From Catenuloplanes niger (GTDB lineage Bacteria > Actinomycetota > Actinomycetes > Mycobacteriales > Micromonosporaceae): DNA of 64,000 bases. Shown piece by piece: positions 1 to 64,000 of this stretch. The position numbers and the translations under genes are program-made. Position 1 is the first letter of the stretch. Every line of letters starts with the position of its first letter. The stretch spans positions 248,001 to 312,000 of the forward strand of contig NZ_JAVDYC010000001.1 of the NCBI RefSeq assembly GCF_031458255.1, written 5' to 3'. The notes beneath the pieces were generated by a model. The model saw only the letters and a program-made list of their open reading frames with translations, did not search any database and was not told the DNA's origin.

Positions 1-146
1 TCGGCGCGCTGATCATCTCGGTGCTCAACAACGGCCTCCAGCTGCTGTCCATCCCGCAGGAGTGGCAGAACGTGGTCCTCGGGGTCGTCATCCTCATCGC
101 CGTCTACGCCGACATGGCACGGCGCCGGGCGGTCGTCGTCCACTAA
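1..146 (+). CDS. Sugar ABC transporter permease, C-terminal fragment
   Basis: The reading frame runs in from the left edge and ends at a TAA at 144-146, leaving about 47 residues. They contain a hydrophobic membrane segment preceded by LQLLSIPQEWQ and followed by a short basic cytoplasmic tail (MARRRAVVVH). This tail matches the last helix of RbsC/XylH-type permeases of ribose-class ABC importers. The stop lies just before the ribosome binding site of the next gene, a sugar-binding lipoprotein, so the two are almost certainly one operon. The ATPase should lie to the left of the window. Substrate cannot be named from this fragment. Confidence 0.8.
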   Translation, partial: GALIISVLNNGLQLLSIPQEWQNVVLGVVILIAVYADMARRRAVVVH

Positions 147-158
147 GGAGTGTCTCGC

Positions 159-1109
159 ATGCGCAGACGTCAGCTGCTGATCGGCGGTCTGGCCGTGGCC
201 GGGCTCGCGGCCTGCAACCGCGACTCCGGCGCCGCCGGCGACGGACCGTACGTCGCGATCGTCGCCAAGGGCTTCCAGCACCAGTTCTGGCAGGCGGTCA
301 AGTCGGGCGCGGAGCGGGAGGCGGCCCGCGCCGGCGCGACCATCACGTTCGAGGGACCGGCCACCGAGAAGGAGGTCGAGGCCCAGATCACCATGCTCAC
401 CAACGCGATCGCCAAACGCCCGGACGCGATCGGCTTCGCCGCGCTCGACTCCAAGGCCGCCGAGGGCCTGCTCCAGCAGGCGAAGGCGCAGAACATCCCG
501 GTGATCGCGTTCGACTCCGGCGTCGACTCGCAGGTGCCGCTGACCACCGCCGCCACCGACAACCTCGCGGCCGCCGCCGAGGCCGCCACGCACATGTCCG
601 AGCTGATCGGCGGCACCGGCACGGTGGCGCTGGTCGTGCACGACCAGACCAGCCTGACCGGGCAGCAGCGACGCGACGGCTTCACCCGCTGGATGGCCGA
701 GAACGCGCCGGGCGTACGGCTGCTGCCGGTCCAGTACGGCGACGGCGACCAGGCCCGCTCCGCCGACATCACCAAGTCGATCCTGAGCGCGAACCCGGAC
801 GTCACCGGCATCTACGGCGCCAACGAGGGCTCCGCCATCGGCGTGGTCCGCGGCGTCCAGGAATCCGGCCGTACCGGCGTGACGATCGTCGGTTTCGACT
901 CCGGCAAGGCCCAGCTGGACGCGATCCGATCCGGCCTGATGGCCGGCGCGATCACCCAGAACCCGGTCGGCATGGGCGCCGCGCTCATCACGGCCGCCCT
1001 CACGGCGATCCGCGGCGAGCCGCTGGAGAAGACCATCGACACCGGCTACTTCTGGTACGACCGGACGAACATCGACACCCCGGAGATCCAGGCGGTGCTG
1101 TACCAGTAG
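159..1109 (+). CDS. Sugar ABC transporter substrate-binding lipoprotein
   Basis: A 316-residue solute-binding protein of the ribose/galactose type (periplasmic binding protein domain, Peripla_BP_4), predicted to be lipid-anchored outside the membrane and to deliver a sugar to the permease encoded just upstream. It opens with MRRRQLLIGG, a hydrophobic stretch and the lipobox LAAC, giving a lipidated Cys near residue 19. It also has the family hallmarks of a two-lobed binding fold (for example DAIGFAALDS and GANEGSAIG). ATG 159 is chosen over GTG 150 because AAGGAG lies about 8 bases before it and inside the GTG alternative. The twin-arginine-like RRRQLL could also indicate Tat export. The sugar is unknown. 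Confidence 0.88.
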   Translation: MRRRQLLIGGLAVAGLAACNRDSGAAGDGPYVAIVAKGFQHQFWQAVKSGAEREAARAGATITFEGPATEKEVEAQITMLTNAIAKRPDAIGFAALDSKAAEGLLQQAKAQNIPVIAFDSGVDSQVPLTTAATDNLAAAAEAATHMSELIGGTGTVALVVHDQTSLTGQQRRDGFTRWMAENAPGVRLLPVQYGDGDQARSADITKSILSANPDVTGIYGANEGSAIGVVRGVQESGRTGVTIVGFDSGKAQLDAIRSGLMAGAITQNPVGMGAALITAALTAIRGEPLEKTIDTGYFWYDRTNIDTPEIQAVLYQ

Positions 1110-1117
1110 CCGGCCGC

Positions 1118-2041
1118 TCAGCCGCGGTCCTCGTGGGTGCGGCGGGTGAAGGACTCGCCGTACACCTGGGACCGGAAGTGCAGGATCGGGTCGTCGGACA
1201 GTTCGATGCCGGGGACGACGCCGGTCGGGTCGAACACGGTCGCGTCCAGCCCGGCCTGGTCCTCGACCGCGGCGTCGAGGCGCAGGGTGCCCGCCCGCAC
1301 CGTCTCGCGGGAGTCCGGCCACCGGGCGGTCACGTCGTCGGTCGGATCACCCGGCTCCGCCAGGGTGAACGTCAGGCTCCAGGACGCCGTACCGCGCCGC
1401 AGGATCTCGTCGACCAGGTAGTGCGGTGGGCGCTCCTCGTCGGTGAGCGTCACCTCGCCCGCGTCCGGCAGCCAGCTGTACCGGAACGCGCGCCGCGAAC
1501 CGTCCGGCGCGACCAGGAAGTACGCGTGCAGCCCGTGGTAGCGGGTGGTCGCGAAGCTGGCCATGACCGGCATGCCGGCGATCGCCCGGAGGCCGGGCAC
1601 GATGTGCCGGTGGGTGGCGGCGTGCGCCAGGATCCACGGGCTCGGCTTGCCGGTCGCCGGGTTCTGCAGCTTCGTGACCTTGATGAACTCCTCCGGCGTC
1701 CGGGCCGGGAACGCGGGGATGCTGGCCGCGGCCCAGGTGGCGTGCCCGCCGGCCGGCAGGTCGAAGCGGATGCCCAGCCCGAGCGTGGTGCCCCGGCCGT
1801 CCGGCTTGCGCTCCGGCGCGTGCGGGTTGCCCGGTGCGGCGGACAGCCGGACCAGCGCGGTGACCGGCGGGCCGGCCAGATGCTCGGCCGTGGTCAGCGT
1901 CGCGACATCCGGCGCAGGGGTGAACGTGGCGTGGAAGAGGACACCACGCGGGTGCGCCCGCCGATATCCCGGCACGGTCGCGGTGTGCTTCTCCATGGCC
2001 TCGATGGCGCGGATGACCGTCGCGCGCTCGACGTCCGACAC
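1118..2041 (-). CDS. Catalase-related peroxidase (small haem catalase fold)
   Basis: A 307-residue protein of the small catalase-like peroxidase (SrpA) group. These proteins keep the catalase haem barrel but lack the C-terminal flavodoxin-like part, and they use peroxides with organic co-substrates. Visible hallmarks are the early RGVLFHATF segment around the distal histidine region, LGLGIRFDLP, PEEFIKVTKLQNP, and the C-terminal SDDPILHFRSQVYGESF, whose Tyr is the expected proximal haem ligand. No signal peptide is visible, so it is probably cytoplasmic. The start is GTG with GAGGAGA 7-10 bases upstream. It converges with the sugar-binding lipoprotein gene with an 8-base gap. The substrate is inferred only at family level. 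Confidence 0.85.
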   Translation of the reverse strand: MSDVERATVIRAIEAMEKHTATVPGYRRAHPRGVLFHATFTPAPDVATLTTAEHLAGPPVTALVRLSAAPGNPHAPERKPDGRGTTLGLGIRFDLPAGGHATWAAASIPAFPARTPEEFIKVTKLQNPATGKPSPWILAHAATHRHIVPGLRAIAGMPVMASFATTRYHGLHAYFLVAPDGSRRAFRYSWLPDAGEVTLTDEERPPHYLVDEILRRGTASWSLTFTLAEPGDPTDDVTARWPDSRETVRAGTLRLDAAVEDQAGLDATVFDPTGVVPGIELSDDPILHFRSQVYGESFTRRTHEDRG

Positions 2042-2170
2042 GGCACTCTCCTCGGTACGGCAACGGATCCGGCGCGGCCACCGGATGCGCCGGTCTGTCG
2101 ACTGTGGGCAGACCAGCGGATCAGGTATCGGCCGCGCGGCACAGCCTAGACGCCACGGTCACCGTCTTCG

Positions 2171-2617
2171 TCAGGCGGCGGCCGGACGGGCAGGCCCGCC
2201 TGATCGGTGCGGACGGGCGCCGGGCATCCACGCGAGTGCGCAGGCGGCCACCGCGACCTGCCCGAGCGCGACGATCAGCCAGTACTCGGGCCGGAGCAGG
2301 AGCACCAACGACAGGACCGCGACGGCGGCCAGCGCGACGGCGCACGTGGTCTGGAACCAGGTGGCCGCGCCGAGGCGGGACACGAACGGAGCCGCGATCC
2401 CGAGAATGACCAGGGTCGGCGGCAGGTAGAACATCGCCTCGACGATCGCCCCGAAAACGATCGAATCGGTCACATAACTGGGGTCGACGTAGGCGGGGCC
2501 GAGGACCAGCGCGAGCACGGCCACCTTCACGGGGACGGCGGCGATCGCCACGGCGGACGCGCCGAGGAACCACCGGATCGCCGACCGGCCACGCGACACC
2601 ACCGCGGTCTCGTTCAT
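2171..2617 (-). CDS. Small integral membrane protein, function unknown
   Basis: A 148-residue protein with four predicted membrane helices: AIRWFLGASAVAIAAVPVK, IVEAMFYLPPTLVILGIAA, ATWFQTTCAVALAAVAVL and YWLIVALGQVAVAACALAW. A short N-terminal tail and a basic, proline-rich C-terminal tail flank them. I do not recognise the family. ATG 2617 is preferred because GGGGTGG lies 6-12 bases upstream; longer versions upstream have no better signal. The gene lies between the catalase-like gene and the quinone reductase gene, all on the same strand, with gaps large enough for independent promoters. Confidence 0.6.
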   Translation of the reverse strand: MNETAVVSRGRSAIRWFLGASAVAIAAVPVKVAVLALVLGPAYVDPSYVTDSIVFGAIVEAMFYLPPTLVILGIAAPFVSRLGAATWFQTTCAVALAAVAVLSLVLLLRPEYWLIVALGQVAVAACALAWMPGARPHRSGGPARPAAA

Positions 2618-2727
2618 CACCACACCACCCCGTTCGCCCAGGTCACGCACCCGGGAGAGCACACCTTATAGATCTTGGGCGCGCCCGTGAAGGCGGGTCG
2701 GGTCTCCGGTCGCGCCGGCCGGTGGCG

Positions 2728-3591
2728 CTACCGCGCGGCCGGTGGCGCCACCGCTGCCGGGTCGCGGTCGCGCGGGGCGGGGGCCGGCCGGGCGGGCGCG
2801 GGGTTGATGTGGATGCCGAGGTCGGTGCGGCCGGGGAAGAGATCCGCGCGGAGGGCTCGGGACTCGCGGTAGTCGCCGTCGCGCAGGCGGCGGAACCGGA
2901 TCGGCGTCTCCGTGCCGACGGTGCGGAGTCGTTCCCGGAGGCGGTCGATCTCGTGGTCGACCGCGTCGGCGTCGAGCGTGTCGGCGTCGTGCACGACGTG
3001 CAGGTCGAGGGGCTCGATGCCGACGTACCAGAGGATGCCGTGGGTGAGCGGGAAGAGCAGGGACTCCAGGTCGCCGCTGATGCCGCGGGGGCCCAGGGTG
3101 CCGGCGTCGTCGCCCGCGGTCACCACGACGAGGGCCCGCCGGCCGGTGAGGCCGCCGTCGCCGTACCGTCGTGGCACGTTCCGCTCGGTGTCGTGGTCGC
3201 CGTAGGCGAAGCCGCTGGTCAGGACGCGGTCGAACCAGCCTTTGAGGATGGCCGGCGGCCCGTACCACCACAGCGGGAACTGCACCACGACAAGTTCCGC
3301 CGCGGCGAGCTTGGCCTGTTCCGCGCGGACGTCGTCGGGCAGCCGGCCCGCGGCGTAGGCCTCGCCGGCCAGTTCCGCGATGTTCCCGGGCTTCGCGGCG
3401 AGGTCACCGAGGTCGCGCTCGCCCAGCACGGGGTCGAAGCGCTGGGCGTTCAGGTCGGACGTCGCCACGTCGTACCGGGTGGACAGCTCCTCGATCCCCG
3501 CCCGGAAGAGGCGGTCGTTGAAGGATCCGCGGCGCGGGTGCGCGTAGATCCAGTGGGCGGCGCCGGGCTTCGGCGGGTGCGTGATCGTCAT
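2728..3591 (-). CDS. NAD(P)H quinone oxidoreductase, NQO1/MdaB family
   Basis: A 287-residue flavodoxin-fold oxidoreductase expected to bind FAD or FMN and reduce quinones or related electrophiles with NAD(P)H in the cytoplasm. Family marks are AHPRRGSFN near the start (phosphate-binding loop), VQFPLWWYGPPAILKGWFDRV in the middle, and GDGGLTGRRALVVVTAG. The C-terminal ~45 residues are proline/alanine-rich and probably disordered. Its ATG overlaps the TGA of the upstream TetR gene as ATGA, so the two are translationally coupled. This regulator-then-reductase arrangement suggests control by the regulator's own operator at 4194-4220, with induction by a quinone-like or electrophilic ligand. Confidence 0.87.
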   Translation of the reverse strand: MTITHPPKPGAAHWIYAHPRRGSFNDRLFRAGIEELSTRYDVATSDLNAQRFDPVLGERDLGDLAAKPGNIAELAGEAYAAGRLPDDVRAEQAKLAAAELVVVQFPLWWYGPPAILKGWFDRVLTSGFAYGDHDTERNVPRRYGDGGLTGRRALVVVTAGDDAGTLGPRGISGDLESLLFPLTHGILWYVGIEPLDLHVVHDADTLDADAVDHEIDRLRERLRTVGTETPIRFRRLRDGDYRESRALRADLFPGRTDLGIHINPAPARPAPAPRDRDPAAVAPPAAR

Positions 3592-4184
3592 GACGTCACC
3601 TCTGTCGGGTCGAGAGCGATGGCGATGAGGACGCGGGTGAGCACGGCGCGCGCCCGGGCGGCGCCGATCCGGCCGGCGAGCACGGTGCGGGCCAGCGCGT
3701 CGGCGGCGCCGACGAACGCGTGCAGCCCGGCCGCGTCGAGCGGGCCGGCGAGGGGTTCCAGCGCCGCGCGGCACATGGCGACGTAGGCCTCCTCGGCCTC
3801 CTGACGGACCCGGCTGAGGGTCGACGAGCCGGCGAGTGCCGCGACGACGTCGGCCATCTCCTGGCCCTCCGCGACGCAGCAGTCGATGTACGCGGCCGCG
3901 ACCACGCCGGCCACCGCGGGCAGGGTGCGCTCGACCCGCTCGATGGCCGCCTCGAGCGTCTCCCGCTGCCGGGCGTCGAAGGCGCGGTACAGCTCGGCGA
4001 GCAGTCCCGCCCGGTCACCGAAGTGGTCGTACACCAGCGGTTTGGTCACGCCGGCACGCTCGGCGAGCCGCCCGAGGGTGAGCTCGTCCGTCCCGGCGTC
4101 GCGGATCAGCTCCCGCGCCACGTCCAGTAGTTGCGCGTGCCGGTCTACTTTCGACAGCCGCCGGCGCGGTGGTGCGTCGCTCAT
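3588..4184 (-). CDS. TetR-family repressor of the adjacent quinone reductase
   Basis: A 198-residue TetR/AcrR regulator. The N-terminal helix-turn-helix is clear (LTLGRLAERAGVTKPLVYDHF, residues about 36-56), followed by an all-helical ligand-binding domain ending with a TetR_C-like alanine-rich helix bundle. It is the first gene of a two-gene operon and overlaps the quinone reductase start by four bases. Its ATG lies 10 bases from two tandem 13-base palindromes (4194-4206 and 4208-4220), the likely autoregulatory operator. The ligand is unknown; a quinone or electrophile is inferred from the partner enzyme. Confidence 0.9.
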   Translation of the reverse strand: MSDAPPRRRLSKVDRHAQLLDVARELIRDAGTDELTLGRLAERAGVTKPLVYDHFGDRAGLLAELYRAFDARQRETLEAAIERVERTLPAVAGVVAAAYIDCCVAEGQEMADVVAALAGSSTLSRVRQEAEEAYVAMCRAALEPLAGPLDAAGLHAFVGAADALARTVLAGRIGAARARAVLTRVLIAIALDPTEVTS

Positions 4185-4193
4185 GCCAATAAC

Positions 4194-4220
4194 TTACCAC
4201 GGGTAACTTACCGATGGTAA
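4194..4220. promoter_or_regulatory. Tandem TetR operator, two TTACC-N3-GGTAA palindromes
   Basis: Two perfect inverted repeats, TTACCACGGGTAA (4194-4206) and TTACCGATGGTAA (4208-4220), sit one base apart directly upstream of the TetR gene. The arms are identical and only the 3-base centres differ. The stretch is AT-richer than its surroundings, as expected for a promoter/operator. Two dimers bound side by side would be 14 bases apart, centre to centre. Assignment to the adjacent repressor is inference from position. Confidence 0.8.
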
Positions 4221-4353
4221 TTTGTCGGTTCAGCTAATTGGCCGTCCATGAACGTTCGCCGGGTTGGAGACACGCCGGGCGGCGGTGGTCCGGGGACACG
4301 CTCGTCAGCGGAGAACAGAGCCCAGATCTTGGCCCGCCCGGCTGTTTTCCGCC

Positions 4354-5508
4354 TTACCGGACCGCTGAGCCCGGGTTCGCGCTGTTCCAGGCGGCACGTC
4401 GGGCCTGGACATGCAGACGCAGGTTGACCGGGTAGGCCGAGAACGACATTCGTTCGCGGACCATGCCAGCTGTGCGGTCTCCGGCGAGGTCGAAATGGCG
4501 GCCCAGGACCGAGGTGACCATGGCCGCCTCGATCAGGGCCAGGTTACGACCGGGACAGAATCGCGGTCCGCTGCCGAACGGCGCGAACGGGAGCGCCTCG
4601 GCGGGCAGCCTGCCGTCCAGCCAACGTTCGGGACGGAACACGTCGGCGTCGGGGAACCGGGTCGTGTCGCGGCGAGCACCGTAGGACATGAGCACGACAA
4701 TCGGCGTGTTCGCGGGCAGGAACAACTCGTGCCCGTCGCTCAGGGCAACGGTCATGTCCCGGAGGTTCTGCAGACCTGCCATGGGTGCGACCGGCTGGAG
4801 CCGCAGGACCTCGTGGACGACCGCCTCGGCATACCTCAAACGGCCGATTGTCGCCGGGTCGCCGGGCACCCGCTGATCGCCGAGCACCTCGTCGGCCTCG
4901 GCCCGGACCTTCGCAGCGATGTCCGGGTGCTCGGCCAGGAAGTGCAGCGCCCACGCGGCGGTCGACGAGGTGGTGTCCTCACCCGCCAGCAGCATCGTCA
5001 GGACGTTGCCGAAAACCTCCTCGTCCGTGATGCCCGACTCGTTCTCCAATGGTTTCACCAGCGCTTCGAGGAAGTTGGCCGGTGGCTCGCCTGCTGCCAC
5101 CCGTGTCCTTGCGTGCGCGAAGTGTTCCTTGACCAGGGCCTTGATCTCATCGACGGTCGCGTCCAGCCGGTGATCCTGTGGCAGCTTGAAGCGGCGCCAG
5201 TAGGGAAACGGCGAGTTGATCCGCCGGGCGAACGTGGGAAAGAGCATCGGGAGCCGGCGGTGCAGGCCTTCACCGGTGCTCTCCAGTGAATTGAGGTCGT
5301 GGCCCATCGCCAGGCCCGAGGTCACGTCAAGCGTGTAACGCATCATGCTGTCCAGGACGTCGGTGGCCCAGGAAGGTTGACGATGGTGTTCACCCTCCTC
5401 AGGTTCCTCGGCTCCGCCCGGGTCGCCAACGAATATCTCGTCCCGAAGGGGGATTCGTGGTCCGAGGCTCGTCCTCCATGAGGGGCGAAACGAGCGAGTC
5501 CCGGACAT
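4354..5508 (-). pseudogene. Cytochrome P450 lacking its N-terminal ~100 residues
   Basis: The 3' two-thirds of this frame is a well preserved bacterial P450: MRYTLDVTSGLAMGHDLN (C-helix region), I-helix LAGEDTTSS, K-helix EVLR, PERWL, and the haem-binding loop FAPFGSGPRFCPGRN with its Cys ligand. Upstream of about base 5390 the homology stops. The preceding ~45 codons back to ATG 5508 do not look like a P450, whereas an intact enzyme needs roughly 100-130 more residues (A-helix, B-B' region). The frame -1 neighbour reads NLPGPPTS at about 5370, resembling the proline-rich P450 N-terminus, which would fit an internal deletion. Base composition here is less GC-rich than in flanking genes. It is probably a deletion-damaged pseudogene, possibly acquired by transfer. 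Confidence 0.65.
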
Positions 5509-5684
5509 GAGACAGCAGCCGGCGGGCACGACGTCTTTGTGGTCGGCTCGTTCCGGCTGCACAGTCGCAGCGATCGCGTGGTGCCTGTCCGTCGTATCCG
5601 GCGCGGGCCAAGCGAGTATCGCCGAACGGCGCAAGCCGCCTGGCGTGTCCCTAATCCGGCGAACGCCCGTGGACAGCCCACTAA

Positions 5685-6401
5685 TTAGACGAGCTGGTTG
5701 ACGATCAGCGCGGTGGCGCCGGCCAGCGAGGTGACGATCGCGGTGGCGCGCAGCCGGGCGCGGCTCATGAACCGGTTGACGTATCGGGACAGCAGATAGC
5801 CGGCCAGGGTCGCGGGCAGGAACCACAGCGTGGTGCGCAGCGTGGCCGGGCCGATCTGGCCGGCGGCGAGCAGGCCGGCCAGCGACATCAGCGAGCCGGC
5901 CAGGAAGAACGTGGACATGGTGCCGCGCAGGCCGGCGCCGGTGGAGCGCTGCCACACCAGGGCCATGGGTGGGCCGCCGATGGAGGTGGCGGTGCCGAGC
6001 ATGCCGGAGGCGGCGCCGGCCAGCGCGGTGGTGCGGCGGGTGGGTTCCGGGGACCAGCCGCCGATGGCGGAGACGACGCCGAAGATGATGACGGCGCCGA
6101 GCAGCAGCGACAGCCAGGTGCGCGGCAGCAGCGCGACCAGCGCCACGCCGGCGGCGGTGCCGGGGACCCGGCCGGCGAGGGCCCAGCCGGCGCCGGCGAG
6201 ATTGATCGAGTCGCGCTCGCGGATCGTCACGATCAGCGTGAGGACGGCGGCCAGCATGATCAGCATGCCGGGCAGCAACGTGGGATCGACGATGGCGACG
6301 ACCGGGGCGGCGACCATGCCCATGCCGAAGCCGATCGAGCCCTGCAGGCAGCCGGCCAGGACGACGGTGACGGACAGCAGCGCGTAGGCCCAGCCGCTCA
6401 C
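5685..6401 (-). CDS. TauE/SafE-family membrane permease
   Basis: A 238-residue polytopic membrane protein with seven or eight hydrophobic segments in two similar halves, characteristic of the TauE/SafE (DUF81) family that exports or imports sulfur-containing organic anions and other small acids. Marks include LQGSIGFGMGMVAAPVVAIVD near the start and LGTATSIGGPPMALVW in the second half. The GTG start overlaps the TGA of the upstream ABC ATPase (GTGA at 6398-6401), so it is the last gene of the peptide-type ABC importer operon. That coupling suggests it moves a related or derived organic anion. The substrate is not visible. Confidence 0.85.
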   Translation of the reverse strand: MSGWAYALLSVTVVLAGCLQGSIGFGMGMVAAPVVAIVDPTLLPGMLIMLAAVLTLIVTIRERDSINLAGAGWALAGRVPGTAAGVALVALLPRTWLSLLLGAVIIFGVVSAIGGWSPEPTRRTTALAGAASGMLGTATSIGGPPMALVWQRSTGAGLRGTMSTFFLAGSLMSLAGLLAAGQIGPATLRTTLWFLPATLAGYLLSRYVNRFMSRARLRATAIVTSLAGATALIVNQLV

Positions 6402-7369
6402 CGTGCCGCGTCGGCGAGCGTCAGCGGGAAGTGGCACTCGGCGGCGTGACCGTCCACGACGGACACCGGCGGCGGCGTGCGCGCGCAGACGTCGGTGGCC
6501 TGCCAGCAGCGGGTGCGGAAGCGGCAGCCGGACGGCGGGTCGATCGGCGACGGCAGCTCGCCGGTGAGCAGGATCCGCTCCTTCTTCTCCCGGTCGGTGC
6601 GGCGCAGCGTGGGCGCGGCGGAGAGCAGCGCCTTGGTGTACGGGTGGCGCGGGTTGCCGAAGACCTCGGCGGTGGTGCCGGTCTCGACGATCCGGCCGAG
6701 GTACATGACCGCGACCCGGTCCGCGACGTGCCGGACCACGGACAGGTCGTGCGAGATGAACAGGTACGACACGCCGAGCTGCCGCTGGAGCCGGTTGAGC
6801 AGGTTCAGCACCTGCGCCTGCACGGACAGGTCCAGGGCGGACACCGGCTCGTCGCAGATGACCACGTCCGGGCCGAGCGCGAGCGCGCGGGCGATGCCGA
6901 GCCGCTGCCGCTGGCCGCCGGAGAACTCCTGCGGGTACCGGTTGGCGTCGCTGGGGCGCAGGCCGACCAGATGGAGCAGTTCGGCGACGCGGGCGGCGCG
7001 CTCCCGCGCGGAGGAGTACAGATCCTTGTGGGTACGCCACGGCTCCGCGATGATGTCGGCCGCGGTGAGCCGGGGGTTGAGCGAGGCGTACGGGTCCTGG
7101 AACACCATCTGCACCCGCCGCCGGTGACGCAGCAGGTCGGCCTTGCGCAGCGCGAACGGGTCGACGCCGCCGAACCGGACCGTGCCGGAGTCCGGGCGTT
7201 CCAGCAGCATCAGCGTGCGGGCCAGCGTGGACTTGCCGCAGCCGGACTCACCGACCAGTCCGAGCGTCTCGCCCTTCGCCAGCCGCAGGTCGATGCCGTC
7301 GAGCGCCCGCAGCCGGCCCTTGGGCACCTGGAACGTCTTGGTGATCCCCTGAACGTCCAGCAGAGTCAT
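6398..7369 (-). CDS. Peptide/oligosaccharide-type ABC importer ATPase (DppF/OppF-like)
   Basis: A 323-residue ABC ATPase powering the importer encoded by the four upstream genes. The Walker A is GESGCGKST (about residue 38), the signature FSGGQRQR, the Walker B CDEPVSALD, followed by a switch His in FISHDLSVV. The C-terminal oligo_HPY domain (HPYTKALLSAAP, then the Cys pair region SGCRFRTRCW) is diagnostic of DppF/OppF subunits and often binds an Fe-S cluster. Its ATG overlaps the preceding ATPase stop as ATGA, and its own stop overlaps the permease start downstream, so all are cotranslated. Confidence 0.92.
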   Translation of the reverse strand: MTLLDVQGITKTFQVPKGRLRALDGIDLRLAKGETLGLVGESGCGKSTLARTLMLLERPDSGTVRFGGVDPFALRKADLLRHRRRVQMVFQDPYASLNPRLTAADIIAEPWRTHKDLYSSARERAARVAELLHLVGLRPSDANRYPQEFSGGQRQRLGIARALALGPDVVICDEPVSALDLSVQAQVLNLLNRLQRQLGVSYLFISHDLSVVRHVADRVAVMYLGRIVETGTTAEVFGNPRHPYTKALLSAAPTLRRTDREKKERILLTGELPSPIDPPSGCRFRTRCWQATDVCARTPPPVSVVDGHAAECHFPLTLADAAR

Positions 7370-8379
7370 CGTGCCCCCTCGGCGGCGTGGCAGGCGACGG
7401 CTCGGCCGCCGTGATCGGTCAGCGCCGGCCGGTCGGTCCGGCAGACGTCCATGACGAGCGGGCAGCGCGCCTGGTACGGGCAGCCCGGCGGGACGGAGAA
7501 CAGGTCCGGTGGCGAGCCGGGGATCGAGCGCAGGTCGGCGCCGCGTTCCGCGTCGACCGGCACGGATTCGAGCAGACCGCGGGTGTACGGGTGGCGCGGG
7601 TCCTCGAAGACGTCGGTGACCGGCCCGGTCTCGACGATCCGGCCGGAGTACATGACCGCGACCGTGTCCGCCTCCTCCGCGACCACGGACAGGTCGTGGG
7701 TGATCAGGATGACGGCCATGTCGTGCTCGCGGCGCAGCCGGGCGAGCAGCGCCAGGATCTGCGCCTGCACGGTCACGTCGAGCGCGGTGGTCGGCTCGTC
7801 CGCGATCAGCACCTTGGGGGACAGCGCGACCGCCATCGCGATCAGCAGGCGCTGCCGCATGCCGCCGGAGAACTGGTGCGGGTACGAGTCGGCGCGCGAC
7901 TCCGGCTCCGGGATGCCGACGTGCCGCATCAGCTCGATCGCCTCCGCGCGTGCGGCCCTGGCTGACATCTTCCGGTGGATCCGGTACGGCTCGGCGAGCT
8001 GGACGCCGACCTTGACGACCGGGTTGAGCGCGGTGAGCGCGTCCTGGAAGACGATGGACAGCGCCGGGCCGGCGAGCTGGCGGCGGCGTTTGCGGCTCAC
8101 CGTCAGCAGGTCCTCGCCGTCGATGTCGATCGTGCCGCCGGTGACCTCCGCGATCGGTTCGAGCAGCCCGACCACGGCCTGCGCGGTCATGCTCTTGCCG
8201 CAGCCGGACTCGCCGAGCAGCGCCAGCGTCCGCCCGCGGTGCGCGGTGAAGCTGACGCCGTCGACCGCGCGCACGGTGCCGCGCGGGGTGTGCAGGTCGA
8301 CGGTGAGCCCGTCGACCCGCATGCCGACCGTGTCGCCGCGACCGGTTCCGGGCGGCGCGTCCGCGGTGTGCGTGCTCAT
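7366..8379 (-). CDS. Peptide/oligosaccharide-type ABC importer ATPase (DppD/OppD-like)
   Basis: A 337-residue ABC ATPase, partner of the DppF-like subunit. The Walker A is GESGCGKSM, the signature FSGGMRQR, the Walker B ADEPTTALD, the switch His in LITHDLSVV, and the C-terminal oligo_HPY domain has HPYTRGLLESVP and the Cys motif PPGCPYQARCP. Two starts compete. ATG 8379 has AAGGGGAG about 9-16 bases upstream. ATG 8457 has GGAGGG and overlaps the stop of the permease gene as ATGA, and would add 26 non-conserved residues. I give the shorter form because the extension is low-complexity and holds the other ribosome binding site. Confidence 0.88.
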   Translation of the reverse strand: MSTHTADAPPGTGRGDTVGMRVDGLTVDLHTPRGTVRAVDGVSFTAHRGRTLALLGESGCGKSMTAQAVVGLLEPIAEVTGGTIDIDGEDLLTVSRKRRRQLAGPALSIVFQDALTALNPVVKVGVQLAEPYRIHRKMSARAARAEAIELMRHVGIPEPESRADSYPHQFSGGMRQRLLIAMAVALSPKVLIADEPTTALDVTVQAQILALLARLRREHDMAVILITHDLSVVAEEADTVAVMYSGRIVETGPVTDVFEDPRHPYTRGLLESVPVDAERGADLRSIPGSPPDLFSVPPGCPYQARCPLVMDVCRTDRPALTDHGGRAVACHAAEGAR

Positions 8380-8453
8380 CCTGCCGGACTCCCCTTCACG
8401 CTGCTGGATCGTGGTGGCCGGCACCGGGCCGGCCGGTTCGCTGGCACGCTCGC

Positions 8454-9416
8454 TCATGCTCCCTCCGGACCGGGGACGGGCGCCGCGCGACGGCGCTTGC
8501 GACGGGGCGTGGTCAGGCGCCAGCGCTGGCCCGGGTCGGTCGCCAGGCGTACCCAGGAGGCCAGGAGGTTCGCCGAGACCGTGGTGATGACGATGGCCAG
8601 GCCCGGGAGGACCGACAACCACCATTCGGTACGCAGCTGGTCGCGGCCCTGCGCGACCATCAGTCCCCAGCTGACGTCCGGCGGCTGCACGCCGATGCCG
8701 AGGAAGCTCAGCGACGACTCGGCCAGCATCACGTAGCAGAAGTCGAGCGTGGCGACGGTGAGCAGGGTGGGCAGCACGATCGGGAAGATGTGCCGGCGGA
8801 TGATCGCGCCGCTCGGGGTGCCGAACGTGCGGGCCGCGTCCACGAAGATCCGCGACTGCAGTTCGGCCGACTCGGCGCGGGCGGTGCGCAGGTAGACCGG
8901 GATGCGGGTGATGGCGAGGATCGCGATGATGCTGGCGATGCTGGGCGAGAAGATGTAGAGCACGACCACGGCCATCAGCAGGGACGGGAAGCTGAGCACC
9001 ACGTCCGCGATCCGCATCGCGACGGTCTCCCGCCAGCCGCGGTGGTAGCCGGCCCACATGCCGACGGACGCGCCGATCACCAGCGAGATGAGCACGACGG
9101 GCACGGACACGCTCATCGTGGTGCCGGTGGCGACCATCAGCCGGCCGAGCAGGCTGCGGCCGAGCAGGTCACCGCCGAGGAAGTACTGCCAGCCGTGTTC
9201 CGTGCCGAACGGCGCGAGCCGGGACAGGGCCAGGTCGCCGTTGACGGCGCTGGGCCCGGCCAACTGCCGGCCGAAGACCGCGATGAACGCGACGACCAGC
9301 AGCACGATCGCGGCGACGCACGCCAGCGGGTCGGCCAGCAGCATCCGGACGTAGTTGGGCTTGGTCGCGGCGGCCTCGTCCGGGCCGGCCGCCGGCGGAG
9401 CCGTGGTGGCGCTCAT
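8454..9416 (-). CDS. ABC importer permease, DppC/OppC-like
   Basis: A 320-residue permease with an N-terminal cytoplasmic tail, a first membrane helix (ACVAAIVLLVVAFIAVF), a periplasmic loop and five further helices in the BPD_transp_1 domain. The EAA loop that contacts the ATPases is visible around ARTFGTPSGAIIRRHIFPIVLP (about residues 195-216). RTEWWLSVLPGLAIVITTVSANLL is the expected last-helix region. It pairs with the DppB-like subunit 37 bases upstream to form the membrane channel. The C-terminus is short and very basic (RRKRRRA). Confidence 0.92.
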   Translation of the reverse strand: MSATTAPPAAGPDEAAATKPNYVRMLLADPLACVAAIVLLVVAFIAVFGRQLAGPSAVNGDLALSRLAPFGTEHGWQYFLGGDLLGRSLLGRLMVATGTTMSVSVPVVLISLVIGASVGMWAGYHRGWRETVAMRIADVVLSFPSLLMAVVVLYIFSPSIASIIAILAITRIPVYLRTARAESAELQSRIFVDAARTFGTPSGAIIRRHIFPIVLPTLLTVATLDFCYVMLAESSLSFLGIGVQPPDVSWGLMVAQGRDQLRTEWWLSVLPGLAIVITTVSANLLASWVRLATDPGQRWRLTTPRRKRRRAAPVPGPEGA

Positions 9417-9453
9417 GCCGGGCTCCCTTCGGTGCCGTGGTGGCGACGCGGGT

Positions 9454-10389
9454 TCATGCCGTCGCTCCTGACTTGTTCCGGACCCGGGCGTCGAGCAGCG
9501 CGTACCCGATGTCGATGGCGATGTTGAGCACGAAGATGCTGATCGCGGTGAGCGCGACCGCGGCCTGCAGCACCGCGAAGTCGCGCTGCAGGATCGCGTC
9601 GATCATCAACTTGCCGATGCCCGGCCAGCCGAAGATCGTCTCGACCACGACCGCGCCGTTGATCAGGCCGACCGCGAGGTCGCCGGCGACGGTGAGCGCG
9701 GGCGGCGCCGCGTTCTTCAGCGCGTGCCGGGCGACCACCCGGCCCTCCCCCGCACCCTTGGCGCGGGCGACCTTTACGTACGGCGAACCGAGCGCGGAGA
9801 TCATCGCGCCGCGGACGACCTGGGTGAGCACGCCGGCCGGGCGGACCATCAGCACCGCGATGGGCAGCACCCAGCTGGCGCCGCCGGCGTCGACGCCGGA
9901 CGTGGGCAGCACGCCGAGCATGATGGCGAACACCCAGATGCCGAGGATGGCGAGCCAGAAATCCGGCACGCTGGCCGCGGTCATGCTGAGCATGCCGGAG
10001 ATCCGGTCCCCGAGGCCGTTCGGCTTCAGCGCGGCCCAGCAGCCGACCCCGACCGCGACCGCGCAGGCCAGGATCATGGTGACGACCGCGAGTTGGAGCG
10101 TGGCGGGGAACGCCCGCAGTGCCATGGTCGCGGCGTCCTCGCCGGTGCGCAGCGACGTCCCGAAGTCGAGTCGCGTCACACCGGCGAGGTAGTCGAGCAG
10201 CTGCGACCAGATCGGCTTGTCGAAGCCGTTGGCCGCGCTGAACTGTTCCCGCGCCTCGGCGGTGGCGTTCTCCGGCAGGTAGAGCGAGGCCGGGTTGCCG
10301 GTGAGCCGGGCGAGCACGAAGACACCCAGCACCACGGCCAGCAGGGGAACAAGGCTGGTCAGTGCGCGTCGGCGCAGGAACGTCAGCAT
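9454..10389 (-). CDS. ABC importer permease, DppB/OppB-like
   Basis: A 311-residue permease with six membrane helices. The N-terminal LRRRALTSLVPLLAVVLGVFVLARL is the characteristic first helix, the loop LDFGTSL is the DppB signature region, and the EAA coupling loop reads ARAKGAGEGRVVARHALKNAAPP (about residues 205-227). It begins 5 bases after the stop of the substrate-binding lipoprotein gene, so it is in the same transcript. It should heterodimerise with the DppC-like permease. Confidence 0.92.
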   Translation of the reverse strand: MLTFLRRRALTSLVPLLAVVLGVFVLARLTGNPASLYLPENATAEAREQFSAANGFDKPIWSQLLDYLAGVTRLDFGTSLRTGEDAATMALRAFPATLQLAVVTMILACAVAVGVGCWAALKPNGLGDRISGMLSMTAASVPDFWLAILGIWVFAIMLGVLPTSGVDAGGASWVLPIAVLMVRPAGVLTQVVRGAMISALGSPYVKVARAKGAGEGRVVARHALKNAAPPALTVAGDLAVGLINGAVVVETIFGWPGIGKLMIDAILQRDFAVLQAAVALTAISIFVLNIAIDIGYALLDARVRNKSGATA

Positions 10390-10394
10390 ATGTG

Positions 10395-11945
10395 TCAGGC
10401 CTTCGGCTTCATGTCGCCGAGGCGCATCTCGTCGCCGGTGGCCGCGTCCGGCCGGTAGTCGACCGACTTGCTGAGCGCGAGCACCGCCTCCATGTTCGCC
10501 AGGTAGGCGAAGCCGCGTACCGCGTCGGTCTGGGTCTTGAACACGTCCGCGTAGGCGGCCTGGCGCTCGTCGCCGGTCAGCGGCGCCGCCGCCTTGATCT
10601 TCGCGTCCAGCTCGGCGTTGCCGCCGGTGCTCTGCGCGCCGTCGGTGGCGAAGTACTGCCCGACGGTGAATGCGGCGTCACCGGCCTGGTTGCCGTGCAT
10701 GACCATCAGCGCGACCGGTCCGGCGTCCGGGACGAACGGGCGCAGCTGGTACTTCAGCTGGGCCGAGGTGTCCATCATCTCGATCTTCGCGTTCAGGCCG
10801 GCCTGCGCGAACGCGCTCTGCATCAGCTCGATGCTCTCCGCGATCTTCGGGAACTGCGCGGTGCGGCCGATGATCCGGAACTGCGTGCCCACCGGTACGC
10901 CGTCCGCCTTCGCGGCGTCAACCAGCGCCTTCGCGGCCGCCGGGTCGTACGTCGTCGGCGTCATGGACTCGTTGTAGCCGACCACGCCGGGGCCGATCAG
11001 CTGGCTGGCCGGCTTGCCGAGCCCGCCGAACAGCGAGGTGATGATGCCCTCGCGGTCGATCAGCATGTCGATCGCCTGGCGGACCCGGATGTCGTTGAGC
11101 GGCGCCTGGTCGGTGGTGAAGCGCAGCGCGGTGGTCTCGTTGTTCGGGTACTGCACCGCGGTGTCGCCGGCGCCGTCGTCCGCGCCGAGGTTCGTGGCCA
11201 GGTCGGCCTCGCCGTTGACCACCATCGCGGCCCGGACCGTGCCCTCCTCCCGCCACTGGTACTCGGCGGTGGGGTAGGCCGGCTTGGTGCCCCAGTAGCC
11301 GTCCCAGGCGGTCAGCGTGAGCTTCTGCCCGGCCGCCCAGGAGGCGATCTTGTAAGGCCCGGTGCCGATCGGCTCGCGGACCTTCTCCGTGGTGCTGATG
11401 TCCCGCTTGGTCATCTCGATGAACGACACGCGCAGCGGCAGCAGCGGGTCCGGCGCCTCGGTCCGGACCGTGACCGTGGTGGCGTCCGGCGCGGCCAGCG
11501 TGAGCTTGCCGGTCTGGCCGAACACGTAGCCCTGCACGTTGCAGGCGAGCGTGGTGTTGTTCGCGGTGCGCTCGATCGCGGCGACCGCGTCCGCGCTGGT
11601 GAACTGCGCGCCGTCGGAGAACGTCACGCCGGGGCGCAGCGTGAAGGTCCACAGCGTGGGCTCGGTCTGGGTCCAGGCGGTGGCGAGCTTGGGTTCGAGC
11701 TCGCCGCTGGTCGGGTTCCGCTCCAGCAGCGGCTCGGTGATGTTGGAGCGGGTCACGACGCCGGTGGCGGTCAGTGAGGCCTCGCACGGCTCGAGCGTGG
11801 GCGGCTCCTGGGGCAGGACGATGCGCAGCGTGCCGCCGGCCGCACCGCCCCCCGAGTTGCCGGAGTTGGCGACGGAGCAACCGGTCATCGTCAGCGCAGC
11901 GATCAGCGCGACGGCCCCGGTCGTACGGGGGAGATTGACGTTCAT
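10395..11945 (-). CDS. Family 5 extracellular substrate-binding lipoprotein of the ABC importer
   Basis: A 516-residue SBP_bac_5 protein, the extracellular receptor of the importer. A lipoprotein signal is clear: NLPRTTGAVALIAALTMTGC puts the lipidated Cys near residue 22, followed by a Gly/Ser linker. Family features include LRIVLPQEPPTLEPCEAS at the mature start, LWTFTLRPGVTFSDG, and GPYKIASWAAGQKLTLTAWDGYWG. ATG 11945 is chosen because the signal peptide then has normal length; an ATG at 11996 would add an unusual 17-residue prefix. Family 5 members bind peptides, nickel, opines or oligosaccharides. The neighbouring aldarate operon makes a sugar-acid substrate possible, which is inference. 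Confidence 0.9.
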   Translation of the reverse strand: MNVNLPRTTGAVALIAALTMTGCSVANSGNSGGGAAGGTLRIVLPQEPPTLEPCEASLTATGVVTRSNITEPLLERNPTSGELEPKLATAWTQTEPTLWTFTLRPGVTFSDGAQFTSADAVAAIERTANNTTLACNVQGYVFGQTGKLTLAAPDATTVTVRTEAPDPLLPLRVSFIEMTKRDISTTEKVREPIGTGPYKIASWAAGQKLTLTAWDGYWGTKPAYPTAEYQWREEGTVRAAMVVNGEADLATNLGADDGAGDTAVQYPNNETTALRFTTDQAPLNDIRVRQAIDMLIDREGIITSLFGGLGKPASQLIGPGVVGYNESMTPTTYDPAAAKALVDAAKADGVPVGTQFRIIGRTAQFPKIAESIELMQSAFAQAGLNAKIEMMDTSAQLKYQLRPFVPDAGPVALMVMHGNQAGDAAFTVGQYFATDGAQSTGGNAELDAKIKAAAPLTGDERQAAYADVFKTQTDAVRGFAYLANMEAVLALSKSVDYRPDAATGDEMRLGDMKPKA

Positions 11946-12067
11946 ATTCCGCTGGCCTTTCCACGAGCCGGCAGGGGGAATCTGAGCCTTCATCACAAGC
12001 GTTGTCTACATATGAAGACGCGATCCTCGTTGGTGAACGCCACCGTAATTTCGGCCACATCACTCCG

Positions 12068-12973
12068 TCAAGGCCCCGGGAAACTTCGCCGTAACGCCCG
12101 GACGTGCTCCAGCAGCACCGCGAGCGTCGGACTGTCGTTGTCGCCACGCCAGGCGGCGTAGACCTCGACACAGTCGTCCGGGACCTCCTCGACCTGCAGG
12201 AACCGCAGATTGCGGAGCGTGATGACGGAGGCGGAGGCGGGCACCAGCGCGACCCCGAGGCCGGCGTCGACCAGCGCGAGCACGCTGTTCACCTGGGTCA
12301 CGTGCTGGCCGTAGGACGGCTGCACACCGGCCGCCCGGAACGTGGAGACGACCAGGTCGTGGAAGTACCGGGCCTCGACCGGCGAGTACGTCACCACGCT
12401 CGACTCGGCCACGTCGGCCAGCGACGGGGCCCGCCCGAGCCGGGTCAGCGGGTGCCCGCGCGGCACGGCCAGCAGCAGCGACTCCGCATGCACCAGCAGC
12501 TGTTCCAGCTCGGCGCCGCGCGGCACGCCGCGCAGCAACCCGATGTCGATCTCCTCGGCGGCCAGCGCCTCGATCTGCCGGTCGGTGATCATCTCGCGGA
12601 GCACCCGGTGCACCTCGGGCAGCCGATCGTCCAGGAACTTCACCCACTCGCCGAGCACGCTGAGCGCGGCCGTGGCGGTGAACCCGACGCGCAGCGTGCC
12701 GCGCGAGCCGTGCGCCGCGCGCTGGGCCAGCAGCGGCGCGGCCGCGGCCAGGCTGAGCAGGCGCCGGGCCTCGTCCAGGAAGACCCGGCCGGCCGGCGTG
12801 AGCTCGACCAGGCGGGGCGTGCGGACCAGCAGGTCCACGCCGACCGCGCGCTCCAGCTTCTGCACCTGCCGGCTCAGCGGCGGCTGGGTCATCCGCAGGC
12901 GCTCGGCGGCCCGGCCGAAGTTGCCCTCCTCCGCAACCGCGACGAAACCTCGCAGCTGATCGAGACTGAACAT
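12068..12973 (-). CDS. LysR-family regulator divergent from the aldarate operon
   Basis: A 301-residue LysR-type regulator. The winged helix-turn-helix is at the N-terminus ([20 protein letters not shown], then [14 protein letters not shown], residues 6-45), followed by a two-lobed LysR_substrate effector domain. It is transcribed away from the glucarate catabolic genes with a 112-base gap that contains a perfect ATACC-N5-GGTAT palindrome of the T-N11-A type (12987-13001). It therefore probably activates the aldarate operon in response to D-glucarate or a pathway intermediate. The peptide-type ABC operon follows 122 bases downstream on the same strand and may be part of the same regulon. Confidence 0.9.
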
Positions 12974-12986
12974 GCGCGCCCCTCCT

Positions 12987-13001
12987 ATACCTTTCCGGTA
13001 T
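12987..13001. promoter_or_regulatory. Candidate LysR binding site
   Basis: ATACCTTTCCGGTAT is a perfect 5-base inverted repeat around TTTCC and fits the LysR T-N11-A box. It lies 14 bases upstream of the regulator start and about 85 bases before the first aldarate gene, the usual place for a recognition site serving both directions. A second half-like GGTATC occurs at about 13029. Binding itself is inference. Confidence 0.6.
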
Positions 13002-13085
13002 CACATCATGCATCTTCCGTCTTGGACAGGTATCGCGAGATCTGCCTACCGTCGGCGTACCCATCGCCTCGGTTCGGGAGCCTCC

Positions 13086-14018
13086 ATGACCTCGTTCTCG
13101 CCCACCGCACTGCGCGACACACTCGGGTCCGGTCTGCTCTGCTTCCCGGTCACGCACATGACCTCGGAGCTGACCTTCGACGAGTCCGCGTTCCGTGCCC
13201 ACCTGCAGTGGCTGTCCGGCTACGACGCGCGCGGCGTGTTCGCGTCCGGCGGCACCGGCGAGTTCTTCTGCCACACGCCGGCCGAGGTCGGCCGGATCGT
13301 GCGCGCCACCGTCGCCGAGGCCAAGGCGGGCGTCCCGGTGATCGCCCCGGCCGGGTACGGCACCGCGCAGGCGGTCGAGATGGCCCGCGACGGCGAGGCG
13401 GCCGGCGCGGACGGCATCTTCCTGCTCCCGCCCTACCTCACCGAGCTGGACGCGGACGGGCTCAAGGAACACGTGCGCGCGGTCTGCCGGGCCACCGAAC
13501 TGGGCGTGATCGTCTACCACCGGGCGAACGCGCGGTTCTCGCCGCAGACGTTCATCGAGCTGACCGAGGAGCTGCCGAATCTGATCGGGTTCAAGGACGG
13601 CATCGGCGACATCGACGTGGTCGCGCACCTCTACGCGATGCTCGGCCCGCGGCTGGTCTACGTGGGCGGGCTGCCGACCGCGGAGACGTACGCGCTGCCG
13701 TACCTCGAACTCGGCGCCACCACCTACTCCAGCGCCATCTTCAACTTCGCGCCGCAGTGGGCCAGCGACTTCTACCAGTCGGTGATCAAGCGGGACCGCG
13801 ACGACGTGTACGCGCGGATCCGCGACTTCGTGCTGCCGTACCTGGCGATCCGGAACCGGCGCGCGGGATATTCGGTGTCGATCGTCAAGGCCGGGATGAC
13901 CGCGGTCGGGCGCTCCGCCGGGCCGGTCCGGCCGCCGCTGTCCGACCTGACCGAGTCCGAGCTGACCGAGCTGAGCGCGCTGATCGCCGCGACCCCGTCG
14001 ATCGAGCGGGTGGCCTGA
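13086..14018 (+). CDS. kdgD: 5-dehydro-4-deoxyglucarate dehydratase
   Basis: A 310-residue DHDPS/NAL-family TIM barrel that dehydrates and decarboxylates 5-keto-4-deoxy-D-glucarate to 2,5-dioxopentanoate (2-oxoglutarate semialdehyde). Features are [16 protein letters not shown] (substrate carboxylate loop), the conserved Tyr in VIVYHRAN, and the Schiff-base Lys in IGFKDGIGD. The ATG at 13086 has GGGAG 6-10 bases upstream; an extension upstream would be unconserved. Its TGA overlaps the next ATG as TGATG. The following dehydrogenase and the glucarate dehydratase supply the neighbouring steps, which fixes the assignment over other family members such as N-acetylneuraminate lyase. Confidence 0.93.
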
Positions 14019-15574
14019 TGCTGCTGATCGGCGCCGCCGCGTACCGCGGCACGCACGGCGAGTTCTTCGCGATCGACCCGCGGACCGGCGAGAAGCTGGA
14101 GCCGGCGTACGGCCTGGGCGGCGTCGAGGACGTGGCCCGCGCGGCCGAGCTGGCCGAGGCCGCGTTCGACGTCTACCGGGAGACGCCGCTGGAGACCCGG
14201 GCCGCGCTGCTGGACACCATCGCGGACGGGCTCGACGAGATCGGCGAGCAGATCGTCGCCCGGGTCGGCGTGGAGACCGGCATCCCGGCCGCCCGTGCCA
14301 CCGGCGAGCTGGCCCGCACCACGTACCAGTTGCGGCTGTTCGCGAGCGTGGTCCGCGACGGCGACTTCCTCGGCGTGCGCGTCGACCCGGCGCTGCCGGA
14401 CCGCGCCCCGCTCCCCCGGCCGGACATCCGCCGCCGGCTCGTACCGCTCGGCCCGGTCGCGGTCTTCGCGGCCAGCAACTTCCCGCTCGCGTTCTCCGTC
14501 GCCGGTGGCGACACCGCGGCCGCGCTCGCCGCCGGCGCACCGGTGGTCGTCAAGGCGCACAGCTCGCACCCGGGCACGTCGGAGCTGGTCGGCCGCGTCG
14601 TCCAGGCCGCGGTCGCGAAGCACGGGCTGCCCGAGGGCGTCTTCTCCATGCTGTTCGGCTCCGGCCGCGAGGTCGGCATCGCGCTCGTCACCGACCCGCG
14701 GATCCGCGCGGTCGGCTTCACCGGCTCCCGCAGCGGCGGGCTCGCCCTGGTCGCGGCCGCGGCGGCCCGGCCCGAGCCGATCCCGGTCTACGCGGAGATG
14801 TCCAGCATCAACCCGGTCCTGGTGCTGCCCGGCGCGCTGCGCAACCGCGGCGCGGAGATCGGCCGCGGGCTGGTCGGCTCGATGACGGTCGGCCAGGGTC
14901 AGCTCTGCACCAGCCCCGGCCTGGTCATCACGCTCGACGGCCCCGGCGTCGACGCGCTCGGCGACGCGGCCGGGGCGGCACTGCGCCCGGTCCCGGCCGC
15001 GCCGATGCTCTCCCCCGGCATCCAGCGCGCGTTCACCGACGGCGTCGGCCGGCTGCGGGACGCGCCCGGCGTCACCCTGGTCGCGCAGGGGCAGGACGAC
15101 CCGGCCCTCGCCGCCGGTGGGCGCGCCGTCCTGTTCCGGACCACCAAGGCGCAGCTGGACGCGAACCCGCTGCTCACCGAGGAGGTGTTCGGCGCCAGCT
15201 CGCTGATCGTCACCGCCGCCTCCGTCGCCGAGCTGCACGAGATCGTCCGGGACCTGGAGGGCCAGCTCACCGTCACCGTGCACGCGGACGCCGAGGACCT
15301 GGACCTGGCGCGGGCGCTGCTGCCGCTGCTGGAACGCAAGGCCGGGCGGATAATCGTCAACGGCTGGCCGACCGGCGTCGAGGTGGGGCATGCGATGGTG
15401 CACGGCGGGCCGTTCCCGGCCACGTCGGATGCGCGCACCACGTCGGTCGGCACGGCCGCGATCGAGCGGTTCCTGCGCCCGGTCGCCTACCAGAACCTGC
15501 CCGCGGAGCTGCTGCCGGCCGGGCTGGACGACGCGAACACGCTGGGAGTGCCGAGGAGGACCGATGGCCGGTGA
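14018..15574 (+). CDS. 2-oxoglutarate semialdehyde dehydrogenase (NADP)
   Basis: A 518-residue aldehyde dehydrogenase that oxidises 2,5-dioxopentanoate to 2-oxoglutarate, the last step of the glucarate route into the TCA cycle. ALDH marks are [24 protein letters not shown] (cofactor binding), [22 protein letters not shown], the catalytic Glu region YAEMSSINP and the catalytic Cys in GQLCTSPG. This spacing (Cys preceded by GQ rather than GQVC) is typical of the KGSADH subgroup. The ATG overlaps the upstream stop by one base, and the 3' end overlaps the next gene by 11 bases, so translation is coupled throughout. Confidence 0.92.
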
Positions 15575-16931
15575 CACCCGAGCCACCCATCCCCACGCCG
15601 GAGTGAACACGCCCACCGTGACCGGGATGCGGGTGGTGCCGGTCGCCGGGCAGGACAGCATGCTGCTCAACCTCAGCGGCGCGCACGGCCCGTTCTTCAC
15701 CCGCACCGTCGTCGTGCTGACCGCCTCGGACGGCAGCGTCGGCGTCGGCGAGGTGCCCGGCGGCGAGGCCATCGTCCGTACCCTCGAGGAGTCCCGGGAC
15801 CTGGTGGTCGGCGCGTCCGTGGCGGCGTGGTCGTCCGTGCCGCGCGCGGTCCGGGCGCGCTTCGCCGGCCGCGACTCCGGCGGGCGCGGCGCCCAGACGT
15901 TCGACCTGCGGATCACCGTGCACGTCGCGACCGCGCTCGAGGCGGCGCTGCTGGACCTGCTCGGCAAGCACCTCGGCGTGCCCGTGTGCGATCTGCTCGG
16001 CGAGGGGCGGCAGCGCGACCGGGTCCGTACCCTCGGCTATCTGTTCTTCGTCGGCGACCGCGCCCGCACCGATCTGGCCTACCGCGCCGCTGCGCACACC
16101 GACTCCGACGACTGGCTCCGGCTGCGCGACGAGCCGGCGCTCACGCCGGACGCGATCGTGGCGCTGGCCGAGGCCGCCCACCGGCGGTACGGGTTCGCCG
16201 ACTTCAAGCTCAAGGGCGGCGTGCTCCCCGGCGCCGACGAGGTCGCGGCCGTCACCGCGCTGAAGGAACGCTTCCCGGACGCGCGGATCACGCTCGACCC
16301 GAACGGCGGCTGGCCGCTCGCCGACGCGATCCGGTTCGGGCACGCCATGCGCGACGTGGTCGCCTACGCCGAGGACCCGTGCGGCGCCGAGGACGGCTAC
16401 TCCGGGCGGGAGGTGATGGCCGAGTTCAGGCGCGCGACCGGGCTGCCGACCGCGACCAACATGATCGCGACCGACTGGCGGCAGCTCGGGCACGCGATCC
16501 GGGCCGGCGCGGTCGACATCCCGCTGGCCGACCCGCACTTCTGGGGCATGGCCGCGTCCGTGCGCGTCGCGCAGCTGTGCGACGCGTGGGGGCTGACCTG
16601 GGGATCGCACTCCAACAACCACTTCGACATCTCGCTCGCCATGTTCACGCACGTCGCGGCCGCGGCACCGGGCGACATCACCGCGATCGACACGCACTGG
16701 ATCTGGCAGGACGGGCAACGGCTCACCACCAACCCCCTCACGATCCGGCAGGGGTACGTGACGGTGCCGGCCACGCCGGGGCTCGGCGTCGAGCTGGACG
16801 AGGACCGGCTGGCGGCCGCGCACGAGCTCTACCTGTCGCACGGGCTCGGCGGCCGGGACGACGCGGTCGCCATGCAGTACCTGATCCCCGGCTGGACGTT
16901 CGACCCGAAACGGCCCGCGCTGGTGCGCTGA
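15564..16931 (+). CDS. gudD: Glucarate dehydratase
   Basis: A 455-residue enolase-superfamily enzyme of the glucarate dehydratase branch, which removes water from D-glucarate (and often L-idarate) to give 5-keto-4-deoxyglucarate. The KxK base motif is at about residues 215-217 (DFKLKGG), metal ligands are in TLDPNGGW and VAYAEDPCG, the NMIATDW loop follows, and the catalytic His is in [10 protein letters not shown]. The ATG has GGAGGA 6 bases upstream and lies inside the end of the preceding dehydrogenase gene. It is the third gene of the aldarate operon but catalyses the first step. Confidence 0.93.
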
Positions 16932-16955
16932 CTTCCCTCGATCGGAGATTTGCTC

Positions 16956-17873
16956 ATGACCGTGCTGCAGGTCGGGCCGTTGATGCCCGCCTTGTCCACC
17001 GCGCTCGCCGCCCGGTACGACGCGCGCGAACTGCCGGACGCGTTCACCGACGACGAGTTCGACGACGTGACCGTGGCCGTCACGTCCGGGCGGACCGGCG
17101 TCGACGCCGCGCTGATGAAACGGCTCCCGGCGCTGCGCGCGATCATCAACTTCGGCGTCGGGTACGACACCACCGACGTCGCCGAGGCCGGCCGCCGCGG
17201 GATCGCCGTGTCGAACACGCCGGACGTGCTCGACGACTGCGTGGCGGACACCGCGGTCGGGCTGACCATCGACGTGATGCGCGGGCTGTCCGCCGCCGAC
17301 CGCCACGTGCGCCGCGGCGACTGGCCCGCCCACGGCAACCCGCCGCTCGCCCGGAAGGTCAGCGGCGCCCGGGTCGGCATCCTCGGCCTCGGCCGGATCG
17401 GGCTGGCCGTCGCCACCCGGCTGACCGGCTTCGGCTGCGACATCTCGTACCACAACCGGACGGAACGCTCCGACGTCCCGTACCGCTACGCCGGGTCGGT
17501 GACCGAGCTGGCCGGCGCGGTGGACGTGCTGATCGTGACCGTGTCCGGCGGCGCGCACACCCGGCACCTGGTCTCCGCGGACGTGCTGGCCGCGCTCGGC
17601 CCGGACGGCTTCCTGGTCAACGTCTCCCGCGGGTCGGTCGTCGACGAGGACGCGCTGGTCGCCGCGCTCGTCGACGGGCGGCTCGCCGGCGCCGGACTGG
17701 ACACGTTCGCGGACGAGCCACACGTACCCCCGGCGCTGTTCGGTCTTGACCGGGTGGTGCTCACCCCGCACCTGGGCAGCGGCACCGTCGAGACCCGGCA
17801 GGCGATGGCCGACCTGGTCCTGGCGAACCTCGACCGGTTCCTGGCCGACGGAACGCTGGTGACGCCGGTATGA
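16956..17873 (+). CDS. D-isomer-specific 2-hydroxyacid dehydrogenase
   Basis: A 305-residue NAD(P)-dependent 2-hydroxyacid dehydrogenase, probably a hydroxypyruvate/glyoxylate reductase-type enzyme. The Rossmann motif is GILGLGRIG (about residues 146-154), followed by HNRTERSD where the absence of an acidic residue and an Arg suggest NADP. The catalytic Arg is in NVSRGSVVDE, the Glu in FADEPHVP and the His in TPHLGSGT. ATG 16956 follows CGGAG by 9 bases; a TTG at 16950 is less likely. Its place behind gudD suggests it reduces a keto acid arising during aldarate use. Confidence 0.88.
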   Translation: MTVLQVGPLMPALSTALAARYDARELPDAFTDDEFDDVTVAVTSGRTGVDAALMKRLPALRAIINFGVGYDTTDVAEAGRRGIAVSNTPDVLDDCVADTAVGLTIDVMRGLSAADRHVRRGDWPAHGNPPLARKVSGARVGILGLGRIGLAVATRLTGFGCDISYHNRTERSDVPYRYAGSVTELAGAVDVLIVTVSGGAHTRHLVSADVLAALGPDGFLVNVSRGSVVDEDALVAALVDGRLAGAGLDTFADEPHVPPALFGLDRVVLTPHLGSGTVETRQAMADLVLANLDRFLADGTLVTPV

Positions 17874-18241
17874 GCGTCGTCGTCGTGGCCTGGACGCGCG
17901 GGGCCGAGGGATGGGCCGCGCTGCTGCGCGGTGCGGAGGAGGCACGGTTGCGCGGCGCGCGGCTGTCCGTCTTCGGCGACGTGCCGGAGCAGGTGCTGTC
18001 CCGGCTGTCGGCCGAGGCCGGCGATGTTCCGGTCAGCACGGAGACGATCGCGGACGGCGAGACCCGCGACCTGCCCTCCCGGGTGATCGACGCCTCCTAC
18101 GAGGACGACGTGGTGCTGGTCGCGGTCGGCATGCGCCGCCGGTCACCGATCGGCAAGATGCTGGTCGGCGACCTCGCCCAGCGCATCCTGCTGGAGGCGC
18201 ACTGCTCGGTGCTCGCGGTCAAGCCCCCGGCCGGCGCCTGA
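17870..18241 (+). CDS. Universal stress protein A domain protein
   Basis: A 123-residue single-domain UspA protein. The ATP-binding signature is visible as GMRRRSPIGKMLVGDLAQRI, matching the G-x2-G-x9-G(S/T) pattern loosely, and the C-terminal strand SVLAVK is typical. Its ATG overlaps the stop of the hydroxyacid dehydrogenase gene (ATGA at 17870-17873), so it is cotranslated with the aldarate enzymes. UspA genes at the end of glucarate/galactarate operons occur in other bacteria, but the role is unknown. The domain is slightly shorter than the usual 140-150 residues. Confidence 0.82.
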   Translation: MSVVVVAWTRGAEGWAALLRGAEEARLRGARLSVFGDVPEQVLSRLSAEAGDVPVSTETIADGETRDLPSRVIDASYEDDVVLVAVGMRRRSPIGKMLVGDLAQRILLEAHCSVLAVKPPAGA

Positions 18242-18292
18242 TCTGCGGATTGTCCGGCGTTACGGTCGTCGCCGACCATATTCTCGGGGACG

Positions 18293-19105
18293 ATGACGGT
18301 TCCCGACCCGGGGTTCATGGTCGCGTACTGCGAGCAGACGCTGCCCGGCATGCTGATCGACGTGTGCGAGGTCCCCGTGGAGCTCGCACACCGCATCGCC
18401 GTCGACGTGCTGCGCCGCGCCGAGGCGTTGGCCAGCCTGCCCACCCGCGAGCAGGACGTGCTGATCGCGCCGTTCGTCGAGGAGGCGTTCGCGCAGGAAC
18501 CGGCCGACGCGCCACTCGACCTGAAGGCCAAGGTCGCGCTGGTGGTCCGCAACAGCCTGCTCGACGAGGCGGTCCGGGCCGGCGCGCCGAGCTACGGCGT
18601 GGCGGCCGTGCTGCGCTACGCGGCCGCGCCGCTGTCCCACCTGCTCGGCGCGCGGCTGCGGGAACCGGTCGGGCTGGCCGGGATACATCCGTTCATGGGT
18701 CTGGCCGGGCGTTATCCGCGCGCGTGGACGTGCCTGGAGGCGCTCACCGACGGGTTCGCCGCGGGCGGGCAGCGCACGCTGACGCTGCCGACCGCGCCGG
18801 TCCCCGGCCTTCCCCCGCTGACCGACGACGGCCTGCTCGACCGCCTGCGCCGGGCTGCCACCGGGGACGCGGTGCTGCACGTGCCGGCGCTCGGTCACTG
18901 GTCCCGGGACAGCCGGCGCCTGCACGGCATCCTCGAGTTCCTGCTGGCCCACCGCGCCACCGTCCTGACCACCAACTACCTGATCCGCCCGACCGACGTG
19001 TGGGTGCGGCACGGCGACCTGGTCAGCCCGGACGACGCCGGTCTGCGCGACACTCGCGGCCTGGCCGGCGACCACCGCGCCCTCGCGGAGTCGGTCACGG
19101 CCTGA
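18293..19105 (+). CDS. Conserved-looking hypothetical protein, 270 residues
   Basis: A 270-residue soluble protein I do not recognise. It opens with a 60-residue helical region (TREQDVLIAPFVEEAFAQ), has a hydrophobic central segment and a C-terminal part with GDAVLHVPALGHWSRDSRRLHGILEFLLAHR and TNYLIRPTDVWVRHGDLVSP, which look like a globular alpha/beta domain. Codon use matches neighbours and the frame is open throughout, so it is probably real. A CATATTCT box about 14 bases upstream of the ATG may be a -10 element. It is separated from the aldarate operon by 51 bases. Confidence 0.6.
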   Translation: MTVPDPGFMVAYCEQTLPGMLIDVCEVPVELAHRIAVDVLRRAEALASLPTREQDVLIAPFVEEAFAQEPADAPLDLKAKVALVVRNSLLDEAVRAGAPSYGVAAVLRYAAAPLSHLLGARLREPVGLAGIHPFMGLAGRYPRAWTCLEALTDGFAAGGQRTLTLPTAPVPGLPPLTDDGLLDRLRRAATGDAVLHVPALGHWSRDSRRLHGILEFLLAHRATVLTTNYLIRPTDVWVRHGDLVSPDDAGLRDTRGLAGDHRALAESVTA

Positions 19106-19313
19106 CCCCCCGCCGCGACCTTGTCGCCGTCCTCGCCTGGGCGGCGCTTCGAGGCCGCCGGGGCCGCCGGAGATCCGATCAGCGTGGCGCCGTGCCGGCC
19201 GCGTGACGCGCCGCCGGGCGGGTGACGCCGGCGGCGGGCGGGTGACGCAGGCGCCGGCGCGGCGGGCACCTGGACGCCGGTGCCCGGCCGCAGCCGGGCG
19301 CCGCGGCGTGGAC
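19106..19313. other. Non-coding gap with short GC-rich direct repeats
   Basis: About 200 bases between convergent genes. It contains near-repeats of GCGGGTGACGCCGGCG around 19205-19260, with several inverted GGCGCC elements that could fold as a bidirectional terminator. No open frame looks coding. Confidence 0.4.
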
Positions 19314-20135
19314 TCAGGGCTTGCGGCCGACCGCGGTCCACACGTTGATGTCGGAGCGGGCCGGGATGGCCGTGCCCGGGTCCGGGCGCCACTCGCTGGC
19401 CGGGACGACGCCCGGCTCGATCAGCTCGAGGCCGTCGAAGAGCGCGGCGAACTCGTCCCGCGGTCGGGTCCACACGTCGGACCGGCCGGCCTCGACCAGC
19501 TGACGGTAGAGCGCCTGCTGCTCGGGCGTGCCGAAGTCGGAGGTGGCGTGCGTGGCGACCAGGTAGCTGCCGGACGGCAACGCGTCCAGCAGGCGGCCCA
19601 CCACCGGCTTCGCGGCGCCGTCGCCGTGGATGAAGTGCAGGACCGCGATCAGCATCAGGCCGACCGGCTGGGTCAGGTCCAGCGTCTCGCCCAGGATCGG
19701 GTCGGTGAGGATCGACTCCGGGTCGTTCAGGTCCGCCTCGATGTACGCGGTCCGGCCCTCGGGGCTGCTGTTGAGCAGCGCGCGGGCGTGCACCATCACC
19801 AGCGGGTCGTTGTCGACGTAGACGATGCGGCTCTCCGGCGCGTGCCGCTGCGCGACCTCGTGCGTGTTGTCCGCGGTCGGCAGGCCGGTGCCGATGTCGA
19901 GGAACTGCCGGATGCCGGCCTCGGCCGCGAGGAACCGGGTGGCGCGCTGCAGCAGCGCCCGGTTGGCGATCGCGCCGTCCCGCACCTTCGGGAAGTGTTT
20001 CTCCAGCTCGTCGCCGGAGGCGCGGTCCGCGGCGAAGTGGTCCTTGCCGCCCAGCCAGTAGTTGTAGCGCCGGGCCGGGTGCGCCACGGACGGGTCGATT
20101 CCTGGGGCGGCGGCGGCCGCGCTCGTGTCGTCCAC
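19314..20135 (-). CDS. SAM-dependent methyltransferase, DUF574 (PF04672) family
   Basis: A 273-residue member of the actinomycete-specific Methyltransf_19/DUF574 family. Diagnostic motifs are ARRYNYWLGGKDHFAADR near the N-terminus, the SAM-binding loop FLDIGTGLPTADNTHEVA, YVDNDPLVMVHARALL, and LMLIAVLHFIHG. Members are abundant in streptomycetes and relatives, sometimes within secondary-metabolite loci, but substrates are generally unknown. It is transcribed divergently from the membrane thioredoxin gene and stands alone. Confidence 0.88.
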   Translation of the reverse strand: MDDTSAAAAAPGIDPSVAHPARRYNYWLGGKDHFAADRASGDELEKHFPKVRDGAIANRALLQRATRFLAAEAGIRQFLDIGTGLPTADNTHEVAQRHAPESRIVYVDNDPLVMVHARALLNSSPEGRTAYIEADLNDPESILTDPILGETLDLTQPVGLMLIAVLHFIHGDGAAKPVVGRLLDALPSGSYLVATHATSDFGTPEQQALYRQLVEAGRSDVWTRPRDEFAALFDGLELIEPGVVPASEWRPDPGTAIPARSDINVWTAVGRKP

Positions 20136-20230
20136 GCCTGCACGATAGCGCTCACGATCGGATGGTCCACAAGCGACCGGGTGATGCCCGTTACGTGGCT
20201 ATTTCCTACCTGGGGTGTCAGGCTTTGCGC

Positions 20231-20665
20231 GTGTACGAGGGAGCGGTTGCGCTCGGTATCGTGCTGCTCACGGCGACGGTGTTCGGTCTGTGGTGGCGCG
20301 CCCGGGACGGCCGGATCAGAGCGGAGGCCGCGGTGGACGAGCACCGCCTCGATCCCGTGTTGCGTGACGCGCTCGGCGTGCCGCCGGGCGAGGTGACGCT
20401 GCTGCAGTTCTCCACCGCGTTCTGCCAGCCGTGCCGGGCGACCCGCGCGGTGCTGGCCGGCGTCGGCCGGGACGTGCCGGGGGTCCGGCACGTCGAGGTG
20501 GACGCGGAGAGCCATCTGGACGCGGTGCGCGCCCTGAACATATGGGCGACACCGACCACGCTCGTCATCGACCGGGACTCCCGGATCGTCGGCCGGGCCG
20601 GCGGCGTGCCGACCCGTCCCCAGGTGCTCGCGGCGATCGCGGCCCTTCAGAAAGAAGAACAGTGA
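20231..20665 (+). CDS. Membrane-anchored thioredoxin-like protein
   Basis: A 144-residue protein with one N-terminal membrane helix (GAVALGIVLLTATVFGLWW) followed by a thioredoxin domain bearing the CQPC redox motif in QFSTAFCQPCRATR and the cis-Pro loop WATPTTLV. It is expected to face the outside or the membrane and handle thiol-disulfide exchange. GTG 20231 is preferred because it starts right before the helix; an ATG at 20162 would add 23 unconserved residues. Its stop overlaps the GTG of the following DUF4395 gene (GTGA), a pairing seen repeatedly in actinomycetes. Confidence 0.85.
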   Translation: MYEGAVALGIVLLTATVFGLWWRARDGRIRAEAAVDEHRLDPVLRDALGVPPGEVTLLQFSTAFCQPCRATRAVLAGVGRDVPGVRHVEVDAESHLDAVRALNIWATPTTLVIDRDSRIVGRAGGVPTRPQVLAAIAALQKEEQ

Positions 20666-21075
20666 ACAACGGTATAGACCCGCGCGGCCCGCGATTCGGC
20701 GCCGCGATCACCTCCGTCGTCCTGGCGATCGTGCTGGTCACCGGCTCCGGCTGGCTCGCGCTCGCGCAGACAGTGGTCTTCGCGATCGGCGCGGTCAGCC
20801 TGCGCCACGGCCCGTACGGCCTGATCTACCGCACGCTGGTCGCGCCGCGACTGGCCCCGCCCGCCGAGCTGGAGGCGCCGGAGCCGCCGCGGTTCGCCCA
20901 GCTGGTCGGCATGATCTTCACGGTGATCGCGACGATCGGTTACCTCTCCGGCGCGCCGCTGATCGGCATGATCTTCACCGGCTTCGCGCTGTTCGCCGCG
21001 TTCCTCAACGCGGCGTTCGGCTTCTGCCTCGGCTGCCGGACGTACCTGATCATCCGACGGCTCGCGCCCCGCTGA
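20662..21075 (+). CDS. DUF4395 membrane protein
   Basis: A 137-residue DUF4395 protein with four hydrophobic segments and the family's PRGPRFGAAITSVVL start and C-terminal FGFCLGCRTYLIIRRL. The two Cys in FCLGC may exchange electrons with the thioredoxin-like partner encoded just upstream (overlap GTGA). Together they probably form a membrane thiol-redox module; the cargo is unknown. The 3' end overlaps the convergent S37 peptidase gene by 26 bases. Confidence 0.85.
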   Translation: MNNGIDPRGPRFGAAITSVVLAIVLVTGSGWLALAQTVVFAIGAVSLRHGPYGLIYRTLVAPRLAPPAELEAPEPPRFAQLVGMIFTVIATIGYLSGAPLIGMIFTGFALFAAFLNAAFGFCLGCRTYLIIRRLAPR

Positions 21076-22459
21076 CCCCGCGCGCCGGTGGCAGCATGTC
21101 GTCGAACGGCAGCGGTGCCACCCGCGCGGAGTCCATGGCCCCGGTCACGTTCGCCCAGCGGCGCAGCGTGGCCGTGGCCGCGGCCGCGTCGTCGGCGGCC
21201 AGCCGGGAGATGTTCGCACCGTGGTTCGCGCCGGGCGCCACGAACCGGTACGAGTCGCGGCGGCTGGGCGTGAACGCCTCCGCGCCCCACGGGTCGTTCT
21301 CGCCGTAGACGAACAGCATGCGCGGCGCGGCCGTGCGCACCCACAGGTCGACGTCCAGCATCGGGATCGGGTTGTGCGGTGCGCGCAGCTCACGGGGCAG
21401 CGCGGACAGCGCGCTGTAGAGGCCGGGGTACCGGGTGAGGCCGCGCAGGTGGTCGAAGCGCAGGCTGGGCCAGCCGAGCTGGGTCGCGGCCTGGTAGTAG
21501 TACGGCCAGTAGTACTCCAGCGTCTGGTCGGTGTAGAACGACCAGCCCGCGACCGCGTCGAACCAGGCGTAGATCTCGTCGTCGGTCGCGGTCACCGGCG
21601 GCACGGTCGCGCAGTCCGCGGCCGTGCGGTACTGCCAGAACGCCCACACCGTGTCCAGCACGGTCATCTCGAACGCGCGGTCGGCGGTGCCGAGCGTGCG
21701 GGAGAACGTCCAGCCGGCCGCGGTCGCGGCCGCCGCCAGCCGGGGCACCAGCCGGTCGCGCCGCTTCAGCGCCTCGCGCTGCATGTCGTCGAGCGCGCGC
21801 CGGCAGGCCACGTCGCCCACGGTGGCGAAGAACCGGTCGTAGGCGCCGTCAAGGTTGTTGAGCACGTCGTTCGGCGCGACGTAGGCGACCACGCCGTCCA
21901 CGTCGCCGGGGTAGAACCGGCGGTGGTAGACCGAGGTCATGCCGCCCTTGCTGGCGCCGGTCTGGATCCACTTGCCGGAGTAGACCGACTTCAGCGCGGT
22001 GACGATGCGGTGCTCGTCCGTCGCCTCCTGCCAGATGGTCAGGTCGGACCAGTCGGCCGGGGACGGCCGGGACGGCGTGAAGAACCGGTGCTCGACGGAC
22101 ACCTGGTTCGCGTCGAGCAGCCGGGTCGGCTCGGTGCGCGACGCGGTGGGCGTGGCGGGCAGCCCGTAACCGCTGGTGGCGAGCACGACCGGCGCGTCGG
22201 ACGAGCGGTGCAGCAACGTCAGCCGCTGCTCGTAGGTGCCGCGCCCGGGGTGCCGGTGGTCGGCCGGCTGCCGGTAGGTGAGCACGAAGAACCGGTAGCC
22301 GATGGGCGCGCTCTCGGACACCACGGTCAGCCCGGGGATCGCGGACAGCCGGTCGAGGAGATCGTCGGCCGCGGACGCCGGAGCCGCCGCGGACGCCGGA
22401 ACGGCCGGTGCGATCAGGGCCAGCACGAGGACGAGGACCGTCAGCAGACGACTACGCAT
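21050..22459 (-). CDS. Secreted S37-family prolyl tri/tetrapeptidyl aminopeptidase
   Basis: A 469-residue exported serine peptidase of family S37, like the mycelial prolyl aminopeptidases of streptomycetes that trim peptides ending in proline. A Sec signal peptide is visible (RSRLLTVLVLVLALIAPAVPASAAA, cleavage about residue 25). The alpha/beta hydrolase nucleophile lies in QTGASKGGMT, the acid in FVYGENDPWG and the His in GANHGANIS. It probably feeds extracellular peptides to importers. It converges with DUF4395 and follows the GH67 gene by 9 bases, so cotranscription with that gene is possible. Confidence 0.9.
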   Translation of the reverse strand: MRSRLLTVLVLVLALIAPAVPASAAAPASAADDLLDRLSAIPGLTVVSESAPIGYRFFVLTYRQPADHRHPGRGTYEQRLTLLHRSSDAPVVLATSGYGLPATPTASRTEPTRLLDANQVSVEHRFFTPSRPSPADWSDLTIWQEATDEHRIVTALKSVYSGKWIQTGASKGGMTSVYHRRFYPGDVDGVVAYVAPNDVLNNLDGAYDRFFATVGDVACRRALDDMQREALKRRDRLVPRLAAAATAAGWTFSRTLGTADRAFEMTVLDTVWAFWQYRTAADCATVPPVTATDDEIYAWFDAVAGWSFYTDQTLEYYWPYYYQAATQLGWPSLRFDHLRGLTRYPGLYSALSALPRELRAPHNPIPMLDVDLWVRTAAPRMLFVYGENDPWGAEAFTPSRRDSYRFVAPGANHGANISRLAADDAAAATATLRRWANVTGAMDSARVAPLPFDDMLPPARGVSGARAVG

Positions 22460-22468
22460 TGACAGAGC

Positions 22469-24397
22469 CTAATAGATCATCCGGCCGTACGCGTCCCCGA
22501 TCCCGGACTTGCGGAAGAAATATGTGTTGATCTGATCGCGCCACTCGATCGCGGACCGCAACTGCTCGTCGAGCAGCGCGGCCACCCGGGCGTGCACGTC
22601 CGGGTCGATCCTCAGCCGCCGCCAGCGCTCCCGCGCGGCCGCCACCCGCGCCACCCCGTCGAAGTGGGTGTCGTAGATGTGCTGGATCACGGTCCGGCCG
22701 GACCGCAGCACGTGCGTGTAGGACACGTGGTGCAGGAACAGCAGCAGCTCGTCGGGGCAGTCGGCCAGGGACTCGAAGACCTCGCTCCACGGGTACGGAT
22801 AGAGCCCGGCGAACCCGGTGCCGGTCGCCACCGTGCGGTCCACGCCGACGCCGTCCCGGTCCGCGAAGTGGTAGGTGCCCCAGGGCGTGTACTCGTACCC
22901 GTCCACGTCCGGGCCGTAGTGATGACCGGGCCGGACCATGAACCCGACGCCGAGCGGCGCGGTGTAGCTCTCGTACGTGCGCCACGAGTCGTCCATGATC
23001 GCGTGGAGCGCCGCCCGCGTACCGTCGTCCGCGCCGAACGTCAGCGTGATCCACTCGTCCAGGATCTCGCCCGGCGTCAGCGTCGGGTCCCAGGCCAGCC
23101 GGCCGAACGCGTAGAGATTCGCCTGCGCGAGCGGGTGCCCGGTCCAGAACGGGTCGTCGCCGGTGTTCGCGACCGCGACCACCTCCGCGACCGTGCCGGC
23201 GATCGGCGGCCCGTCGTCGCCGCGCGGCCGGAACCCGAGGATGCCCGACCACATCGGCGCCAGGTAGCAGACGTGCTTCTGCTGGCCGGTGTACTCCTGG
23301 GTGGCCTGCAACTCGAGCGCCAGCCGGGTGCGCGGCATCGCGGCCAGCACCGGCGACACCGGCTCGCGCGGCTGGAAGTCCATCGGGCCGTGCTTGACCT
23401 GCACGATCACGGAGTCGGCGAACGCGCCGTCGAGCGGCGTGAAGTGGTCGAAGGCGGCGCGGGCCCGGTCGGTGGAACGGTCCCGCCAGTCCTGCCGGTG
23501 GTCGTAGACGAACGCGCGCCAGTGCACCGTCGCACCGTACGGCGCGAGCGCCTCGGCCAGCATGTTCGCGCCGTCCGCGTGCGTGCGGCCGTAGGCGAAC
23601 GGGCCCGGCTGCCCCTCGGAGTCGGCCTTGACCAGTACGCCGCCGAAGTCCGGGATCCGCTCGCAGACACCGGCGAGGGTGAGCGCCCACCAGGAGCGCA
23701 CGGCCGGGTCGAGCGGGTCCGCGGTGTCCAGGCCGCCGAGCAGCATCGGCGCGGCGAACGTGACGGCGAGGTGCACGCGGATGCCGTACGGCCGGAACTG
23801 CTCCGCCAGCAGCACGATCTCGGCGAGCCGGTCGGTGAGCAGCCGCGCCTCGGTCGCGTGCACGTTGACGTTGTTGAGCGCGACCGCGTTGATCCCGACG
23901 CCGGCCAGCAGCCGGGCGTAGTCGCGGATCCGCGGCAGGTCGGCGGTGCGCAGCGCACCGGCCGACCAGAACAGCGAGCCGCCGGCGTAACCGCGCTCGA
24001 CCTGGCCCATCACGGGGTGGACGTCGACGTTGTCCCAGTGGTCGAGCATGCGGCGCGGGAACGCCGGAGCGCTGTCGACGCGCGGGCCGGGGGTGAACGC
24101 GGACTCCCCCATCCGTACCGTGGCGAACAGCCCGTGCAGCAGCCCGGCGTGCGTCGCGGCCGTGACCGTGGTCGCGCGCTGCTCGCGGACGATGGCGTAG
24201 CCATGGTGGGCCGGCCCGGCCAGCGTGAGGATCAGGTCGGCGTCGCCGGAGGTGACCAGCTCGCCGCCGTGCGCGGCGACGGCGGCCTCGACCTCGTCGC
24301 GGACCGTGCCGGGCACGTCGACGCGGACCCGGCGGCTGCCGATCGGGCGCCACACCCCGGCCGGCAACCACGCCGGGTGAACGGTGACATTCGTCAA
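22469..24397 (-). CDS. aguA: GH67 alpha-glucuronidase
   Basis: A 642-residue intracellular glycoside hydrolase of family 67, which releases 4-O-methyl-glucuronic acid from the non-reducing end of aldouronic acids produced from glucuronoxylan. The catalytic acid is the Glu of LVKADSEGQPGPF (about residue 261), and the two proposed base residues are in KHGPMDFQPREP (Asp) and LELQATQEYTGQ (Glu). No signal peptide is seen, agreeing with the usual cytoplasmic location. It gives a source of glucuronate near the glucarate operon 4 kb away, but the uronate dehydrogenase that would link them is not in the window. Confidence 0.93.
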   Translation of the reverse strand: MTNVTVHPAWLPAGVWRPIGSRRVRVDVPGTVRDEVEAAVAAHGGELVTSGDADLILTLAGPAHHGYAIVREQRATTVTAATHAGLLHGLFATVRMGESAFTPGPRVDSAPAFPRRMLDHWDNVDVHPVMGQVERGYAGGSLFWSAGALRTADLPRIRDYARLLAGVGINAVALNNVNVHATEARLLTDRLAEIVLLAEQFRPYGIRVHLAVTFAAPMLLGGLDTADPLDPAVRSWWALTLAGVCERIPDFGGVLVKADSEGQPGPFAYGRTHADGANMLAEALAPYGATVHWRAFVYDHRQDWRDRSTDRARAAFDHFTPLDGAFADSVIVQVKHGPMDFQPREPVSPVLAAMPRTRLALELQATQEYTGQQKHVCYLAPMWSGILGFRPRGDDGPPIAGTVAEVVAVANTGDDPFWTGHPLAQANLYAFGRLAWDPTLTPGEILDEWITLTFGADDGTRAALHAIMDDSWRTYESYTAPLGVGFMVRPGHHYGPDVDGYEYTPWGTYHFADRDGVGVDRTVATGTGFAGLYPYPWSEVFESLADCPDELLLFLHHVSYTHVLRSGRTVIQHIYDTHFDGVARVAAARERWRRLRIDPDVHARVAALLDEQLRSAIEWRDQINTYFFRKSGIGDAYGRMIY

Positions 24398-24451
24398 TGC
24401 GGGCCTCCCAGGCGATTCTGGGATCGCCGCCGCCCCGCTGTCAACGCCGTC

Positions 24452-24871
24452 TCAGGCGTCCGCCCAGCGGGGTATCAGCGCGGCCTGACCGGCCTCGAGG
24501 TTCCACACCGTGACGTCCGCTATCCAGAATGGACGACCGTCGCGACCGACCCGCAGCCCGCGGTAACCGCGCACGAAACCCTGGCTGCGCACCGACTCCA
24601 GGAACGCGGCCCGCGCGGCCCGGTCCTGCGCGGCGGCGGACAACCGGGACGGCAGGCCGACGAACTCGTCCCGGTCGTAGCCGAACAGCCGCTGCGCCGT
24701 GCGGTTCGCGTAGACGAACCGCGGGTCGGCCGCGTCGTCCTGGGCGAGCAGGCCGAACGGCGCCTCGTACAGCCAGGTGGCGGCCGCCGCGCCGGTCAGC
24801 CCGTCCGGCAGCAGCCGCTCGCCGACGACCCGGGTGAAACTGTCCGCGAGCGTGGCCTCGATCGTCCTCAT
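24452..24871 (-). CDS. MEKHLA/PAS-domain protein
   Basis: A 139-residue single PAS-like domain of the MEKHLA type. Family marks are LYEAPFGLLAQDDAADPRFVYANRTAQRLFGYDRDEFVGLPSR (given in parts: ANRTAQRLFGY and FVGLPSRLSA) and a C-terminal FWIADVTVWNL. Such domains are thought to sense small ligands or redox state and often occur alone next to hydrolases or oxidoreductases. ATG 24871 is chosen because the domain begins within 30 residues of it. It lies 16 bases downstream of the alpha/beta hydrolase gene on the same strand, so it is likely cotranscribed. Confidence 0.82.
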   Translation of the reverse strand: MRTIEATLADSFTRVVGERLLPDGLTGAAAATWLYEAPFGLLAQDDAADPRFVYANRTAQRLFGYDRDEFVGLPSRLSAAAQDRAARAAFLESVRSQGFVRGYRGLRVGRDGRPFWIADVTVWNLEAGQAALIPRWADA

Positions 24872-24887
24872 CGGACGAGAATATTGC

Positions 24888-25613
24888 TCAGCCGAGCGTG
24901 CGCAGCAACGCGGCCAGCTCATCCGGGACGGTCACCATGCAGTCGTGGCCGCTGCGCAGCTCCCGAACCTGCGCCGGGGTGCCGTTCGGCTGGGTCGCCG
25001 GCACCGGGCGGCGGGTGATGCCGTCGACCTCGAGGCCCACGCAGTGGATATGGGTCCGCGGGATCGCGGCGGCGGCCGGGTCGTCCAGCCGGACCGGCTG
25101 CCGGTAGGCGCGGACCGGCTCGTCCACCAGCATGCCGCGCACCCAGGCCCGGTCGTCCGGGTCGGTCACGCCGAACAGGCCGTGCGGCGCCGGCAGCTCC
25201 GGCAGCGGCGGGATCCGCCACGGCGTGCCGGACGCGGCCGCGGCCTCGATCAGCGTCGCGGTGATCGGCATGACGTCGACCGCGGTCTCGCCGTCGACCG
25301 GGACCATCGCGTCGAGGTAGACCAGGTGGCCGATCCGGTCCGGCACCCGGTTCGCGACGGACGAGACGACCAGGCCGGCGAAGCTGTGCCCGACCAGGAT
25401 CACGTCGGTGAGGTCGGCCGCGAGGATCACGCCGGTGACGTCGTCGACGTAGGTGTCCAGGCCGACGTCCGGGGTGAGCAGGTGCGCGGTGTCGCCGTGG
25501 CCGGTCAGCGAGGGCGCGAGAACGCGATGCCCGGCGGCGGTCAGCAGCGGCACGACCCGGTCCCAGACCTCGCCGCTGTGCCAGGCGCCGTGAACCAGCA
25601 GGTAGGTGCTCAT
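24888..25613 (-). CDS. Alpha/beta hydrolase
   Basis: A 241-residue alpha/beta hydrolase of the esterase/salicylate-esterase-like type. The oxyanion loop is LVHGAWHSG at residues 6-14, the nucleophile elbow GHSFAG puts Ser at 77, the acid is probably in the VGLEVDG region and the His in RSGHDCMV. No signal peptide. It is transcribed divergently from a TetR repressor with two perfect palindromes between them, so it is very likely repressed by that regulator and induced by its substrate or a related compound. Confidence 0.88.
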   Translation of the reverse strand: MSTYLLVHGAWHSGEVWDRVVPLLTAAGHRVLAPSLTGHGDTAHLLTPDVGLDTYVDDVTGVILAADLTDVILVGHSFAGLVVSSVANRVPDRIGHLVYLDAMVPVDGETAVDVMPITATLIEAAAASGTPWRIPPLPELPAPHGLFGVTDPDDRAWVRGMLVDEPVRAYRQPVRLDDPAAAAIPRTHIHCVGLEVDGITRRPVPATQPNGTPAQVRELRSGHDCMVTVPDELAALLRTLG

Positions 25614-25649
25614 GGGGTGACTGCCTCCCGGCTAGGATGACGAACAAAG

Positions 25650-25690
25650 CGGGACGACGTCCCGTTTCGACGATACGGGACACTGTCCCG
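25650..25690. promoter_or_regulatory. Twin operators, CGGGAC-N3-GTCCCG type
   Basis: Two perfect inverted repeats of 15 bases, CGGGACGACGTCCCG (25650-25664) and CGGGACACTGTCCCG (25676-25690), lie in the 100-base gap between the alpha/beta hydrolase and the TetR gene. Their centres are 26 bases apart, so two dimers could bind on nearly the same face of the helix. They would block both divergent promoters. Assignment to this TetR protein is inferred from position. Confidence 0.8.
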
Positions 25691-25713
25691 TTTACGGAAC
25701 GGGGGTGTGGGCG

Positions 25714-26391
25714 ATGCACGACACAGTGCCGACGGGTGACCCGGTGGCGGCCGGGATCGGTGCGGCGGGGGCCGATGCGGTGGACGGTGCGGCGGTGGAC
25801 GGTTCCGGTGCGGCGGTGGACGGTTCCGGTGGGGCGGTGGCGCGGCCGAGGCGGGCGGACGCGCGGCGCAATCAGAAGGCGCTGCTCGACGCCGCCGCCG
25901 CGGTGTTCGTCCGGTCCGGCGTGGAGGCACCGATCCGCGACATCGCGGCCGAGGCCGGCGTCGGCACCGCCACGATCTACCGGCACTTCCCCACCCGCGC
26001 CGACCTGATCATCGCGGTCTACCGGCACCAGGTGGAGGCGCTCGCCGCGGCCGGCCCGGAGCTGCTGTCCTCGGCCCCCGGCCCGTACGCGGCGCTGCGG
26101 CAGTGGTTCGAGACGTTCGTCGACTTCGTCATCACCAAGCTCGGCCTGGCCGCGGTGCTGCAGTCCGACGACCCCTGCTACGACCCGCTGCACTCCTACT
26201 TCCTGGAGCGCCTCGAACCGGTCTGCGCCCGGCTGCTCACGGCCGCGGCCGAGTCCGGCGAGATCCGCCCCGGCCAGGACGCCGCCGAACTGATGTGGGC
26301 CGTCGGGGGCATCTGCGCCGGCGCCGGCCGGAACTCCCGCTACGACGCCCGCCGCCTGGTGCTGCTGCTCATCGCCGGCCTGCGCCCCTGA
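25714..26391 (+). CDS. TetR-family repressor
   Basis: A 225-residue TetR regulator. A ~45-residue N-terminal tail rich in Ala, Gly, Asp and Val precedes the helix-turn-helix (IRDIAAEAGVGTATIYRHF, about residues 74-92). The tail contains two and a half copies of a 21-base repeat (25786-25840) encoding GAAVDGS units. The C-terminal domain matches the TetR_C_33-like class (WFETFVDFVITKLG, ELMWAVGGICAGAG). ATG 25714 is chosen over GTG 25705. The protein faces the alpha/beta hydrolase gene across two palindromes, its probable operator. Confidence 0.88.
   Translation: MHDTVPTGDPVAAGIGAAGADAVDGAAVDGSGAAVDGSGGAVARPRRADARRNQKALLDAAAAVFVRSGVEAPIRDIAAEAGVGTATIYRHFPTRADLIIAVYRHQVEALAAAGPELLSSAPGPYAALRQWFETFVDFVITKLGLAAVLQSDDPCYDPLHSYFLERLEPVCARLLTAAAESGEIRPGQDAAELMWAVGGICAGAGRNSRYDARRLVLLLIAGLRP
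25786..25840 (+). repeat. 21-base tandem repeat in the TetR N-terminal tail
   Basis: Two exact copies of a 21-base unit, GGTGCGGCGGTGGACGGTTC plus one C (25786-25806, 25807-25827), and a partial third copy to 25840. The repeat is in frame and encodes seven residues per unit in a region predicted to be disordered, so copy number could vary without disrupting the protein. Confidence 0.8.
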
Positions 26392-26746
26392 CCGGTCCAC
26401 CGCCCGGCACGGCGATCGAGGCACCACATCGCCGGGCCGGGCGTCCCACGCCGGTGTGCGCGCCTCGCGCTCCGGGCCGCGCGGCAGAACCGGCTCGAGC
26501 GCGTGTCCCGGAGCGCCTGATGGCCCGCCTGGACACGGTCGACACCAAGGTCTTGTCAACCCGGCCCGGACGGCGCCGACGCCGTCCGGAACCTCGGGGC
26601 GGAGACGCTCGACCGGGCCAGATCCGGGGCCGGTGGGATCGCCGAACGCGCGCTCCGCCGGCGGGGTGACGACCGCGCCGACCCGCGAGGGTGGGTCGAC
26701 CGGTTAATCGCTGGCCGCCACGTCCGTCACCGGTAAGGATCGGGCC
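26392..26746. other. 355-base gap, no gene recognised
   Basis: The interval between the TetR gene and the acetyltransferase gene. It is GC-rich with several short inverted repeats (for example around 26405-26440) that could terminate transcription of the TetR gene. Possible frames crossing it are low-complexity Arg/Pro/Gly strings and lack ribosome binding sites, so I see no coding evidence. Confidence 0.4.
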
Positions 26747-27295
26747 GTGGAGACGTTTCTGCGGACCGAGCGGCTCGTGCTGCGGGAGTTCACCACGGAC
26801 GACGTGGACCTGGTGGTGGCGCTGCACTCGGATCCCGAGGTGATGGAGTTCCTCACCGGCGGGAGGCCGCAGACGCAATCAGCCGTCGTGGAGCGGACGC
26901 TCCCGGCATTCATCCGGGACTATCCGGATCGGGGTGCGTGGGCCGCGTTCGATAAGGAGTCCGGGGCATTCGCCGGGTGGTTCGCGCTGTCACCGGTGGC
27001 GAGCGCGGACCGGACCGTGGTGGATCTCGGTTATCGGCTGCACAAGGCGACGTGGGGGCGCGGAATCGCGACCGAAGGCGCGCGGGCGCTGGTCGACAAG
27101 GCGTTCCGTGAGCTGGGCGTGGAGCGGATCGTGGCGGACACGATGACGGTCAACGCGCGGTCGCGGCGGGTGCTGGAGAAGGCCGGCCTGCGGTACGTGC
27201 GGACGTTCTTCGGCGAGTGGCCGGAGACCATTCCGGGTGCCGAGCACGGCGACGTGGAATACGCGCTCGACCGGGCGGAATGGGCGGCGCGCTGA
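26747..27295 (+). CDS. GNAT-family N-acetyltransferase, RimJ/RimL type
   Basis: A 182-residue acetyltransferase. It begins ETFLRTERLVLREFTTDDVD, the standard RimJ/RimL opening, and carries the acetyl-CoA loop in LHKATWGRGIATEGARALV (Q/R-x-x-G-x-G/A pattern) followed by VNARSRRVLEKAGLRYVRTF. It acetylates an unknown amine, perhaps a ribosomal protein or small molecule. The GTG start follows GTAAGGA by a few bases. It stands alone; the next gene begins 33 bases downstream and may be cotranscribed. Confidence 0.88.
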   Translation: METFLRTERLVLREFTTDDVDLVVALHSDPEVMEFLTGGRPQTQSAVVERTLPAFIRDYPDRGAWAAFDKESGAFAGWFALSPVASADRTVVDLGYRLHKATWGRGIATEGARALVDKAFRELGVERIVADTMTVNARSRRVLEKAGLRYVRTFFGEWPETIPGAEHGDVEYALDRAEWAAR

Positions 27296-27328
27296 AAAAT
27301 GTCGTACCCCCGTGGCATCGTGCGCGGC

Positions 27329-27760
27329 ATGGCACATCTGACTCCGATCCCTGCCGAAGAGCCCCGCCCACGGCAGGTGATCTCCCAGCGGGACGCGCGC
27401 ACGCGTCTCGCACACCTCCTCGCCCGCACCGGTCCCGCCGACATCGTCACCGTGATCGCGGACGGGGACCGGCCGCTCGCCGCGCTCGTCCCGGTCCCGG
27501 CCGCGCAGAGCGCCGCGGAGGCCGCGGCGGCCGCCCGCCGCGCGGAGAAGAGCGCGGCCGGCTGGTCCGCACGCCTGGAGAAGCTGCGCGCGCAACTGCT
27601 GGCACGGCACGCGGCGGAGACCGACGAGCTCGTGCGGGCGCTGGCGGACGCCTGGTCCGAGCTGGACCGGCGCAGTCCACCCGGCCGCGACCCCGCGGTC
27701 GACAATCTGCGCGCGGCACACCGCCCGCTGCTCCGCGACGACCGCCACCAGGCCGCCTGA
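27329..27760 (+). CDS. Phd/YefM-like antitoxin-fold protein, orphan
   Basis: A 143-residue protein whose first half resembles Phd/YefM antitoxins: VISQRDARTRLAHLLARTG, then VTVIADGDRPLAALVPVPAA, the usual helix-then-'reuse of A/V-LVP' strand. The second half is a charged Ala-rich helix (EAAAAARRAEKSA and LEKLRAQLLARHAAE) likely to form a coiled coil. No PIN or RelE-type toxin gene follows, so it may be an orphan antitoxin, a solitary regulator or a derived structural protein. ATG 27329 is preferred over 27299 because homology begins there. Confidence 0.55.
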   Translation: MAHLTPIPAEEPRPRQVISQRDARTRLAHLLARTGPADIVTVIADGDRPLAALVPVPAAQSAAEAAAAARRAEKSAAGWSARLEKLRAQLLARHAAETDELVRALADAWSELDRRSPPGRDPAVDNLRAAHRPLLRDDRHQAA

Positions 27761-27762
27761 CC

Positions 27763-28175
27763 CCACCACGCCGGCCGCCCGGCGCCACCACGCCGGCGCG
27801 CGACGCCACCGCCACCACGCCGGCCGCGCGGCGCCACCAAAACGCCGGCCGCGCGACGCCGCCGCGACCGGTCAGATCGCTGACGTCACCGCCCCCGGGC
27901 GACCGCGCCGTGCCGGTCAGGACGGCTGACCATTACCGCCGGGGGCCGGCACCGTCGGCCGGGCGACCGCACCGGCGGCTGCGCCGTGGCGGGGTCAGGA
28001 CATCCGGCCGGCACCGCCGGCCGGGAGACCATGCCATCGGGGACGCCGTGGCGGGTCGGGCCGGTGGGGTTTGCCGTGACCACGGCGGGACCGGCAGGGA
28101 GGAGCGCCGGCGACGACCGGTGCCCGCGGGAGCACGGGGGACGCCACCACGCCGGAAGCGGGAAAGGAGAAGTGG
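27763..28175. repeat. GC-rich intergenic repeat region
   Basis: Four degenerate direct copies of a ~22-27-base unit beginning CCACCACGCCGGC occur at 27763, 27785, 27812 and 27834. They are followed by looser repeats of CCGGCACCG/TCGGCCGGG-type blocks up to about 28050. No ribosome binding site or recognisable protein is present on either strand. The region separates convergent genes and may contain a terminator, but its repeats are more than a simple hairpin. Confidence 0.55.
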
Positions 28176-28766
28176 TCAGGAGGCCGGCAGCAGCAGGTGG
28201 TCGAGGCAGAGGTCGAGGCCGGCCTCGAGGTGGTCGGCGGAGCCGGTGGAGATGAGGACGCTGACGCCGCCCTGGATCGCGGCGATCACGGCGGCGGCGG
28301 TGCGTTCCGGGTCGAGCGCCGGGTTCGCCTCGCCGTTGGCCTGGGTGGCCTCGACGCCGAGCCGGACGCATTCCTGCCAGCGCCGGATCAGCTGCGCCGT
28401 GACCGCTCGCGCGGCGGGGCTGTGCCGGCCCACGTCCGCGATCAGCACGCCGAGCGGGCAGTGGATGCCGCGGTCGCGGTAGTTGCCGATGATCAGGTCG
28501 CGCCACGCCTGCCAGGCCGCGCGGGAGGTGAGTTCCTCCAGGTAGGGCCGCTGGTCGTCGAAGACGTTCGCGGCCTCGAACTCGGTCACGGCCAGCAGCA
28601 GCTGCTCCCGGCCCTGCGGGAAGTAGTGGAACATCTGGCTCTTGCCGGTCCGGCTGCGCCGGCACACGTCGTCGAGCGTGACGGCGTTGATGCCGCGTTC
28701 GCGGATCTCGGCCGCGGCGGCCTCGACGATGCGCCGCCGGGTCGCGGCGCCCTTCCTGGTGGTCAC
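28176..28766 (-). CDS. TetR-family repressor
   Basis: A 196-residue TetR regulator. The helix-turn-helix is VTLDDVCRRSRTGKSQMFHYF (about residues 30-50) and the C-terminal half resembles the TetR_C_16/AcrR-type ligand domain (RGIHCPLGVLIADVG). The GTG start at 28766 follows a GGGGGT-like site and begins immediately before the conserved TRKGAATRRRIV. It is divergent from a quinone oxidoreductase gene with a palindrome at 28775-28790, so it probably represses both itself and that gene. The CPLG Cys could sense oxidants or electrophiles; that is speculation. Confidence 0.88.
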   Translation of the reverse strand: MTTRKGAATRRRIVEAAAAEIRERGINAVTLDDVCRRSRTGKSQMFHYFPQGREQLLLAVTEFEAANVFDDQRPYLEELTSRAAWQAWRDLIIGNYRDRGIHCPLGVLIADVGRHSPAARAVTAQLIRRWQECVRLGVEATQANGEANPALDPERTAAAVIAAIQGGVSVLISTGSADHLEAGLDLCLDHLLLPAS

Positions 28767-28774
28767 CCCCAGAC

Positions 28775-28790
28775 TGTACTTGCAGGTACA
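28775..28790. promoter_or_regulatory. Candidate operator of the divergent TetR/oxidoreductase pair
   Basis: TGTACTTGCAGGTACA is a near-perfect 16-base inverted repeat (14 of 16 positions symmetric) in the 49-base gap between the two divergent starts. It is immediately followed by the fully symmetric ATTTTTCGAAAAAT (28790-28803), an AT-rich element that probably forms the promoter core for one or both directions. Confidence 0.7.
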
Positions 28791-28815
28791 TTTTTCGAAA
28801 AATAGCGTGGCCGCC

Positions 28816-29769
28816 ATGAAGGCAATAGTGATCACCGAGGCCGGTGGCCCGGACGTGTTGCAGCTGTGTGAGCGCCCGGCGCCGCGGCCCGGCCCGGGCG
28901 AGGTCCTGATCGACGTCCGGGTGGCGGGCGTGAACTTCTTCGATACCGCGATCCGCCGGCTGGCGCAGGCCGAGGTGCCGGGCGTGGAGGGCGCCGGCGT
29001 GGTGACCGAGATCGGCGAGGGCGTGCGCGACCTCGCCCCGGGCGACCGCGTCGCCTGGCTGCACATGGGCTTCGGCAGCTACGCCGAGCAGATCGCGCTG
29101 CCCGCGGACGGTGTCGTGCGGGTGCCCGACGCCATCGACGACGAGACCGCGGCGGCGCTGCTGGTGCACGGCCTGACCGCGCACCACTTCGCGACCGTGT
29201 CCCACCCGGTGCGGCCCGGCGACGTCACGCTCGTGCACGCGGCGGCCGGCGGCGTGGGCCTGATGCTCACCCAGCTGATCAAGGCGCGCGGCGGCACCGT
29301 GATCGGGCTGGTGTCGCGGCCGGAGAAGGTCCCGGTCGCCACCGCGGCGGGCGCCGACCATGTCCTGGTCAGCACCGGGGACGCGTTCCCGGACCGGGTG
29401 CGCGAGCTGACCGGCGGCGAGGGCGTGCACGCGGTCTTCGACGGTGCGGGCGCGACCACGTTCGACGCGTCGATGTCGCTGCTGCGGCGGCACGGCACGT
29501 TCGTGTTCTACGGTCCGCTGATCGGCGAGCCGCCGACCGTGCGGCTGAGTGAGCTGCCGCGCAGCATCAGCATCACCTACCCCACGCCGGAGGACCACGT
29601 CGACACGCCGGAGAAGCTGCGGGCGCACACGTCGGAGCTGTTCGGCCTGGTGGAGAGGGGTGAGCTGACCGTACGGATCACCGGCCGGTACCCGCTGGCG
29701 GACGCGGCGCGGGCGCACGCCGCGATCGAGTCCCGCACGACCACGGGCAAGCTGCTGCTCCTCCCCTGA
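28816..29769 (+). CDS. Quinone oxidoreductase, zinc-free MDR family
   Basis: A 317-residue medium-chain dehydrogenase/reductase of the QOR (zeta-crystallin) branch, expected to reduce quinones or enones with NADPH. The fold signature is GVNFFDTAIRR near residue 40, and the nucleotide-binding loop HAAAGGVGLMLTQL (about residue 142). The zinc-ligand cysteines of alcohol dehydrogenases are absent, as expected for QOR. It is divergent from a TetR gene with which it shares an operator. The downstream dinB SOS box begins 3 bases after its stop. Confidence 0.9.
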   Translation: MKAIVITEAGGPDVLQLCERPAPRPGPGEVLIDVRVAGVNFFDTAIRRLAQAEVPGVEGAGVVTEIGEGVRDLAPGDRVAWLHMGFGSYAEQIALPADGVVRVPDAIDDETAAALLVHGLTAHHFATVSHPVRPGDVTLVHAAAGGVGLMLTQLIKARGGTVIGLVSRPEKVPVATAAGADHVLVSTGDAFPDRVRELTGGEGVHAVFDGAGATTFDASMSLLRRHGTFVFYGPLIGEPPTVRLSELPRSISITYPTPEDHVDTPEKLRAHTSELFGLVERGELTVRITGRYPLADAARAHAAIESRTTTGKLLLLP

Positions 29770-29771
29770 AT

Positions 29772-29787
29772 TAGAACATGTGTTCTA
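29772..29787. promoter_or_regulatory. LexA (SOS) box upstream of dinB
   Basis: TAGAACATGTGTTCTA has perfect 6-base arms around ATGT and contains the actinobacterial/Bacillus LexA core GAAC-N4-GTTC at 29774-29785. It ends 10 bases before the dinB GTG start, so a bound LexA dimer would cover the transcription or translation start region. The box begins only 3 bases after the quinone oxidoreductase stop codon. Confidence 0.8.
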
Positions 29788-29797
29788 TGATGGCGCG

Positions 29798-30976
29798 GTG
29801 ACCATCCTGCACGCCGACCTGGACTCGTTCTACGCGTCCGTGGAGCAACGCGACGACCCGCGACTGCGCGGGCGCCCGGTCCTGGTCGGCGGCGGGGTGG
29901 TGCTGGCCGCCAGCTACGAGGCGAAGGCGCGCGGCGTGCGCACCCCGATGGGCCTGGCGCAGGCGCGGGCGCTCTGCCCGGACGCGATCGTGGTGCCGCC
30001 GCGGATGAGCGCCTACTCCGCGGCCAGCAAGCGCGTGTTCGAGATCTTCCGGGACACGACGCCACTGGTCGAGGGCATCTCGATCGACGAGGCGTTCCTG
30101 GACGTGAGCGGTCTGCGGAAGATCCGTGGCACCCCGGCGGAGATCGCGGCGACGCTGCGGGCGGACGTCCGCGACCGGACCGGGCTGCCGATCACGGTCG
30201 GCGTCGCGCGCACGAAGTTCCTGGCCAAGGTGGCCAGCGGCGTCGGCAAGCCGGACGGCCTGCTGGTCGTACCGGTCGACGGCGAACTGGACTTCCTGCA
30301 TCCGCTGCCGGTCGAGCGGCTGTGGGGCGTCGGCCCGGTCACCGCCGCGAAACTACGGGATCGGCAGATCCACACGGTCGGCCACGTGGCCCGCGTCGGC
30401 GAGGCGGCGCTGGTCGCGATGCTGGGCGCGGGCGCCGGCCGCCACCTGCACGCGCTCGCCCACAACCACGACCCCCGGCCGGTACGGGTGGGGGTGCGCC
30501 GCGGCTCGATCGGCGCACAGTGCGCGCTCGGCCGCGGCCCGCACCCGTTCACCGAGGTCGACGCGGTGCTGGCCGTGCTGGTCGACCGGGTGGCCCGGCG
30601 GATGCGCGCGGCGGGCCGGCCGGGCCGGACCGTGACGTTGCGGCTGCGGTTCGGCGACTACACGCGCGCCACGCGGTCACGCAGCCTGGTCATGGCGACG
30701 CTGAGCACCCGGGTGGTCCTGGAGACCGCGCGCGAGCTGCTGTCCGCGGCCCGGCCGCTGCTCACCGAGCGCGGGATCACGCTGGTCGGCGTGGCGGTCG
30801 GCAACCTGGACGGCGGCGGCGCGGTCCAGCCGGAGCTGCCGTTCGACGACCCGCACGACGAGGGCCTGGACTCCGCGCTGGACGCGATCCGCGACCGGTT
30901 CGGCGCCGGCTCGGTCACCCGGGCGGACCGGCTCGGCCGCGACCTGCACGCGGCCGCGCCGATCCTCCCCGACTGA
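29798..30976 (+). CDS. dinB: DNA polymerase IV (DinB, Y-family)
   Basis: A 392-residue translesion polymerase. Y-family catalytic carboxylates are in LHADLDSFYASVE (residues 3-15) and GISIDEAFLDVSG, the finger loop is EAKARGVRTPMG, and the little-finger domain follows. A beta-clamp binding peptide QPELPF lies near the C-terminus (about residues 344-349). GTG 29798 is the conserved start; the ATG at 29780 lies inside the SOS box and would add six residues. Control by LexA is predicted from the box. Mycobacterial DinB homologues are reported not to be damage-inducible, so this arrangement merits attention. Confidence 0.93.
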   Translation: MTILHADLDSFYASVEQRDDPRLRGRPVLVGGGVVLAASYEAKARGVRTPMGLAQARALCPDAIVVPPRMSAYSAASKRVFEIFRDTTPLVEGISIDEAFLDVSGLRKIRGTPAEIAATLRADVRDRTGLPITVGVARTKFLAKVASGVGKPDGLLVVPVDGELDFLHPLPVERLWGVGPVTAAKLRDRQIHTVGHVARVGEAALVAMLGAGAGRHLHALAHNHDPRPVRVGVRRGSIGAQCALGRGPHPFTEVDAVLAVLVDRVARRMRAAGRPGRTVTLRLRFGDYTRATRSRSLVMATLSTRVVLETARELLSAARPLLTERGITLVGVAVGNLDGGGAVQPELPFDDPHDEGLDSALDAIRDRFGAGSVTRADRLGRDLHAAAPILPD

Positions 30977-30984
30977 TCAGACGC

Positions 30985-31161
30985 TCAGTGCGCACCCTGG
31001 GCGCGGTCCGGCTCCGGCTTACGGTGGTCACCGAACCGCGGGTCGACGTCCTCACCGATACCGTCCGGATCCGGCACCGCCGCCATCGGGTCGCTGTCCG
31101 CGGAACCGGGCCCGTCCTGCGTCGTGTACTCGGAGTACTGCTCGGGGTTGATGTCACTCAT
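30985..31161 (-). CDS. Small acidic hypothetical protein
   Basis: A 58-residue protein rich in Asp, Pro and Gly (for example PDPDGIGEDVDPRFGDH), with no membrane segment and no family I recognise. AAGGGAAG lies about 7-14 bases upstream of the ATG at 31161, an unusually good ribosome binding site that supports translation. It converges on dinB with 8 bases between the stops. Composition suggests an intrinsically disordered protein. Confidence 0.6.
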   Translation of the reverse strand: MSDINPEQYSEYTTQDGPGSADSDPMAAVPDPDGIGEDVDPRFGDHRKPEPDRAQGAH

Positions 31162-31456
31162 GCCGGGCTTCCCTTCACGCTGCGGCCGCGCCGTGCTCGG
31201 CACCGCGCCGCTCCTGACGCAGGGATACCCCGAAATGCCGGAAAGATCCCTGACGGTACGCGACCCGCCCGGTTCCACTGAGGATGCTGCCATGACCGCC
31301 GCGCCTCGTCGCACCCGGTGACCGCGGCCCTCCCGCGCGCGGTATACCGGTCACCCGCGGGAACCTCGCCTCCGCACGCGGCGGCCTCGCCACGGCGTCG
31401 GACCACTGACCTGTCATGCGGCGAACACTGCGGGAGGAACGGGAGGCCGGGGCATC
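31162..31456. other. 295-base gap, promoter region only
   Basis: This lies between the start of the small acidic gene (minus strand) and the DUF4259 gene (plus strand), so it should hold two divergent promoters. I find no convincing -10/-35 pair, no strong palindrome and no further coding frame; possible frames are short and basic. Confidence 0.4.
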
Positions 31457-31876
31457 GTGGGGACCTGGGACGTCGGGCCGTTCGACAACGACGACGCGGC
31501 GGACTTCGCCGGTGAGCTGGACGACGCGCCGCCGCGCGCCCGCATCGACATGGTCGGCGCCGCGCTCGAACGCGGCGCCGACGACTTCTCGCCCTGGGAC
31601 GCCCCACGAGCCGTCGCGGCCGCTGCCCTGGTCGCGGCCCAGTACCCGGGCGGCAGACCCGTCGACCCCGTCCACGGGCCGGACAGCACGATGCCGCCGT
31701 TCCCTGCCTCCTTCCGGGACCTCGCGATCGAGGCCCTGGACCGCGTGATCACCACACCGACATGGCTCGCGGAGGCCTGGAACGCGAGCTCCCGGGGGCC
31801 CGAATGGCGCCGCACCGTCTCCGGCCTGCGCACGGTTCTCGATCCACCGCAGCGCGAGACCCTCTTCGAGCCCTGA
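31457..31876 (+). CDS. DUF4259 protein
   Basis: A 139-residue DUF4259 protein, recognised from its start GTWDVGPFDNDDAADFAGEL and the internal AAALVAAQYPGG and FRDLAIEALDRVI. Function is unknown; relatives are soluble, short and widespread in actinobacteria, occasionally near polymorphic toxin or immunity genes. The GTG start is placed immediately before the conserved opening. It precedes the Sel1/TPR-like gene by about 96 bases on the same strand. Confidence 0.8.
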   Translation: MGTWDVGPFDNDDAADFAGELDDAPPRARIDMVGAALERGADDFSPWDAPRAVAAAALVAAQYPGGRPVDPVHGPDSTMPPFPASFRDLAIEALDRVITTPTWLAEAWNASSRGPEWRRTVSGLRTVLDPPQRETLFEP

Positions 31877-31972
31877 CCCGCTCCGGTTCCCGGGTGCGGC
31901 GGCCGGAATGACCGCGGCCCCCGGTTGTCGTGACGTGCCCGCAGCGGTGCGTGGCTGTGCTTTCATGCCGGG

Positions 31973-32551
31973 GTGGATGACGTGGAGCTCTGGTTCCGGC
32001 ACGGCAGTGAGCTTGCCGACGCGGGCGGGCCGGCCGAGGCCGAGGCGCTGGCGCTGCTGCGCGCCGCGGCGGCCGCGGGGCACGGGCCCGCGCGGGTGCG
32101 GCTGGCCTCGTTCCTGACCCTGCAGTATTCCGGGGCCGGCACACGGTCCCACGCGGAGGCGATGCGGTTGCTCGGCGAGGCGGTGGCAGCGGATGTCCCG
32201 GGTGCCCGGAACATGCTCGGCCTGACGCTCTGGGACGACGGCCTGCTGGACGAGGCCGAGGTCTCGCTGCGGGCGGCGGTCGCGGCGGGAGACTCCGACG
32301 CGCCGGTGAACCTGGCGGCGCTCCTGCACCGGCGGGGCGCCGACGCGGAGGCGTTCGCGCTGCTGCGACGGGCGGCGGAGCGTGGTGACGGGCCCGCGTA
32401 CCGGATCATCATGCGGCTGTTGCCGCCGCACGGCCGCGCCGCGCGGGAGGTGACCGGCGCCTACGAGGCGGCCACCGACCCGGCGGAGCGGCCGGTGTGC
32501 GTGCACGTCCCGGACTGGCGCCTCGACGCCTCCGTGATCCCGGCCGACTGA
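31973..32551 (+). CDS. Sel1/TPR-like repeat protein
   Basis: A 192-residue helical-repeat protein. At least four degenerate ~36-residue units are visible: AEALALLRAAAAAGHGPARVRLA, AEAMRLLGEAVAADVPGARNMLG, DEAEVSLRAAVAAGDSDAPVNLA and AEAFALLRRAAERGDGPAYRI (each shown without its linking residues). The AA-GxxxAxxxL pattern is that of Sel1-like repeats, which mediate protein contacts. No signal peptide. The N-terminal start DDVELWFRHGSELA is GTG-initiated. Confidence 0.75.
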   Translation: MDDVELWFRHGSELADAGGPAEAEALALLRAAAAAGHGPARVRLASFLTLQYSGAGTRSHAEAMRLLGEAVAADVPGARNMLGLTLWDDGLLDEAEVSLRAAVAAGDSDAPVNLAALLHRRGADAEAFALLRRAAERGDGPAYRIIMRLLPPHGRAAREVTGAYEAATDPAERPVCVHVPDWRLDASVIPAD

Positions 32552-32587
32552 ACCGGCCGGGCGGGGGCCGCTCGGGGTGCCGCGTTC

Positions 32588-33127
32588 TCACTCCGACTGG
32601 ACCACGGTGAACGGTGGCCGTACGCCCTCGGTGAGCTCGGCCGCGGCGTCGAGTGCCATCTCCGCGCGCCGGCGGCTGCCGACCGGTGACCTGGCCGTGG
32701 AGTGCAGCGATCCCAGCGCGACCAGATAGCCGGAACCGACCGCGGCGTAACCGGAGATCGTGTGCCCGATCTGGTAGTCCTCGCCGACGACGTAGAGGCG
32801 TCCGTGAATGCCGACGAGGAACTGCCCGCCCTGTTCCTGCCCGTTCTCGATCCGGGCGTAGCCGCCCGCGGAGAGGCACCCGCGGACGGCCTCGATGAAC
32901 GTGGTGACCATGAACCGGTCGACGTCCCAGGTGTCGGGCTCGCCGACGGTCAGGGAGTAGCGCAGCAGCTGACCCATCCGATAGCTGGTCGTGAAACCCA
33001 TCAGATAGGGGCCCACCTGGAACACCTTGGAATCCGACCGCACCGCGACGTGCCATCCGTCGCTTCCGGCCGAGTCCCCTCCGATGGTGACGGTCCGCCC
33101 GTCCGTGATCCCCACGATGCACGTCAT
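32588..33127 (-). CDS. HslV/proteasome-like Ntn hydrolase
   Basis: A 179-residue protein of the N-terminal-nucleophile hydrolase fold. It opens MTCIVGITDG, so removal of Met exposes Thr1, followed by the strand pattern TVTIGGDSAG. Counting from the mature Thr, Asp falls at 17 (GGDSAG) and Lys at 33 (SDSKVFQVG), exactly the catalytic numbering of proteasome beta subunits and HslV. Further strands are MGFTTSYRMGQLL and GSGYLVALGSL. ATG 33127 is used rather than 33142 for that reason. No HslU or Mpa-type unfoldase is adjacent, so its partner is unknown; a self-assembling stand-alone peptidase is possible. Confidence 0.75.
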   Translation of the reverse strand: MTCIVGITDGRTVTIGGDSAGSDGWHVAVRSDSKVFQVGPYLMGFTTSYRMGQLLRYSLTVGEPDTWDVDRFMVTTFIEAVRGCLSAGGYARIENGQEQGGQFLVGIHGRLYVVGEDYQIGHTISGYAAVGSGYLVALGSLHSTARSPVGSRRRAEMALDAAAELTEGVRPPFTVVQSE

Positions 33128-33178
33128 GCAGCCACTCTCCATGGCAGGCGGGTCCGTGCCAACCGGCGCCGGGCGCTC

Positions 33179-35284
33179 TCAGGCGATCGGCGACAACGTC
33201 ACCAGTTCCTGGGTGCAGCGGGTCAGGGCCACGTAGAGCGCGTTGTGGCCGCGGGGTTCGGCCGCGATGCGGGCCGGGTCGACCAGCACGGTGGCGTCGA
33301 ACTCGAGGCCCTTGGACTGGGTGGCGGTCAGCACGGGGGTGTCGTGGACCGCCGCGGTCAGCGCGGCGATCAGGGCGGTGGGGGCGATCACGCCGACGGT
33401 GCCGCCGGTCCAGCGGTGCCGGAGCGTGGCGACCGCCTCGGCCGCGGCGGCCGGCAACCGGTCCGCGGTGGTCTCGACGGTCCGCGGGGCGATGCCGGAC
33501 GAGCGGACGGCGCGGGGCGGCGCGTTGCGGCTGCCGGCGGCGCGCAGTACCGGCGTGGTCAGCTCCATCACCTCGCGTGGGGTGCGGTAGCAGATGGTCA
33601 GCTCCGCGGCGGTCCACCGGTCGCCGAGCGTGGACCGCACCGCCTCCGCCCAGCCGGTGTGCCGGTGCGCGGCCTCGGCCTGGTCGATGTCGCCGACCGC
33701 GGTGATCGACCGGGACGGGCAGCGGCGCAGCACCATGTGCCACTGCATCTCGGACAGCTCCTGCGCCTCGTCGATCACGACGTGACCGTAGACCCAGCCG
33801 CGCTGCCGCCGGGCCCGCTCGGCGACGGACCCGGCGGCCGGTGCCGGGCCGTCGAGGTCACCGAGCAGGTCCGCGACCGCGTCGAGCAGCGGGACGTCGC
33901 TCGGCGCCCACCCGTCCGCGCCGGCGTCCGCCGCGACCAGCCCGGCCTCCTCCGGTGTCAGGTCCGGTGCGTACCGGGCCAGCAGTGCGGCGTCGGTCAG
34001 CAGGTTCCGCAGCACGGTCCGCGGGTCCCGGGCCGGCCACACGCTGTCGACGAAACGGGCGATCGTGGCGTCGGCGGCGATCCGGTCCCGCAGTTCGTCG
34101 ATCTCCTCGTCGGACATCAGGCCGTCGACGTCGGAACCGGACCGGCCGTCGTCGCCGGGCTCGGGACGGAACCGGGCGAGGATGTCCTCGTAGCCCTCGT
34201 CCATCCGGTCCAGCAGCGCGGCCCGCTGCTCGGCCACGGCCTCGGCCAGGACGTGGTGCAGGTGCTCGGCGAAGACGGCCCGGGCCCGGTGGTGGGAGCG
34301 GCCCTGGACCGCGGAGGCGAGCAGGTGCCCGACCGCGTCCGCCCCGATCAGGTGGAACTCGCCGTCCCAGCGCAGTTTCAGCTCGCGCGCCCGCGGCAGC
34401 AGCGACCGTACGTACCGCTCCAGCGCGCCCTGCCAGAGCGCCCGGCCCTTGAGCTCGGCGATCCGCCGCGACTCGGCGCGGGTCACGGCCACGCCGGGGA
34501 GCAGCGTGTCGCAGGTCGCGGCGACGACCGCGGTCTCGCCGAGCGCGGGCAGCACCTGCGCGATGTAGTCCAGGAACCGCGTCGACGGGCCGAGCACCAG
34601 CACCGCCCGCTCGGCCATCTGCCGGTACGTGAACAGCAGGTACGCCACCCGGTGCAGCGCGACCACGGTCTTGCCGGTGCCGGGTCCGCCCTGGACGATC
34701 AGCGGCCCGGTCGCCTCGGCCCGGATGACGGCGTCCTGTTCGCGCTGCAACGTGGCGATCGCGGTCGACATCCGGCCGGTCCGTCGCTCGTTCAGTGCCG
34801 CCAGCAGCGCGCCCTCGCCGACCAGCGCACCGCCGTCGGCACCGTCCAGCGGCTCGTCGTCGACCCCGGCCACGACCGGCCCGTCCGTGCGGACGTGCCG
34901 GCGCCGGGCCTGGCCCTGCGGGTCGACCGGGGTCGCGGTGTAGAACGGCCGCGCGGCCGGTGCCCGCCAGTCGACCACGATCGGGTCGGCGGTCTCGTCG
35001 TCGTCGCGGATCCCGGTCCGGCCGATGTGCCGCACCGTGCCGTCCACGCCGTCGAGCCGGCCGAAGATCAGCCCGCCCGACGCCCGGCGCAGTTCCTCGA
35101 GTTGCGCCCGCAGGCCGCGCTGCCGGGCCCGGCCGGTGGCGTCCTCGGCCGGCACCGCCAGTTCCGCCGTCAGGCGCGCCGCGAGCCGGTCCCGCCGTGC
35201 GACCGCGGCGTCCAGGAACCGCTGTTCCTCCGCGATCGCGAGTGCGGCGCCGTCGCGAGTGGATTCCGAATCAGTGCTGAGCAT
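33179..35284 (-). CDS. helD: HelD-type RNA polymerase recycling helicase
   Basis: A 701-residue superfamily 1 UvrD/Rep-like ATPase of the HelD group, which pries stalled or rifampicin-bound RNA polymerase off DNA. The N-terminal coiled-coil is about residues 10-75 (EEQRFLDAAVARRDRLAARL), followed by IRDDDETADPIVVDWRAPAARPFY, the Q-motif IATLQREQ and the Walker A GGPGTGKT at about 199-206. Later motifs include VIDEAQELSEMQW, GDIDQAEA, YRTPREVMEL and YVALTRC. ATG 35284 follows GGGAGG. HelD relatives in mycobacteria and Streptomyces confer rifampicin tolerance; that role here is inference. Confidence 0.9.
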   Translation of the reverse strand: MLSTDSESTRDGAALAIAEEQRFLDAAVARRDRLAARLTAELAVPAEDATGRARQRGLRAQLEELRRASGGLIFGRLDGVDGTVRHIGRTGIRDDDETADPIVVDWRAPAARPFYTATPVDPQGQARRRHVRTDGPVVAGVDDEPLDGADGGALVGEGALLAALNERRTGRMSTAIATLQREQDAVIRAEATGPLIVQGGPGTGKTVVALHRVAYLLFTYRQMAERAVLVLGPSTRFLDYIAQVLPALGETAVVAATCDTLLPGVAVTRAESRRIAELKGRALWQGALERYVRSLLPRARELKLRWDGEFHLIGADAVGHLLASAVQGRSHHRARAVFAEHLHHVLAEAVAEQRAALLDRMDEGYEDILARFRPEPGDDGRSGSDVDGLMSDEEIDELRDRIAADATIARFVDSVWPARDPRTVLRNLLTDAALLARYAPDLTPEEAGLVAADAGADGWAPSDVPLLDAVADLLGDLDGPAPAAGSVAERARRQRGWVYGHVVIDEAQELSEMQWHMVLRRCPSRSITAVGDIDQAEAAHRHTGWAEAVRSTLGDRWTAAELTICYRTPREVMELTTPVLRAAGSRNAPPRAVRSSGIAPRTVETTADRLPAAAAEAVATLRHRWTGGTVGVIAPTALIAALTAAVHDTPVLTATQSKGLEFDATVLVDPARIAAEPRGHNALYVALTRCTQELVTLSPIA

Positions 35285-35497
35285 ACGAACCTCCCGGCTG
35301 TCCCGGCCGGGAATGCTAACGACACACAACCGCCCTGATCAGCGCCGGGAGACAGTAATCTCACCCGCTTGCGAAATGCGTTCCGATCGCATCTGTCGAA
35401 TGCGAACACCGCCTTGACCGACGGCGCAAAGTGTGATCTCCAAAGCGGAATCGCCATTCAAGGATATGATGTGCGTCGATGTTTCGAGGAGGATTTC

Positions 35498-36403
35498 GTG
35501 CCGGCACACGACGCTCCACCCCGGCGACGGGTGATCATCGATACCGACGCCAAGAACGAGGCGGATGATCAGTTCGCCGTCGTGCATGCGCTGCTCTCGC
35601 CCAGTGTGGACGTGCGCGGCGTGATCGCGGCGCACTTCGGCATCCGGCCGGGCCGGGGCGAGCGGGGCATGCCGGACAGCCGGGCCGAGATCGATCTGCT
35701 GCTCGGCCACCTCGGCATGCGCGACACCGTCCGGGCCGAGAACGGTGCCGCGTTCGCGATGCCGGACGCGCACACCCCGGTCCCGTCGGCCGGCGCCGAC
35801 CTGATCGTCGCGGAGGCGATGCGCGCGGACGGCCCGCTGTACGCCGCGTTCCTCGGGCCGCTCACCGACATGGCCTCGGCACTGCTCATCGAGCCGCGCA
35901 TCGCCGAGCGCGACCTCGTCGTGGTCTGGATCGGCGGCCCCGGCTACGACGGGCTCGACCCGTCCCCCGGCCGGCCGGAGTTCAACCTCGCCAACGACGT
36001 CGTCGCGGCGAACGTGGTGTTCCGTTCCGCCCTCACGGTCTGGCAGATCCCCCGGTCGGTCTTCACACAGACCGCCGTCGGATACGCGGAACTGGAGGAT
36101 CGGGTCGCCCCCTGCGGTCCGCTCGGCCGCTACCTCGTCGACCAGCTCGTCGAGTGGAACGCCGCACACGCCGACACGGTCATGGAGTACCGCTGCCTCG
36201 GCGACTCCCCCGCCGTGGCGGTCATCATCAACCCCACCGCCGGGCAGTACGAATCCCGCCCCGCGTACGGCTTCACCTGGGACGCCGAGTACGACACCCG
36301 CACCGCGTACCGCCCGATCCGGGTCTACCGCACCATCGACGCCCGGTTCATGTTCGAGGACCTGTTCGCCAAGCTGCGCCGGGCCGCCCGCGACGGCACG
36401 TGA
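35498..36403 (+). CDS. Inosine-uridine nucleoside hydrolase-like protein
   Basis: A 301-residue protein with the nucleoside hydrolase metal-binding start RRVIIDTDAKNEADDQFAVVHALL (two Asp pairs as DTDxxxExDD), then LGPLTDMASALL and VVWIGGP, all typical. The second conserved His/Asp region near WDAEYDTR differs from the canonical enzymes, so the substrate may not be a standard ribonucleoside. GTG 35498 is chosen because GAGGAGG lies 7-10 bases upstream; an ATG at 35369 would add 43 residues of non-conserved sequence. The upstream 213 bases are less GC-rich and contain a TATGAT box at 35465, a possible -10. Confidence 0.8.
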   Translation: MPAHDAPPRRRVIIDTDAKNEADDQFAVVHALLSPSVDVRGVIAAHFGIRPGRGERGMPDSRAEIDLLLGHLGMRDTVRAENGAAFAMPDAHTPVPSAGADLIVAEAMRADGPLYAAFLGPLTDMASALLIEPRIAERDLVVVWIGGPGYDGLDPSPGRPEFNLANDVVAANVVFRSALTVWQIPRSVFTQTAVGYAELEDRVAPCGPLGRYLVDQLVEWNAAHADTVMEYRCLGDSPAVAVIINPTAGQYESRPAYGFTWDAEYDTRTAYRPIRVYRTIDARFMFEDLFAKLRRAARDGT

Positions 36404-36416
36404 TCCCGCGGCCCGG

Positions 36417-37310
36417 TCAGATCAGTCGCAGGTGACGGGTGGCGACGGTGACGGTGACGCGCTGGCCCCAGGTCAGCTGGAGCGCGTCGGTCTCGAGGCC
36501 GTCGGCGAACGCGACCAGGCGCTCGGACTCGCTCGCCAGTTCCAGGGACTCGCCGGGGTGCAGCAGGCCGGCGGACTCGGTGACGCCGGTGGACGGGGAC
36601 GGCCAGGCCTCCCGGACGTACCAGCAGAGGTGCGGGTCGGCCGGGCCGGGCATCGGCGGCGCGGTGGCCCGCTCACGGGCGATCGAGGCGCACCAGCCGG
36701 TCGCGCCGGTGCCGGTGCCGACGATCACGCCGGACGAGGACTGCCGTTCGCGGTGCCCGCCGGGCGTGGTGAGGACGTAGCGGGCGGACTGGTGGCCGGG
36801 CTGCCCGAGGTAGATCTCGTTGAGGCCGTGCAGTTCCTGACCGTCGTCGAGGCGTGCGGTGACCATGGTCCGGCGCGCGCCGCCACCGGCGTCGCGGTGC
36901 AGGCCGGCGAGCAGGCCGGGGACCGCGGCGGGGGCGTGCCGGACCAGGACGCCGGCGTTGCGGCCGGGTTCCGGGTCGACGCCGATGACGGGCTGGCCGT
37001 CGAGGTACTTCGCCACGTTCGCGACCAGGCCGTCCGGCCCGACCGCGATGATCACGTCTTCCGGGGCGAACAGGAAGCGGGGCAGGTCGGCGCGCTCCAC
37101 GTGGCCGCGCCGCCAGTCGGCCGGGACGCCGGCGCTGACCGCGGTGAGGGCCGCGGTCAGCGCGGCGTGGCGGGCGGTGACGTCGTCGAGCGTGCGGCCG
37201 CGTTCACGGAGGAAGAACGCGGCCGCGCCGCGGGTGCCGTGCCGGGCGAGCAGCTCGTCGAGCTCGCTGCGCCGCGACACGATCACCACCCGGGGGTTGA
37301 GCGTGCTCAC
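36417..37310 (-). CDS. NAD-kinase-like protein
   Basis: A 297-residue protein related to ATP-NAD kinases. In place of the catalytic GGDGT it reads VGPDGLVANV (about residues 90-99), the nucleotide-binding GTGTGATGWCAS matches the conserved GSTG(A/G) loop region, and LNEIYLG corresponds to the NE motif. The C-terminal beta-rich portion is family-like. The altered GGDG motif leaves catalysis uncertain; it could be a genuine but divergent kinase or a nucleotide-binding regulator. Its GTG overlaps the stop of the SPFH gene (GTGA), so both are made together under the Nudix/NrtR-like regulator's operators. Confidence 0.78.
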   Translation of the reverse strand: MSTLNPRVVIVSRRSELDELLARHGTRGAAAFFLRERGRTLDDVTARHAALTAALTAVSAGVPADWRRGHVERADLPRFLFAPEDVIIAVGPDGLVANVAKYLDGQPVIGVDPEPGRNAGVLVRHAPAAVPGLLAGLHRDAGGGARRTMVTARLDDGQELHGLNEIYLGQPGHQSARYVLTTPGGHRERQSSSGVIVGTGTGATGWCASIARERATAPPMPGPADPHLCWYVREAWPSPSTGVTESAGLLHPGESLELASESERLVAFADGLETDALQLTWGQRVTVTVATRHLRLI

Positions 37311-38329
37311 GACAGCCGCCCGAGGACCTTGCTGAGCAGGTCCGGCGTGACGGTCAGCTCGTTGATCGCGGGCAGCTGGCCGGCCAGTTCCTTGATCGCG
37401 AGCGCCTGCAGCACGCCCGGGGGCAGGTCACGGTACGCGGCCAGGCGCGCGGCCTCCGCCTCCGCCTCGGCCAGGCCGACGAGCCGGGCGCCGGCCGCGC
37501 GCGCCTCGTCCCGTACCCGTGCCGAATCCGCCTCCGCCGTTGCCTTCTGCCGCAGGCGATCCGCCTCGGCACCGCCGGCCACGCCCTGACGCTCGGCCTC
37601 GAGTTCCGCCTCGCGCCGGGTGTTCGCGCCGCGCTGCTCGACCAGCTGCTGCTCCCGCCGGGCCAGCTCGATCCTGCTCTGCAGCTCGTTCTCCGCGATC
37701 GACTGCTCCTGCTGGACCGCGTGCGCGCGCCGGGCGTACGTGGCCCGGTCCGCGTCCTGCTGCACCTGCTCGCGGGTCGGGGTCTGCAGCGCGCGTTCCA
37801 TCTCCGGCTCCGGGCGCAGCGCGACGACGCGCGCGCTGACCACGGAGACGCCGGTCTCGGTCAGCCGCGGGTCGTCCGCGAGCGCGGTCGCGACCGCGGC
37901 CCGGATCGTGGCGATGCCGGTGGTCAGCGCGTCCGCCAGCGGCACCCGGGCGAGCAGGTCGAGCGCGGGCTGCTGGGCCAGCTCGGCGAGCATGCCGGCG
38001 ACCTGGTCGAGCGGCTGACCGCGCCAGGTGCCCCGGTAGGGGTCGATGGAGAAGTCGAGGCGCGCGGCCGCCGCGGCCGGATCGCTCACCCGGTAGGTGA
38101 CCGTGGCCTGCACGGTCACGTCCGCGAAGTCCTCGGTGCGGGCGTGGAACAGCAGCGGCAGCTCGCGGTCGTCGACCGGCACCTCGGACAGCGCGGCGGT
38201 GAGCGGCCGGTACCAGAACGACAGCCCGGTGCCGGCGCGCCGGACACGGCCGCCCACGGTGTGGCTGACCCAGCTGGTCGGTGCGGAGCGCAGGTGCCGC
38301 AGGTGGAAGCGGCGTGTCACGTCGGCCAT
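37307..38329 (-). CDS. SPFH/band 7 domain protein
   Basis: A 340-residue SPFH protein. The N-terminal ~30 residues lack a membrane helix, so unlike flotillins it is probably soluble. The band 7 core runs through LLFHARTEDFADVTVQATVTYRV and VVSARVVALRPEPEMERAL, followed by a long coiled-coil (about residues 195-300) of QxxADRATYARRAH, ELARREQQLVEQ and AEADSARVRDEARAAG type, then a short globular end. Such proteins form large ring or cage assemblies. ATG 38329 follows GGAGG. It is translationally coupled to a NAD-kinase-like gene and divergent from a Nudix/NrtR-like gene across two matched palindromes. Confidence 0.85.
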   Translation of the reverse strand: MADVTRRFHLRHLRSAPTSWVSHTVGGRVRRAGTGLSFWYRPLTAALSEVPVDDRELPLLFHARTEDFADVTVQATVTYRVSDPAAAAARLDFSIDPYRGTWRGQPLDQVAGMLAELAQQPALDLLARVPLADALTTGIATIRAAVATALADDPRLTETGVSVVSARVVALRPEPEMERALQTPTREQVQQDADRATYARRAHAVQQEQSIAENELQSRIELARREQQLVEQRGANTRREAELEAERQGVAGGAEADRLRQKATAEADSARVRDEARAAGARLVGLAEAEAEAARLAAYRDLPPGVLQALAIKELAGQLPAINELTVTPDLLSKVLGRLS

Positions 38330-38349
38330 GGTGGTCCTCCCCGATGTTT

Positions 38350-38399
38350 TCGTCACCATGACGATAAACCCCGGGCGCTATTATCGTCAACATGACGAT
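38350..38399. promoter_or_regulatory. Twin operators, TCGTCA-N3-TGACGA type
   Basis: Two inverted repeats with the same half-site occupy the 62-base divergent gap: TCGTCACCATGACGA (38350-38364) and ATCGTCAACATGACGAT (38383-38399), with centres 34 bases apart. The second covers the start codon of the Nudix/NrtR-like gene, as expected of autorepression. The first lies just upstream of the SPFH-NAD-kinase-like operon. The match of arms makes a single protein the likely binder. Confidence 0.8.
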
Positions 38400-39054
38400 T
38401 ACGGTGGACCTGGTGCTGCTCACGATCCGCGACGGCGTGCTGCAGGTGCTGCTGGTCCGGCGCGGCATCCCGCCGTACCGGGGGAGGTGGGCCCTGCCCG
38501 GCGGTTTCGTGCTCGACGACGAGGATCTGGCCGACGCGGCGCTGCGCGAGCTGCGCGAGGAGACCGGGCTGGAACCGCGGCACCTGGAGCAGCTCGCCAC
38601 CTACGGCACGCCGGGCCGCGACCCGCGCGGGCGGGTGGTCACGGTCGCCTACCTGGCGCTGCTGCCCGACCTGCCGTCCCCGGTCGCGGGCAGTGACGCG
38701 GCCGGCGCGGCGTGGCGGCCGTACGACGAGGTGGCCGGCGGCGGGCTCGCGTTCGACCACGACCGGATCCTGGCCGACGGCATCGAACGGGCCCGGTCCA
38801 AGCTGGAGTACACGCCGCTGGCGACCGCGTTCTGCCCGCCGGAGTTCACGATCGCGGACCTGCGCGGCGTGTACGAGACGGTGTGGCGCACCACGATCGA
38901 CGCCCGCAACTTCCACCGCAAGGTGACCGGCGCGGAGGGCTTCGTCGAACCGACCGGCGGCACCGCCGAGCGCGACCGTGGCCGCCCGGCCCAGCTGTTC
39001 CGCCGCGGACCGGCCACGCTGCTGCACCCGCCGCTGTTGCGACCGCAACGCTAG
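38392..39054 (+). CDS. Nudix/NrtR-like regulator (Nudix domain plus C-terminal winged helix)
   Basis: A 220-residue protein. The Nudix domain is intact: GGFVLDDEDLADAALREL followed by REETGL fits GX5EX7REUXEEXGU at about residues 38-61. The C-terminal ~75 residues (PPEFTIADLRGVYETVW, then DARNFHRKVTG) match the winged-helix of NrtR-type regulators of NAD metabolism, which sense ADP-ribose-type ligands. Retention of the catalytic Nudix box means it could still hydrolyse a nucleotide substrate such as ADP-ribose. It overlaps one of two palindromes in its own promoter and faces an SPFH-NAD-kinase-like operon, so control of that pair is the natural inference. Confidence 0.85.
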   Translation: MTITVDLVLLTIRDGVLQVLLVRRGIPPYRGRWALPGGFVLDDEDLADAALRELREETGLEPRHLEQLATYGTPGRDPRGRVVTVAYLALLPDLPSPVAGSDAAGAAWRPYDEVAGGGLAFDHDRILADGIERARSKLEYTPLATAFCPPEFTIADLRGVYETVWRTTIDARNFHRKVTGAEGFVEPTGGTAERDRGRPAQLFRRGPATLLHPPLLRPQR

Positions 39055-39120
39055 GCCCTGTATCGACGTGGATGGCCGGGCTGCGGCGCGCTCCGACCCC
39101 ACGTCGATACAGGTCCTAGC
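39050..39120. repeat. 22-base inverted repeat hairpin after the Nudix gene
   Basis: A stem of two 22-base arms (39050-39071 and 39099-39120), identical except for one mismatch, encloses a 27-base loop; the arm begins GCTAGG and contains CTGTATCGACGTGG. The left arm includes the Nudix stop codon. It could act as a terminator in both directions, but it lacks a T-run, and the long perfect arms are unusual for that. Confidence 0.75.
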
Positions 39121-39249
39121 CGTTCGTACCGTCGACGCGGCTTTTCGGTCGTTGATGTACACCGTCCGGGTGACCCCGACGGCCCCACCTGCACCGAAGT
39201 CCACCGGCTCCGACTTGTCGGCGGATGTCGATGCGGGAAGACTGTCGCG

Positions 39250-41355
39250 GTGCGGGAGTACCAGGTGCTCGGTGGGCGATACCGGCTCGACGGTGAGGTC
39301 GGGCGCGGCGGCATGGCCGCGGTCTGGCGGGCCTACGACGAGGTGCTCGGCCGGCCCGTGGCCGTGAAGGTGCTGGCCGGGCCGTATGCGAGCGATCCAC
39401 AGGCGCGGGTGCGCATCCGCGAGGAAGCGCGTGCGGCGGCCCGGCTGTCGCATCCGAACATCGCGCAGGTGCACGACTTCGGCGAGGTCACCGACGGCGA
39501 CGAGGTCCTCCCGTTCGTGGTGATGGAACTGGTCAGCGGCGTGACGCTGGCCGCCCGGCTGCGCGCCGAGCCGCTGTCGCTCGACGAGGCGCTGCGCTGC
39601 TGCGCGGAGATCGCGGCCGCGCTGACCGCGGCCCACGAGGAAGGGCTGGTCCACCGCGACATCAAGCCGGCGAACGTGATGCTCACCCGGCAGGGCGCCA
39701 AGGTCGTCGACTTCGGCATCGCGGCCGCGGCCACGCCCGGCAGCGGCGGCGGGCCGGTCGAGGTGCCGGTCGGGACGCCGGGCTACATCGCGCCGGAGCG
39801 CCTGACCGGCGACGGCGTCTACCCGGCCACCGACGTGTACGCGCTGGGCGTGCTGCTCTACCTGCTGATCGCGGGCCGGGCGCCGTGGACGGCGGAGAGC
39901 ATCACGGAGATGCTCGACGCGCACGTCTACACGGAACCGGACCCCCTGCCACCGCTGCCGCACGTGCCGCCCGCGGTGATCGCGCTCTGCGAGCGCTGCC
40001 TGCGAAAGGATCCGGCGGTACGGCCGACCGCGCGCGAGGCGGCGGTGGCGCTGGCGGAGGCGGCGGGCGTGCGGATCGTGACCGGCGGCCCGGGACCGGC
40101 CCTGGTGGACGAACCGTCCGTGTCGCTGAGGCCTCGGCCTGCGCTGGACCTGCCGTCCGTGCCGGACCCGTCGGCCGCGTCGGGTCTGTCAGCCGCCTCG
40201 GGTCTGTCAGCCGCCTCGGGTCTGTCAGCCGCGTCGGGCCTGTCAGCCGCGTCGGCCTCGTCGGCCGTGTCGGGTCTGTCGGCCGCGGCAGGTCGGCAAG
40301 GTGACTCGGATGACGCGTCCGGTCCGTCGGGCGCGCTGGGCCGGCACGGTGCGTGGGACCCGTCGGCCGCATCCGCCCAGCCGGGCTCGTCGGCCGCGTC
40401 GGGCCTGTCGGCCGCGTCGGGACAGGCAGGCGCGTCGGGACAGGCGGGCGCGTCCGGGCTCTCCGCCTCGTCGGACCGATCGGACGCGTTCGGTCCGTCG
40501 GCCGTGCCGGGCCGGCACGATGCGTCGAGTCCACCCGGCGCGCCAGAACAGCACCGCGCGTTCGACGTGTCGGGTGCACCGCCGGTGCCGGGCATGTCCG
40601 CCGCGCCGGATCAGCCGGTTCCGCCGGACGAGTCGACCACGTCCGGCGTGCCGGTCCGGTCACGCCCGACGGGCGCGCCGGCGGATGACCGCGCGGGTCC
40701 CGGCGCGGTGCCGGGCGGCCCGCCGGGTCGCCGCACACCGGCCCACCGCCGCACGCTCGCGATCGCCGCCGGCGCCCTCGCCCTGCTCGCCGCCGGTGGC
40801 CTGACCGCCGCGACGATCGGCGCCCGCGACGACGGCACCGACGTCACGCAGCCCGGCCCCTCGATCCCGCCCGGCATGACCGCCCCGCCCGGCACCGCCG
40901 GCGGCGCACCACCGCCCGGCACCGGCTCCGGCTCCGTGACCGGCGGCACTCCCGGCCCCGCGCAGGCCGGGCCGGGTGCGGTCCGGACCGGCTCGGCGCA
41001 GCCACCGGCCGGGCTCTCGCAGTCCTCCGGCACGGTCGTCGTGCCGAGCCGGGCCGCGCCGCCGGGCGCCGTCACCACCACCGGCGCGCCGCCGCCCCCG
41101 ACCGCGGAGGAGCCGGCACCGGTACCGCAGCAGCGCACGTTCAGCTCGACCGGCGGGACCGTGGAGGCGACCTGCACCACCACGGACCAGGCCCGGCTGG
41201 TCACCTACGCCGCGGCCAAGCCGTACAAGGTGGACAGCGTCGACGCCGGTCCGGCCGTACCGGCGGAGATCGTCTTCCGGCACGGCAACCGGTACGTGAC
41301 CATGGCCGTGACCTGCGCCGGTGGCGTGCCGTCCGCGGCGACCACGGAGGACTGA
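39250..41355 (+). CDS. Receptor-type Ser/Thr protein kinase (PknB-like)
   Basis: A 701-residue transmembrane Hanks-type kinase. The kinase domain is at residues 10-270: glycine loop GRGGMAAVW, catalytic Lys40 in VAVKVL, HRDIKPANV with Asp137, DFG at 154-156, and the APE-like IAPERL. A long Ala/Ser/Gly-rich cytoplasmic linker (about 300-490) contains four exact 18-base repeats encoding SGLSAA (bases 40180-40251). One membrane helix follows (AIAAGALALLAAGGL, about residues 503-523), then an extracellular Pro/Gly/Thr-rich stalk and a small C-terminal domain (about 620-701) with two Cys (TCTTTD, VTCAGG). No PASTA domains are present. GTG start. Confidence 0.9.
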   Translation: MREYQVLGGRYRLDGEVGRGGMAAVWRAYDEVLGRPVAVKVLAGPYASDPQARVRIREEARAAARLSHPNIAQVHDFGEVTDGDEVLPFVVMELVSGVTLAARLRAEPLSLDEALRCCAEIAAALTAAHEEGLVHRDIKPANVMLTRQGAKVVDFGIAAAATPGSGGGPVEVPVGTPGYIAPERLTGDGVYPATDVYALGVLLYLLIAGRAPWTAESITEMLDAHVYTEPDPLPPLPHVPPAVIALCERCLRKDPAVRPTAREAAVALAEAAGVRIVTGGPGPALVDEPSVSLRPRPALDLPSVPDPSAASGLSAASGLSAASGLSAASGLSAASASSAVSGLSAAAGRQGDSDDASGPSGALGRHGAWDPSAASAQPGSSAASGLSAASGQAGASGQAGASGLSASSDRSDAFGPSAVPGRHDASSPPGAPEQHRAFDVSGAPPVPGMSAAPDQPVPPDESTTSGVPVRSRPTGAPADDRAGPGAVPGGPPGRRTPAHRRTLAIAAGALALLAAGGLTAATIGARDDGTDVTQPGPSIPPGMTAPPGTAGGAPPPGTGSGSVTGGTPGPAQAGPGAVRTGSAQPPAGLSQSSGTVVVPSRAAPPGAVTTTGAPPPPTAEEPAPVPQQRTFSSTGGTVEATCTTTDQARLVTYAAAKPYKVDSVDAGPAVPAEIVFRHGNRYVTMAVTCAGGVPSAATTED
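40180..40251 (+). repeat. Four 18-base in-frame repeats in the kinase linker
   Basis: Four near-identical units of TCGGGTCTGTCAGCCGCC (40180, 40198, 40216, 40234) encode SGLSAA four times in a region predicted to be disordered. Weaker related units follow to about 40440. Copy number is likely variable between strains. Confidence 0.8.
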
Positions 41356-41471
41356 CCGACCGGCTATACCGCTCGGTAGAGGAGCTTTTCCGCATTCCGG
41401 CCGACGAAACCGGCGCCCCGCCGCCCGTACCGTGATCTTCGATGTCGGCGAACACGGGGCGAGGAGCGGTG

Positions 41472-42452
41472 ATGACGGAGCAGTTCACGGTCGGGAAGCG
41501 GCTGACGAGCTCGCTGCACAAGGTGCGCGGCATGGCGAACGGTCCGGTCGGCACCGGTGCGCTGCTGTGGTCGATCGCGGACGACCGGGAGGTCGCGCCG
41601 CTGCTGGACGCGTTCGACATCTCCGCGCGCGTCGTCTTCGCGGTGATGCGCACGCCCGGCCGGGTGTGGCGGGAGCCGGACACCGGCGCGATGTGGGATC
41701 CGGACGCGGAGCCGCGCACGGGACCGTTCGAGGGCGTGCCGGCCGTCCGGGACGAGACGACCGACCTGGTCATGTCCGTCTCCGTCGCCGCGGCCGAGGC
41801 GTTGCGCGGCGAGGTCGCGGACTCGCGCGTGCTGCTGCTGGCCGCGATGCTGGCGAACCCGGACTCGGAGGCGTCGGCGGTGATCCGCGACTGCGGCGAG
41901 GACCCGGCGCAGGTGCGCGCGGCCGCGCTGGCCGGTGCGGCGCCGGCACGCCCGGACCGGCTGGTGCCGGAGCTGCGGCCGGCCCGCGACGCGCTGCTCG
42001 GCCGGGTCCGCTACCGGGGTCGTGGCCTGCGCGACAGGCTGCTGCTCTCGGTGCTGGCCCGGCAGGTCAACCACGCGGACGAGCCGGTCTTCTGGGCCCG
42101 GCTGGAGGCGGACGAGCGCGCCCGAGAGCAGGGCCGGACGACCCGGACCGACGACCTGCTGCGGGCGCTGCTGGCCACGCACGAGGTGGTGCTGGCGTAC
42201 CCGCATCTGGGCGTGCTCGGCAGGGACAAACGCGCCGGCGGGGACGCCCTGCTCGCCCAGGGCATAGATCATCAGCGGGTACGGTCGGTGGCGCCGGACG
42301 ACCGGCCGGACGAGGTGCCGGTGAGCGTGCTCATCAAGCCGGGGCCGGACTTCCCGACGGACACCGGCGTGCTGCTCGACCGGCTGGCCGCGCATCCGGG
42401 CAACCGGTCGGCCCGGATCCTCGGCTCGCTCGGCTACCGGTCAGAGGTCTAG
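41472..42452 (+). CDS. Clp N-terminal domain-containing protein
   Basis: A 326-residue protein with two regions resembling the Clp repeat (Clp_N) domain that recruits substrates to ClpA/ClpC: ALLWSIADDREVAPLLDAFDISARVV with RVLLLAAMLANPDSEASAVIRDCGEDPAQVRAAALAGA (given in parts), and the later LLLSVLARQVNHADEPVFWARLEADERAREQGR with DDLLRALLATH. There is no AAA+ module or P-loop. Such proteins may act as adaptors. ATG 41472 follows GAGGAG by 6 bases. It is 116 bases downstream of the kinase gene, same strand. Confidence 0.7.
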   Translation: MTEQFTVGKRLTSSLHKVRGMANGPVGTGALLWSIADDREVAPLLDAFDISARVVFAVMRTPGRVWREPDTGAMWDPDAEPRTGPFEGVPAVRDETTDLVMSVSVAAAEALRGEVADSRVLLLAAMLANPDSEASAVIRDCGEDPAQVRAAALAGAAPARPDRLVPELRPARDALLGRVRYRGRGLRDRLLLSVLARQVNHADEPVFWARLEADERAREQGRTTRTDDLLRALLATHEVVLAYPHLGVLGRDKRAGGDALLAQGIDHQRVRSVAPDDRPDEVPVSVLIKPGPDFPTDTGVLLDRLAAHPGNRSARILGSLGYRSEV

Positions 42453-43418
42453 CACCAGGCGGGGGCCGGCCGCGCGCGAGACGCACAGCATCATGCAGGC
42501 GTTCGCGGCCCTCTCCCGGGCGGTCAGCACGTGGTCGCGGTGGTCGACCTCGCCGGCCAGGACCGTCGTCTCGCAGCTGCCGCAGATGCCCTCCTCGCAG
42601 TCGCGGAGCACGTCGACGCCGGCCTCGGTGACGACGTCGAGCGCGCTGCGGCCGGCGGGCACGGCCAGGTCGAGCCCGGAGCGTTCCAGCCGCAGCGTGA
42701 ACGCGCCGGGCTCGGCCGCGTCCGCGTCGTCCGGGGCCCGGAAGTACTCGGCGCGCAGCCGCTCGCCCTGGCCCCGGGCGTCGAGCGCGTCCCGGACGGC
42801 CTCGATCAGCGTGCCGGGGCCGCAGACGTAGACCAGGCCCGGGCCGTCCAGGAGCCCGTCGATCGGCGGCCGGCCGGAGACGGCCGTCTCGTGGACGGTC
42901 GCGCGCGGACCGAGCGCCCGGATCCGTTCCAGGAACGGCATCCGGGCGGCGGTCCGTCCGATGTAGGCGAGGCGCCAGGCCCGGCCCTCGGCCGCCAGCC
43001 GTTCGGCCATCGGCAGCAGCGGGGTGATGCCGACGCCGCCGGCGATCAGCACGTACCCGTCGGCCCGCTCGAGCTCGAAGTGGTTCTTGACGCCGCGGAT
43101 CGTGACCCGGTCGCCCGGCCGCAGCGCGCGGTGCACCCAGTCGGACCCGCCGCGGCCGCCGGGTTCGTGGCGCACCGCCACGGTCAGCGACGTGGCGTCC
43201 GGCGTGCCGCACAGCGAGTACTGCCGGACCGTACCGTCGTTGATGATCAGGTCGACGTGGGCGCCGGGTGTCCAGGCGGGCAGCCCGGCGCCGGTGAGCT
43301 CGACCGTCAGCACGTCCTCCGCCTCGAGGACCAGGCCGCGCACCGTGAGTTCGCGCACCGCGGGCTCGCGCCGGCCCGGTGGACCGGCGTCCTCCAGCGG
43401 ATGGTCGACCAGCGTCAC
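42441..43418 (-). CDS. VanB-like oxidoreductase (flavin, NAD and 2Fe-2S domains)
   Basis: A 325-residue phthalate-dioxygenase-reductase-family protein. Domain order is flavin binding (RQYSLCGTPD, residues 60-75), NAD binding (GGVGITPLLPM, YVCGPGTLI) and a C-terminal plant-type 2Fe-2S domain with DCEEGICGSCETTVL plus CMMLC, giving four cluster cysteines. It should carry electrons from NAD(P)H to a Rieske oxygenase or P450. No Rieske oxygenase gene is adjacent; P450 genes elsewhere in the window are possible partners. GTG 43418 is chosen because AAGGGGGAG is 4 bases upstream. It overlaps the Clp-N gene end by 12 bases (convergent). Confidence 0.88.
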   Translation of the reverse strand: MTLVDHPLEDAGPPGRREPAVRELTVRGLVLEAEDVLTVELTGAGLPAWTPGAHVDLIINDGTVRQYSLCGTPDATSLTVAVRHEPGGRGGSDWVHRALRPGDRVTIRGVKNHFELERADGYVLIAGGVGITPLLPMAERLAAEGRAWRLAYIGRTAARMPFLERIRALGPRATVHETAVSGRPPIDGLLDGPGLVYVCGPGTLIEAVRDALDARGQGERLRAEYFRAPDDADAAEPGAFTLRLERSGLDLAVPAGRSALDVVTEAGVDVLRDCEEGICGSCETTVLAGEVDHRDHVLTARERAANACMMLCVSRAAGPRLVLDL

Positions 43419-43443
43419 CGGCTCCCCCTTCACGCGGACCCAA

Positions 43444-43461
43444 TATCCCTCGAATTGGATA
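43444..43461. promoter_or_regulatory. Candidate operator upstream of the VanB-like gene
   Basis: TATCC and GGATA form an inverted repeat around an 8-base centre; CCAAT/ATTGG arms overlap it. A further GGATAC occurs at 43478. The site lies 26 bases upstream of the VanB-like GTG start in the divergent gap with the methyltransferase gene. Which regulator binds is unknown; none is adjacent. Confidence 0.4.
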
Positions 43462-43627
43462 CAACAACTCTAGCTATGGATACCGCTATTGGCCAGGGGG
43501 TCGGGGGCCGGCCGCCGCCGAACGCCGGGGCGGCCACCGCGCCCGCGCCGCCGGCCGGGACGTACGCGTATGCGGGAGGTTCAACCGGCCATGGTGACGT
43601 GCCCGGCGCGCGGATGTACTCGACGGT

Positions 43628-44386
43628 GTGCGGAACAATCTCATGCGACTCCTGAACGGCCTGGTCGACCCGCTGCTCGACCCGCTCGGCGACCTTCCGG
43701 CCGGCGCGCACGTCGTGCAGCTCGCCTGCGGCACCGGCGGGCTCGCCCTCGCCCTCGCGCAGCGCCGGCCCGACCTGCGGATCACCGCGATCGACATCGA
43801 CCCGGTCGCGCTCACCACCGGCCGGGCGGACGCGGCGCGCCTGGGGCTGACCGTCGACTTCCGCGAGATGTCGATGGCCGCGCTCGCGCTCGACGACGGC
43901 AGCGCGGACGCGATCATCTCCCGGATGGGGCTGTTCCTGCCCGGCACGGCACCGTTCGGCGCGGCGGCCCGGGAGGCCGCGCGCGTCCTGCGTCGCGGCG
44001 GCGTCCTGAGCGCGGCGGCCTGGCCCGGGCCGGACGACAGCCCGTACACCCGGTTCGGCACCGCGGTCCTGCGCCGCTTCCGGCCGGTGCCGAACTTCGC
44101 CGCACCGTTCGCCGAGGCCGGCCGGCCCGGGGCGCTCGAGGGCCACCTGACCGCCGCCGGGTTCCGGGACGTGGCGGCGACCCGGTTCCACTGGGACACC
44201 GAGTATCCCGACTTCGACGCGTGGTGGGCGTTCGTCGCCGAGTTCGGCCCGCTCGCGCCCCTGTTCGCCGCCGTCGACACGGCCGACGCCCGGGCCGCGA
44301 CGGCGGAGGAAGTCCGTCCGTACCGCACGGCCGCCGGCGGCTATCGCCTGCCCGCCGCCGCACACCTCCTCACCGCCCACCGCTGA
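43628..44386 (+). CDS. Class I SAM-dependent methyltransferase
   Basis: A 252-residue methyltransferase with the SAM motif I VVQLACGTGGLALAL, motif II ITAIDIDPVAL and motif III/IV region ADAIISRMGLFLPG, followed by AREAARVLRRGGVLSAAAW, the methyltransferase 'motif post-III' strand. The GTG start is uncertain; coding could begin slightly further upstream. It is divergent from the VanB-like reductase and converges on the TetR gene downstream. Substrate unknown. Confidence 0.82.
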   Translation: MRNNLMRLLNGLVDPLLDPLGDLPAGAHVVQLACGTGGLALALAQRRPDLRITAIDIDPVALTTGRADAARLGLTVDFREMSMAALALDDGSADAIISRMGLFLPGTAPFGAAAREAARVLRRGGVLSAAAWPGPDDSPYTRFGTAVLRRFRPVPNFAAPFAEAGRPGALEGHLTAAGFRDVAATRFHWDTEYPDFDAWWAFVAEFGPLAPLFAAVDTADARAATAEEVRPYRTAAGGYRLPAAAHLLTAHR

Positions 44387-44421
44387 CCCGGCACGCGGCG
44401 CGGCCCCACGGGACGGTCCGG

Positions 44422-45042
44422 CTACCGGTCGCCGCGGAGGTAGCGGGTGATCATGTCGACGAGTTCGGTCTCGACGGTGTCGACCGGGATGCCGCGGGGG
44501 TCGGCCATCAGCTTGTGGGTGTTCATCTCGACGGTGAACAGGATCAGCTCGGCGGCGGTGGTGAGGTCGCGCACCCCGACGTCCGGGTGGCGGCCGAGCA
44601 GGTCGCGGATCTGGGCGGTGCGGGTCTCGCCGTGCCGGTTGATCGCGTCGAGCAGGTCCGGCGAGAACGGCGCCTGCTCGATCATGATGCGGAGCAGCTG
44701 CGGGTCGTCGCTGTGGTTGTCGATCGCGTCCCGGACCATCGCGTGCACCATCGCGCGCAGGCTGCCCGGCGCCAGGTCGACCCGGTCCGCCTGGGTCCAG
44801 GTGCCGCGGTCGATGTGCCGGACCAGCAGCTGGGCCAGGATCGCGTCCTTGTTCGGGAAGTACTGGTACAGCGAGCCGATCGAGATACGGGCGCGCTCGG
44901 CGATCCGGTTCGTGGTGCCGGCGGCGTAGCCGTACTCGGTGAAAACGTGAGCAGCCGCGGTCAGGATGCGCTCGCGGGTGAGCTCCGCGCGCACCTGCCG
45001 GGGCTCGCGACGTGGCTGAAGACGGCGGGCGGCGGGCGGCAT
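44422..45042 (-). CDS. TetR-family repressor
   Basis: A 206-residue TetR regulator with a helix-turn-helix TTNRIAERARISIGSLYQYFPNK (about residues 43-65) and a TetR_C_35-like second half. ATG 45042 follows GGAAGG by 8 bases; a TTG at 45066 would extend it by eight residues. It is transcribed divergently from the siderophore-interacting reductase/flavin fusion pair; a perfect CTATTGT-N2-ACAATAG palindrome at 45090-45105 lies between, so it very likely controls that pair. Confidence 0.88.
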   Translation of the reverse strand: MPPAARRLQPRREPRQVRAELTRERILTAAAHVFTEYGYAAGTTNRIAERARISIGSLYQYFPNKDAILAQLLVRHIDRGTWTQADRVDLAPGSLRAMVHAMVRDAIDNHSDDPQLLRIMIEQAPFSPDLLDAINRHGETRTAQIRDLLGRHPDVGVRDLTTAAELILFTVEMNTHKLMADPRGIPVDTVETELVDMITRYLRGDR

Positions 45043-45089
45043 CCGGGTGTCCTTCCGAGGCGGCAAAAGCGAGTAGCCAGAGACCTGAG

Positions 45090-45105
45090 CTATTGTTCAC
45101 AATAG
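45090..45105. promoter_or_regulatory. TetR operator, CTATTGT-N2-ACAATAG
   Basis: CTATTGTTCACAATAG has perfect 7-base arms and is AT-rich against the local background. It is 48 bases upstream of the TetR start and 25 bases upstream of the siderophore-interacting gene, where one dimer could silence both directions. Confidence 0.75.
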
Positions 45106-45129
45106 TGCGGTGAGCTGGGAAAACAAGAC

Positions 45130-45912
45130 ATGATGCCCAAGGTGCACACCCCCGGGGCCCGGAAGATGATCACACTGGAGGTGCGCCGCCGGGAGTTCCT
45201 CTCGCCGAGTTTCGCGAGCGTCACGCTCGGCGGCCCGGACGTGCGGGACCTGGTGCCGGCCGGCAACGACCAGGCCGTCCGGCTGTTCTTCCCGCGGGCC
45301 GGGCAGACCGGCCTGCGCATGCCGACGCTGTCGAGCGAGGCGTGGATGGCCCAGGTGCTGCTGATGCCGAAATCGGTGCGGCCCTGGGTGCGGAACCTGA
45401 CGATCCGCCGGGTACGGCCGGCGGACGACGAGGTCGACATCGAGTTCGCGGTGCACGGCGACTCGCCGATGTCGGACTGGGTGCGCCGCGCCGGGCCGGG
45501 CAGCCCGGCCGGGATCTTCGACATCGGCACCGTGTATCACCGGCCGGCGCACACGGCGGCACAGTTGCTGGTCGGCGACGAGACCGCGCTGCCGGCGATC
45601 CTGTCCATCCTGGACGGCACACCGCCCGGGCTGCCGACCGAGGTGTTCCTCGAGGTGCCGTCCCGGGACGACGTGCGGGACGTCGGCGCGCACTGGTGCA
45701 GCCGCGACGACCCGGGCCTGCGCCCCGGCGAGCTGGTGCTGGACGCGCTCCGGCGGGCCGAGCTGCCGGCCGGCCGGTTCTACACCTGGGTCGCCGGCGA
45801 ATCCCAGCTGGCCACGTCGGTGCGGCGGCATCTGGTGAACGACCGCGGCGTACCCAAGCAGGACATCTCGTTCGTCGGCTACTGGCGTCTGGGCCGGTCC
45901 GCTCCCGGCTGA
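45130..45912 (+). CDS. Siderophore-interacting (SIP) flavoreductase
   Basis: A 260-residue SIP/ViuB family protein, which binds FAD and reduces ferric siderophore complexes to release iron in the cytoplasm. The FAD-binding FSBD-like N-terminus has RRREFLSPSFASVTLGG; NLTIRRVRPADDEVDIEFAVHG matches the family's 'RxYTvR' variant here NLTIRR, and the C-terminal SIP domain has LVGDETALPAILSIL, FYTWVAGES and a terminal GYWRLG. Two ATGs (45130, 45133) are possible. The next gene, a flavin/iron-sulfur fusion, begins 12 bases after its stop. Confidence 0.87.
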   Translation: MMPKVHTPGARKMITLEVRRREFLSPSFASVTLGGPDVRDLVPAGNDQAVRLFFPRAGQTGLRMPTLSSEAWMAQVLLMPKSVRPWVRNLTIRRVRPADDEVDIEFAVHGDSPMSDWVRRAGPGSPAGIFDIGTVYHRPAHTAAQLLVGDETALPAILSILDGTPPGLPTEVFLEVPSRDDVRDVGAHWCSRDDPGLRPGELVLDALRRAELPAGRFYTWVAGESQLATSVRRHLVNDRGVPKQDISFVGYWRLGRSAPG

Positions 45913-45923
45913 GAGGAACTCTC

Positions 45924-47972
45924 GTGCGACAGACTCATTTCCGCCGGCTGACGACCGTGGACGAGGTCGAGTCCGCCGTCGGCCGCGCCCCGGCCGTGAT
46001 CATGCTGAAGCAGATCGGCGCGCTCGACGAGGGCTGCCGGACCGTCCTGGCCCGCAGCCCGGTCGCGGCGTTCGGCTACCGCGACGCCGACGGCGTCGGC
46101 CGGACCACGTTCGTCGGGGGTACGCCCGGGTTCGCCCGCGTGCACTCCCCCACGCGCATCTCGTTCGCCGCGCCGGACGTACCCCCGGGCCCGGTGTCGT
46201 TGTTCTTCCTGCTGCCGGGCGTCGGCGAGGTGCTGCGCGTCAACGGCACGATGTCCGGCCGTGCGGTCCGGGTCGACGAGGCCTACGTCCACTGCGCGCA
46301 GGCCGTGCTGCGGTCCCGGCTGTGGCAGCCGCCCGCCCCCGCACCGCCGGCCGACCCGGTTCCGGGTCCGGACGACGGACCGCTGCATCGGCCGGGCGTC
46401 GCCGAGTTCCTGGCCGCGGCACCGTTCCTCGCGCTGTCCACCTGGGACGGTGCCGGCGGCAGCGACACCAGCCCGCGCGGCGACCGGGAGACGGTCGCGC
46501 GGATCCTCGACGGGCGCACGCTGGCGATCCCGGACCGGAAGGGCAACCGGCGCGCGGACACGCTGCACAACCTGCTGCGCGACGACCGGCTGGCGTTCGC
46601 CGCGCTGGTGCCGGGCCGCACCGGTGTGCTGCACGTCAGCGGCCGGGGCACGATCACGGACGACCCGGCGCTGCTGGAGACGATGGCGCTGCGCGGCACG
46701 CCCCCGCACGCGGCGCTGCTGATCGACGTCGAGCACGCCGAGGTGCGCGGCAACGACGCGGTCACCCGGTCCCGGATGTGGCACGCCGGCACCCACCTCG
46801 GTCGGGACGCGGCGCCGGACCTGATGGTCCTGGCCGGCCGGCACCTCGCGGCGAACACCCGCGGCGGATTCCTGCTGCGCGCGGTCGGCGCGATCCCGGG
46901 CATCGGCCGGCTGCTGCGGCCGCTGGTGAACCGCGCCTACCGGTCCGGGCTGCGCAACGAGGGGTACGCGGACGTCACCACCGCCTCGGTCACCGGCGCA
47001 CCGGTCACGGACCCGCTGCGGGAGGTGCGGATCGCCGAGATCCGCCGGGAGACGCCGAGCGCGGTCACGCTGGTGCTGGAGGATCCCGGCGGCACGTTCG
47101 AGTTCCGGCCCGGTCAGTTCTTCACGCTGGTCGCCGACGTCGGCGGGCGGCCGGTGCGACGCGCCTACTCGGCCTCGTCCGCGCCCGGCTCGTCCCGGCT
47201 GGAGGTCACGGTCAAGCACGTCGACGGCGGCCGGTTCTCCGGGCACGCGCACCGCGGCCTGCGCGCCGGGGACCGGATCTCGGTGCTCGGCCCGTCCGGC
47301 ACGTTCCACCTGCCCGACCCGCCGCCGGAGGAGATCGTGCTGATCGCGGCCGGCAGCGGGGTGACGCCGATGATGAGCATGATCCGGGCGTACCGTGGCC
47401 GGGTCTCGCTGCTCTACAGCAGCCGCACCGAGGAGGAGATCATCTTCGGGGCGGAGCTGTCCGCGGCCGGCCACGTGTCCGTCACGCACGTCCTGACCGG
47501 CCGGGACGGGCGGCTCGACGCGCACGGCGTACACCGGTGGGTCTCCGGCCGGTCCGTGTCCCCGGACGCGCACTACTTCGTCTGCGGGCCGGACGCGCTG
47601 ATGGACACCGTCCGGAGCGTCCTGTCCGGACTCGGGGTCCCGGCGACGCACGTGCACCAGGAGCGCTACACCAGCGCCCCGGACGCCGCCACCGGCTCGT
47701 CCGTCCCACAGCGGATGACCGTGTGGGAGCACGGGCACCCGATCGGTACGGCGGTGGTCGAACCCGGGCAGACGCTGCTCGACGCCGGGCTCGCCGCCGG
47801 CCTGCCGATGCCCTACTCGTGCACGATCGGCACCTGCGGCGACTGCCTGGTCCGCCTCCGCACCGGCGAGGTCACCACGACCGACCCGAACGACCTGACC
47901 CGCCCGGGGTACGTGCTGGCGTGCCGGAGCTGCCCGCTGTCCCCGGTCACGGTGGACGTAGCGGAGCCCTGA
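45924..47972 (+). CDS. Fusion of two flavin split-barrels, FNR and 2Fe-2S domains
   Basis: A 682-residue four-module redox protein. Residues 1-133 and about 150-290 are two different FMN-binding split-barrel (PNPOx-like) domains: RVHSPTRISFAAPDVPPGP in the first, LALSTWDGAGGSDTSPRGD and RKGNRRADTLHNLL in the second. From about 365 comes a ferredoxin-reductase module (RAYSASSAPGSSRLEVTVK, GSGVTPMMSM, YFVCGPDALMD), and from about 610 a plant-type 2Fe-2S domain (YSCTIGTCGDC and ACRSC). GTG 45924 is preceded by GAGAGGA. It is coupled to the SIP gene, so it may supply electrons for ferric-siderophore reduction; this is inference. Confidence 0.85.
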   Translation: MRQTHFRRLTTVDEVESAVGRAPAVIMLKQIGALDEGCRTVLARSPVAAFGYRDADGVGRTTFVGGTPGFARVHSPTRISFAAPDVPPGPVSLFFLLPGVGEVLRVNGTMSGRAVRVDEAYVHCAQAVLRSRLWQPPAPAPPADPVPGPDDGPLHRPGVAEFLAAAPFLALSTWDGAGGSDTSPRGDRETVARILDGRTLAIPDRKGNRRADTLHNLLRDDRLAFAALVPGRTGVLHVSGRGTITDDPALLETMALRGTPPHAALLIDVEHAEVRGNDAVTRSRMWHAGTHLGRDAAPDLMVLAGRHLAANTRGGFLLRAVGAIPGIGRLLRPLVNRAYRSGLRNEGYADVTTASVTGAPVTDPLREVRIAEIRRETPSAVTLVLEDPGGTFEFRPGQFFTLVADVGGRPVRRAYSASSAPGSSRLEVTVKHVDGGRFSGHAHRGLRAGDRISVLGPSGTFHLPDPPPEEIVLIAAGSGVTPMMSMIRAYRGRVSLLYSSRTEEEIIFGAELSAAGHVSVTHVLTGRDGRLDAHGVHRWVSGRSVSPDAHYFVCGPDALMDTVRSVLSGLGVPATHVHQERYTSAPDAATGSSVPQRMTVWEHGHPIGTAVVEPGQTLLDAGLAAGLPMPYSCTIGTCGDCLVRLRTGEVTTTDPNDLTRPGYVLACRSCPLSPVTVDVAEP

Positions 47973-48725
47973 TCACCACCGCCGGCCGAGGCCGGGCCCG
48001 CCACCGCGCCGGAGCCGGATCAGGGCCGCCCGTCCCTGCACGCGGCTCACCTGCGCGGCGGTCAGCCGGCGGGCCTCCCACAGCAGCGCGGCCGCCTCGG
48101 CCGCACCCGGATGGACCCGCCGGCCGGCGCCGGTCACGTCGACGCCGGTCAGCACGCCGAGGTCCGCGGCCGCCATCCCCAGGACCGCGGCGAACCCGGC
48201 CACCAGGTCCGGCGTCAGCGCCTTCCGGCCACGGCCGATCACGCCGATCGTGGCCGCCGACAGCGGTCCGGCGCCGCCCAGGCCGTAGAGGCACCTGGTC
48301 GCGCCGGACCAGTCCAGGTTCCGGTTGTGCAGCAGACGCACTACCAGGCCGCCGGCGCCGTCCGGATACCGGTGGTACACCGGCGTCGGCCGCGGATCCG
48401 GCGGCCGCGGCCGCTGCGGCAGCGCCCGGACGAACGCACGCTACTCCGGGACGGCGTCCGGCAGGTACGTCAGCGTCCACGCGAGCCCGCCGACGTGCCC
48501 GGCCGCGCCCGGATCCAGCGGCGCGAGGTCGTCCGGCACCGGCCGACCGGCGATGATGAACAGGTCACTGCGGTGCAACCCGAGCACCGGCGCGAGCCGC
48601 CGCAGCACCGCCGGATCCGGCGCGTCCACGGTCTCGCCCACCGGCCCGCCGGCACGGTCCGCGAACACCTCCGGTCCGATCCCCCGCGCCGCCATCAGCC
48701 GCCGCAACGCACTCTCCGCCTCCAC
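47973..48725 (-). pseudogene. XRE-type regulator gene interrupted by one in-frame amber codon
   Basis: Two halves of one gene lie in the same frame. The first (GTG 48725 to TAG 48441-48443, 94 codons) has the family's LFIIAGRPVPDDLAPLDPG motif; the second (to 47973) continues RAFVRALPQRPRPPD and later YHRYPDGAGGLVVRLLHNRNLDW, ATIGVIGRGRKALTPDLVAGFAAVLG and LGVLTGV. These segments line up with actinomycete XRE-type proteins in which PEQR normally links the halves, so TAG probably replaced a CAG (Gln). It is not frameshifted. Either a nonsense mutation, a sequencing error, or, less likely, programmed readthrough. The C-terminal ~50 codons from GRRVHPGAAEAAAL are intact. Confidence 0.7.
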
Positions 48726-48909
48726 CGCGCCACCCTACGACCCGCGCCCGCCGCGCCGCGGTCGATGGTGTGGTGCCCCGGCTCCCCCCGGGCCGGGGCA
48801 CCACGATGCCGGTCGCGGGCCGCGGCCGGCCGGTGACCGCGACGCGGCGAGGAGTGGACGACGTCGGGTGCCGGCCGGTGGGCCGGCCCGGCACGGTGCC
48901 GGGACCGGG
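48726..48909. other. Gap with strong GC hairpin
   Basis: The interval holds the hairpin at 48770-48804 and otherwise no coding frame. It separates the XRE-type pseudogene from the small candidate gene upstream on the minus strand. Confidence 0.4.
48770..48804. terminator. 13-base perfect stem hairpin
   Basis: GTGGTGCCCCGGC (48770-48782) pairs perfectly with GCCGGGGCACCAC (48792-48804) around a 9-base loop. No T-run follows, which is usual in this GC range. It is downstream of the small candidate minus-strand gene and upstream of the XRE-type pseudogene's start. Confidence 0.6.
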
Positions 48910-49149
48910 TCAGGTCTCCGGGTCGGTGGCACACGTGAACATGCTGCTCATCGGCGTGCGTGCCCGCCGTGTCCGGCGGACGGGCCGGACCGGTGCGGGC
49001 GGGTACGCGGCACGGCCGGCGTGCGGGCCGGCGCGGCCGCGCCCGAGTGCGCGGAACGCGGCCGTCAGCAGTGCCCCGATGACGGCCGCCGTCGTGCGTG
49101 ACGCGTCGCCGGCCCGTGCCGGCTCGACCGGTGATCTCCGAAGGCTCAC
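48910..49149 (-). CDS. Possible small basic protein
   Basis: A 79-residue candidate frame starting at GTG 49149, with AAAGGGG five to eleven bases upstream, the only good ribosome binding site in the 500-base gap. It contains a hydrophobic helix AAVIGALLTAAFRALG and then a Pro/Arg-rich tail ending CATDPET. It follows the WD40-protein gene on the same strand and precedes a hairpin terminator. No family is recognised and the frame could be spurious. Confidence 0.25.
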   Translation of the reverse strand: MSLRRSPVEPARAGDASRTTAAVIGALLTAAFRALGRGRAGPHAGRAAYPPAPVRPVRRTRRARTPMSSMFTCATDPET

Positions 49150-49281
49150 CTGGACCCCTTTCGCGGTACGACGCCGGGTTGCCCGGATGGGACGAGCCAA
49201 ACCGACGCGGCCGTCACCGGGAAGGGGCCCGGCCCGCATCCGTACGGATCCCGTACAGCCGCGCCCGGCCGTACCCACAGG

Positions 49282-52200
49282 TCAGCGGCATGGCGGCTGG
49301 TAGGCGACGCCGGGTGCGTAGCGGGTCCACTCGTCCTCGCTGATCGGGTGCCCGGCGGTCGCGCAGACCCGGTCCGCGACCCGTGCCGGGTCGATGTCCC
49401 ACAGCCGGGTCAGCCGGTCGCTGCCGGCGCCGGCGAGGACCCGGCCGTCCGGGCTGAACGCGACCGCGTAGACGGCGTTGGCGGACCGGGACAGCACGGC
49501 GACCGGTGCCGGTGCCGCGTGGTCGGCGAGGTCCCACAGCCACACGGTGCCGTCGGTCGCGGCGACGGCGAGCCGGCCGCCGTCCGGGTGGAAGGCCACG
49601 AAGTAGGCGTAACTGGACGGGCCGGACAGCGGCGGCCCGGCCGGGACGGGAGCGGCCGGGACGGTGACGTCGAACAACCGGACCGTGCTGTCCGCACTGG
49701 ACACGGCCAGGAACCTGCCGTCCGGGCGGAACGCCACACCGTAGGTGTATCCGGCGAACCCGGTCAGCGTGCCGATCGGTGCGGGCCCGCCGCCCGCCGT
49801 GACCCGCCACAGCCGTGCGACGTTGTCGGTGCCGGTCGACGCCAGGGTGGTGCTGTCGGGGCTGAACGCGACCGTCAGCACGATGGTGGTGCCCAGGTCC
49901 CGGCTGCCGAGGAGGCGGCCGGTGGTGTCCCACAGCGACAGCCGGTGGTCGTCGCCGCCCGCCGCGAACAGGCGGCCGTCCGGGCTGAACGCCACCGACT
50001 GCACCAGCGCCGAGCCGGCGGTGACGGTGCGCCCGAGGGCCGGACGGTCCGGACGCCGCAGGTCCCAGAACTGGATCCGCCCGGTCCGGGTGCCGATCGC
50101 GATGGTCCGGCCGTCCGGGGCGAAGGCCAGGGTCCCGCTGAACCGGTCACCGGTCGGTGAGCGCAGCGGCGCGCCCAGCGGCACCGGGCTCGGCCGGCTC
50201 ATGTCCCAGAACCGGACCGTCTCGTCGCGGCTGGCCACCGCGAGCGTGCGACCGTCCGCGCTGTACACGGCGTTGAACACCGCGTCGGTCGGGCCGGCGA
50301 GCAGCGGGCCGGGGTGCGCCGCCCAGACGCGTACCGTGCCGTCGGTGCTGCTGGTGGCGAGGCTGCCGCCGTCCGGGCTGAGGGCCACGCCGGTGACCGG
50401 TGCCGGCTGCGGCAGCACGGCCGTGACCTGACCGGTGCCGGCGTCCCAGGTGGTGACCGTGTTGTCCGAGCTGCCACCGATCACCGTCCGCCCGTCCCGG
50501 CTGAACGTGACCGCGTTGATCCAGCTCGCCGGCCCGGTCAGCGGAGCGCCGCGCACCCGTGGCCGCCGGGGGTCGGAGACGTCGGCCAGCCGGACCGTCT
50601 TGTCCGCGTTCCCGGCGGCCAGCGTGGTGCCGTCCGGGCTGAACGCGACCGCGAACATCTTGCCGTCGACGCCCTCGACGGCCGTGGGCAGCGCGGCCGG
50701 CCGCCGCGGATCGCGGGTGTCCCACAGTCGCACCGCACCGTTCGCCCCGCCGGCGGCCAGCAGCGAGCCGTCCGGCGCGAACGCGAGCGAGTGCGTCGCT
50801 GAGCCGGCCGCGATCTCCGGCAGGGCGGCCGGCGGGCCGGTGACCGTGGTGTCCCACCGCCGGATCCGGCCGTCGATGCCGGCGGCGGCGAGCACGCCGT
50901 GGCGGTCGAACGCCAGCGCGTAGACGGTGCCGGCCGGCCCGGTCAGCGGCGGGAGCGCGACCGGCCGACGCGGGTCGCGCACGTCCCACAGCAGGATCCG
51001 CCCGCTCGCGCCGGCGGCCGCCAGCAGCCGCCCGCCGGCGTTGAACGCCAGTCCGAAGATGTCCTGGTCGACGCCGGGCAGCGGTGTGCCGTCCAGGACC
51101 GGGGCGGGCCGGCCGAGCGGCCAGAGCCGGACGGTGTTGCCGGTCCCGGCCGCGGCCAGCAGCCCGCCGTCCGCGCTGAAGGCGACCGCCTGCACGGCAC
51201 CGTCCAGCGGGGCCAGCCGGGTGGACGGCACCAGGTTCGACGAGTCGAGCAGGCTGGAGCGTGCCTCCAGGGTCGGCGCGATCCGGTAGGCGGCCAGGCT
51301 CAGCTGCATCGCCAGCGACACGTCGGTGTCGCGGAGCTTGTCGGCCCGGCCCGCGATCAGCCGGGAGACCGCCTCGTTGCGCTCGCGGAGCGCCACCCGC
51401 CGCTGCCCGTCGGCCTCGGCGCGCAGTTGCAGCGCGGCGCCGGCCAGCGTCACGGTCAGCACCACCAGGGCGGTGAGCACGGCGACGAGCTGCGTCACGC
51501 GCCGCGCGCGACGGCGGGAGTGCCGCACGCTCGCCTGGAGGAACTCGGCCGCCTGCGCGGTGAGATCACCGTCGGCGGACGCCGCCCACGCCTGGGCCGC
51601 GGCCAGCCTGGTGCCTCCGTAGAGCAGCGCCCGGTCGTGGCCGTCGTCCTTCCACGCCGCCGCGGCCAGGTGCAGCTGCCGGGCGACCAGCAGCCCGGCC
51701 CGGTCGCTGTCGAGCCAGCCGCGCAGCCGCGACCACGCCGTGACCAGCGCCTCGTGGCTGAGCTCGATCGTGTCCGCGCCGGTGGTGATCAGTCGTTGCG
51801 CGACGTACCGGTCGAGCACCGTCATGATCTCCACGCCGGTGCCGCGGCCGAGCTCCGTCAGTTCCGCCCAGGTGATGCGCTGCCGGGTGTCGGCCGTGCC
51901 GGGCGAGACGTGCACCAGACGCAGGAACAGGCGTCGCGCCAGCACCCGCTGCGCCGCCGTCAACGACTCGTAGATCGACTCCGCGGTCTCGGTCACCGCA
52001 CCGGAGATGCCGCCGATCTGCCGGTAGACCTCGACGCTCATCCGGCCGCCGCTGCGCTGCCAGGTCGCCAGCAGCGCGTGCGACAGCAGCGGCAGCGAGT
52101 TGGAGCCCGGGCTGAGGTCGCGCAGCAGCACCTCGACGAGCCCCTCGTCGACGTGGGCGCCGGCCCGGCGCGCCGGCGCCGTGATCACCTCACGGAGCTC

Positions 52201-53028
52201 GGCGGGCGTCATCGGACCGACCGTCAGCTGATGGCCACCGGCGGCCGCCAGCAACGCCGGGAAGCGCAGCGCCTGCGCGTAGAAGTCGGCGCGCAACCCG
52301 ATGACGACCACCGCGCGCCGCGGCCCCTCGGCCAGGGCGAGCAGCCGGTCGACGAACCGCTGCCGGACGTCCTCGCCGAGGCTGTCGGCGAACAACTCCT
52401 CGAACTGGTCGACGACGACCAGCAGCCGGCGGCCGGGCGGCGCGGCGCGGGCCGCGGCCAGCAGCGACATCGGGTCGGCGCCCGGCGTGCCCAGCACGAT
52501 CTCCCAGTCCGGCTCGCCACCGAGGCCGCCGGACTCCACCCGCGGCGAGACACCGGCGCGCAGCAACGACGACTTCCCGGCGCCGGACACGCCGACGACC
52601 AGTTCCACGCCGCCGGTGCCGGCCATCGCGGCCAGCCTGCCCAGCAGCGTCTCGATCAGGGCTTCCCGGCCGAAGTACCAGGCGGCGTCCTCGGACTGGT
52701 AGGCGCTCAGTCCCCGGTACGGTTCCGGCCCGGTCGCCCGCCGGCCGCTCGCGCGGGCCCGCCGCCAGCCGGCCAGCCACGGGCCCGACTGCGCGTCGCC
52801 CTCGACACCGCAGGCGGCCAGCACCCTGACGAACAGGTCCAGTGACGACGGTGACGGCAGCCCGCGGCCGGCGAACCAGTCGCCCACCGTGCTGTGCGAA
52901 CCGAACGCCTGCGCCCGGTCGGCCACCTCGCGCACGGTGAGCGGCTTGCGCAGCCGCAGTGCGGTCAGCTCGCGGCCGAAGGAACGGCGGTCCTGGATCG
53001 CGTCGGGATTCGGCTCGTGAGCTGACAT
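49282..53028 (-). CDS. XRE-NACHT-WD40 signalling protein
   Basis: A 1248-residue protein. An N-terminal XRE-like helix-turn-helix (FGRELTALRLRKPLTVREVADRAQAFG region, residues 17-65) is followed by an nSTAND/NACHT-type ATPase with Walker A GVSGAGKSS (about 147-155) and Walker B LLVVVDQFEELF (about 202-213). A sensor/winged-helix part ends with a single membrane helix (LVAVLTALVVLTVTLAGAAL, about 511-531). From about 600 to 1230 run roughly fourteen WD40 blades, each with VAFSPDG or similar and a D-x-x-x-x-L-W-D turn. Such proteins are common in actinomycetes, with unknown ligands. ATG 53028 follows GGAG. It may act as a membrane-bound sensor or defence-like switch, which is inference. Confidence 0.88.
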   Translation of the reverse strand: MSAHEPNPDAIQDRRSFGRELTALRLRKPLTVREVADRAQAFGSHSTVGDWFAGRGLPSPSSLDLFVRVLAACGVEGDAQSGPWLAGWRRARASGRRATGPEPYRGLSAYQSEDAAWYFGREALIETLLGRLAAMAGTGGVELVVGVSGAGKSSLLRAGVSPRVESGGLGGEPDWEIVLGTPGADPMSLLAAARAAPPGRRLLVVVDQFEELFADSLGEDVRQRFVDRLLALAEGPRRAVVVIGLRADFYAQALRFPALLAAAGGHQLTVGPMTPAELREVITAPARRAGAHVDEGLVEVLLRDLSPGSNSLPLLSHALLATWQRSGGRMSVEVYRQIGGISGAVTETAESIYESLTAAQRVLARRLFLRLVHVSPGTADTRQRITWAELTELGRGTGVEIMTVLDRYVAQRLITTGADTIELSHEALVTAWSRLRGWLDSDRAGLLVARQLHLAAAAWKDDGHDRALLYGGTRLAAAQAWAASADGDLTAQAAEFLQASVRHSRRRARRVTQLVAVLTALVVLTVTLAGAALQLRAEADGQRRVALRERNEAVSRLIAGRADKLRDTDVSLAMQLSLAAYRIAPTLEARSSLLDSSNLVPSTRLAPLDGAVQAVAFSADGGLLAAAGTGNTVRLWPLGRPAPVLDGTPLPGVDQDIFGLAFNAGGRLLAAAGASGRILLWDVRDPRRPVALPPLTGPAGTVYALAFDRHGVLAAAGIDGRIRRWDTTVTGPPAALPEIAAGSATHSLAFAPDGSLLAAGGANGAVRLWDTRDPRRPAALPTAVEGVDGKMFAVAFSPDGTTLAAGNADKTVRLADVSDPRRPRVRGAPLTGPASWINAVTFSRDGRTVIGGSSDNTVTTWDAGTGQVTAVLPQPAPVTGVALSPDGGSLATSSTDGTVRVWAAHPGPLLAGPTDAVFNAVYSADGRTLAVASRDETVRFWDMSRPSPVPLGAPLRSPTGDRFSGTLAFAPDGRTIAIGTRTGRIQFWDLRRPDRPALGRTVTAGSALVQSVAFSPDGRLFAAGGDDHRLSLWDTTGRLLGSRDLGTTIVLTVAFSPDSTTLASTGTDNVARLWRVTAGGGPAPIGTLTGFAGYTYGVAFRPDGRFLAVSSADSTVRLFDVTVPAAPVPAGPPLSGPSSYAYFVAFHPDGGRLAVAATDGTVWLWDLADHAAPAPVAVLSRSANAVYAVAFSPDGRVLAGAGSDRLTRLWDIDPARVADRVCATAGHPISEDEWTRYAPGVAYQPPCR

Positions 53029-53188
53029 CCGGTGACTCCGCTGCGACAGGGGGCGAAACACCGACAGTAGTCCGCGCGACCGCACGGAGTTGTCGCCTAG
53101 GCGACCGGCGGCCGGGCCGACGCGACGCCGGCACCGGGCGCTCCACCGGTCCCGGGCCCGCCGTGCCGGAGCCGCCGTGCCGGAGCCG

Positions 53189-54022
53189 TCAGGTGTCGGC
53201 GATCGCGGTGCGCTCGCCGGCGAAGACCGTGAGGTGCCGGCCGGCCGGGCGCAGGATCAGCCGCTGGTGTTCGTCGGCGCCGAGGTCGGCGCGCACGCGC
53301 AGGCCGTGGCCGGCGAGGTGCCGGGCGATCTCCGGCGGGTCGAGGGCGGTGCGCCAGGCCAGCCGCCGGGACCAGCCGGCGTGGCGCGGGTCGTCGCGGA
53401 CGTCACGCGGCAGGTAGGTCAGCACGAGCCGGCTGCCGGGCGGCAGGCCACCCGCGTACCGGAGCAGGTTGTCGGTCGCGGCGGCCGGCAGGTACATCAG
53501 GACCGCCTCGCAGAGCACCAGCGTCGGCAGCGTACGGCCGGCGCCGGCCCGTGCCAGCACGTCGTCCAGCCGGTCCGTGGTCAGGTCGACCGGCGCGTAC
53601 CGGACGTGGCCGGGTGGCTCGGTAAGCACCCGCGCCAGCGCCGCCCGCTTCCCGGCCTGCACCGCGGGCAGGTCGAGTTCCCACACGCGGGCTGCGGACA
53701 TCTCCGGCATCCGGTACGGCCGGGTGTCCATCCCCGCACCGACGATCACCACCTGCCGGACGCCACCGGCCAGCGCGTCCCGGCAGGCGTCGTCGATCGC
53801 CCGGGTCCGGCACACGACCGCGCCGTAGAAGCCGGGACCGGCCCGGTCCAGCGCGCGCAGGAACGCCCCGCGCAGCACCCGGTTCGCCACCATGACCGCG
53901 GTCCATCCGGTGAGCAGCCGCCCGGCGAGCGGATCGTCGAACAGCGGCCGTTCGGCGTGCTGCTCCAGCGCCCGCATCACGCCGGCGCCGGCGGCCGTCC
54001 TCTTCGCTCCGTCCGCTGCCAC
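53189..54022 (-). CDS. SAM-dependent methyltransferase, LCMT/PPM1-like family
   Basis: A 277-residue class I methyltransferase of the leucine carboxyl-methyltransferase-like (TIGR00027-type) group. Motifs are RTRAIDDACRDAL, the SAM loop VVIVGAGMDTRPYRMP, the strand VWELDLPAVQAGKR and LVLCEAVLMYLP. GTG 54022 is chosen because GGGAGG precedes it by 6 bases; an ATG at 54067 adds 15 residues without conservation. It is on the same strand as the WD40 gene but separated by 160 bases. Family members in actinomycetes often methylate polyketide or mycolic-acid-like compounds, but the substrate here is unknown. Confidence 0.85.
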   Translation of the reverse strand: MAADGAKRTAAGAGVMRALEQHAERPLFDDPLAGRLLTGWTAVMVANRVLRGAFLRALDRAGPGFYGAVVCRTRAIDDACRDALAGGVRQVVIVGAGMDTRPYRMPEMSAARVWELDLPAVQAGKRAALARVLTEPPGHVRYAPVDLTTDRLDDVLARAGAGRTLPTLVLCEAVLMYLPAAATDNLLRYAGGLPPGSRLVLTYLPRDVRDDPRHAGWSRRLAWRTALDPPEIARHLAGHGLRVRADLGADEHQRLILRPAGRHLTVFAGERTAIADT

Positions 54023-54092
54023 GACAGACCTCCCGACCGGGAGCATATCGACACTCACGGATTCCATGTGCGTCGATCACCGGTCGCGGTGC

Positions 54093-55478
54093 TCAGAAGT
54101 CGTCCGGGGTACGGATGCGGTCGCGGATCCAGGCGCCGGCCGGCTTGAGGCGGGACGTGCCGGAGAAGGCGCCGGACGCGCAGGTGCCCGGGGTGAACAC
54201 GGCACCGGAACGCATGTCGTCGGAGTAGTTCCAGTTCACCCAGCTGATCTTCTGCTGGGCCATCAGGTCGAGGTACCGCTGGGCACGGCCGAAGTCGTTC
54301 GGGCCGTCGCCTGAGGATTCCTGGGTGCCGAACTCGGTGACGAACAGCGGCAGGCGCGCGGCCGCGTCGCGGAACGTGGTCAGGTAGTAGTCGTCATGCG
54401 AGGCCGCGTAGAAGTGGAACGTGTACATGACGTTCGGGGCGGTGACCGGGTTGGCGAGGATGCGGTCGACGCCCCGGCCGTCGCCGGACGCGCCGAGCGA
54501 GGACCAGTCCTCCGTGCCGACCAGCACGACGCCGTCCGGGTCCTGCGCGCGGATGACCGGGATGACCTGGTCGGCGTAGGACTTGATGGTGTCCCAGTGG
54601 ACGCCGTTCGGCTCGTTCGCGATCTCGTAGATGATGTTGTTCTTGGTCCCGTGGCGCGCCGCGACATGCCGGAAGAACGTCCTGGCACGGTCCAGGTTGT
54701 ACATCGGGTCGCCGGGCGTGAGCATGTGCCAGTCGACGACGGCGTAGAGGCCGCGCGCGGTCGCCTTCTCGATGAAGTCGTCGACCCTGGCGGTGAAGCC
54801 GGCCGGGTCGGTCTCGTAGCCGTCCTCCTGGATGTACATGGAGATGCGCAGGACGTCGGCGTTCCACTCGGTCGCGAGCACGTCGAGCGACGCGTCGGTG
54901 ACGCACTGGGCGTACCACTGGATGCCGTGCGTGCTCATGCCGCGCAGCTGGATCGGCTTGCCCCGGCCGTTGCACAGCTGCCGGCCGCAGACGGAGAGCC
55001 GGCCGTTGCGCGCGACCGGGGTGGCGGCCGGCGGCACGGTCGTCGGCGGCACAGTTGTCGGCGGCGGGACGGTGGGGGTGCCGCCGGCGCAGGGGGCGCC
55101 GTTGAGCGTGCAGCCGGCCGGCGTGCCCGGGCCGGTGCCGATGAAGCCGAACGTGGCGGACGCACCGGGGGCGATCGTGCCGTTGTGGCCGCGGTTCGTG
55201 ACCACGACGTGCTGCCCTGCGGTGGTCAGCAGCCCGTCCCAGTACGATCCGACGCCGGTCCCGGCCGGCAGGTCGAACTCGACGCGCCAGGACGTGAGCG
55301 CGGCCGTCCCACCGTTGGTGATCGTGTACCTGCCCTCGAACCCGGTCCCCCAGTCGGAGACCTTGGCGAAGGTGGCGGTCGGCGCGGTGGCCGCGGATGC
55401 GGTGCCGTCGGCGAGGGTCATGCCGGCAGCAACGACTGCGGCGGCGACGAGTGTCGCCAGAAGGCCTGAGCGGCGCAT
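54093..55478 (-). CDS. Secreted GH5 endo-beta-glucanase (cellulase) with CBM2
   Basis: A 461-residue exported cellulase. A Sec signal (RRSGLLATLVAAAVVAAGM, cleavage near residue 29) precedes a family 2 carbohydrate-binding module (about 35-130; FEGRYTITNGGTAALTSWRVEFDLP) and a PTVPPPTTVPPTTVPP linker. The GH5 catalytic domain follows (about 155-461): YEIANEPNGVHW holds the acid/base Glu and LFVTEFGTQ the nucleophile Glu; LYAVVDWHML and SWVNWNYSDD are further family marks. It cuts internal beta-1,4 glucan bonds outside the cell. A good promoter lies at 55510-55538. Confidence 0.93.
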   Translation of the reverse strand: MRRSGLLATLVAAAVVAAGMTLADGTASAATAPTATFAKVSDWGTGFEGRYTITNGGTAALTSWRVEFDLPAGTGVGSYWDGLLTTAGQHVVVTNRGHNGTIAPGASATFGFIGTGPGTPAGCTLNGAPCAGGTPTVPPPTTVPPTTVPPAATPVARNGRLSVCGRQLCNGRGKPIQLRGMSTHGIQWYAQCVTDASLDVLATEWNADVLRISMYIQEDGYETDPAGFTARVDDFIEKATARGLYAVVDWHMLTPGDPMYNLDRARTFFRHVAARHGTKNNIIYEIANEPNGVHWDTIKSYADQVIPVIRAQDPDGVVLVGTEDWSSLGASGDGRGVDRILANPVTAPNVMYTFHFYAASHDDYYLTTFRDAAARLPLFVTEFGTQESSGDGPNDFGRAQRYLDLMAQQKISWVNWNYSDDMRSGAVFTPGTCASGAFSGTSRLKPAGAWIRDRIRTPDDF

Positions 55479-55509
55479 GGACGTCCTCCAACGGATCGAC
55501 GTCCAGTAA

Positions 55510-55538
55510 TCATTAAGGGTTATTTACCGAAGTGTCAA
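55510..55538 (-). promoter_or_regulatory. Sigma-70-type promoter of the cellulase gene
   Basis: On the minus strand TTGACA (55538-55533) is followed 17 bases later by TAATGA (55515-55510), a near-consensus vegetative -35/-10 pair. The stretch is AT-rich and about 32 bases upstream of the cellulase start. Confidence 0.6.
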
Positions 55539-55553
55539 CGCCACGGCCGTGCC

Positions 55554-55922
55554 CTACGCGGGATCGATCCGCAGCGTGGTCGCCGCCGCCGTGCCGGTCA
55601 CCATGGAATCGGCGCCCCGGCCGTACTTGGCCACGTACGCCGCGTCGACGTCCGCGCCCGGCCCGCCTCCGACGTCGTCGACGGTGACGTCCGCCTCCAG
55701 GCCGGGCACGCGGACCCGGGCCCGCCGCGAGCGCAGGACCTGGCCGTACCAGCCGGTGTCCCGCCGATACCAGGTCCGCACGAACACCTGGCCGCCCGCG
55801 CACACGACCCAGATCGGCACCCACCGCCGCGGATCGTCGTCGGACCGGCGCCGGACCGCGATCTCCAGCTCCACCGCCGCGTCGATGCGCCGCAGATCGT
55901 CCGCGGACCACTGTGCGGTCAC
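55554..55922 (-). CDS. DUF2255 protein
   Basis: A 122-residue DUF2255 protein with WSADDLRRIDAAVELEIAVRR, VWVVCAGGQVFVRTWYRRDTGWYGQV (in parts) and LRIDPA, the family pattern. It resembles the FMN-binding split-barrel class and is common and uncharacterised in actinomycetes. GTG 55922 follows GAGGAGG by 9 bases. It is on the same strand as the cellulase but with that gene's promoter between them. Confidence 0.83.
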   Translation of the reverse strand: MTAQWSADDLRRIDAAVELEIAVRRRSDDDPRRWVPIWVVCAGGQVFVRTWYRRDTGWYGQVLRSRRARVRVPGLEADVTVDDVGGGPGADVDAAYVAKYGRGADSMVTGTAAATTLRIDPA

Positions 55923-56098
55923 GCCCGGCACCTCCTCGGCACGGCCGTCGAGGCCGGGTGCACCGTGCACCGCTCCCGGCACCCGGTCGAGCCGACGGAC
56001 CCGGCCGGCACGATCGTACCGCCGGCCGGCGGTCCGGCGACGCGCGACGTTGGATCACGCCCACCCGGCGGACCCGGCCCGGCCGGGGGCCGCGACCG

Positions 56099-57451
56099 TC
56101 ACGCGGGCGCGCGGTGGCCGTCGACCCTGACCCGGAACGACAGCGCGGGACCAGGGGTCGGGGTGACCTTGGTGGCCAGTTCGTAGTCCGGCGACTCCAG
56201 GCGCATGTCCAGGCGGTGGAACATCCGGGCCATGGTGACCAGCATCTGCACGTCGGCCAGCGTCTTGCCGAGGCAGACGTGCTGACCACGACCGTACGGC
56301 GAGTACGCCCCGGCCTGCAGGTGCTCGGCGCGGGGCTTCTCGTACCGGTCGATGTCGAACCGGTACGGGTCGGGGTAGAACTCCTCGAGGAAGTGCGGCA
56401 CGGTGGTGCCGATGTAGAGCGTCTCGCCCGCCGCGATCCGGTGCCCCTGGAACGTGAAGTCGCGGGTGGCCGTGCGCATCTGCACGACCGCGGTCGGGTA
56501 GAGCCGCATCGTCTCCATCAGCGCGCCGCGGATCGCCGGGATGCCCCGCAGGTCACGCTCGGTCAGCGTCGGCTTCGCGAACAGCTCGTCGGCCTCCGCC
56601 CGTACCCGCTGATGCACGTCGGGGTGCTTGAGCACGGCGTAGACGAACGCGCCGATGGTGTTCGCCACCGTGTCCAGGCCGGCGACGTAGGGGCCGGTGA
56701 CGCTGATCATGAGGTCGGAGTCCGGCATCGCGCGCGGGTTCTCCCGGTTCGCGCGGAGCAGGTCGTCGAGCAGGATCGCCGGTTTCGCGTCCGCGCCGGG
56801 CCGCGACCGATCCTCGATCATGACGCGGCTCAGCTCGGCGACGCGGGCCTTCGCCCGCCGGTAGCGCGGGTCGCGCAGCAGCAGGCGCGGGCGCTGCCGG
56901 GTGACCAGCACGTTCAGGATGTACATGGTGACGCGCCGGACGTCGTCGACGAACTCCGGGCGGGACGCGCCGGTCATCAGCTCGCCGAGCTGGTCCGTGA
57001 CGAGCGCCTGCATCGAGCGCAGCACCGGCACGGTCGCACCCGGGCGCCAGGTGCGGTCGATGTTGCGGTCGGTGATCGCGACGACCTCGTCCAGCCGGCT
57101 CGCGATCGCCTCGCGGGAGTAGCCGCGGCGCATGATGTCGCGCAACTCCTTGTGCGCGTCACCGTCCTCACCGGACAGCGTGCGGGTCGCACCGTACTCC
57201 TCGACGAGCCCGTGCCAGAACTCCCGCGAGCGCAGGCACTCCCGCCCCTCCTTGGTGCCCATGAACTCGGCCGCCTCCGGCCCGGCGAGCACCGCGTGCT
57301 CCCGGCCGAGGATCCGCACCCGGAAGACCGGCCCGTGCTCGCGGTAGCGCTCCACGAAGAACCGCGCCGGATCCTTGCTCATCGGCAGCAGATTGCCCAC
57401 CACGGGTAGGCCGCGCACGATCGGGGTCCGCACCACACTGTCCGTAGTCAC
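56099..57451 (-). CDS. Cytochrome P450
   Basis: A complete 450-residue bacterial P450. PIVRGLPVVGNLLPM is the proline-rich start, GPYVAGLDTVANT the I-helix oxygen-activation motif, LMETMRLYP the ExxR helix, and YSPYGRGQHVCLGKTLADV the haem loop with the Cys ligand. ERYxKPRAEH and GTTVPHFLEEFYPDPYRFDIDRY (shown in part) are usual. GTG start overlaps the stop of the MFS gene (GTGA at 57448-57451), so the oxidase and exporter are cotranslated and probably act on the same compound, under the CGNR regulator divergent from the MFS gene. Its redox partner is not adjacent. Confidence 0.92.
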   Translation of the reverse strand: MTTDSVVRTPIVRGLPVVGNLLPMSKDPARFFVERYREHGPVFRVRILGREHAVLAGPEAAEFMGTKEGRECLRSREFWHGLVEEYGATRTLSGEDGDAHKELRDIMRRGYSREAIASRLDEVVAITDRNIDRTWRPGATVPVLRSMQALVTDQLGELMTGASRPEFVDDVRRVTMYILNVLVTRQRPRLLLRDPRYRRAKARVAELSRVMIEDRSRPGADAKPAILLDDLLRANRENPRAMPDSDLMISVTGPYVAGLDTVANTIGAFVYAVLKHPDVHQRVRAEADELFAKPTLTERDLRGIPAIRGALMETMRLYPTAVVQMRTATRDFTFQGHRIAAGETLYIGTTVPHFLEEFYPDPYRFDIDRYEKPRAEHLQAGAYSPYGRGQHVCLGKTLADVQMLVTMARMFHRLDMRLESPDYELATKVTPTPGPALSFRVRVDGHRAPA

Positions 57452-58797
57452 GACCCCGAATCGTATCGACGTTTATGATCGTCTTCGACCCCGCTCGCAG
57501 GAGACGGGACAACACCCAAAAGACCTTTCAGCCGCGGTACGGGCGAGAGCAGCAGGATCACCGTGGGCAGCAGCAGCCCGGCCGCGCCGACGAACAGGCC
57601 GGTGCGCACGCCGAACGCGGTCGCGACGACGCCGGTCACGGCCGCGCCGAGCGGGATCGCGGCGTAGCTCGCCAGCCGCATCACCGCGTTGACCCGGCCG
57701 AGCAGGTGCGGCGGCGCCACGCCCTGCCGCAGCGTGACCGATCCGATCACGGAGATCGTCACGCCGAAGCCGGTGATCAGGTATGCCGCCGCGATCAGCG
57801 CACCGGCCGCGAGCGGCGAGGCGCCGGCGCCGGCGCCGGCGAGCGGGACCAGGACGGGCGCGGCGCAGCCGAGCGCGGTGCCGCCGGTGAACGTGGGCCC
57901 GAACCCGAACCGGCGCACCGCGCGCGGCGCGAGCACGGCCCCGGCCAGGCCGCCGAGGCTACCCGCGCCGATGCAGAGGCCGAGCGTGCCGGCGGTCAGG
58001 CCGAGCACGGTGAGCGCGTAGAGCGCGACCAGCGTCTCACCGAACTGGACGAAGAAGTTGTAGGTGAACGACTCCAAACAGATCGTCCGCAGGTACGGGT
58101 CCCGCGCCACCACCGCGACACCGTCGCGCACCTGCCGGGCCGGCGAGACCACCGCCCGCCGCGGCACCGCCGTGCCGTGCGGCGCCGCCGTGCCGGCCCG
58201 CGGTGTCGTGCCGGGCGGCGGGGTGTCCGGCGTGCGGATCGCCAGCAGTGTGCCGGCGGAGATCAGGTAGGAGGCCGCGTCGAGCAGCAGCGTGACCGGC
58301 GCGGTCAGCACCTGGACCAGCCCGCCGGCCAGGCCCGGGCCGGCGACGTCCGCGACCGAGGCGCTGACCGAGAGCCGGCTGTTGCCGTCGACGAGCTGGT
58401 CCCGGCCGGCGATCACCGGCAGGTAGGACAGGTAGGCGACGTCGAACACCACCGTGGCCGCGCCGATCAGCAGCAGGGCGACGGCCAGCCCGGTCAGGTG
58501 CAGCACGCCGGCGATCCCGGCGAGCGCGACGGCCGCGACGAGCGCGGCGCGCAGCAGGTTCGCGGCGATCATGGCGGGCCGGGGCGGGTGCCGGTCGACC
58601 CACAGCCCGGCCGGCAGCGTGAGGACCAGGAACGGCAGGAACTCCACGGCCCGCAGCAGGCCGAGCCGCGCCGGGTCCGCGCCGAGCGCGGTGATGGCCA
58701 GCACCGGCACCGCGAACGTGGTCACCTGACTGCCGACCATGGAGACCGACTGCCCGGCCCAGAACCACCGGAAGTCCCGATTCCGCCAGATCGTCAT
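57448..58797 (-). CDS. Major facilitator superfamily exporter
   Basis: A 449-residue MFS permease of the DHA3/EntS-like type with about 12 membrane helices. The opening RNRDFRWFWAGQSVSMVGSQVT and the loop LPAGLWVDRHPPRPAMIAAN are typical of this class, and a ~40-residue charged Pro-rich loop (about 195-225) splits the halves. It is the first gene of a two-gene operon with the P450 and is divergent from a CGNR regulator. It probably exports the P450 product or a toxic substrate; that is inference. Confidence 0.9.
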   Translation of the reverse strand: MTIWRNRDFRWFWAGQSVSMVGSQVTTFAVPVLAITALGADPARLGLLRAVEFLPFLVLTLPAGLWVDRHPPRPAMIAANLLRAALVAAVALAGIAGVLHLTGLAVALLLIGAATVVFDVAYLSYLPVIAGRDQLVDGNSRLSVSASVADVAGPGLAGGLVQVLTAPVTLLLDAASYLISAGTLLAIRTPDTPPPGTTPRAGTAAPHGTAVPRRAVVSPARQVRDGVAVVARDPYLRTICLESFTYNFFVQFGETLVALYALTVLGLTAGTLGLCIGAGSLGGLAGAVLAPRAVRRFGFGPTFTGGTALGCAAPVLVPLAGAGAGASPLAAGALIAAAYLITGFGVTISVIGSVTLRQGVAPPHLLGRVNAVMRLASYAAIPLGAAVTGVVATAFGVRTGLFVGAAGLLLPTVILLLSPVPRLKGLLGVVPSPASGVEDDHKRRYDSGS

Positions 58798-58821
58798 GTA
58801 ACCCTCATTGCCCCGATGACA

Positions 58822-58849
58822 GTTACGTAACCATCCTACGAACGATGGT
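58822..58849. promoter_or_regulatory. Palindromic elements in the MFS/CGNR divergent promoter
   Basis: GTTACGTAAC (58822-58831) is a perfect 10-base palindrome. It overlaps ACCATC-CTACGAAC-GATGGT (58830-58849), a second 6-base-arm inverted repeat. Both lie in the 66-base gap between the divergent starts. The CGNR protein is the likely binder. Confidence 0.55.
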
Positions 58850-58863
58850 GGTTAACTGGCGGG

Positions 58864-59400
58864 GTGAGTACCGGCCGCACCGCCCCCGCCGCCGCACCCG
58901 GCCGGCTCGGGACGGTCCAGGACTTCCTGAACACGCTGCACGTCGAGCGGGGCACCGACCTGCTCGACGCGTCCGCCACCGCGTACGACTGGCTGCCCGG
59001 CGACGACCTGCCGGTCCCCGGCCCGCGGGCGCTGGACCGGCTGCGCGCGCTGCGCCGGGAACTGCGGGCCCGCTGCGGCGACGGCACCCCCGACGACGAC
59101 CTGCTGGCCCGCCTCGCCGACCACGCCCCACTGCGCTTCGCCCCGGCACCGGACGGCACGATCCGCCTGGCCCCGGCCGAGGACGGCCACCGCGGCATCC
59201 TCGCCACGCTGCTCGCCATCGCCTACCAGGCACAGCGCGACGGCACCTGGTCCCGGCTCAAGGTCTGCCACCACGACGACTGCCGCTGGGTCTTCTACGA
59301 CCACTCCCGCAGCCGCACCGCCACCTGGTGCGCCATGGGCATCTGCGGCAACCGCACCAAGGTCGCCGCCTACCGCCGCCGCCGGGCCGCCTCTTCCTGA
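58864..59400 (+). CDS. CGNR zinc-finger transcriptional regulator
   Basis: A 178-residue ABATE/CGNR-family regulator. The N-terminal ABATE-like ligand-binding half starts TVQDFLNTLHVERG. The C-terminal treble-clef zinc finger reads VCHHDDCRWVFYDHSRSRTATWCAMGICGNRTK (in parts), with the diagnostic Cys-Gly-Asn-Arg and four metal cysteines. GTG start. It is divergent from the MFS-P450 operon, with two palindromic elements in the gap, so it probably controls that operon and itself. Confidence 0.9.
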   Translation: MSTGRTAPAAAPGRLGTVQDFLNTLHVERGTDLLDASATAYDWLPGDDLPVPGPRALDRLRALRRELRARCGDGTPDDDLLARLADHAPLRFAPAPDGTIRLAPAEDGHRGILATLLAIAYQAQRDGTWSRLKVCHHDDCRWVFYDHSRSRTATWCAMGICGNRTKVAAYRRRRAASS

Positions 59401-59497
59401 CACCTGCTCAGCCCCGCGACGATATCGGAGCCGGTTCCGCCCGGCGCCGGAGAACAACCACGCGACCCTCCGATCGCGGTACGGACCCGGGCGGAAG

Positions 59498-60223
59498 CTA
59501 GGCGAGTTCCGCGGTCACGCCGTAGTGGTCGGACAGGAATCCGGAGCGGCCGTGGGACAGCGGGACCGCCTCCTGGAGGACCAGGTCGGCGTGGCCGTGC
59601 AGGCCGCGGACCAGCACGTGGTCGAATGCGGGCGGTGTCGGCCACCGTGGGGTGGGCCGGTAGGTGGGGCGCGGGTCGCCGGCCAGGACGTCGTGCAGGC
59701 CGGTGGCGGACAGGAAGTCGCGCAACGCGGGCTTGCCGCGTGGCACGTTCAGGTCACCGGTCACGATCACCGGGCGGTCCGGGCCTGCCTCGGCGGCCAG
59801 CCAGGACGCCAGCCGGTCCAGTTCGGCTCGGTGCACGGCGGTGTATCGGTTGCCGGCGGACCAGTCGCCGTCCCGGTTCGCGGACAGGTGTGTGTTGACC
59901 ACGAGCACGCCGTCGACCGTGGCGGCCTGGAAACCCTTCCGCATCAGCCACTCCGCCCGCGCCGGGCCGGTCGTCGGGTAGGGCACGAACCGGGGCGCCG
60001 TGACCGGCCGGCGGGACAGCAGCACCAGCCCGCCGCGGAGCAGCACCGGTCCGGTGTGGAACACGTGGCGGAAACCGCGGCGCAGCAGCGTCGCGTGCCG
60101 GCGGAACATGACCTCCTGCAGACACACCACGTCGTACGTGGAGCGTTCCAGCAGCGAGCCGAGCGCGGTCAGCCGCGCGGTCACGTCACCCCTGATCAGC
60201 GTGTTGAACGTCAGCAGTCGCAT
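59498..60223 (-). CDS. Endonuclease/exonuclease/phosphatase-family protein
   Basis: A 241-residue EEP fold enzyme. Residues RLLTFNTLI, VCLQEVMF (catalytic Glu region), VVNTHLSANRDG, VTGDLNVPRGKPALRDFL and FLSDHYGVTAEL (terminal Asp-His) match the family motifs. Candidate substrates are sphingomyelin-type lipids, phosphoinositides or nucleic acids. No signal peptide is apparent. It lies 21 bases downstream of a membrane protein on the same strand. Confidence 0.86.
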   Translation of the reverse strand: MRLLTFNTLIRGDVTARLTALGSLLERSTYDVVCLQEVMFRRHATLLRRGFRHVFHTGPVLLRGGLVLLSRRPVTAPRFVPYPTTGPARAEWLMRKGFQAATVDGVLVVNTHLSANRDGDWSAGNRYTAVHRAELDRLASWLAAEAGPDRPVIVTGDLNVPRGKPALRDFLSATGLHDVLAGDPRPTYRPTPRWPTPPAFDHVLVRGLHGHADLVLQEAVPLSHGRSGFLSDHYGVTAELA

Positions 60224-60244
60224 CGCCGCTCCCCGGCCGGCCGG

Positions 60245-61264
60245 TCATGATCCGCTCCGACGGTAACCGCCTTCCGCACGGACGCGGTTGCCGATGAGCA
60301 GCGCGACCGGCCAAATGATCAGGACGAGCGGGATGATCAGCAGGTACTCGACCATCGGGATCCGGGTGATCTCGTGGATCTCGCCGAGGCCGCGCCACGA
60401 GTAGACCGCGATCGCGGCGGCCGCGTAGACCCCGAGGATCCCCCAGCGGGTGCCGGAGCCCAGCCCCAGCCCGTGCATCTGGGTGATGACGAAGACGGCG
60501 AGGAAGCCGAACAGGAACATCGGCCACGCGCCGCCGGGGCCGGAGTTCATCACCGCGACCAGCGTGCCGTGCACCGCGACCAGCAGCTCCAGGCTGACCG
60601 TCCACCAGCGGTTCGCGTGCGCGGTGGTGAAGATCAGGCTGCTCTGGAGCAGCAGCAGGAACACGTAGAAGAAGCCGATCAGGTGGCCGCTGGTGACCTC
60701 CATCGGGTGGTACCAGAACGTGTAGACGACCGCCCAGCTGAACAGGTAACCGTGGTAGCGGCGGGCGAAGTCGACCACGGTGGCCGGGATCGGGGCGCGC
60801 CGGCCGGCGACCAGCCCGCGACGACGGTTCTCCATCAGCAGCACCACGACCAGCAGCAGTACGACCGAGCCCTGCGAGCTGAAGATCGACACGTCCTGCG
60901 CGAGCCCGTCGTAGAACAGGTGTGTCTGCACCAGGTGCAGCGCGACGAAACCGAGGTTGGCCGCGAGCGCGAGCACGTTGAACCGGGTGAGGCCCCGGCT
61001 GTACCGCCGCACCCGGGTCTGCGCCCACCGGATCAGCCCCCAGGACACGATCTGGTGCGCGGCGTAGCCGAGCCAGGCGGACAGCCGGGTCCACGCGGTC
61101 GGCTCGGGCAGCTGCCAGTAGTACCAGCTCGCGCCGGTGTCCGGCAGGAACGCGATCGGGCGCAGCCCCTGCCCGGCCAGCCAGACCAGCCCGGTCAGCA
61201 GTGCCACGGCCGGGACACCGATCAGCAGCGCGCGCTCACTTCGTAGCGCCGAGTCGTTGACCAC
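60245..61264 (-). CDS. Polytopic membrane protein, function unknown
   Basis: A 339-residue membrane protein with eight or nine helices (for example LIGVPAVALLTGLVWLAG, VVLLLVVVLLMENR, YLLIIPLVLIIWPVALLIG) and aromatic loops with conserved-looking His (HLVQTHLF, YHPMEVTSGH). I recognise no named family. Start GTG 61264 lacks a good ribosome binding site, so the true start may be slightly downstream. It may be cotranscribed with the following EEP gene. Confidence 0.65.
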   Translation of the reverse strand: MVNDSALRSERALLIGVPAVALLTGLVWLAGQGLRPIAFLPDTGASWYYWQLPEPTAWTRLSAWLGYAAHQIVSWGLIRWAQTRVRRYSRGLTRFNVLALAANLGFVALHLVQTHLFYDGLAQDVSIFSSQGSVVLLLVVVLLMENRRRGLVAGRRAPIPATVVDFARRYHGYLFSWAVVYTFWYHPMEVTSGHLIGFFYVFLLLLQSSLIFTTAHANRWWTVSLELLVAVHGTLVAVMNSGPGGAWPMFLFGFLAVFVITQMHGLGLGSGTRWGILGVYAAAAIAVYSWRGLGEIHEITRIPMVEYLLIIPLVLIIWPVALLIGNRVRAEGGYRRSGS

Positions 61265-61284
61265 GGGAGGGAGTATGCCGGATA

Positions 61285-61298
61285 TTCAGTAAGCTGAA
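61285..61298. promoter_or_regulatory. Inverted repeat before the molybdenum hydroxylase genes
   Basis: TTCAG-TAAG-CTGAA, perfect 5-base arms, lies in the 62-base divergent gap between the membrane-protein gene and the 2Fe-2S subunit gene, about 29 bases upstream of the latter's start. A MarR-like or similar regulator could bind here; none is adjacent. Confidence 0.4.
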
Positions 61299-61326
61299 CA
61301 ATGGACGCCGTTCGATGGGAGCCATC

Positions 61327-61794
61327 ATGGGCCGGTACCGGTTGCGGGTCAACGGCAGACGCAGGACCGTGGACGTCCCCGGCGACACGCCGCTGCTCTG
61401 GGCGCTGCGTGACGAGCTGGGCGTCACCGGCCCTCGCTACGGCTGCGGCGTCGGCGCGTGCGGCGCCTGCACGTCGCTGATCGACGGCGCCGCCGCCCGG
61501 CCCTGCGTGCGCACGGTCGCCGAGTCGCAGCACGCGGCGATCACCACGATCGAGGGGTTGTCCGAGCGCGGCGACCACCCGGTGCAGCGGGCCTGGCTGG
61601 AGCTGGACGTCGCGCAGTGCGGCTACTGCCAGCCCGGCCAGATCATGACCGTGGTCGCACTGCTCGCGAGCGTGCCCGACCCGACCGACGCCCAGGTGGA
61701 CGCCGCGCTGCGGGACAACGTCTGCCGCTGCGGTACGTACCCGCGCATCCGGGCGGCCGTGCGCCGCGCCGCCGAACTCGCCCGGGAGGCATGA
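61327..61794 (+). CDS. Molybdenum hydroxylase 2Fe-2S subunit
   Basis: A 155-residue small subunit of the xanthine-dehydrogenase family (IorA/CoxS type). The plant-type 2Fe-2S cysteines are in CGVGACGACTSL with a later Cys, and the second, helical 2Fe-2S domain has CGYCQPGQIM and CRCGTYPRI. ATG 61327 follows GGGAG by about 6 bases. It passes electrons from the molybdenum subunit, encoded next with an ATG-TGA overlap. Together they resemble isoquinoline 1-oxidoreductase and aldehyde oxidoreductases; the acceptor is unknown. Confidence 0.9.
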   Translation: MGRYRLRVNGRRRTVDVPGDTPLLWALRDELGVTGPRYGCGVGACGACTSLIDGAAARPCVRTVAESQHAAITTIEGLSERGDHPVQRAWLELDVAQCGYCQPGQIMTVVALLASVPDPTDAQVDAALRDNVCRCGTYPRIRAAVRRAAELAREA

Positions 61795-63839
61795 TGGTCA
61801 CCCGCCGCACCCTGCTCGGCGCCGCGCTGGTGGTCGCCGCGCCGCTGCCGTCCACCGGGTCGACGCTGAAACCCACGGTGTTCGTGCGCGTCGAGCCGGA
61901 CGGGCGCGTCGTGGCCACCGTTCCCAAACCGGACAGCGGCCAGGGGGTACGCACCATGGCCGCGATCCTGGTCGCCGAGGAGCTCGCGGTCGAGGTCGCG
62001 GACGTCACGCTGGAACAGGCGCCCGGCGACACCGCCGCCTACGGCCCGCAGGGCGTGGCGAACTCGGCCTCCAGCCGCCAGCTCGCCGAGCCGCTGCGCA
62101 CCGCGGCCGCGACCGCCCGCTGCCTGCTCGTCGCGGCCGCCGCCGCGCGCTGGCGGGTCCCCGCCACGGAGTGCACGGCCCGCCGTGGCCGCGTCGAGCA
62201 CCCCCGCCGCGGCGCGCTGCCCTACCGCGCGCTGGTCCCGGACGCGGCCGCGCTCGACCCGGCCACGGTCCCGGTCACGCTGACCCCACCGGCGGCGTGG
62301 CGGCTGATCGGCCGCACCGGCGCCGGCCGCGCCGACGCGCGCGACATCGTCACCGGCCGGGCCCGCTACGGCACGGAGTCCGCACCGGCCGGCCGCCTGG
62401 TCGCGGTGGTCGCCCGGCCGCCGTGGATCGGCGCGACCGTGTCCACGGTGGACGACGCGGCCGCCCGGGCGGTCGACGGCGTGGTCACCGTGGTCCGGCT
62501 GACCGCGCCGGGCGACGGGCAGGGCGGGGTCGCGGTCGTGGCCCGGTCCACCGCCGCGGCACTGCGCGGACGTGAGGCGCTGCGGGTCACCTGGACCGGC
62601 GGCACCCCGGACGCGGACAGCCGCGCGTGGCTGTCCGACCTGGAGGCGGCCCTCCCACCCACGCCCCCGGCGGCCTCCGCCGCGCCGCGGGCCGGGGCGG
62701 GGGTGGGGGCGGGAGTGTCGCTGGAGCGGGTGTACCGGCTGCCGTTGCTGGCGCACGCGCCGATGGAGCCGGCGAACGCGACCGCGCACGTCACGGCCGA
62801 CCGGCTGCGGGTGTGGGCGCCGGTCCAGGATCCCGGCTCGCTGCGCACCCAGCTGGCCCGCCAGTTCGGGCTGGCCGACGCGGCCGTCGAGGTGACCCCG
62901 ACGCTGACCGGGGGCGCGTTCGGGCGGCGCATCGAACCGGACCCCGTCCTGGAGGCGATCGCCTGCTCGCGCGCGGCCGGCGCGCCGGTGACCGTGCGCT
63001 GGACGCGCGACGACGACACCCGGCACGACTCGTACCGCCCGATGTCCGTGCACCGGCTCACCGCCGAGCTGGACCCGGACGGGCTGCCCGTCTCCCGTAC
63101 CCACGCGGTCGTGACCTGGCCGTTGACCGTGTTGCCGGTGTTCGGCACCCCCGCGTTCGTGAAGGCCAGCGGCGACCACTTCCCCTACGCGGTGCCCGGT
63201 GAGGTGACGGTGACGCTGCGGCCCGCGCCGCTGCGGACCGGGTTCTGGCGCGCGGTCTACGCGGGACAGTTCGGCTACGCGGAGGAGTGCTTCCTCAGCG
63301 AGATCGCCCGGCGCGGCGGCCACGACCAGGTCGCGCTGCGCCGCCGGCTGCTCCCGGCGGACTCGCGGCTGCACCGGGTGCTGGACGCGGCCGCCGCCCG
63401 CGACGGCTGGACCGACGGGCCCGGCCGCGGCGTCGCCTGCCACCTCGACTACGGGTCCGCGATCGCGGTCCTGGTCACCGCGGACCCGGCCACCCGGCGC
63501 GTACGGCGGGTCACCGCGGCCGTCGACGTCGGCATCCCGATCCACCCGTCCGGCGTGCGCGCGCAGGTCGAGGGCGGCATCCTGGACGCGCTCTCCACCG
63601 TGCTCGGCGCCCAGATCACGGTGCGCGACGGCGCGGTGGTGCAGTCGTCGTTCCGGGACTACACGTGGGCGCGGATCGGCGACTGCCCGGAGATCGACGT
63701 GGTGCTGGTGCCGTCCGAGGCGCCGATCGGCGGTCTCGGTGAGCTGGCCTACCCGCCGGCCGCGGCCGCGATCGCGTCCGCGCTGGCCGTGGACGGCGCG
63801 CCGGTCACCGGCATGCCGTACGGGGTGCCGGTGGGCTGA
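61794..63839 (+). CDS. Molybdenum hydroxylase large (molybdopterin-binding) subunit
   Basis: A 681-residue subunit of the IorB type, somewhat shorter than usual (about 720-760). It begins VTRRTLLGAALVVAAP, a twin-arginine-like signal, suggesting export with the folded cofactor. Molybdopterin segments include TLTGGAFGRRIEPDPV, LRTGFWRAVY and GGLGELAYPPAAAAI (with the catalytic Glu). ATG 61794 is chosen; GGGAGG is 4 bases upstream, and an overlapping ATG at 61791 is possible. No molybdenum cofactor maturation gene is adjacent in the window. Confidence 0.88.
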   Translation: MVTRRTLLGAALVVAAPLPSTGSTLKPTVFVRVEPDGRVVATVPKPDSGQGVRTMAAILVAEELAVEVADVTLEQAPGDTAAYGPQGVANSASSRQLAEPLRTAAATARCLLVAAAAARWRVPATECTARRGRVEHPRRGALPYRALVPDAAALDPATVPVTLTPPAAWRLIGRTGAGRADARDIVTGRARYGTESAPAGRLVAVVARPPWIGATVSTVDDAAARAVDGVVTVVRLTAPGDGQGGVAVVARSTAAALRGREALRVTWTGGTPDADSRAWLSDLEAALPPTPPAASAAPRAGAGVGAGVSLERVYRLPLLAHAPMEPANATAHVTADRLRVWAPVQDPGSLRTQLARQFGLADAAVEVTPTLTGGAFGRRIEPDPVLEAIACSRAAGAPVTVRWTRDDDTRHDSYRPMSVHRLTAELDPDGLPVSRTHAVVTWPLTVLPVFGTPAFVKASGDHFPYAVPGEVTVTLRPAPLRTGFWRAVYAGQFGYAEECFLSEIARRGGHDQVALRRRLLPADSRLHRVLDAAAARDGWTDGPGRGVACHLDYGSAIAVLVTADPATRRVRRVTAAVDVGIPIHPSGVRAQVEGGILDALSTVLGAQITVRDGAVVQSSFRDYTWARIGDCPEIDVVLVPSEAPIGGLGELAYPPAAAAIASALAVDGAPVTGMPYGVPVG

Positions 63840-63845
63840 CGCGGC

Positions 63846-64000
63846 TCAGCCCCGGGCGGTCAGGTACAGCAGGAACGGCAGGACGGCGAGGGTGAGGCGG
63901 ATGATGCGGCTGATGCGGCGGCGGGACTCGTAGGCGTGCCACCACGCGATCGACGCCTCGGCGAGGGCGGCGGACCCCGGGCGTACCGTCGAGTCCAGAA
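63846..64000 (-). CDS. C-terminal fragment of a small membrane protein
   Basis: Reading in from the right edge, the last ~51 codons of a minus-strand gene end at 63846. They encode WWHAYESRRRISRIIRL followed by a hydrophobic helix LAVLPFLLYL and a stop. It is likely a short membrane-anchored protein or the tail of a larger one; function unknown. Confidence 0.5.
   Translation of the reverse strand, partial: LDSTVRPGSAALAEASIAWWHAYESRRRISRIIRLTLAVLPFLLYLTARG

What the first reader, a model, noticed from the sequence alone, without database searches (positions are those of the whole stretch)
36417..39054. Nudix/NrtR-like regulator controlling an SPFH-NAD-kinase-like pair
A Nudix protein with an intact hydrolase box and an NrtR-type C-terminal winged helix is divergent from a translationally coupled SPFH-NAD-kinase-like operon. 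Two palindromes with the same TCGTCA/TGACGA half-site fill the gap, one on the regulator's own start codon. NrtR proteins are known to sense NAD-related metabolites; pairing that with a soluble, probably cage-forming SPFH protein and a kinase with an altered GGDG motif suggests an NAD(P)-linked response unit rather than ordinary NAD synthesis. This is the best candidate here for an undescribed system.
Basis: partly seen in the sequence, partly recalled or inferred. Interest (0 to 1): 0.75.

Follow-up and report, generated by a model that had tools for sequence, protein, structure and literature searches.

The report
NrtR-controlled SPFH and NAD-kinase-like pair
A regulator protein that probably senses a breakdown product of the cofactor NAD sits beside, and very likely switches, a two-gene unit made of a scaffold-type protein and an unusual NAD-kinase relative; the same three-gene unit recurs in distant bacteria and I found no paper that describes it.

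Summary
The genes are an NrtR-type Nudix/winged-helix regulator with an intact Nudix box, an SPFH protein without a predicted membrane segment, and a NAD-kinase relative. In the best 80 loci of a genome scan, SPFH precedes the kinase gene in 79 and the divergent regulator is present in 70. The same layout occurs in four annotated proteobacterial records.

The palindromes behave as operators; binding is untested. All 87 loci with an adjacent regulator carry a site (3 mismatches or fewer), 86 carry two, and 82 space them 33-34 or 44-45 bp. They double as promoter: -35 TTGACG in 77 of 79, -10 TATCGT in 79 of 79. Where the regulator moved away, sites stay and a full-score relative lies elsewhere (11 of 11); genomes without sites have only paralogue-like, distant or no regulators (8 of 8; weakly supported tree).

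The kinase-like family resembles human NADK2 most but reads GxDGLVAN where NAD kinases read GGDGT. Best reading: NAD-metabolite-relieved repression of an SPFH-scaffolded NAD(H)-kinase-type enzyme. Regulation is well supported; enzymatic function is inferred.

The parts
38392..39054 (+). NrtR-type regulator: Nudix domain (residues 10-128) plus NrtR winged helix (147-204); complete Nudix box G38-x5-E44-x7-R52E53L54-x-E56E57-x-G59L60
   Evidence: (SoNrtR 3gz5 1.9e-33)
37307..38329 (-). SPFH/Band-7 protein, 340 aa from the conserved MADV start; no strongly hydrophobic segment; long predicted helix 175-299
36417..37310 (-). NAD-kinase-like protein, 297 aa, GPDGLVAN here (GQDGLVAN in most relatives shown) in place of GGDGT; TGTGATGW; Asp93 invariant
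38381..38401 (.). operator A (regulator-proximal), TTATCGTCAACATGACGATTA; overlaps the regulator's ATG at 38392; on the minus strand its inner half supplies the SPFH -35
38347..38367 (.). operator B (SPFH-proximal), TTTTCGTCACCATGACGATAA; 34 bp from operator A; on the minus strand its first half supplies the SPFH -10
38385..38390 (-). -35 TTGACG of the SPFH operon promoter (predicted)
   Evidence: (77 of 79 unique promoters)
38361..38366 (-). -10 TATCGT of the SPFH operon promoter (predicted), 18 bp from the -35
   Evidence: (79 of 79 unique promoters)
38379..38384 (+). possible -10 TATTAT of the regulator; would make an mRNA starting about the ATG (inference; no -35 at normal spacing)
   Evidence: read by eye

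Best explanation
An autoregulated NrtR-family repressor holds a three-gene unit off. Two repressor dimers bind two 21-bp palindromes on one face of the helix, about three turns apart, covering the -35 and -10 of the SPFH-kinase promoter and the regulator's own start (supported by comparative sequence, not by binding). A NAD-derived ligand, most likely ADP-ribose, binds the Nudix domain and releases the DNA (inferred from the family). In actinobacteria the intact Nudix box may then hydrolyse the ligand and reset the switch (inferred). The derepressed operon makes, by coupled translation, an SPFH protein that assembles into a ring or cage and a NADK2-like enzyme docked on it (inferred). The enzyme phosphorylates NAD(H), shifting it into NADP(H) at the scaffold when NAD turnover rises (inferred).
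For: Gene order: SPFH upstream of the kinase gene in 79 of 80 loci and the divergent regulator in 70 of 80; in crude neighbour clustering the trio recurs in 42, 37 and 29 genera and the next cluster in 7. The same layout in Rhizobium, Moraxella, Methylomonas and Providencia. Operators: 87 of 87 and 86 of 87, against 1 of 2160 shuffles at 4 mismatches. Promoter overlap 77 of 79 and 79 of 79; in 11 loci with 44-45 bp spacing a TAnnnT hexamer stays 17-18 bp from the -35 while operator B lies one helical turn further, as expected if the two bound dimers touch. Exact TTGACG-N18-TATCGTC gave 13 matches in 41 genomes, 12 of them at this promoter by position; the reversed control gave 1 match in the 41. 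Sites follow the regulator: 11 of 11 and 8 of 8. Regulator resembles SoNrtR. Kinase resembles NADK2 in sequence and predicted fold. The SPFH-kinase junction overlaps by 4 nt in 50 of 79 and lies within 30 nt in 72 of 79.
Against: No binding, ligand or enzyme data. GxDGL replaces GGDGT, so NAD-kinase activity may be lost or changed. The genome has an ordinary GGDGT NAD kinase elsewhere, so NADP supply alone does not need this gene. The five proteobacterial regulators tested have broken Nudix boxes, and 4 of 6 paralogues plus the G022 protein have complete ones, so the complete box is neither general nor specific to this unit. Many backbone nodes of the regulator tree have low support (0.31-0.88), and the paralogue clade that holds the G022 and G059 proteins branches among the cognate ones (node 0.433), so orthologue and paralogue are not cleanly separated. 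G022 keeps two sites upstream of its own regulator while its SPFH promoter has none. SPFH relatives without the kinase gene were not searched for.
Confidence: 0.55

Rival explanations
1. The kinase-like protein is a pseudokinase: it binds NAD(P)(H) on the SPFH scaffold and reports NAD state to another process (for example membrane or proteostasis control) without catalysis.
For: The GGDGT loop is GxDGLVAN (G91 and D93 to N98 invariant in 47 of 47 rows; x is Q or P in the rows printed), from Actinobacteria to Treponema. An ordinary NAD kinase is present in the same genome. SPFH proteins elsewhere sit with partners (HflK/C-FtsH and QmcA-YbbJ are among the Foldseek matches).
Against: The catalytic-type Asp (D93) is invariant in 47 of 47 rows and in 7 of 7 non-actinobacterial relatives; a drifting pseudokinase might be expected to lose it somewhere. 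GxDGL also occurs in active lipid kinases of the superfamily (recalled, not from a call).
Confidence: 0.22
2. The enzyme phosphorylates the regulator's own ligand or another NAD-derived metabolite (ADP-ribose, a damaged nicotinamide nucleotide or a sugar nucleotide), so the unit is a metabolite-detoxification or recycling system.
For: Local regulators often sense the substrate of the enzyme beside them (general knowledge). NrtR-family ligands include ADP-ribose, NAD and L-arabinose (PMC4666351 passages). The signature QSSSG...TG-x-G-x-(T)-x-W and VRE-x-PS is unlike that of the eight canonical NAD kinases aligned from related genomes. Many Rhizobium records call it 'sugar kinase' and two 'ATP-NAD kinase PpnK-type'; neither name was tested.
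Against: The closest solved relative is NADK2, a NAD kinase.
Confidence: 0.18
3. The unit is a phage-defence or conflict system triggered by NAD cleavage.
For: Patchy distribution: 13 of 396 sampled phylum genomes and 119 of 300 family genomes. Present in 57 of 72,556 plasmid-collection records, some of them chromosome-sized. Nudix transcription factors are predicted ADP-ribose sensors in some conflict systems (PMC9503650 passage).
Against: PADLOC gave nothing for SPFH and kinase and one weak Nudix match; none in phage records or viral contigs; 5 of 5 genomes of the own genus keep it with the promoter; no recurrent extra gene found.
Confidence: 0.05

Closest known systems
NrtR family (SoNrtR of Shewanella, MsNrtR of M. 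smegmatis, NdnR of C. glutamicum)
   Same: Nudix plus NrtR winged helix; as in M. smegmatis, next to its target with a palindrome between (PMC6800001 passages); likely autorepressor.
   Different: Targets an SPFH-kinase operon, not NAD synthesis genes; two operators in helical phase that double as promoter boxes; operator word differs from the mycobacterial GTTTTCGA-N7-TCGAAAAC; complete Nudix box, reported as altered in MsNrtR.
AraR of Bacteroides (NrtR family)
   Same: Same two-domain build (PDB 5bs6, 1.2e-28); an NrtR recruited to a non-NAD target.
   Different: Ligand L-arabinose and sugar genes (PMC4666351 passages).
Mitochondrial NAD kinase 2 (NADK2)
   Same: Best solved relative by sequence profile (2.5e-14) and predicted fold (TM 0.74); shares a DP-containing stretch after the first motif and SSG-x4-TGTG-x3-W.
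   Different: About 17-19% identity in the structural alignments; GxDGL instead of GGDGT; bacterial, paired with SPFH.
SPFH proteins (HflK/C, stomatin, erlin, flotillin, prohibitin, QmcA) and major vault protein
   Same: SPFH domain followed by a long helix; Foldseek hits to HflK 1.4e-12 and vault 1.6e-9, with modest TM scores of about 0.4.
   Different: No membrane anchor predicted (maximum 19-residue hydropathy 1.25); partner of a kinase-like gene (loci were fetched by that gene, so SPFH relatives without it were not looked for).

Membership tests
NrtR regulators | N-terminal Nudix domain and C-terminal NrtR winged helix | tested here: met
   Pfam NUDIX 1.4e-22, NrtR_WHD 1.8e-14; SoNrtR 1.9e-33 over both domains
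NrtR regulators | Palindromic operators at own and target promoter | tested here: met
   (comparative evidence only; no binding test)
NrtR regulators | Control of NAD biosynthesis genes | tested here: not met
   At 3 mismatches or fewer the genome has these two sites plus one at a paralogous NrtR gene facing a molybdopterin oxidoreductase. Some known family members also lack this feature (AraR)
NrtR regulators | Release from DNA by ADP-ribose or another NAD-derived ligand | not testable with these tools
   needs purified protein; the NCBIfam model of the ADPR-responsive repressor matched below its cut-off (131 against 400 bits)
Active Nudix hydrolases | Complete box GX5EX7REUXEEXGU | tested here: met
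   86 of 86 actinobacterial cognate regulators (75 divergent, 3 and 8 relocated); 0 of 5 proteobacterial ones. Activity untested
NAD kinase family | NAD-kinase fold | tested here: met
   predicted model pLDDT 93; Foldseek top NADK2 7r4m 1.3e-17, bacterial NAD kinases also matched
NAD kinase family | GGDGT motif | tested here: not met
   GxDGLVAN invariant apart from x in 47 of 47 rows and in 7 of 7 non-actinobacterial relatives; the Asp is kept
NAD kinase family | ATP- or polyphosphate-dependent phosphorylation of NAD(H) | not testable with these tools
   needs an assay
SPFH family | SPFH/Band-7 domain plus long helix | tested here: met
   Band_7 8.5e-15; helix 175-299 in the model; Foldseek HflK, stomatin, vault
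SPFH family | Ring or cage oligomer | not testable with these tools
   single-chain model only, pTM 0.49
Known anti-phage systems | Match to a described defence gene set | tested here: not met
   PADLOC: none for SPFH or kinase, one weak Nudix match 0.00012

The most novel reading that the evidence does not exclude
This is an ancient, portable NAD-stress compartment: a soluble, vault-like SPFH shell that houses a distinct phosphotransferase acting on an NAD-derived metabolite other than NAD itself, with a self-resetting Nudix sensor in actinobacteria that both measures and destroys the signal. The operator pair doubles as the promoter and was re-invented with a different word in each lineage while its layout was kept.
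Probability: 0.12. Interest if true: 0.88.

Novelty: new variant of a known kind. Interest (0 to 1): 0.7.

Why it matters
Each part belongs to a known family, but the fixed trio does not match a system I could find described. It ties SPFH scaffolds, many of whose bacterial roles are open, to NAD chemistry through a sensor whose family has known ligands, so both halves become directly testable. It also marks a bacterial NADK2-like branch with a changed phosphate loop, seen in Actinomycetota, Pseudomonadota and one Spirochaetota record, and gives a clear case of operators built out of the promoter's own -35 and -10.

Tried and rejected
Chance palindromes: rejected (the control found 1 match in 41 genomes). 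Chance neighbours: rejected. Larger operon: the window's nucleoside-hydrolase and HelD-like genes had no tblastn hit in the 80 scan loci, and HelD-like recurred only in one same-genus locus (L002); the protein kinase gave only remote hits in L033 and L075. Defence: see rivals. Phage or viral carriage: none. Presence in E. coli: none at megablast sensitivity for two gammaproteobacterial copies.

Regulator present without the pair: one search held 24 genomes without a kinase-like match, chosen by me (18 of the 20 family negatives listed, leaving out the less complete G009 and G028, and 6 from the order). Three had a regulator at 357 bits or more, a cut set after seeing the scores. G006 is an assembly gap (the contig ends inside SPFH; sites present). 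G033 keeps the regulator and two sites 34 bp apart (5 and 2 mismatches) but no SPFH, which looks like a relic. G008 is an orphan at 358 bits without sites. These weaken strict co-occurrence slightly.

Redundancy: the 108 loci include genomes reached twice (L011 and L044; by identical gaps also L008/L042, L012/L059, L017/L077 and L019/L106), and 82 promoters reduce to 79 unique. L092 (341 bases upstream, no SPFH hit) was dropped from operator counts. L072 has diverged sites (5 and 6 mismatches, spacing 34) and was counted neither with nor without. The promoter columns come from loci chosen for 3 or fewer and 4 or fewer mismatches at 33-34 bp, so low variation is partly selected; full constancy of TATCGT is not forced by that choice. 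The hexamer search in the 44-45 bp group allowed any TAnnnT 16-19 bp from the -35. Genome surveys scored only the best 6 or 8 candidates per genome, so their counts may be low.

Roseomonas (L167) has SPFH and the kinase-like gene but no regulator found by tblastn and no palindrome seen; Treponema (L171) has no adjacent regulator; Kitasatospora (L170) has no adjacent regulator annotated. The lineage-specific palindromes in the non-actinobacterial gaps were read by eye and not tested for chance.
Full report
What is there. On the plus strand lies a 220-aa protein (38392-39054) with a Nudix domain and an NrtR winged helix; its best solved relatives are SoNrtR (1.9e-33) and AraR (1.2e-28). On the minus strand, divergent from it, lie an SPFH protein and a NAD-kinase-like protein whose genes overlap by 4 bp. 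The SPFH start given by the open frame (38359) should most likely be 38329: relatives share the MAD start, and a good ribosome site precedes it.

Conservation of the trio. These span Micromonosporaceae, Glycomyces, Geodermatophilaceae, Arthrobacter and relatives, Nocardioides, Kribbella, Mycolicibacterium, Saccharopolyspora, Streptomyces and Acidimicrobiia bins. SPFH is upstream in the same direction in 79 of 80 and the divergent regulator is present in 70 of 80. The kinase-like gene is in 20 of 61 genomes of the relatives search, the own one included, in 119 of 300 genomes of the family and in 13 of 396 sampled over the phylum, one of them partial. It is therefore common but optional. In the plasmid collection 57 records hold a relative, 42 of them Rhizobium. 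I opened eight regions that are not actinobacterial. Rhizobium (L169), Moraxella (L172), Methylomonas (L173) and Providencia (L174) have annotated NUDIX, SPFH and kinase-like genes in the same divergent order. Cupriavidus (L168, unannotated) shows the same by tblastn. Roseomonas and Treponema have SPFH and kinase only. The uncultured plasmid pAST2 has the kinase-like gene and a short gene in the SPFH position. In one distant genome of the phylum (L121) a regulator segment, SPFH and kinase-like segment run in one direction.

Operators. In the upstream region of SPFH, 87 of 87 loci with an adjacent regulator have a match to TTATCGTCA-N3-TGACGATAA with 3 or fewer mismatches, and 86 of 87 a second with 4 or fewer. 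Shuffled regions reached 4 once in 2160 and 3 never. Spacing is 33-34 bp in 73 of 87 and 44-45 bp in 9 of 87. In 79 unique promoters with 33-34 bp spacing, the inner half of operator A reads TTGACG (77 of 79) and the first half of operator B contains TATCGT (79 of 79), 18 or 17 bp apart (65 and 14), so the operators contain the -35 and -10. In 11 loci with 44-45 bp spacing, a separate TAnnnT hexamer sits 17-18 bp from the -35 and operator B lies one helical turn further. I read this as two repressor dimers that must face the same side of the helix. Exact TTGACG-N18-TATCGTC gave 13 matches in 41 genomes, 12 of them at this promoter by position and 1 elsewhere (G041); the reversed control pattern gave 1 match, in the own genome.

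The regulator and the sites travel together. Of 21 loci without an adjacent regulator, 11 (8 Streptomyces-type, 3 Plantactinospora-type) keep both sites, and all 11 genomes have a regulator elsewhere at 362-396 bits, the level of adjacent ones (361-394; sites). Those relocated genes checked have sites of their own upstream: one (3 mismatches) in each of three Streptomyces-type regions, two 34 bp apart in each of two Plantactinospora-type regions. Nine loci from eight genomes have no sites (7 or more mismatches), and these eight have no regulator match (G020), distant matches (162-178 bits, four genomes) or matches at 314-345 bits that group with paralogues (G022, G059, G455). One locus (L072) is intermediate. 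The tree is weak: the paralogue clade with G022 and G059 (0.919) branches among the cognate groups (0.433), and other backbone nodes are low. Independent events are fewer than genomes, perhaps two relocations and about seven losses by my rough count. Conversely, 21 of 24 kinase-negative genomes lack a regulator at 357 bits or more, while 7 of 7 kinase-positive ones have one; the three exceptions are an assembly gap, a relic and an orphan.

Regulon. In the 9.74 Mb genome only the two sites here and one 3-mismatch site match. The third lies upstream of a paralogous NrtR (58% identical) that faces a molybdopterin oxidoreductase. So this regulator appears to control only this unit, at that stringency.

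The kinase-like protein. A profile of ten relatives finds human NADK2 at 2.5e-14, ahead of bacterial NAD kinases (4e-7 and weaker). The model (pLDDT 93) matches NADK2 best (1.3e-17, TM 0.74). Against eight ordinary NAD kinases of related genomes, the family has its own signature: GxDGLVAN, KYxxGQPxxG, SSG...TG-x-G, VRE-x-P, DG(I/L/V/M)E-type motif. The Asp of the loop is invariant in 47 rows and in seven non-actinobacterial relatives. The own genome also has an ordinary GGDGT NAD kinase.

The SPFH protein. Maximum 19-residue hydropathy is 1.25, so no membrane segment is expected. The model (pLDDT 82.7, pTM 0.49) has the SPFH domain and one helix from 175 to 299, and matches HflK, erlin, flotillin, stomatin and the major vault protein at TM about 0.4. 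Oligomer form was not tested.

Sensing. The Nudix box is complete in 86 of 86 actinobacterial cognate regulators and broken in 5 of 5 proteobacterial ones; it is also complete in the G022 protein and 4 of 6 of the paralogues labelled PAR. PMC6800001 (passages) reports that MsNrtR shows no hydrolase activity, is an autorepressor and is released from DNA by ADP-ribose. PMC4666351 (passages) reports ADP-ribose for SoNrtR and a Synechocystis NrtR, NAD for NdnR and L-arabinose for AraR. It names Arg41 of SoNrtR and Arg34 of AraR as ligand contacts. In the alignments both fall on Arg24 here if the chains carry three extra residues (my inference); Arg24 is invariant in 15 of 15. Hence an NAD-derived ligand is likely but not shown.

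Literature. Searches of the open-access library: NrtR with SPFH 0 papers; NrtR, Nudix, NAD kinase, Actinobacteria 0; SPFH, NAD kinase, Nudix 0; SPFH, NUDIX, operon 4, none about such a unit by the listing; NrtR with stomatin 0; SPFH domain with NAD kinase 0; NrtR with Streptomyces 11, of which I saw passages in four (in PMC8965627 only a reference-list line) and the listing for the rest. Listings only: NrtR, Nudix, regulator, 20 of 36 (passages in three of them), and two on NADK2. The founding NrtR paper is not held. So the unit seems undescribed, within those limits.

Verdict. What the unit does for the cell is open. My estimates: repressor acting through the two sites 0.9; NAD-derived ligand 0.7; SPFH and kinase physically together 0.65; active NAD(H) kinase 0.5.

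Noticed in passing
L176:6164-6924 (own genome, 3512163 onwards): A paralogous NrtR (58% identical; Nudix box does not fit the strict pattern) has its own site TTACTGTCA-N3-TGACAATAA and faces a molybdopterin (Oxidored_molyb) gene; the same kind of site precedes its relative in G003 (L161)..
   Followed up: partly
window 39057-39113: An inverted repeat with perfect 15-bp arms (CCTGTATCGACGTGG ... CCACGTCGATACAGG) follows the regulator's stop codon; possible terminator or mobile-element end. Seen by eye.
   Followed up: no
window 35369-36403: Nucleoside-hydrolase-like gene (IU_nuc_hydro 6.5e-19) convergent with the kinase-like gene; no tblastn hit in the 80 scan loci.
   Followed up: partly
window 33179-35329: HelD/HelR-like RNA-polymerase-recycling ATPase (NCBIfam best 8.1e-131, below its cut-off); some HelR proteins are linked to rifamycin tolerance (recalled).
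   Followed up: no
L208:5231-5980 (G033): Regulator with two sites 34 bp apart (5 and 2 mismatches) but no SPFH or kinase gene found beside it: looks like a relic left after loss of the operon.
   Followed up: partly
L175 (plasmid pAST2) and L172 (Moraxella plasmid): The kinase-like gene lies beside tetR/tet(H) on plasmids; in pAST2 the annotated gene in the SPFH position is only about 200 aa and no NUDIX is annotated. Described only.
   Followed up: no
L062:11349-11708: A second, partial kinase-like segment (55% identical to residues 177-297) lies about 2.5 kb downstream of the intact gene in Pseudarthrobacter.
   Followed up: no
L168, L169, L171, L172, L173, L174 gaps upstream of SPFH: Each lineage shows its own paired palindromes near TTGAC-type -35 boxes (for example AAGTTGTACAGTACAACTT in Cupriavidus, AAAGTAGTA...CTACTTT in Treponema), read by eye.
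   Followed up: partly
L158:6565-6629 (G022): Two sites (2 and 3 mismatches, 44 bp apart) lie upstream of a paralogue-like regulator in a genome whose SPFH promoter has none; its other target, if any, was not looked for.
   Followed up: no
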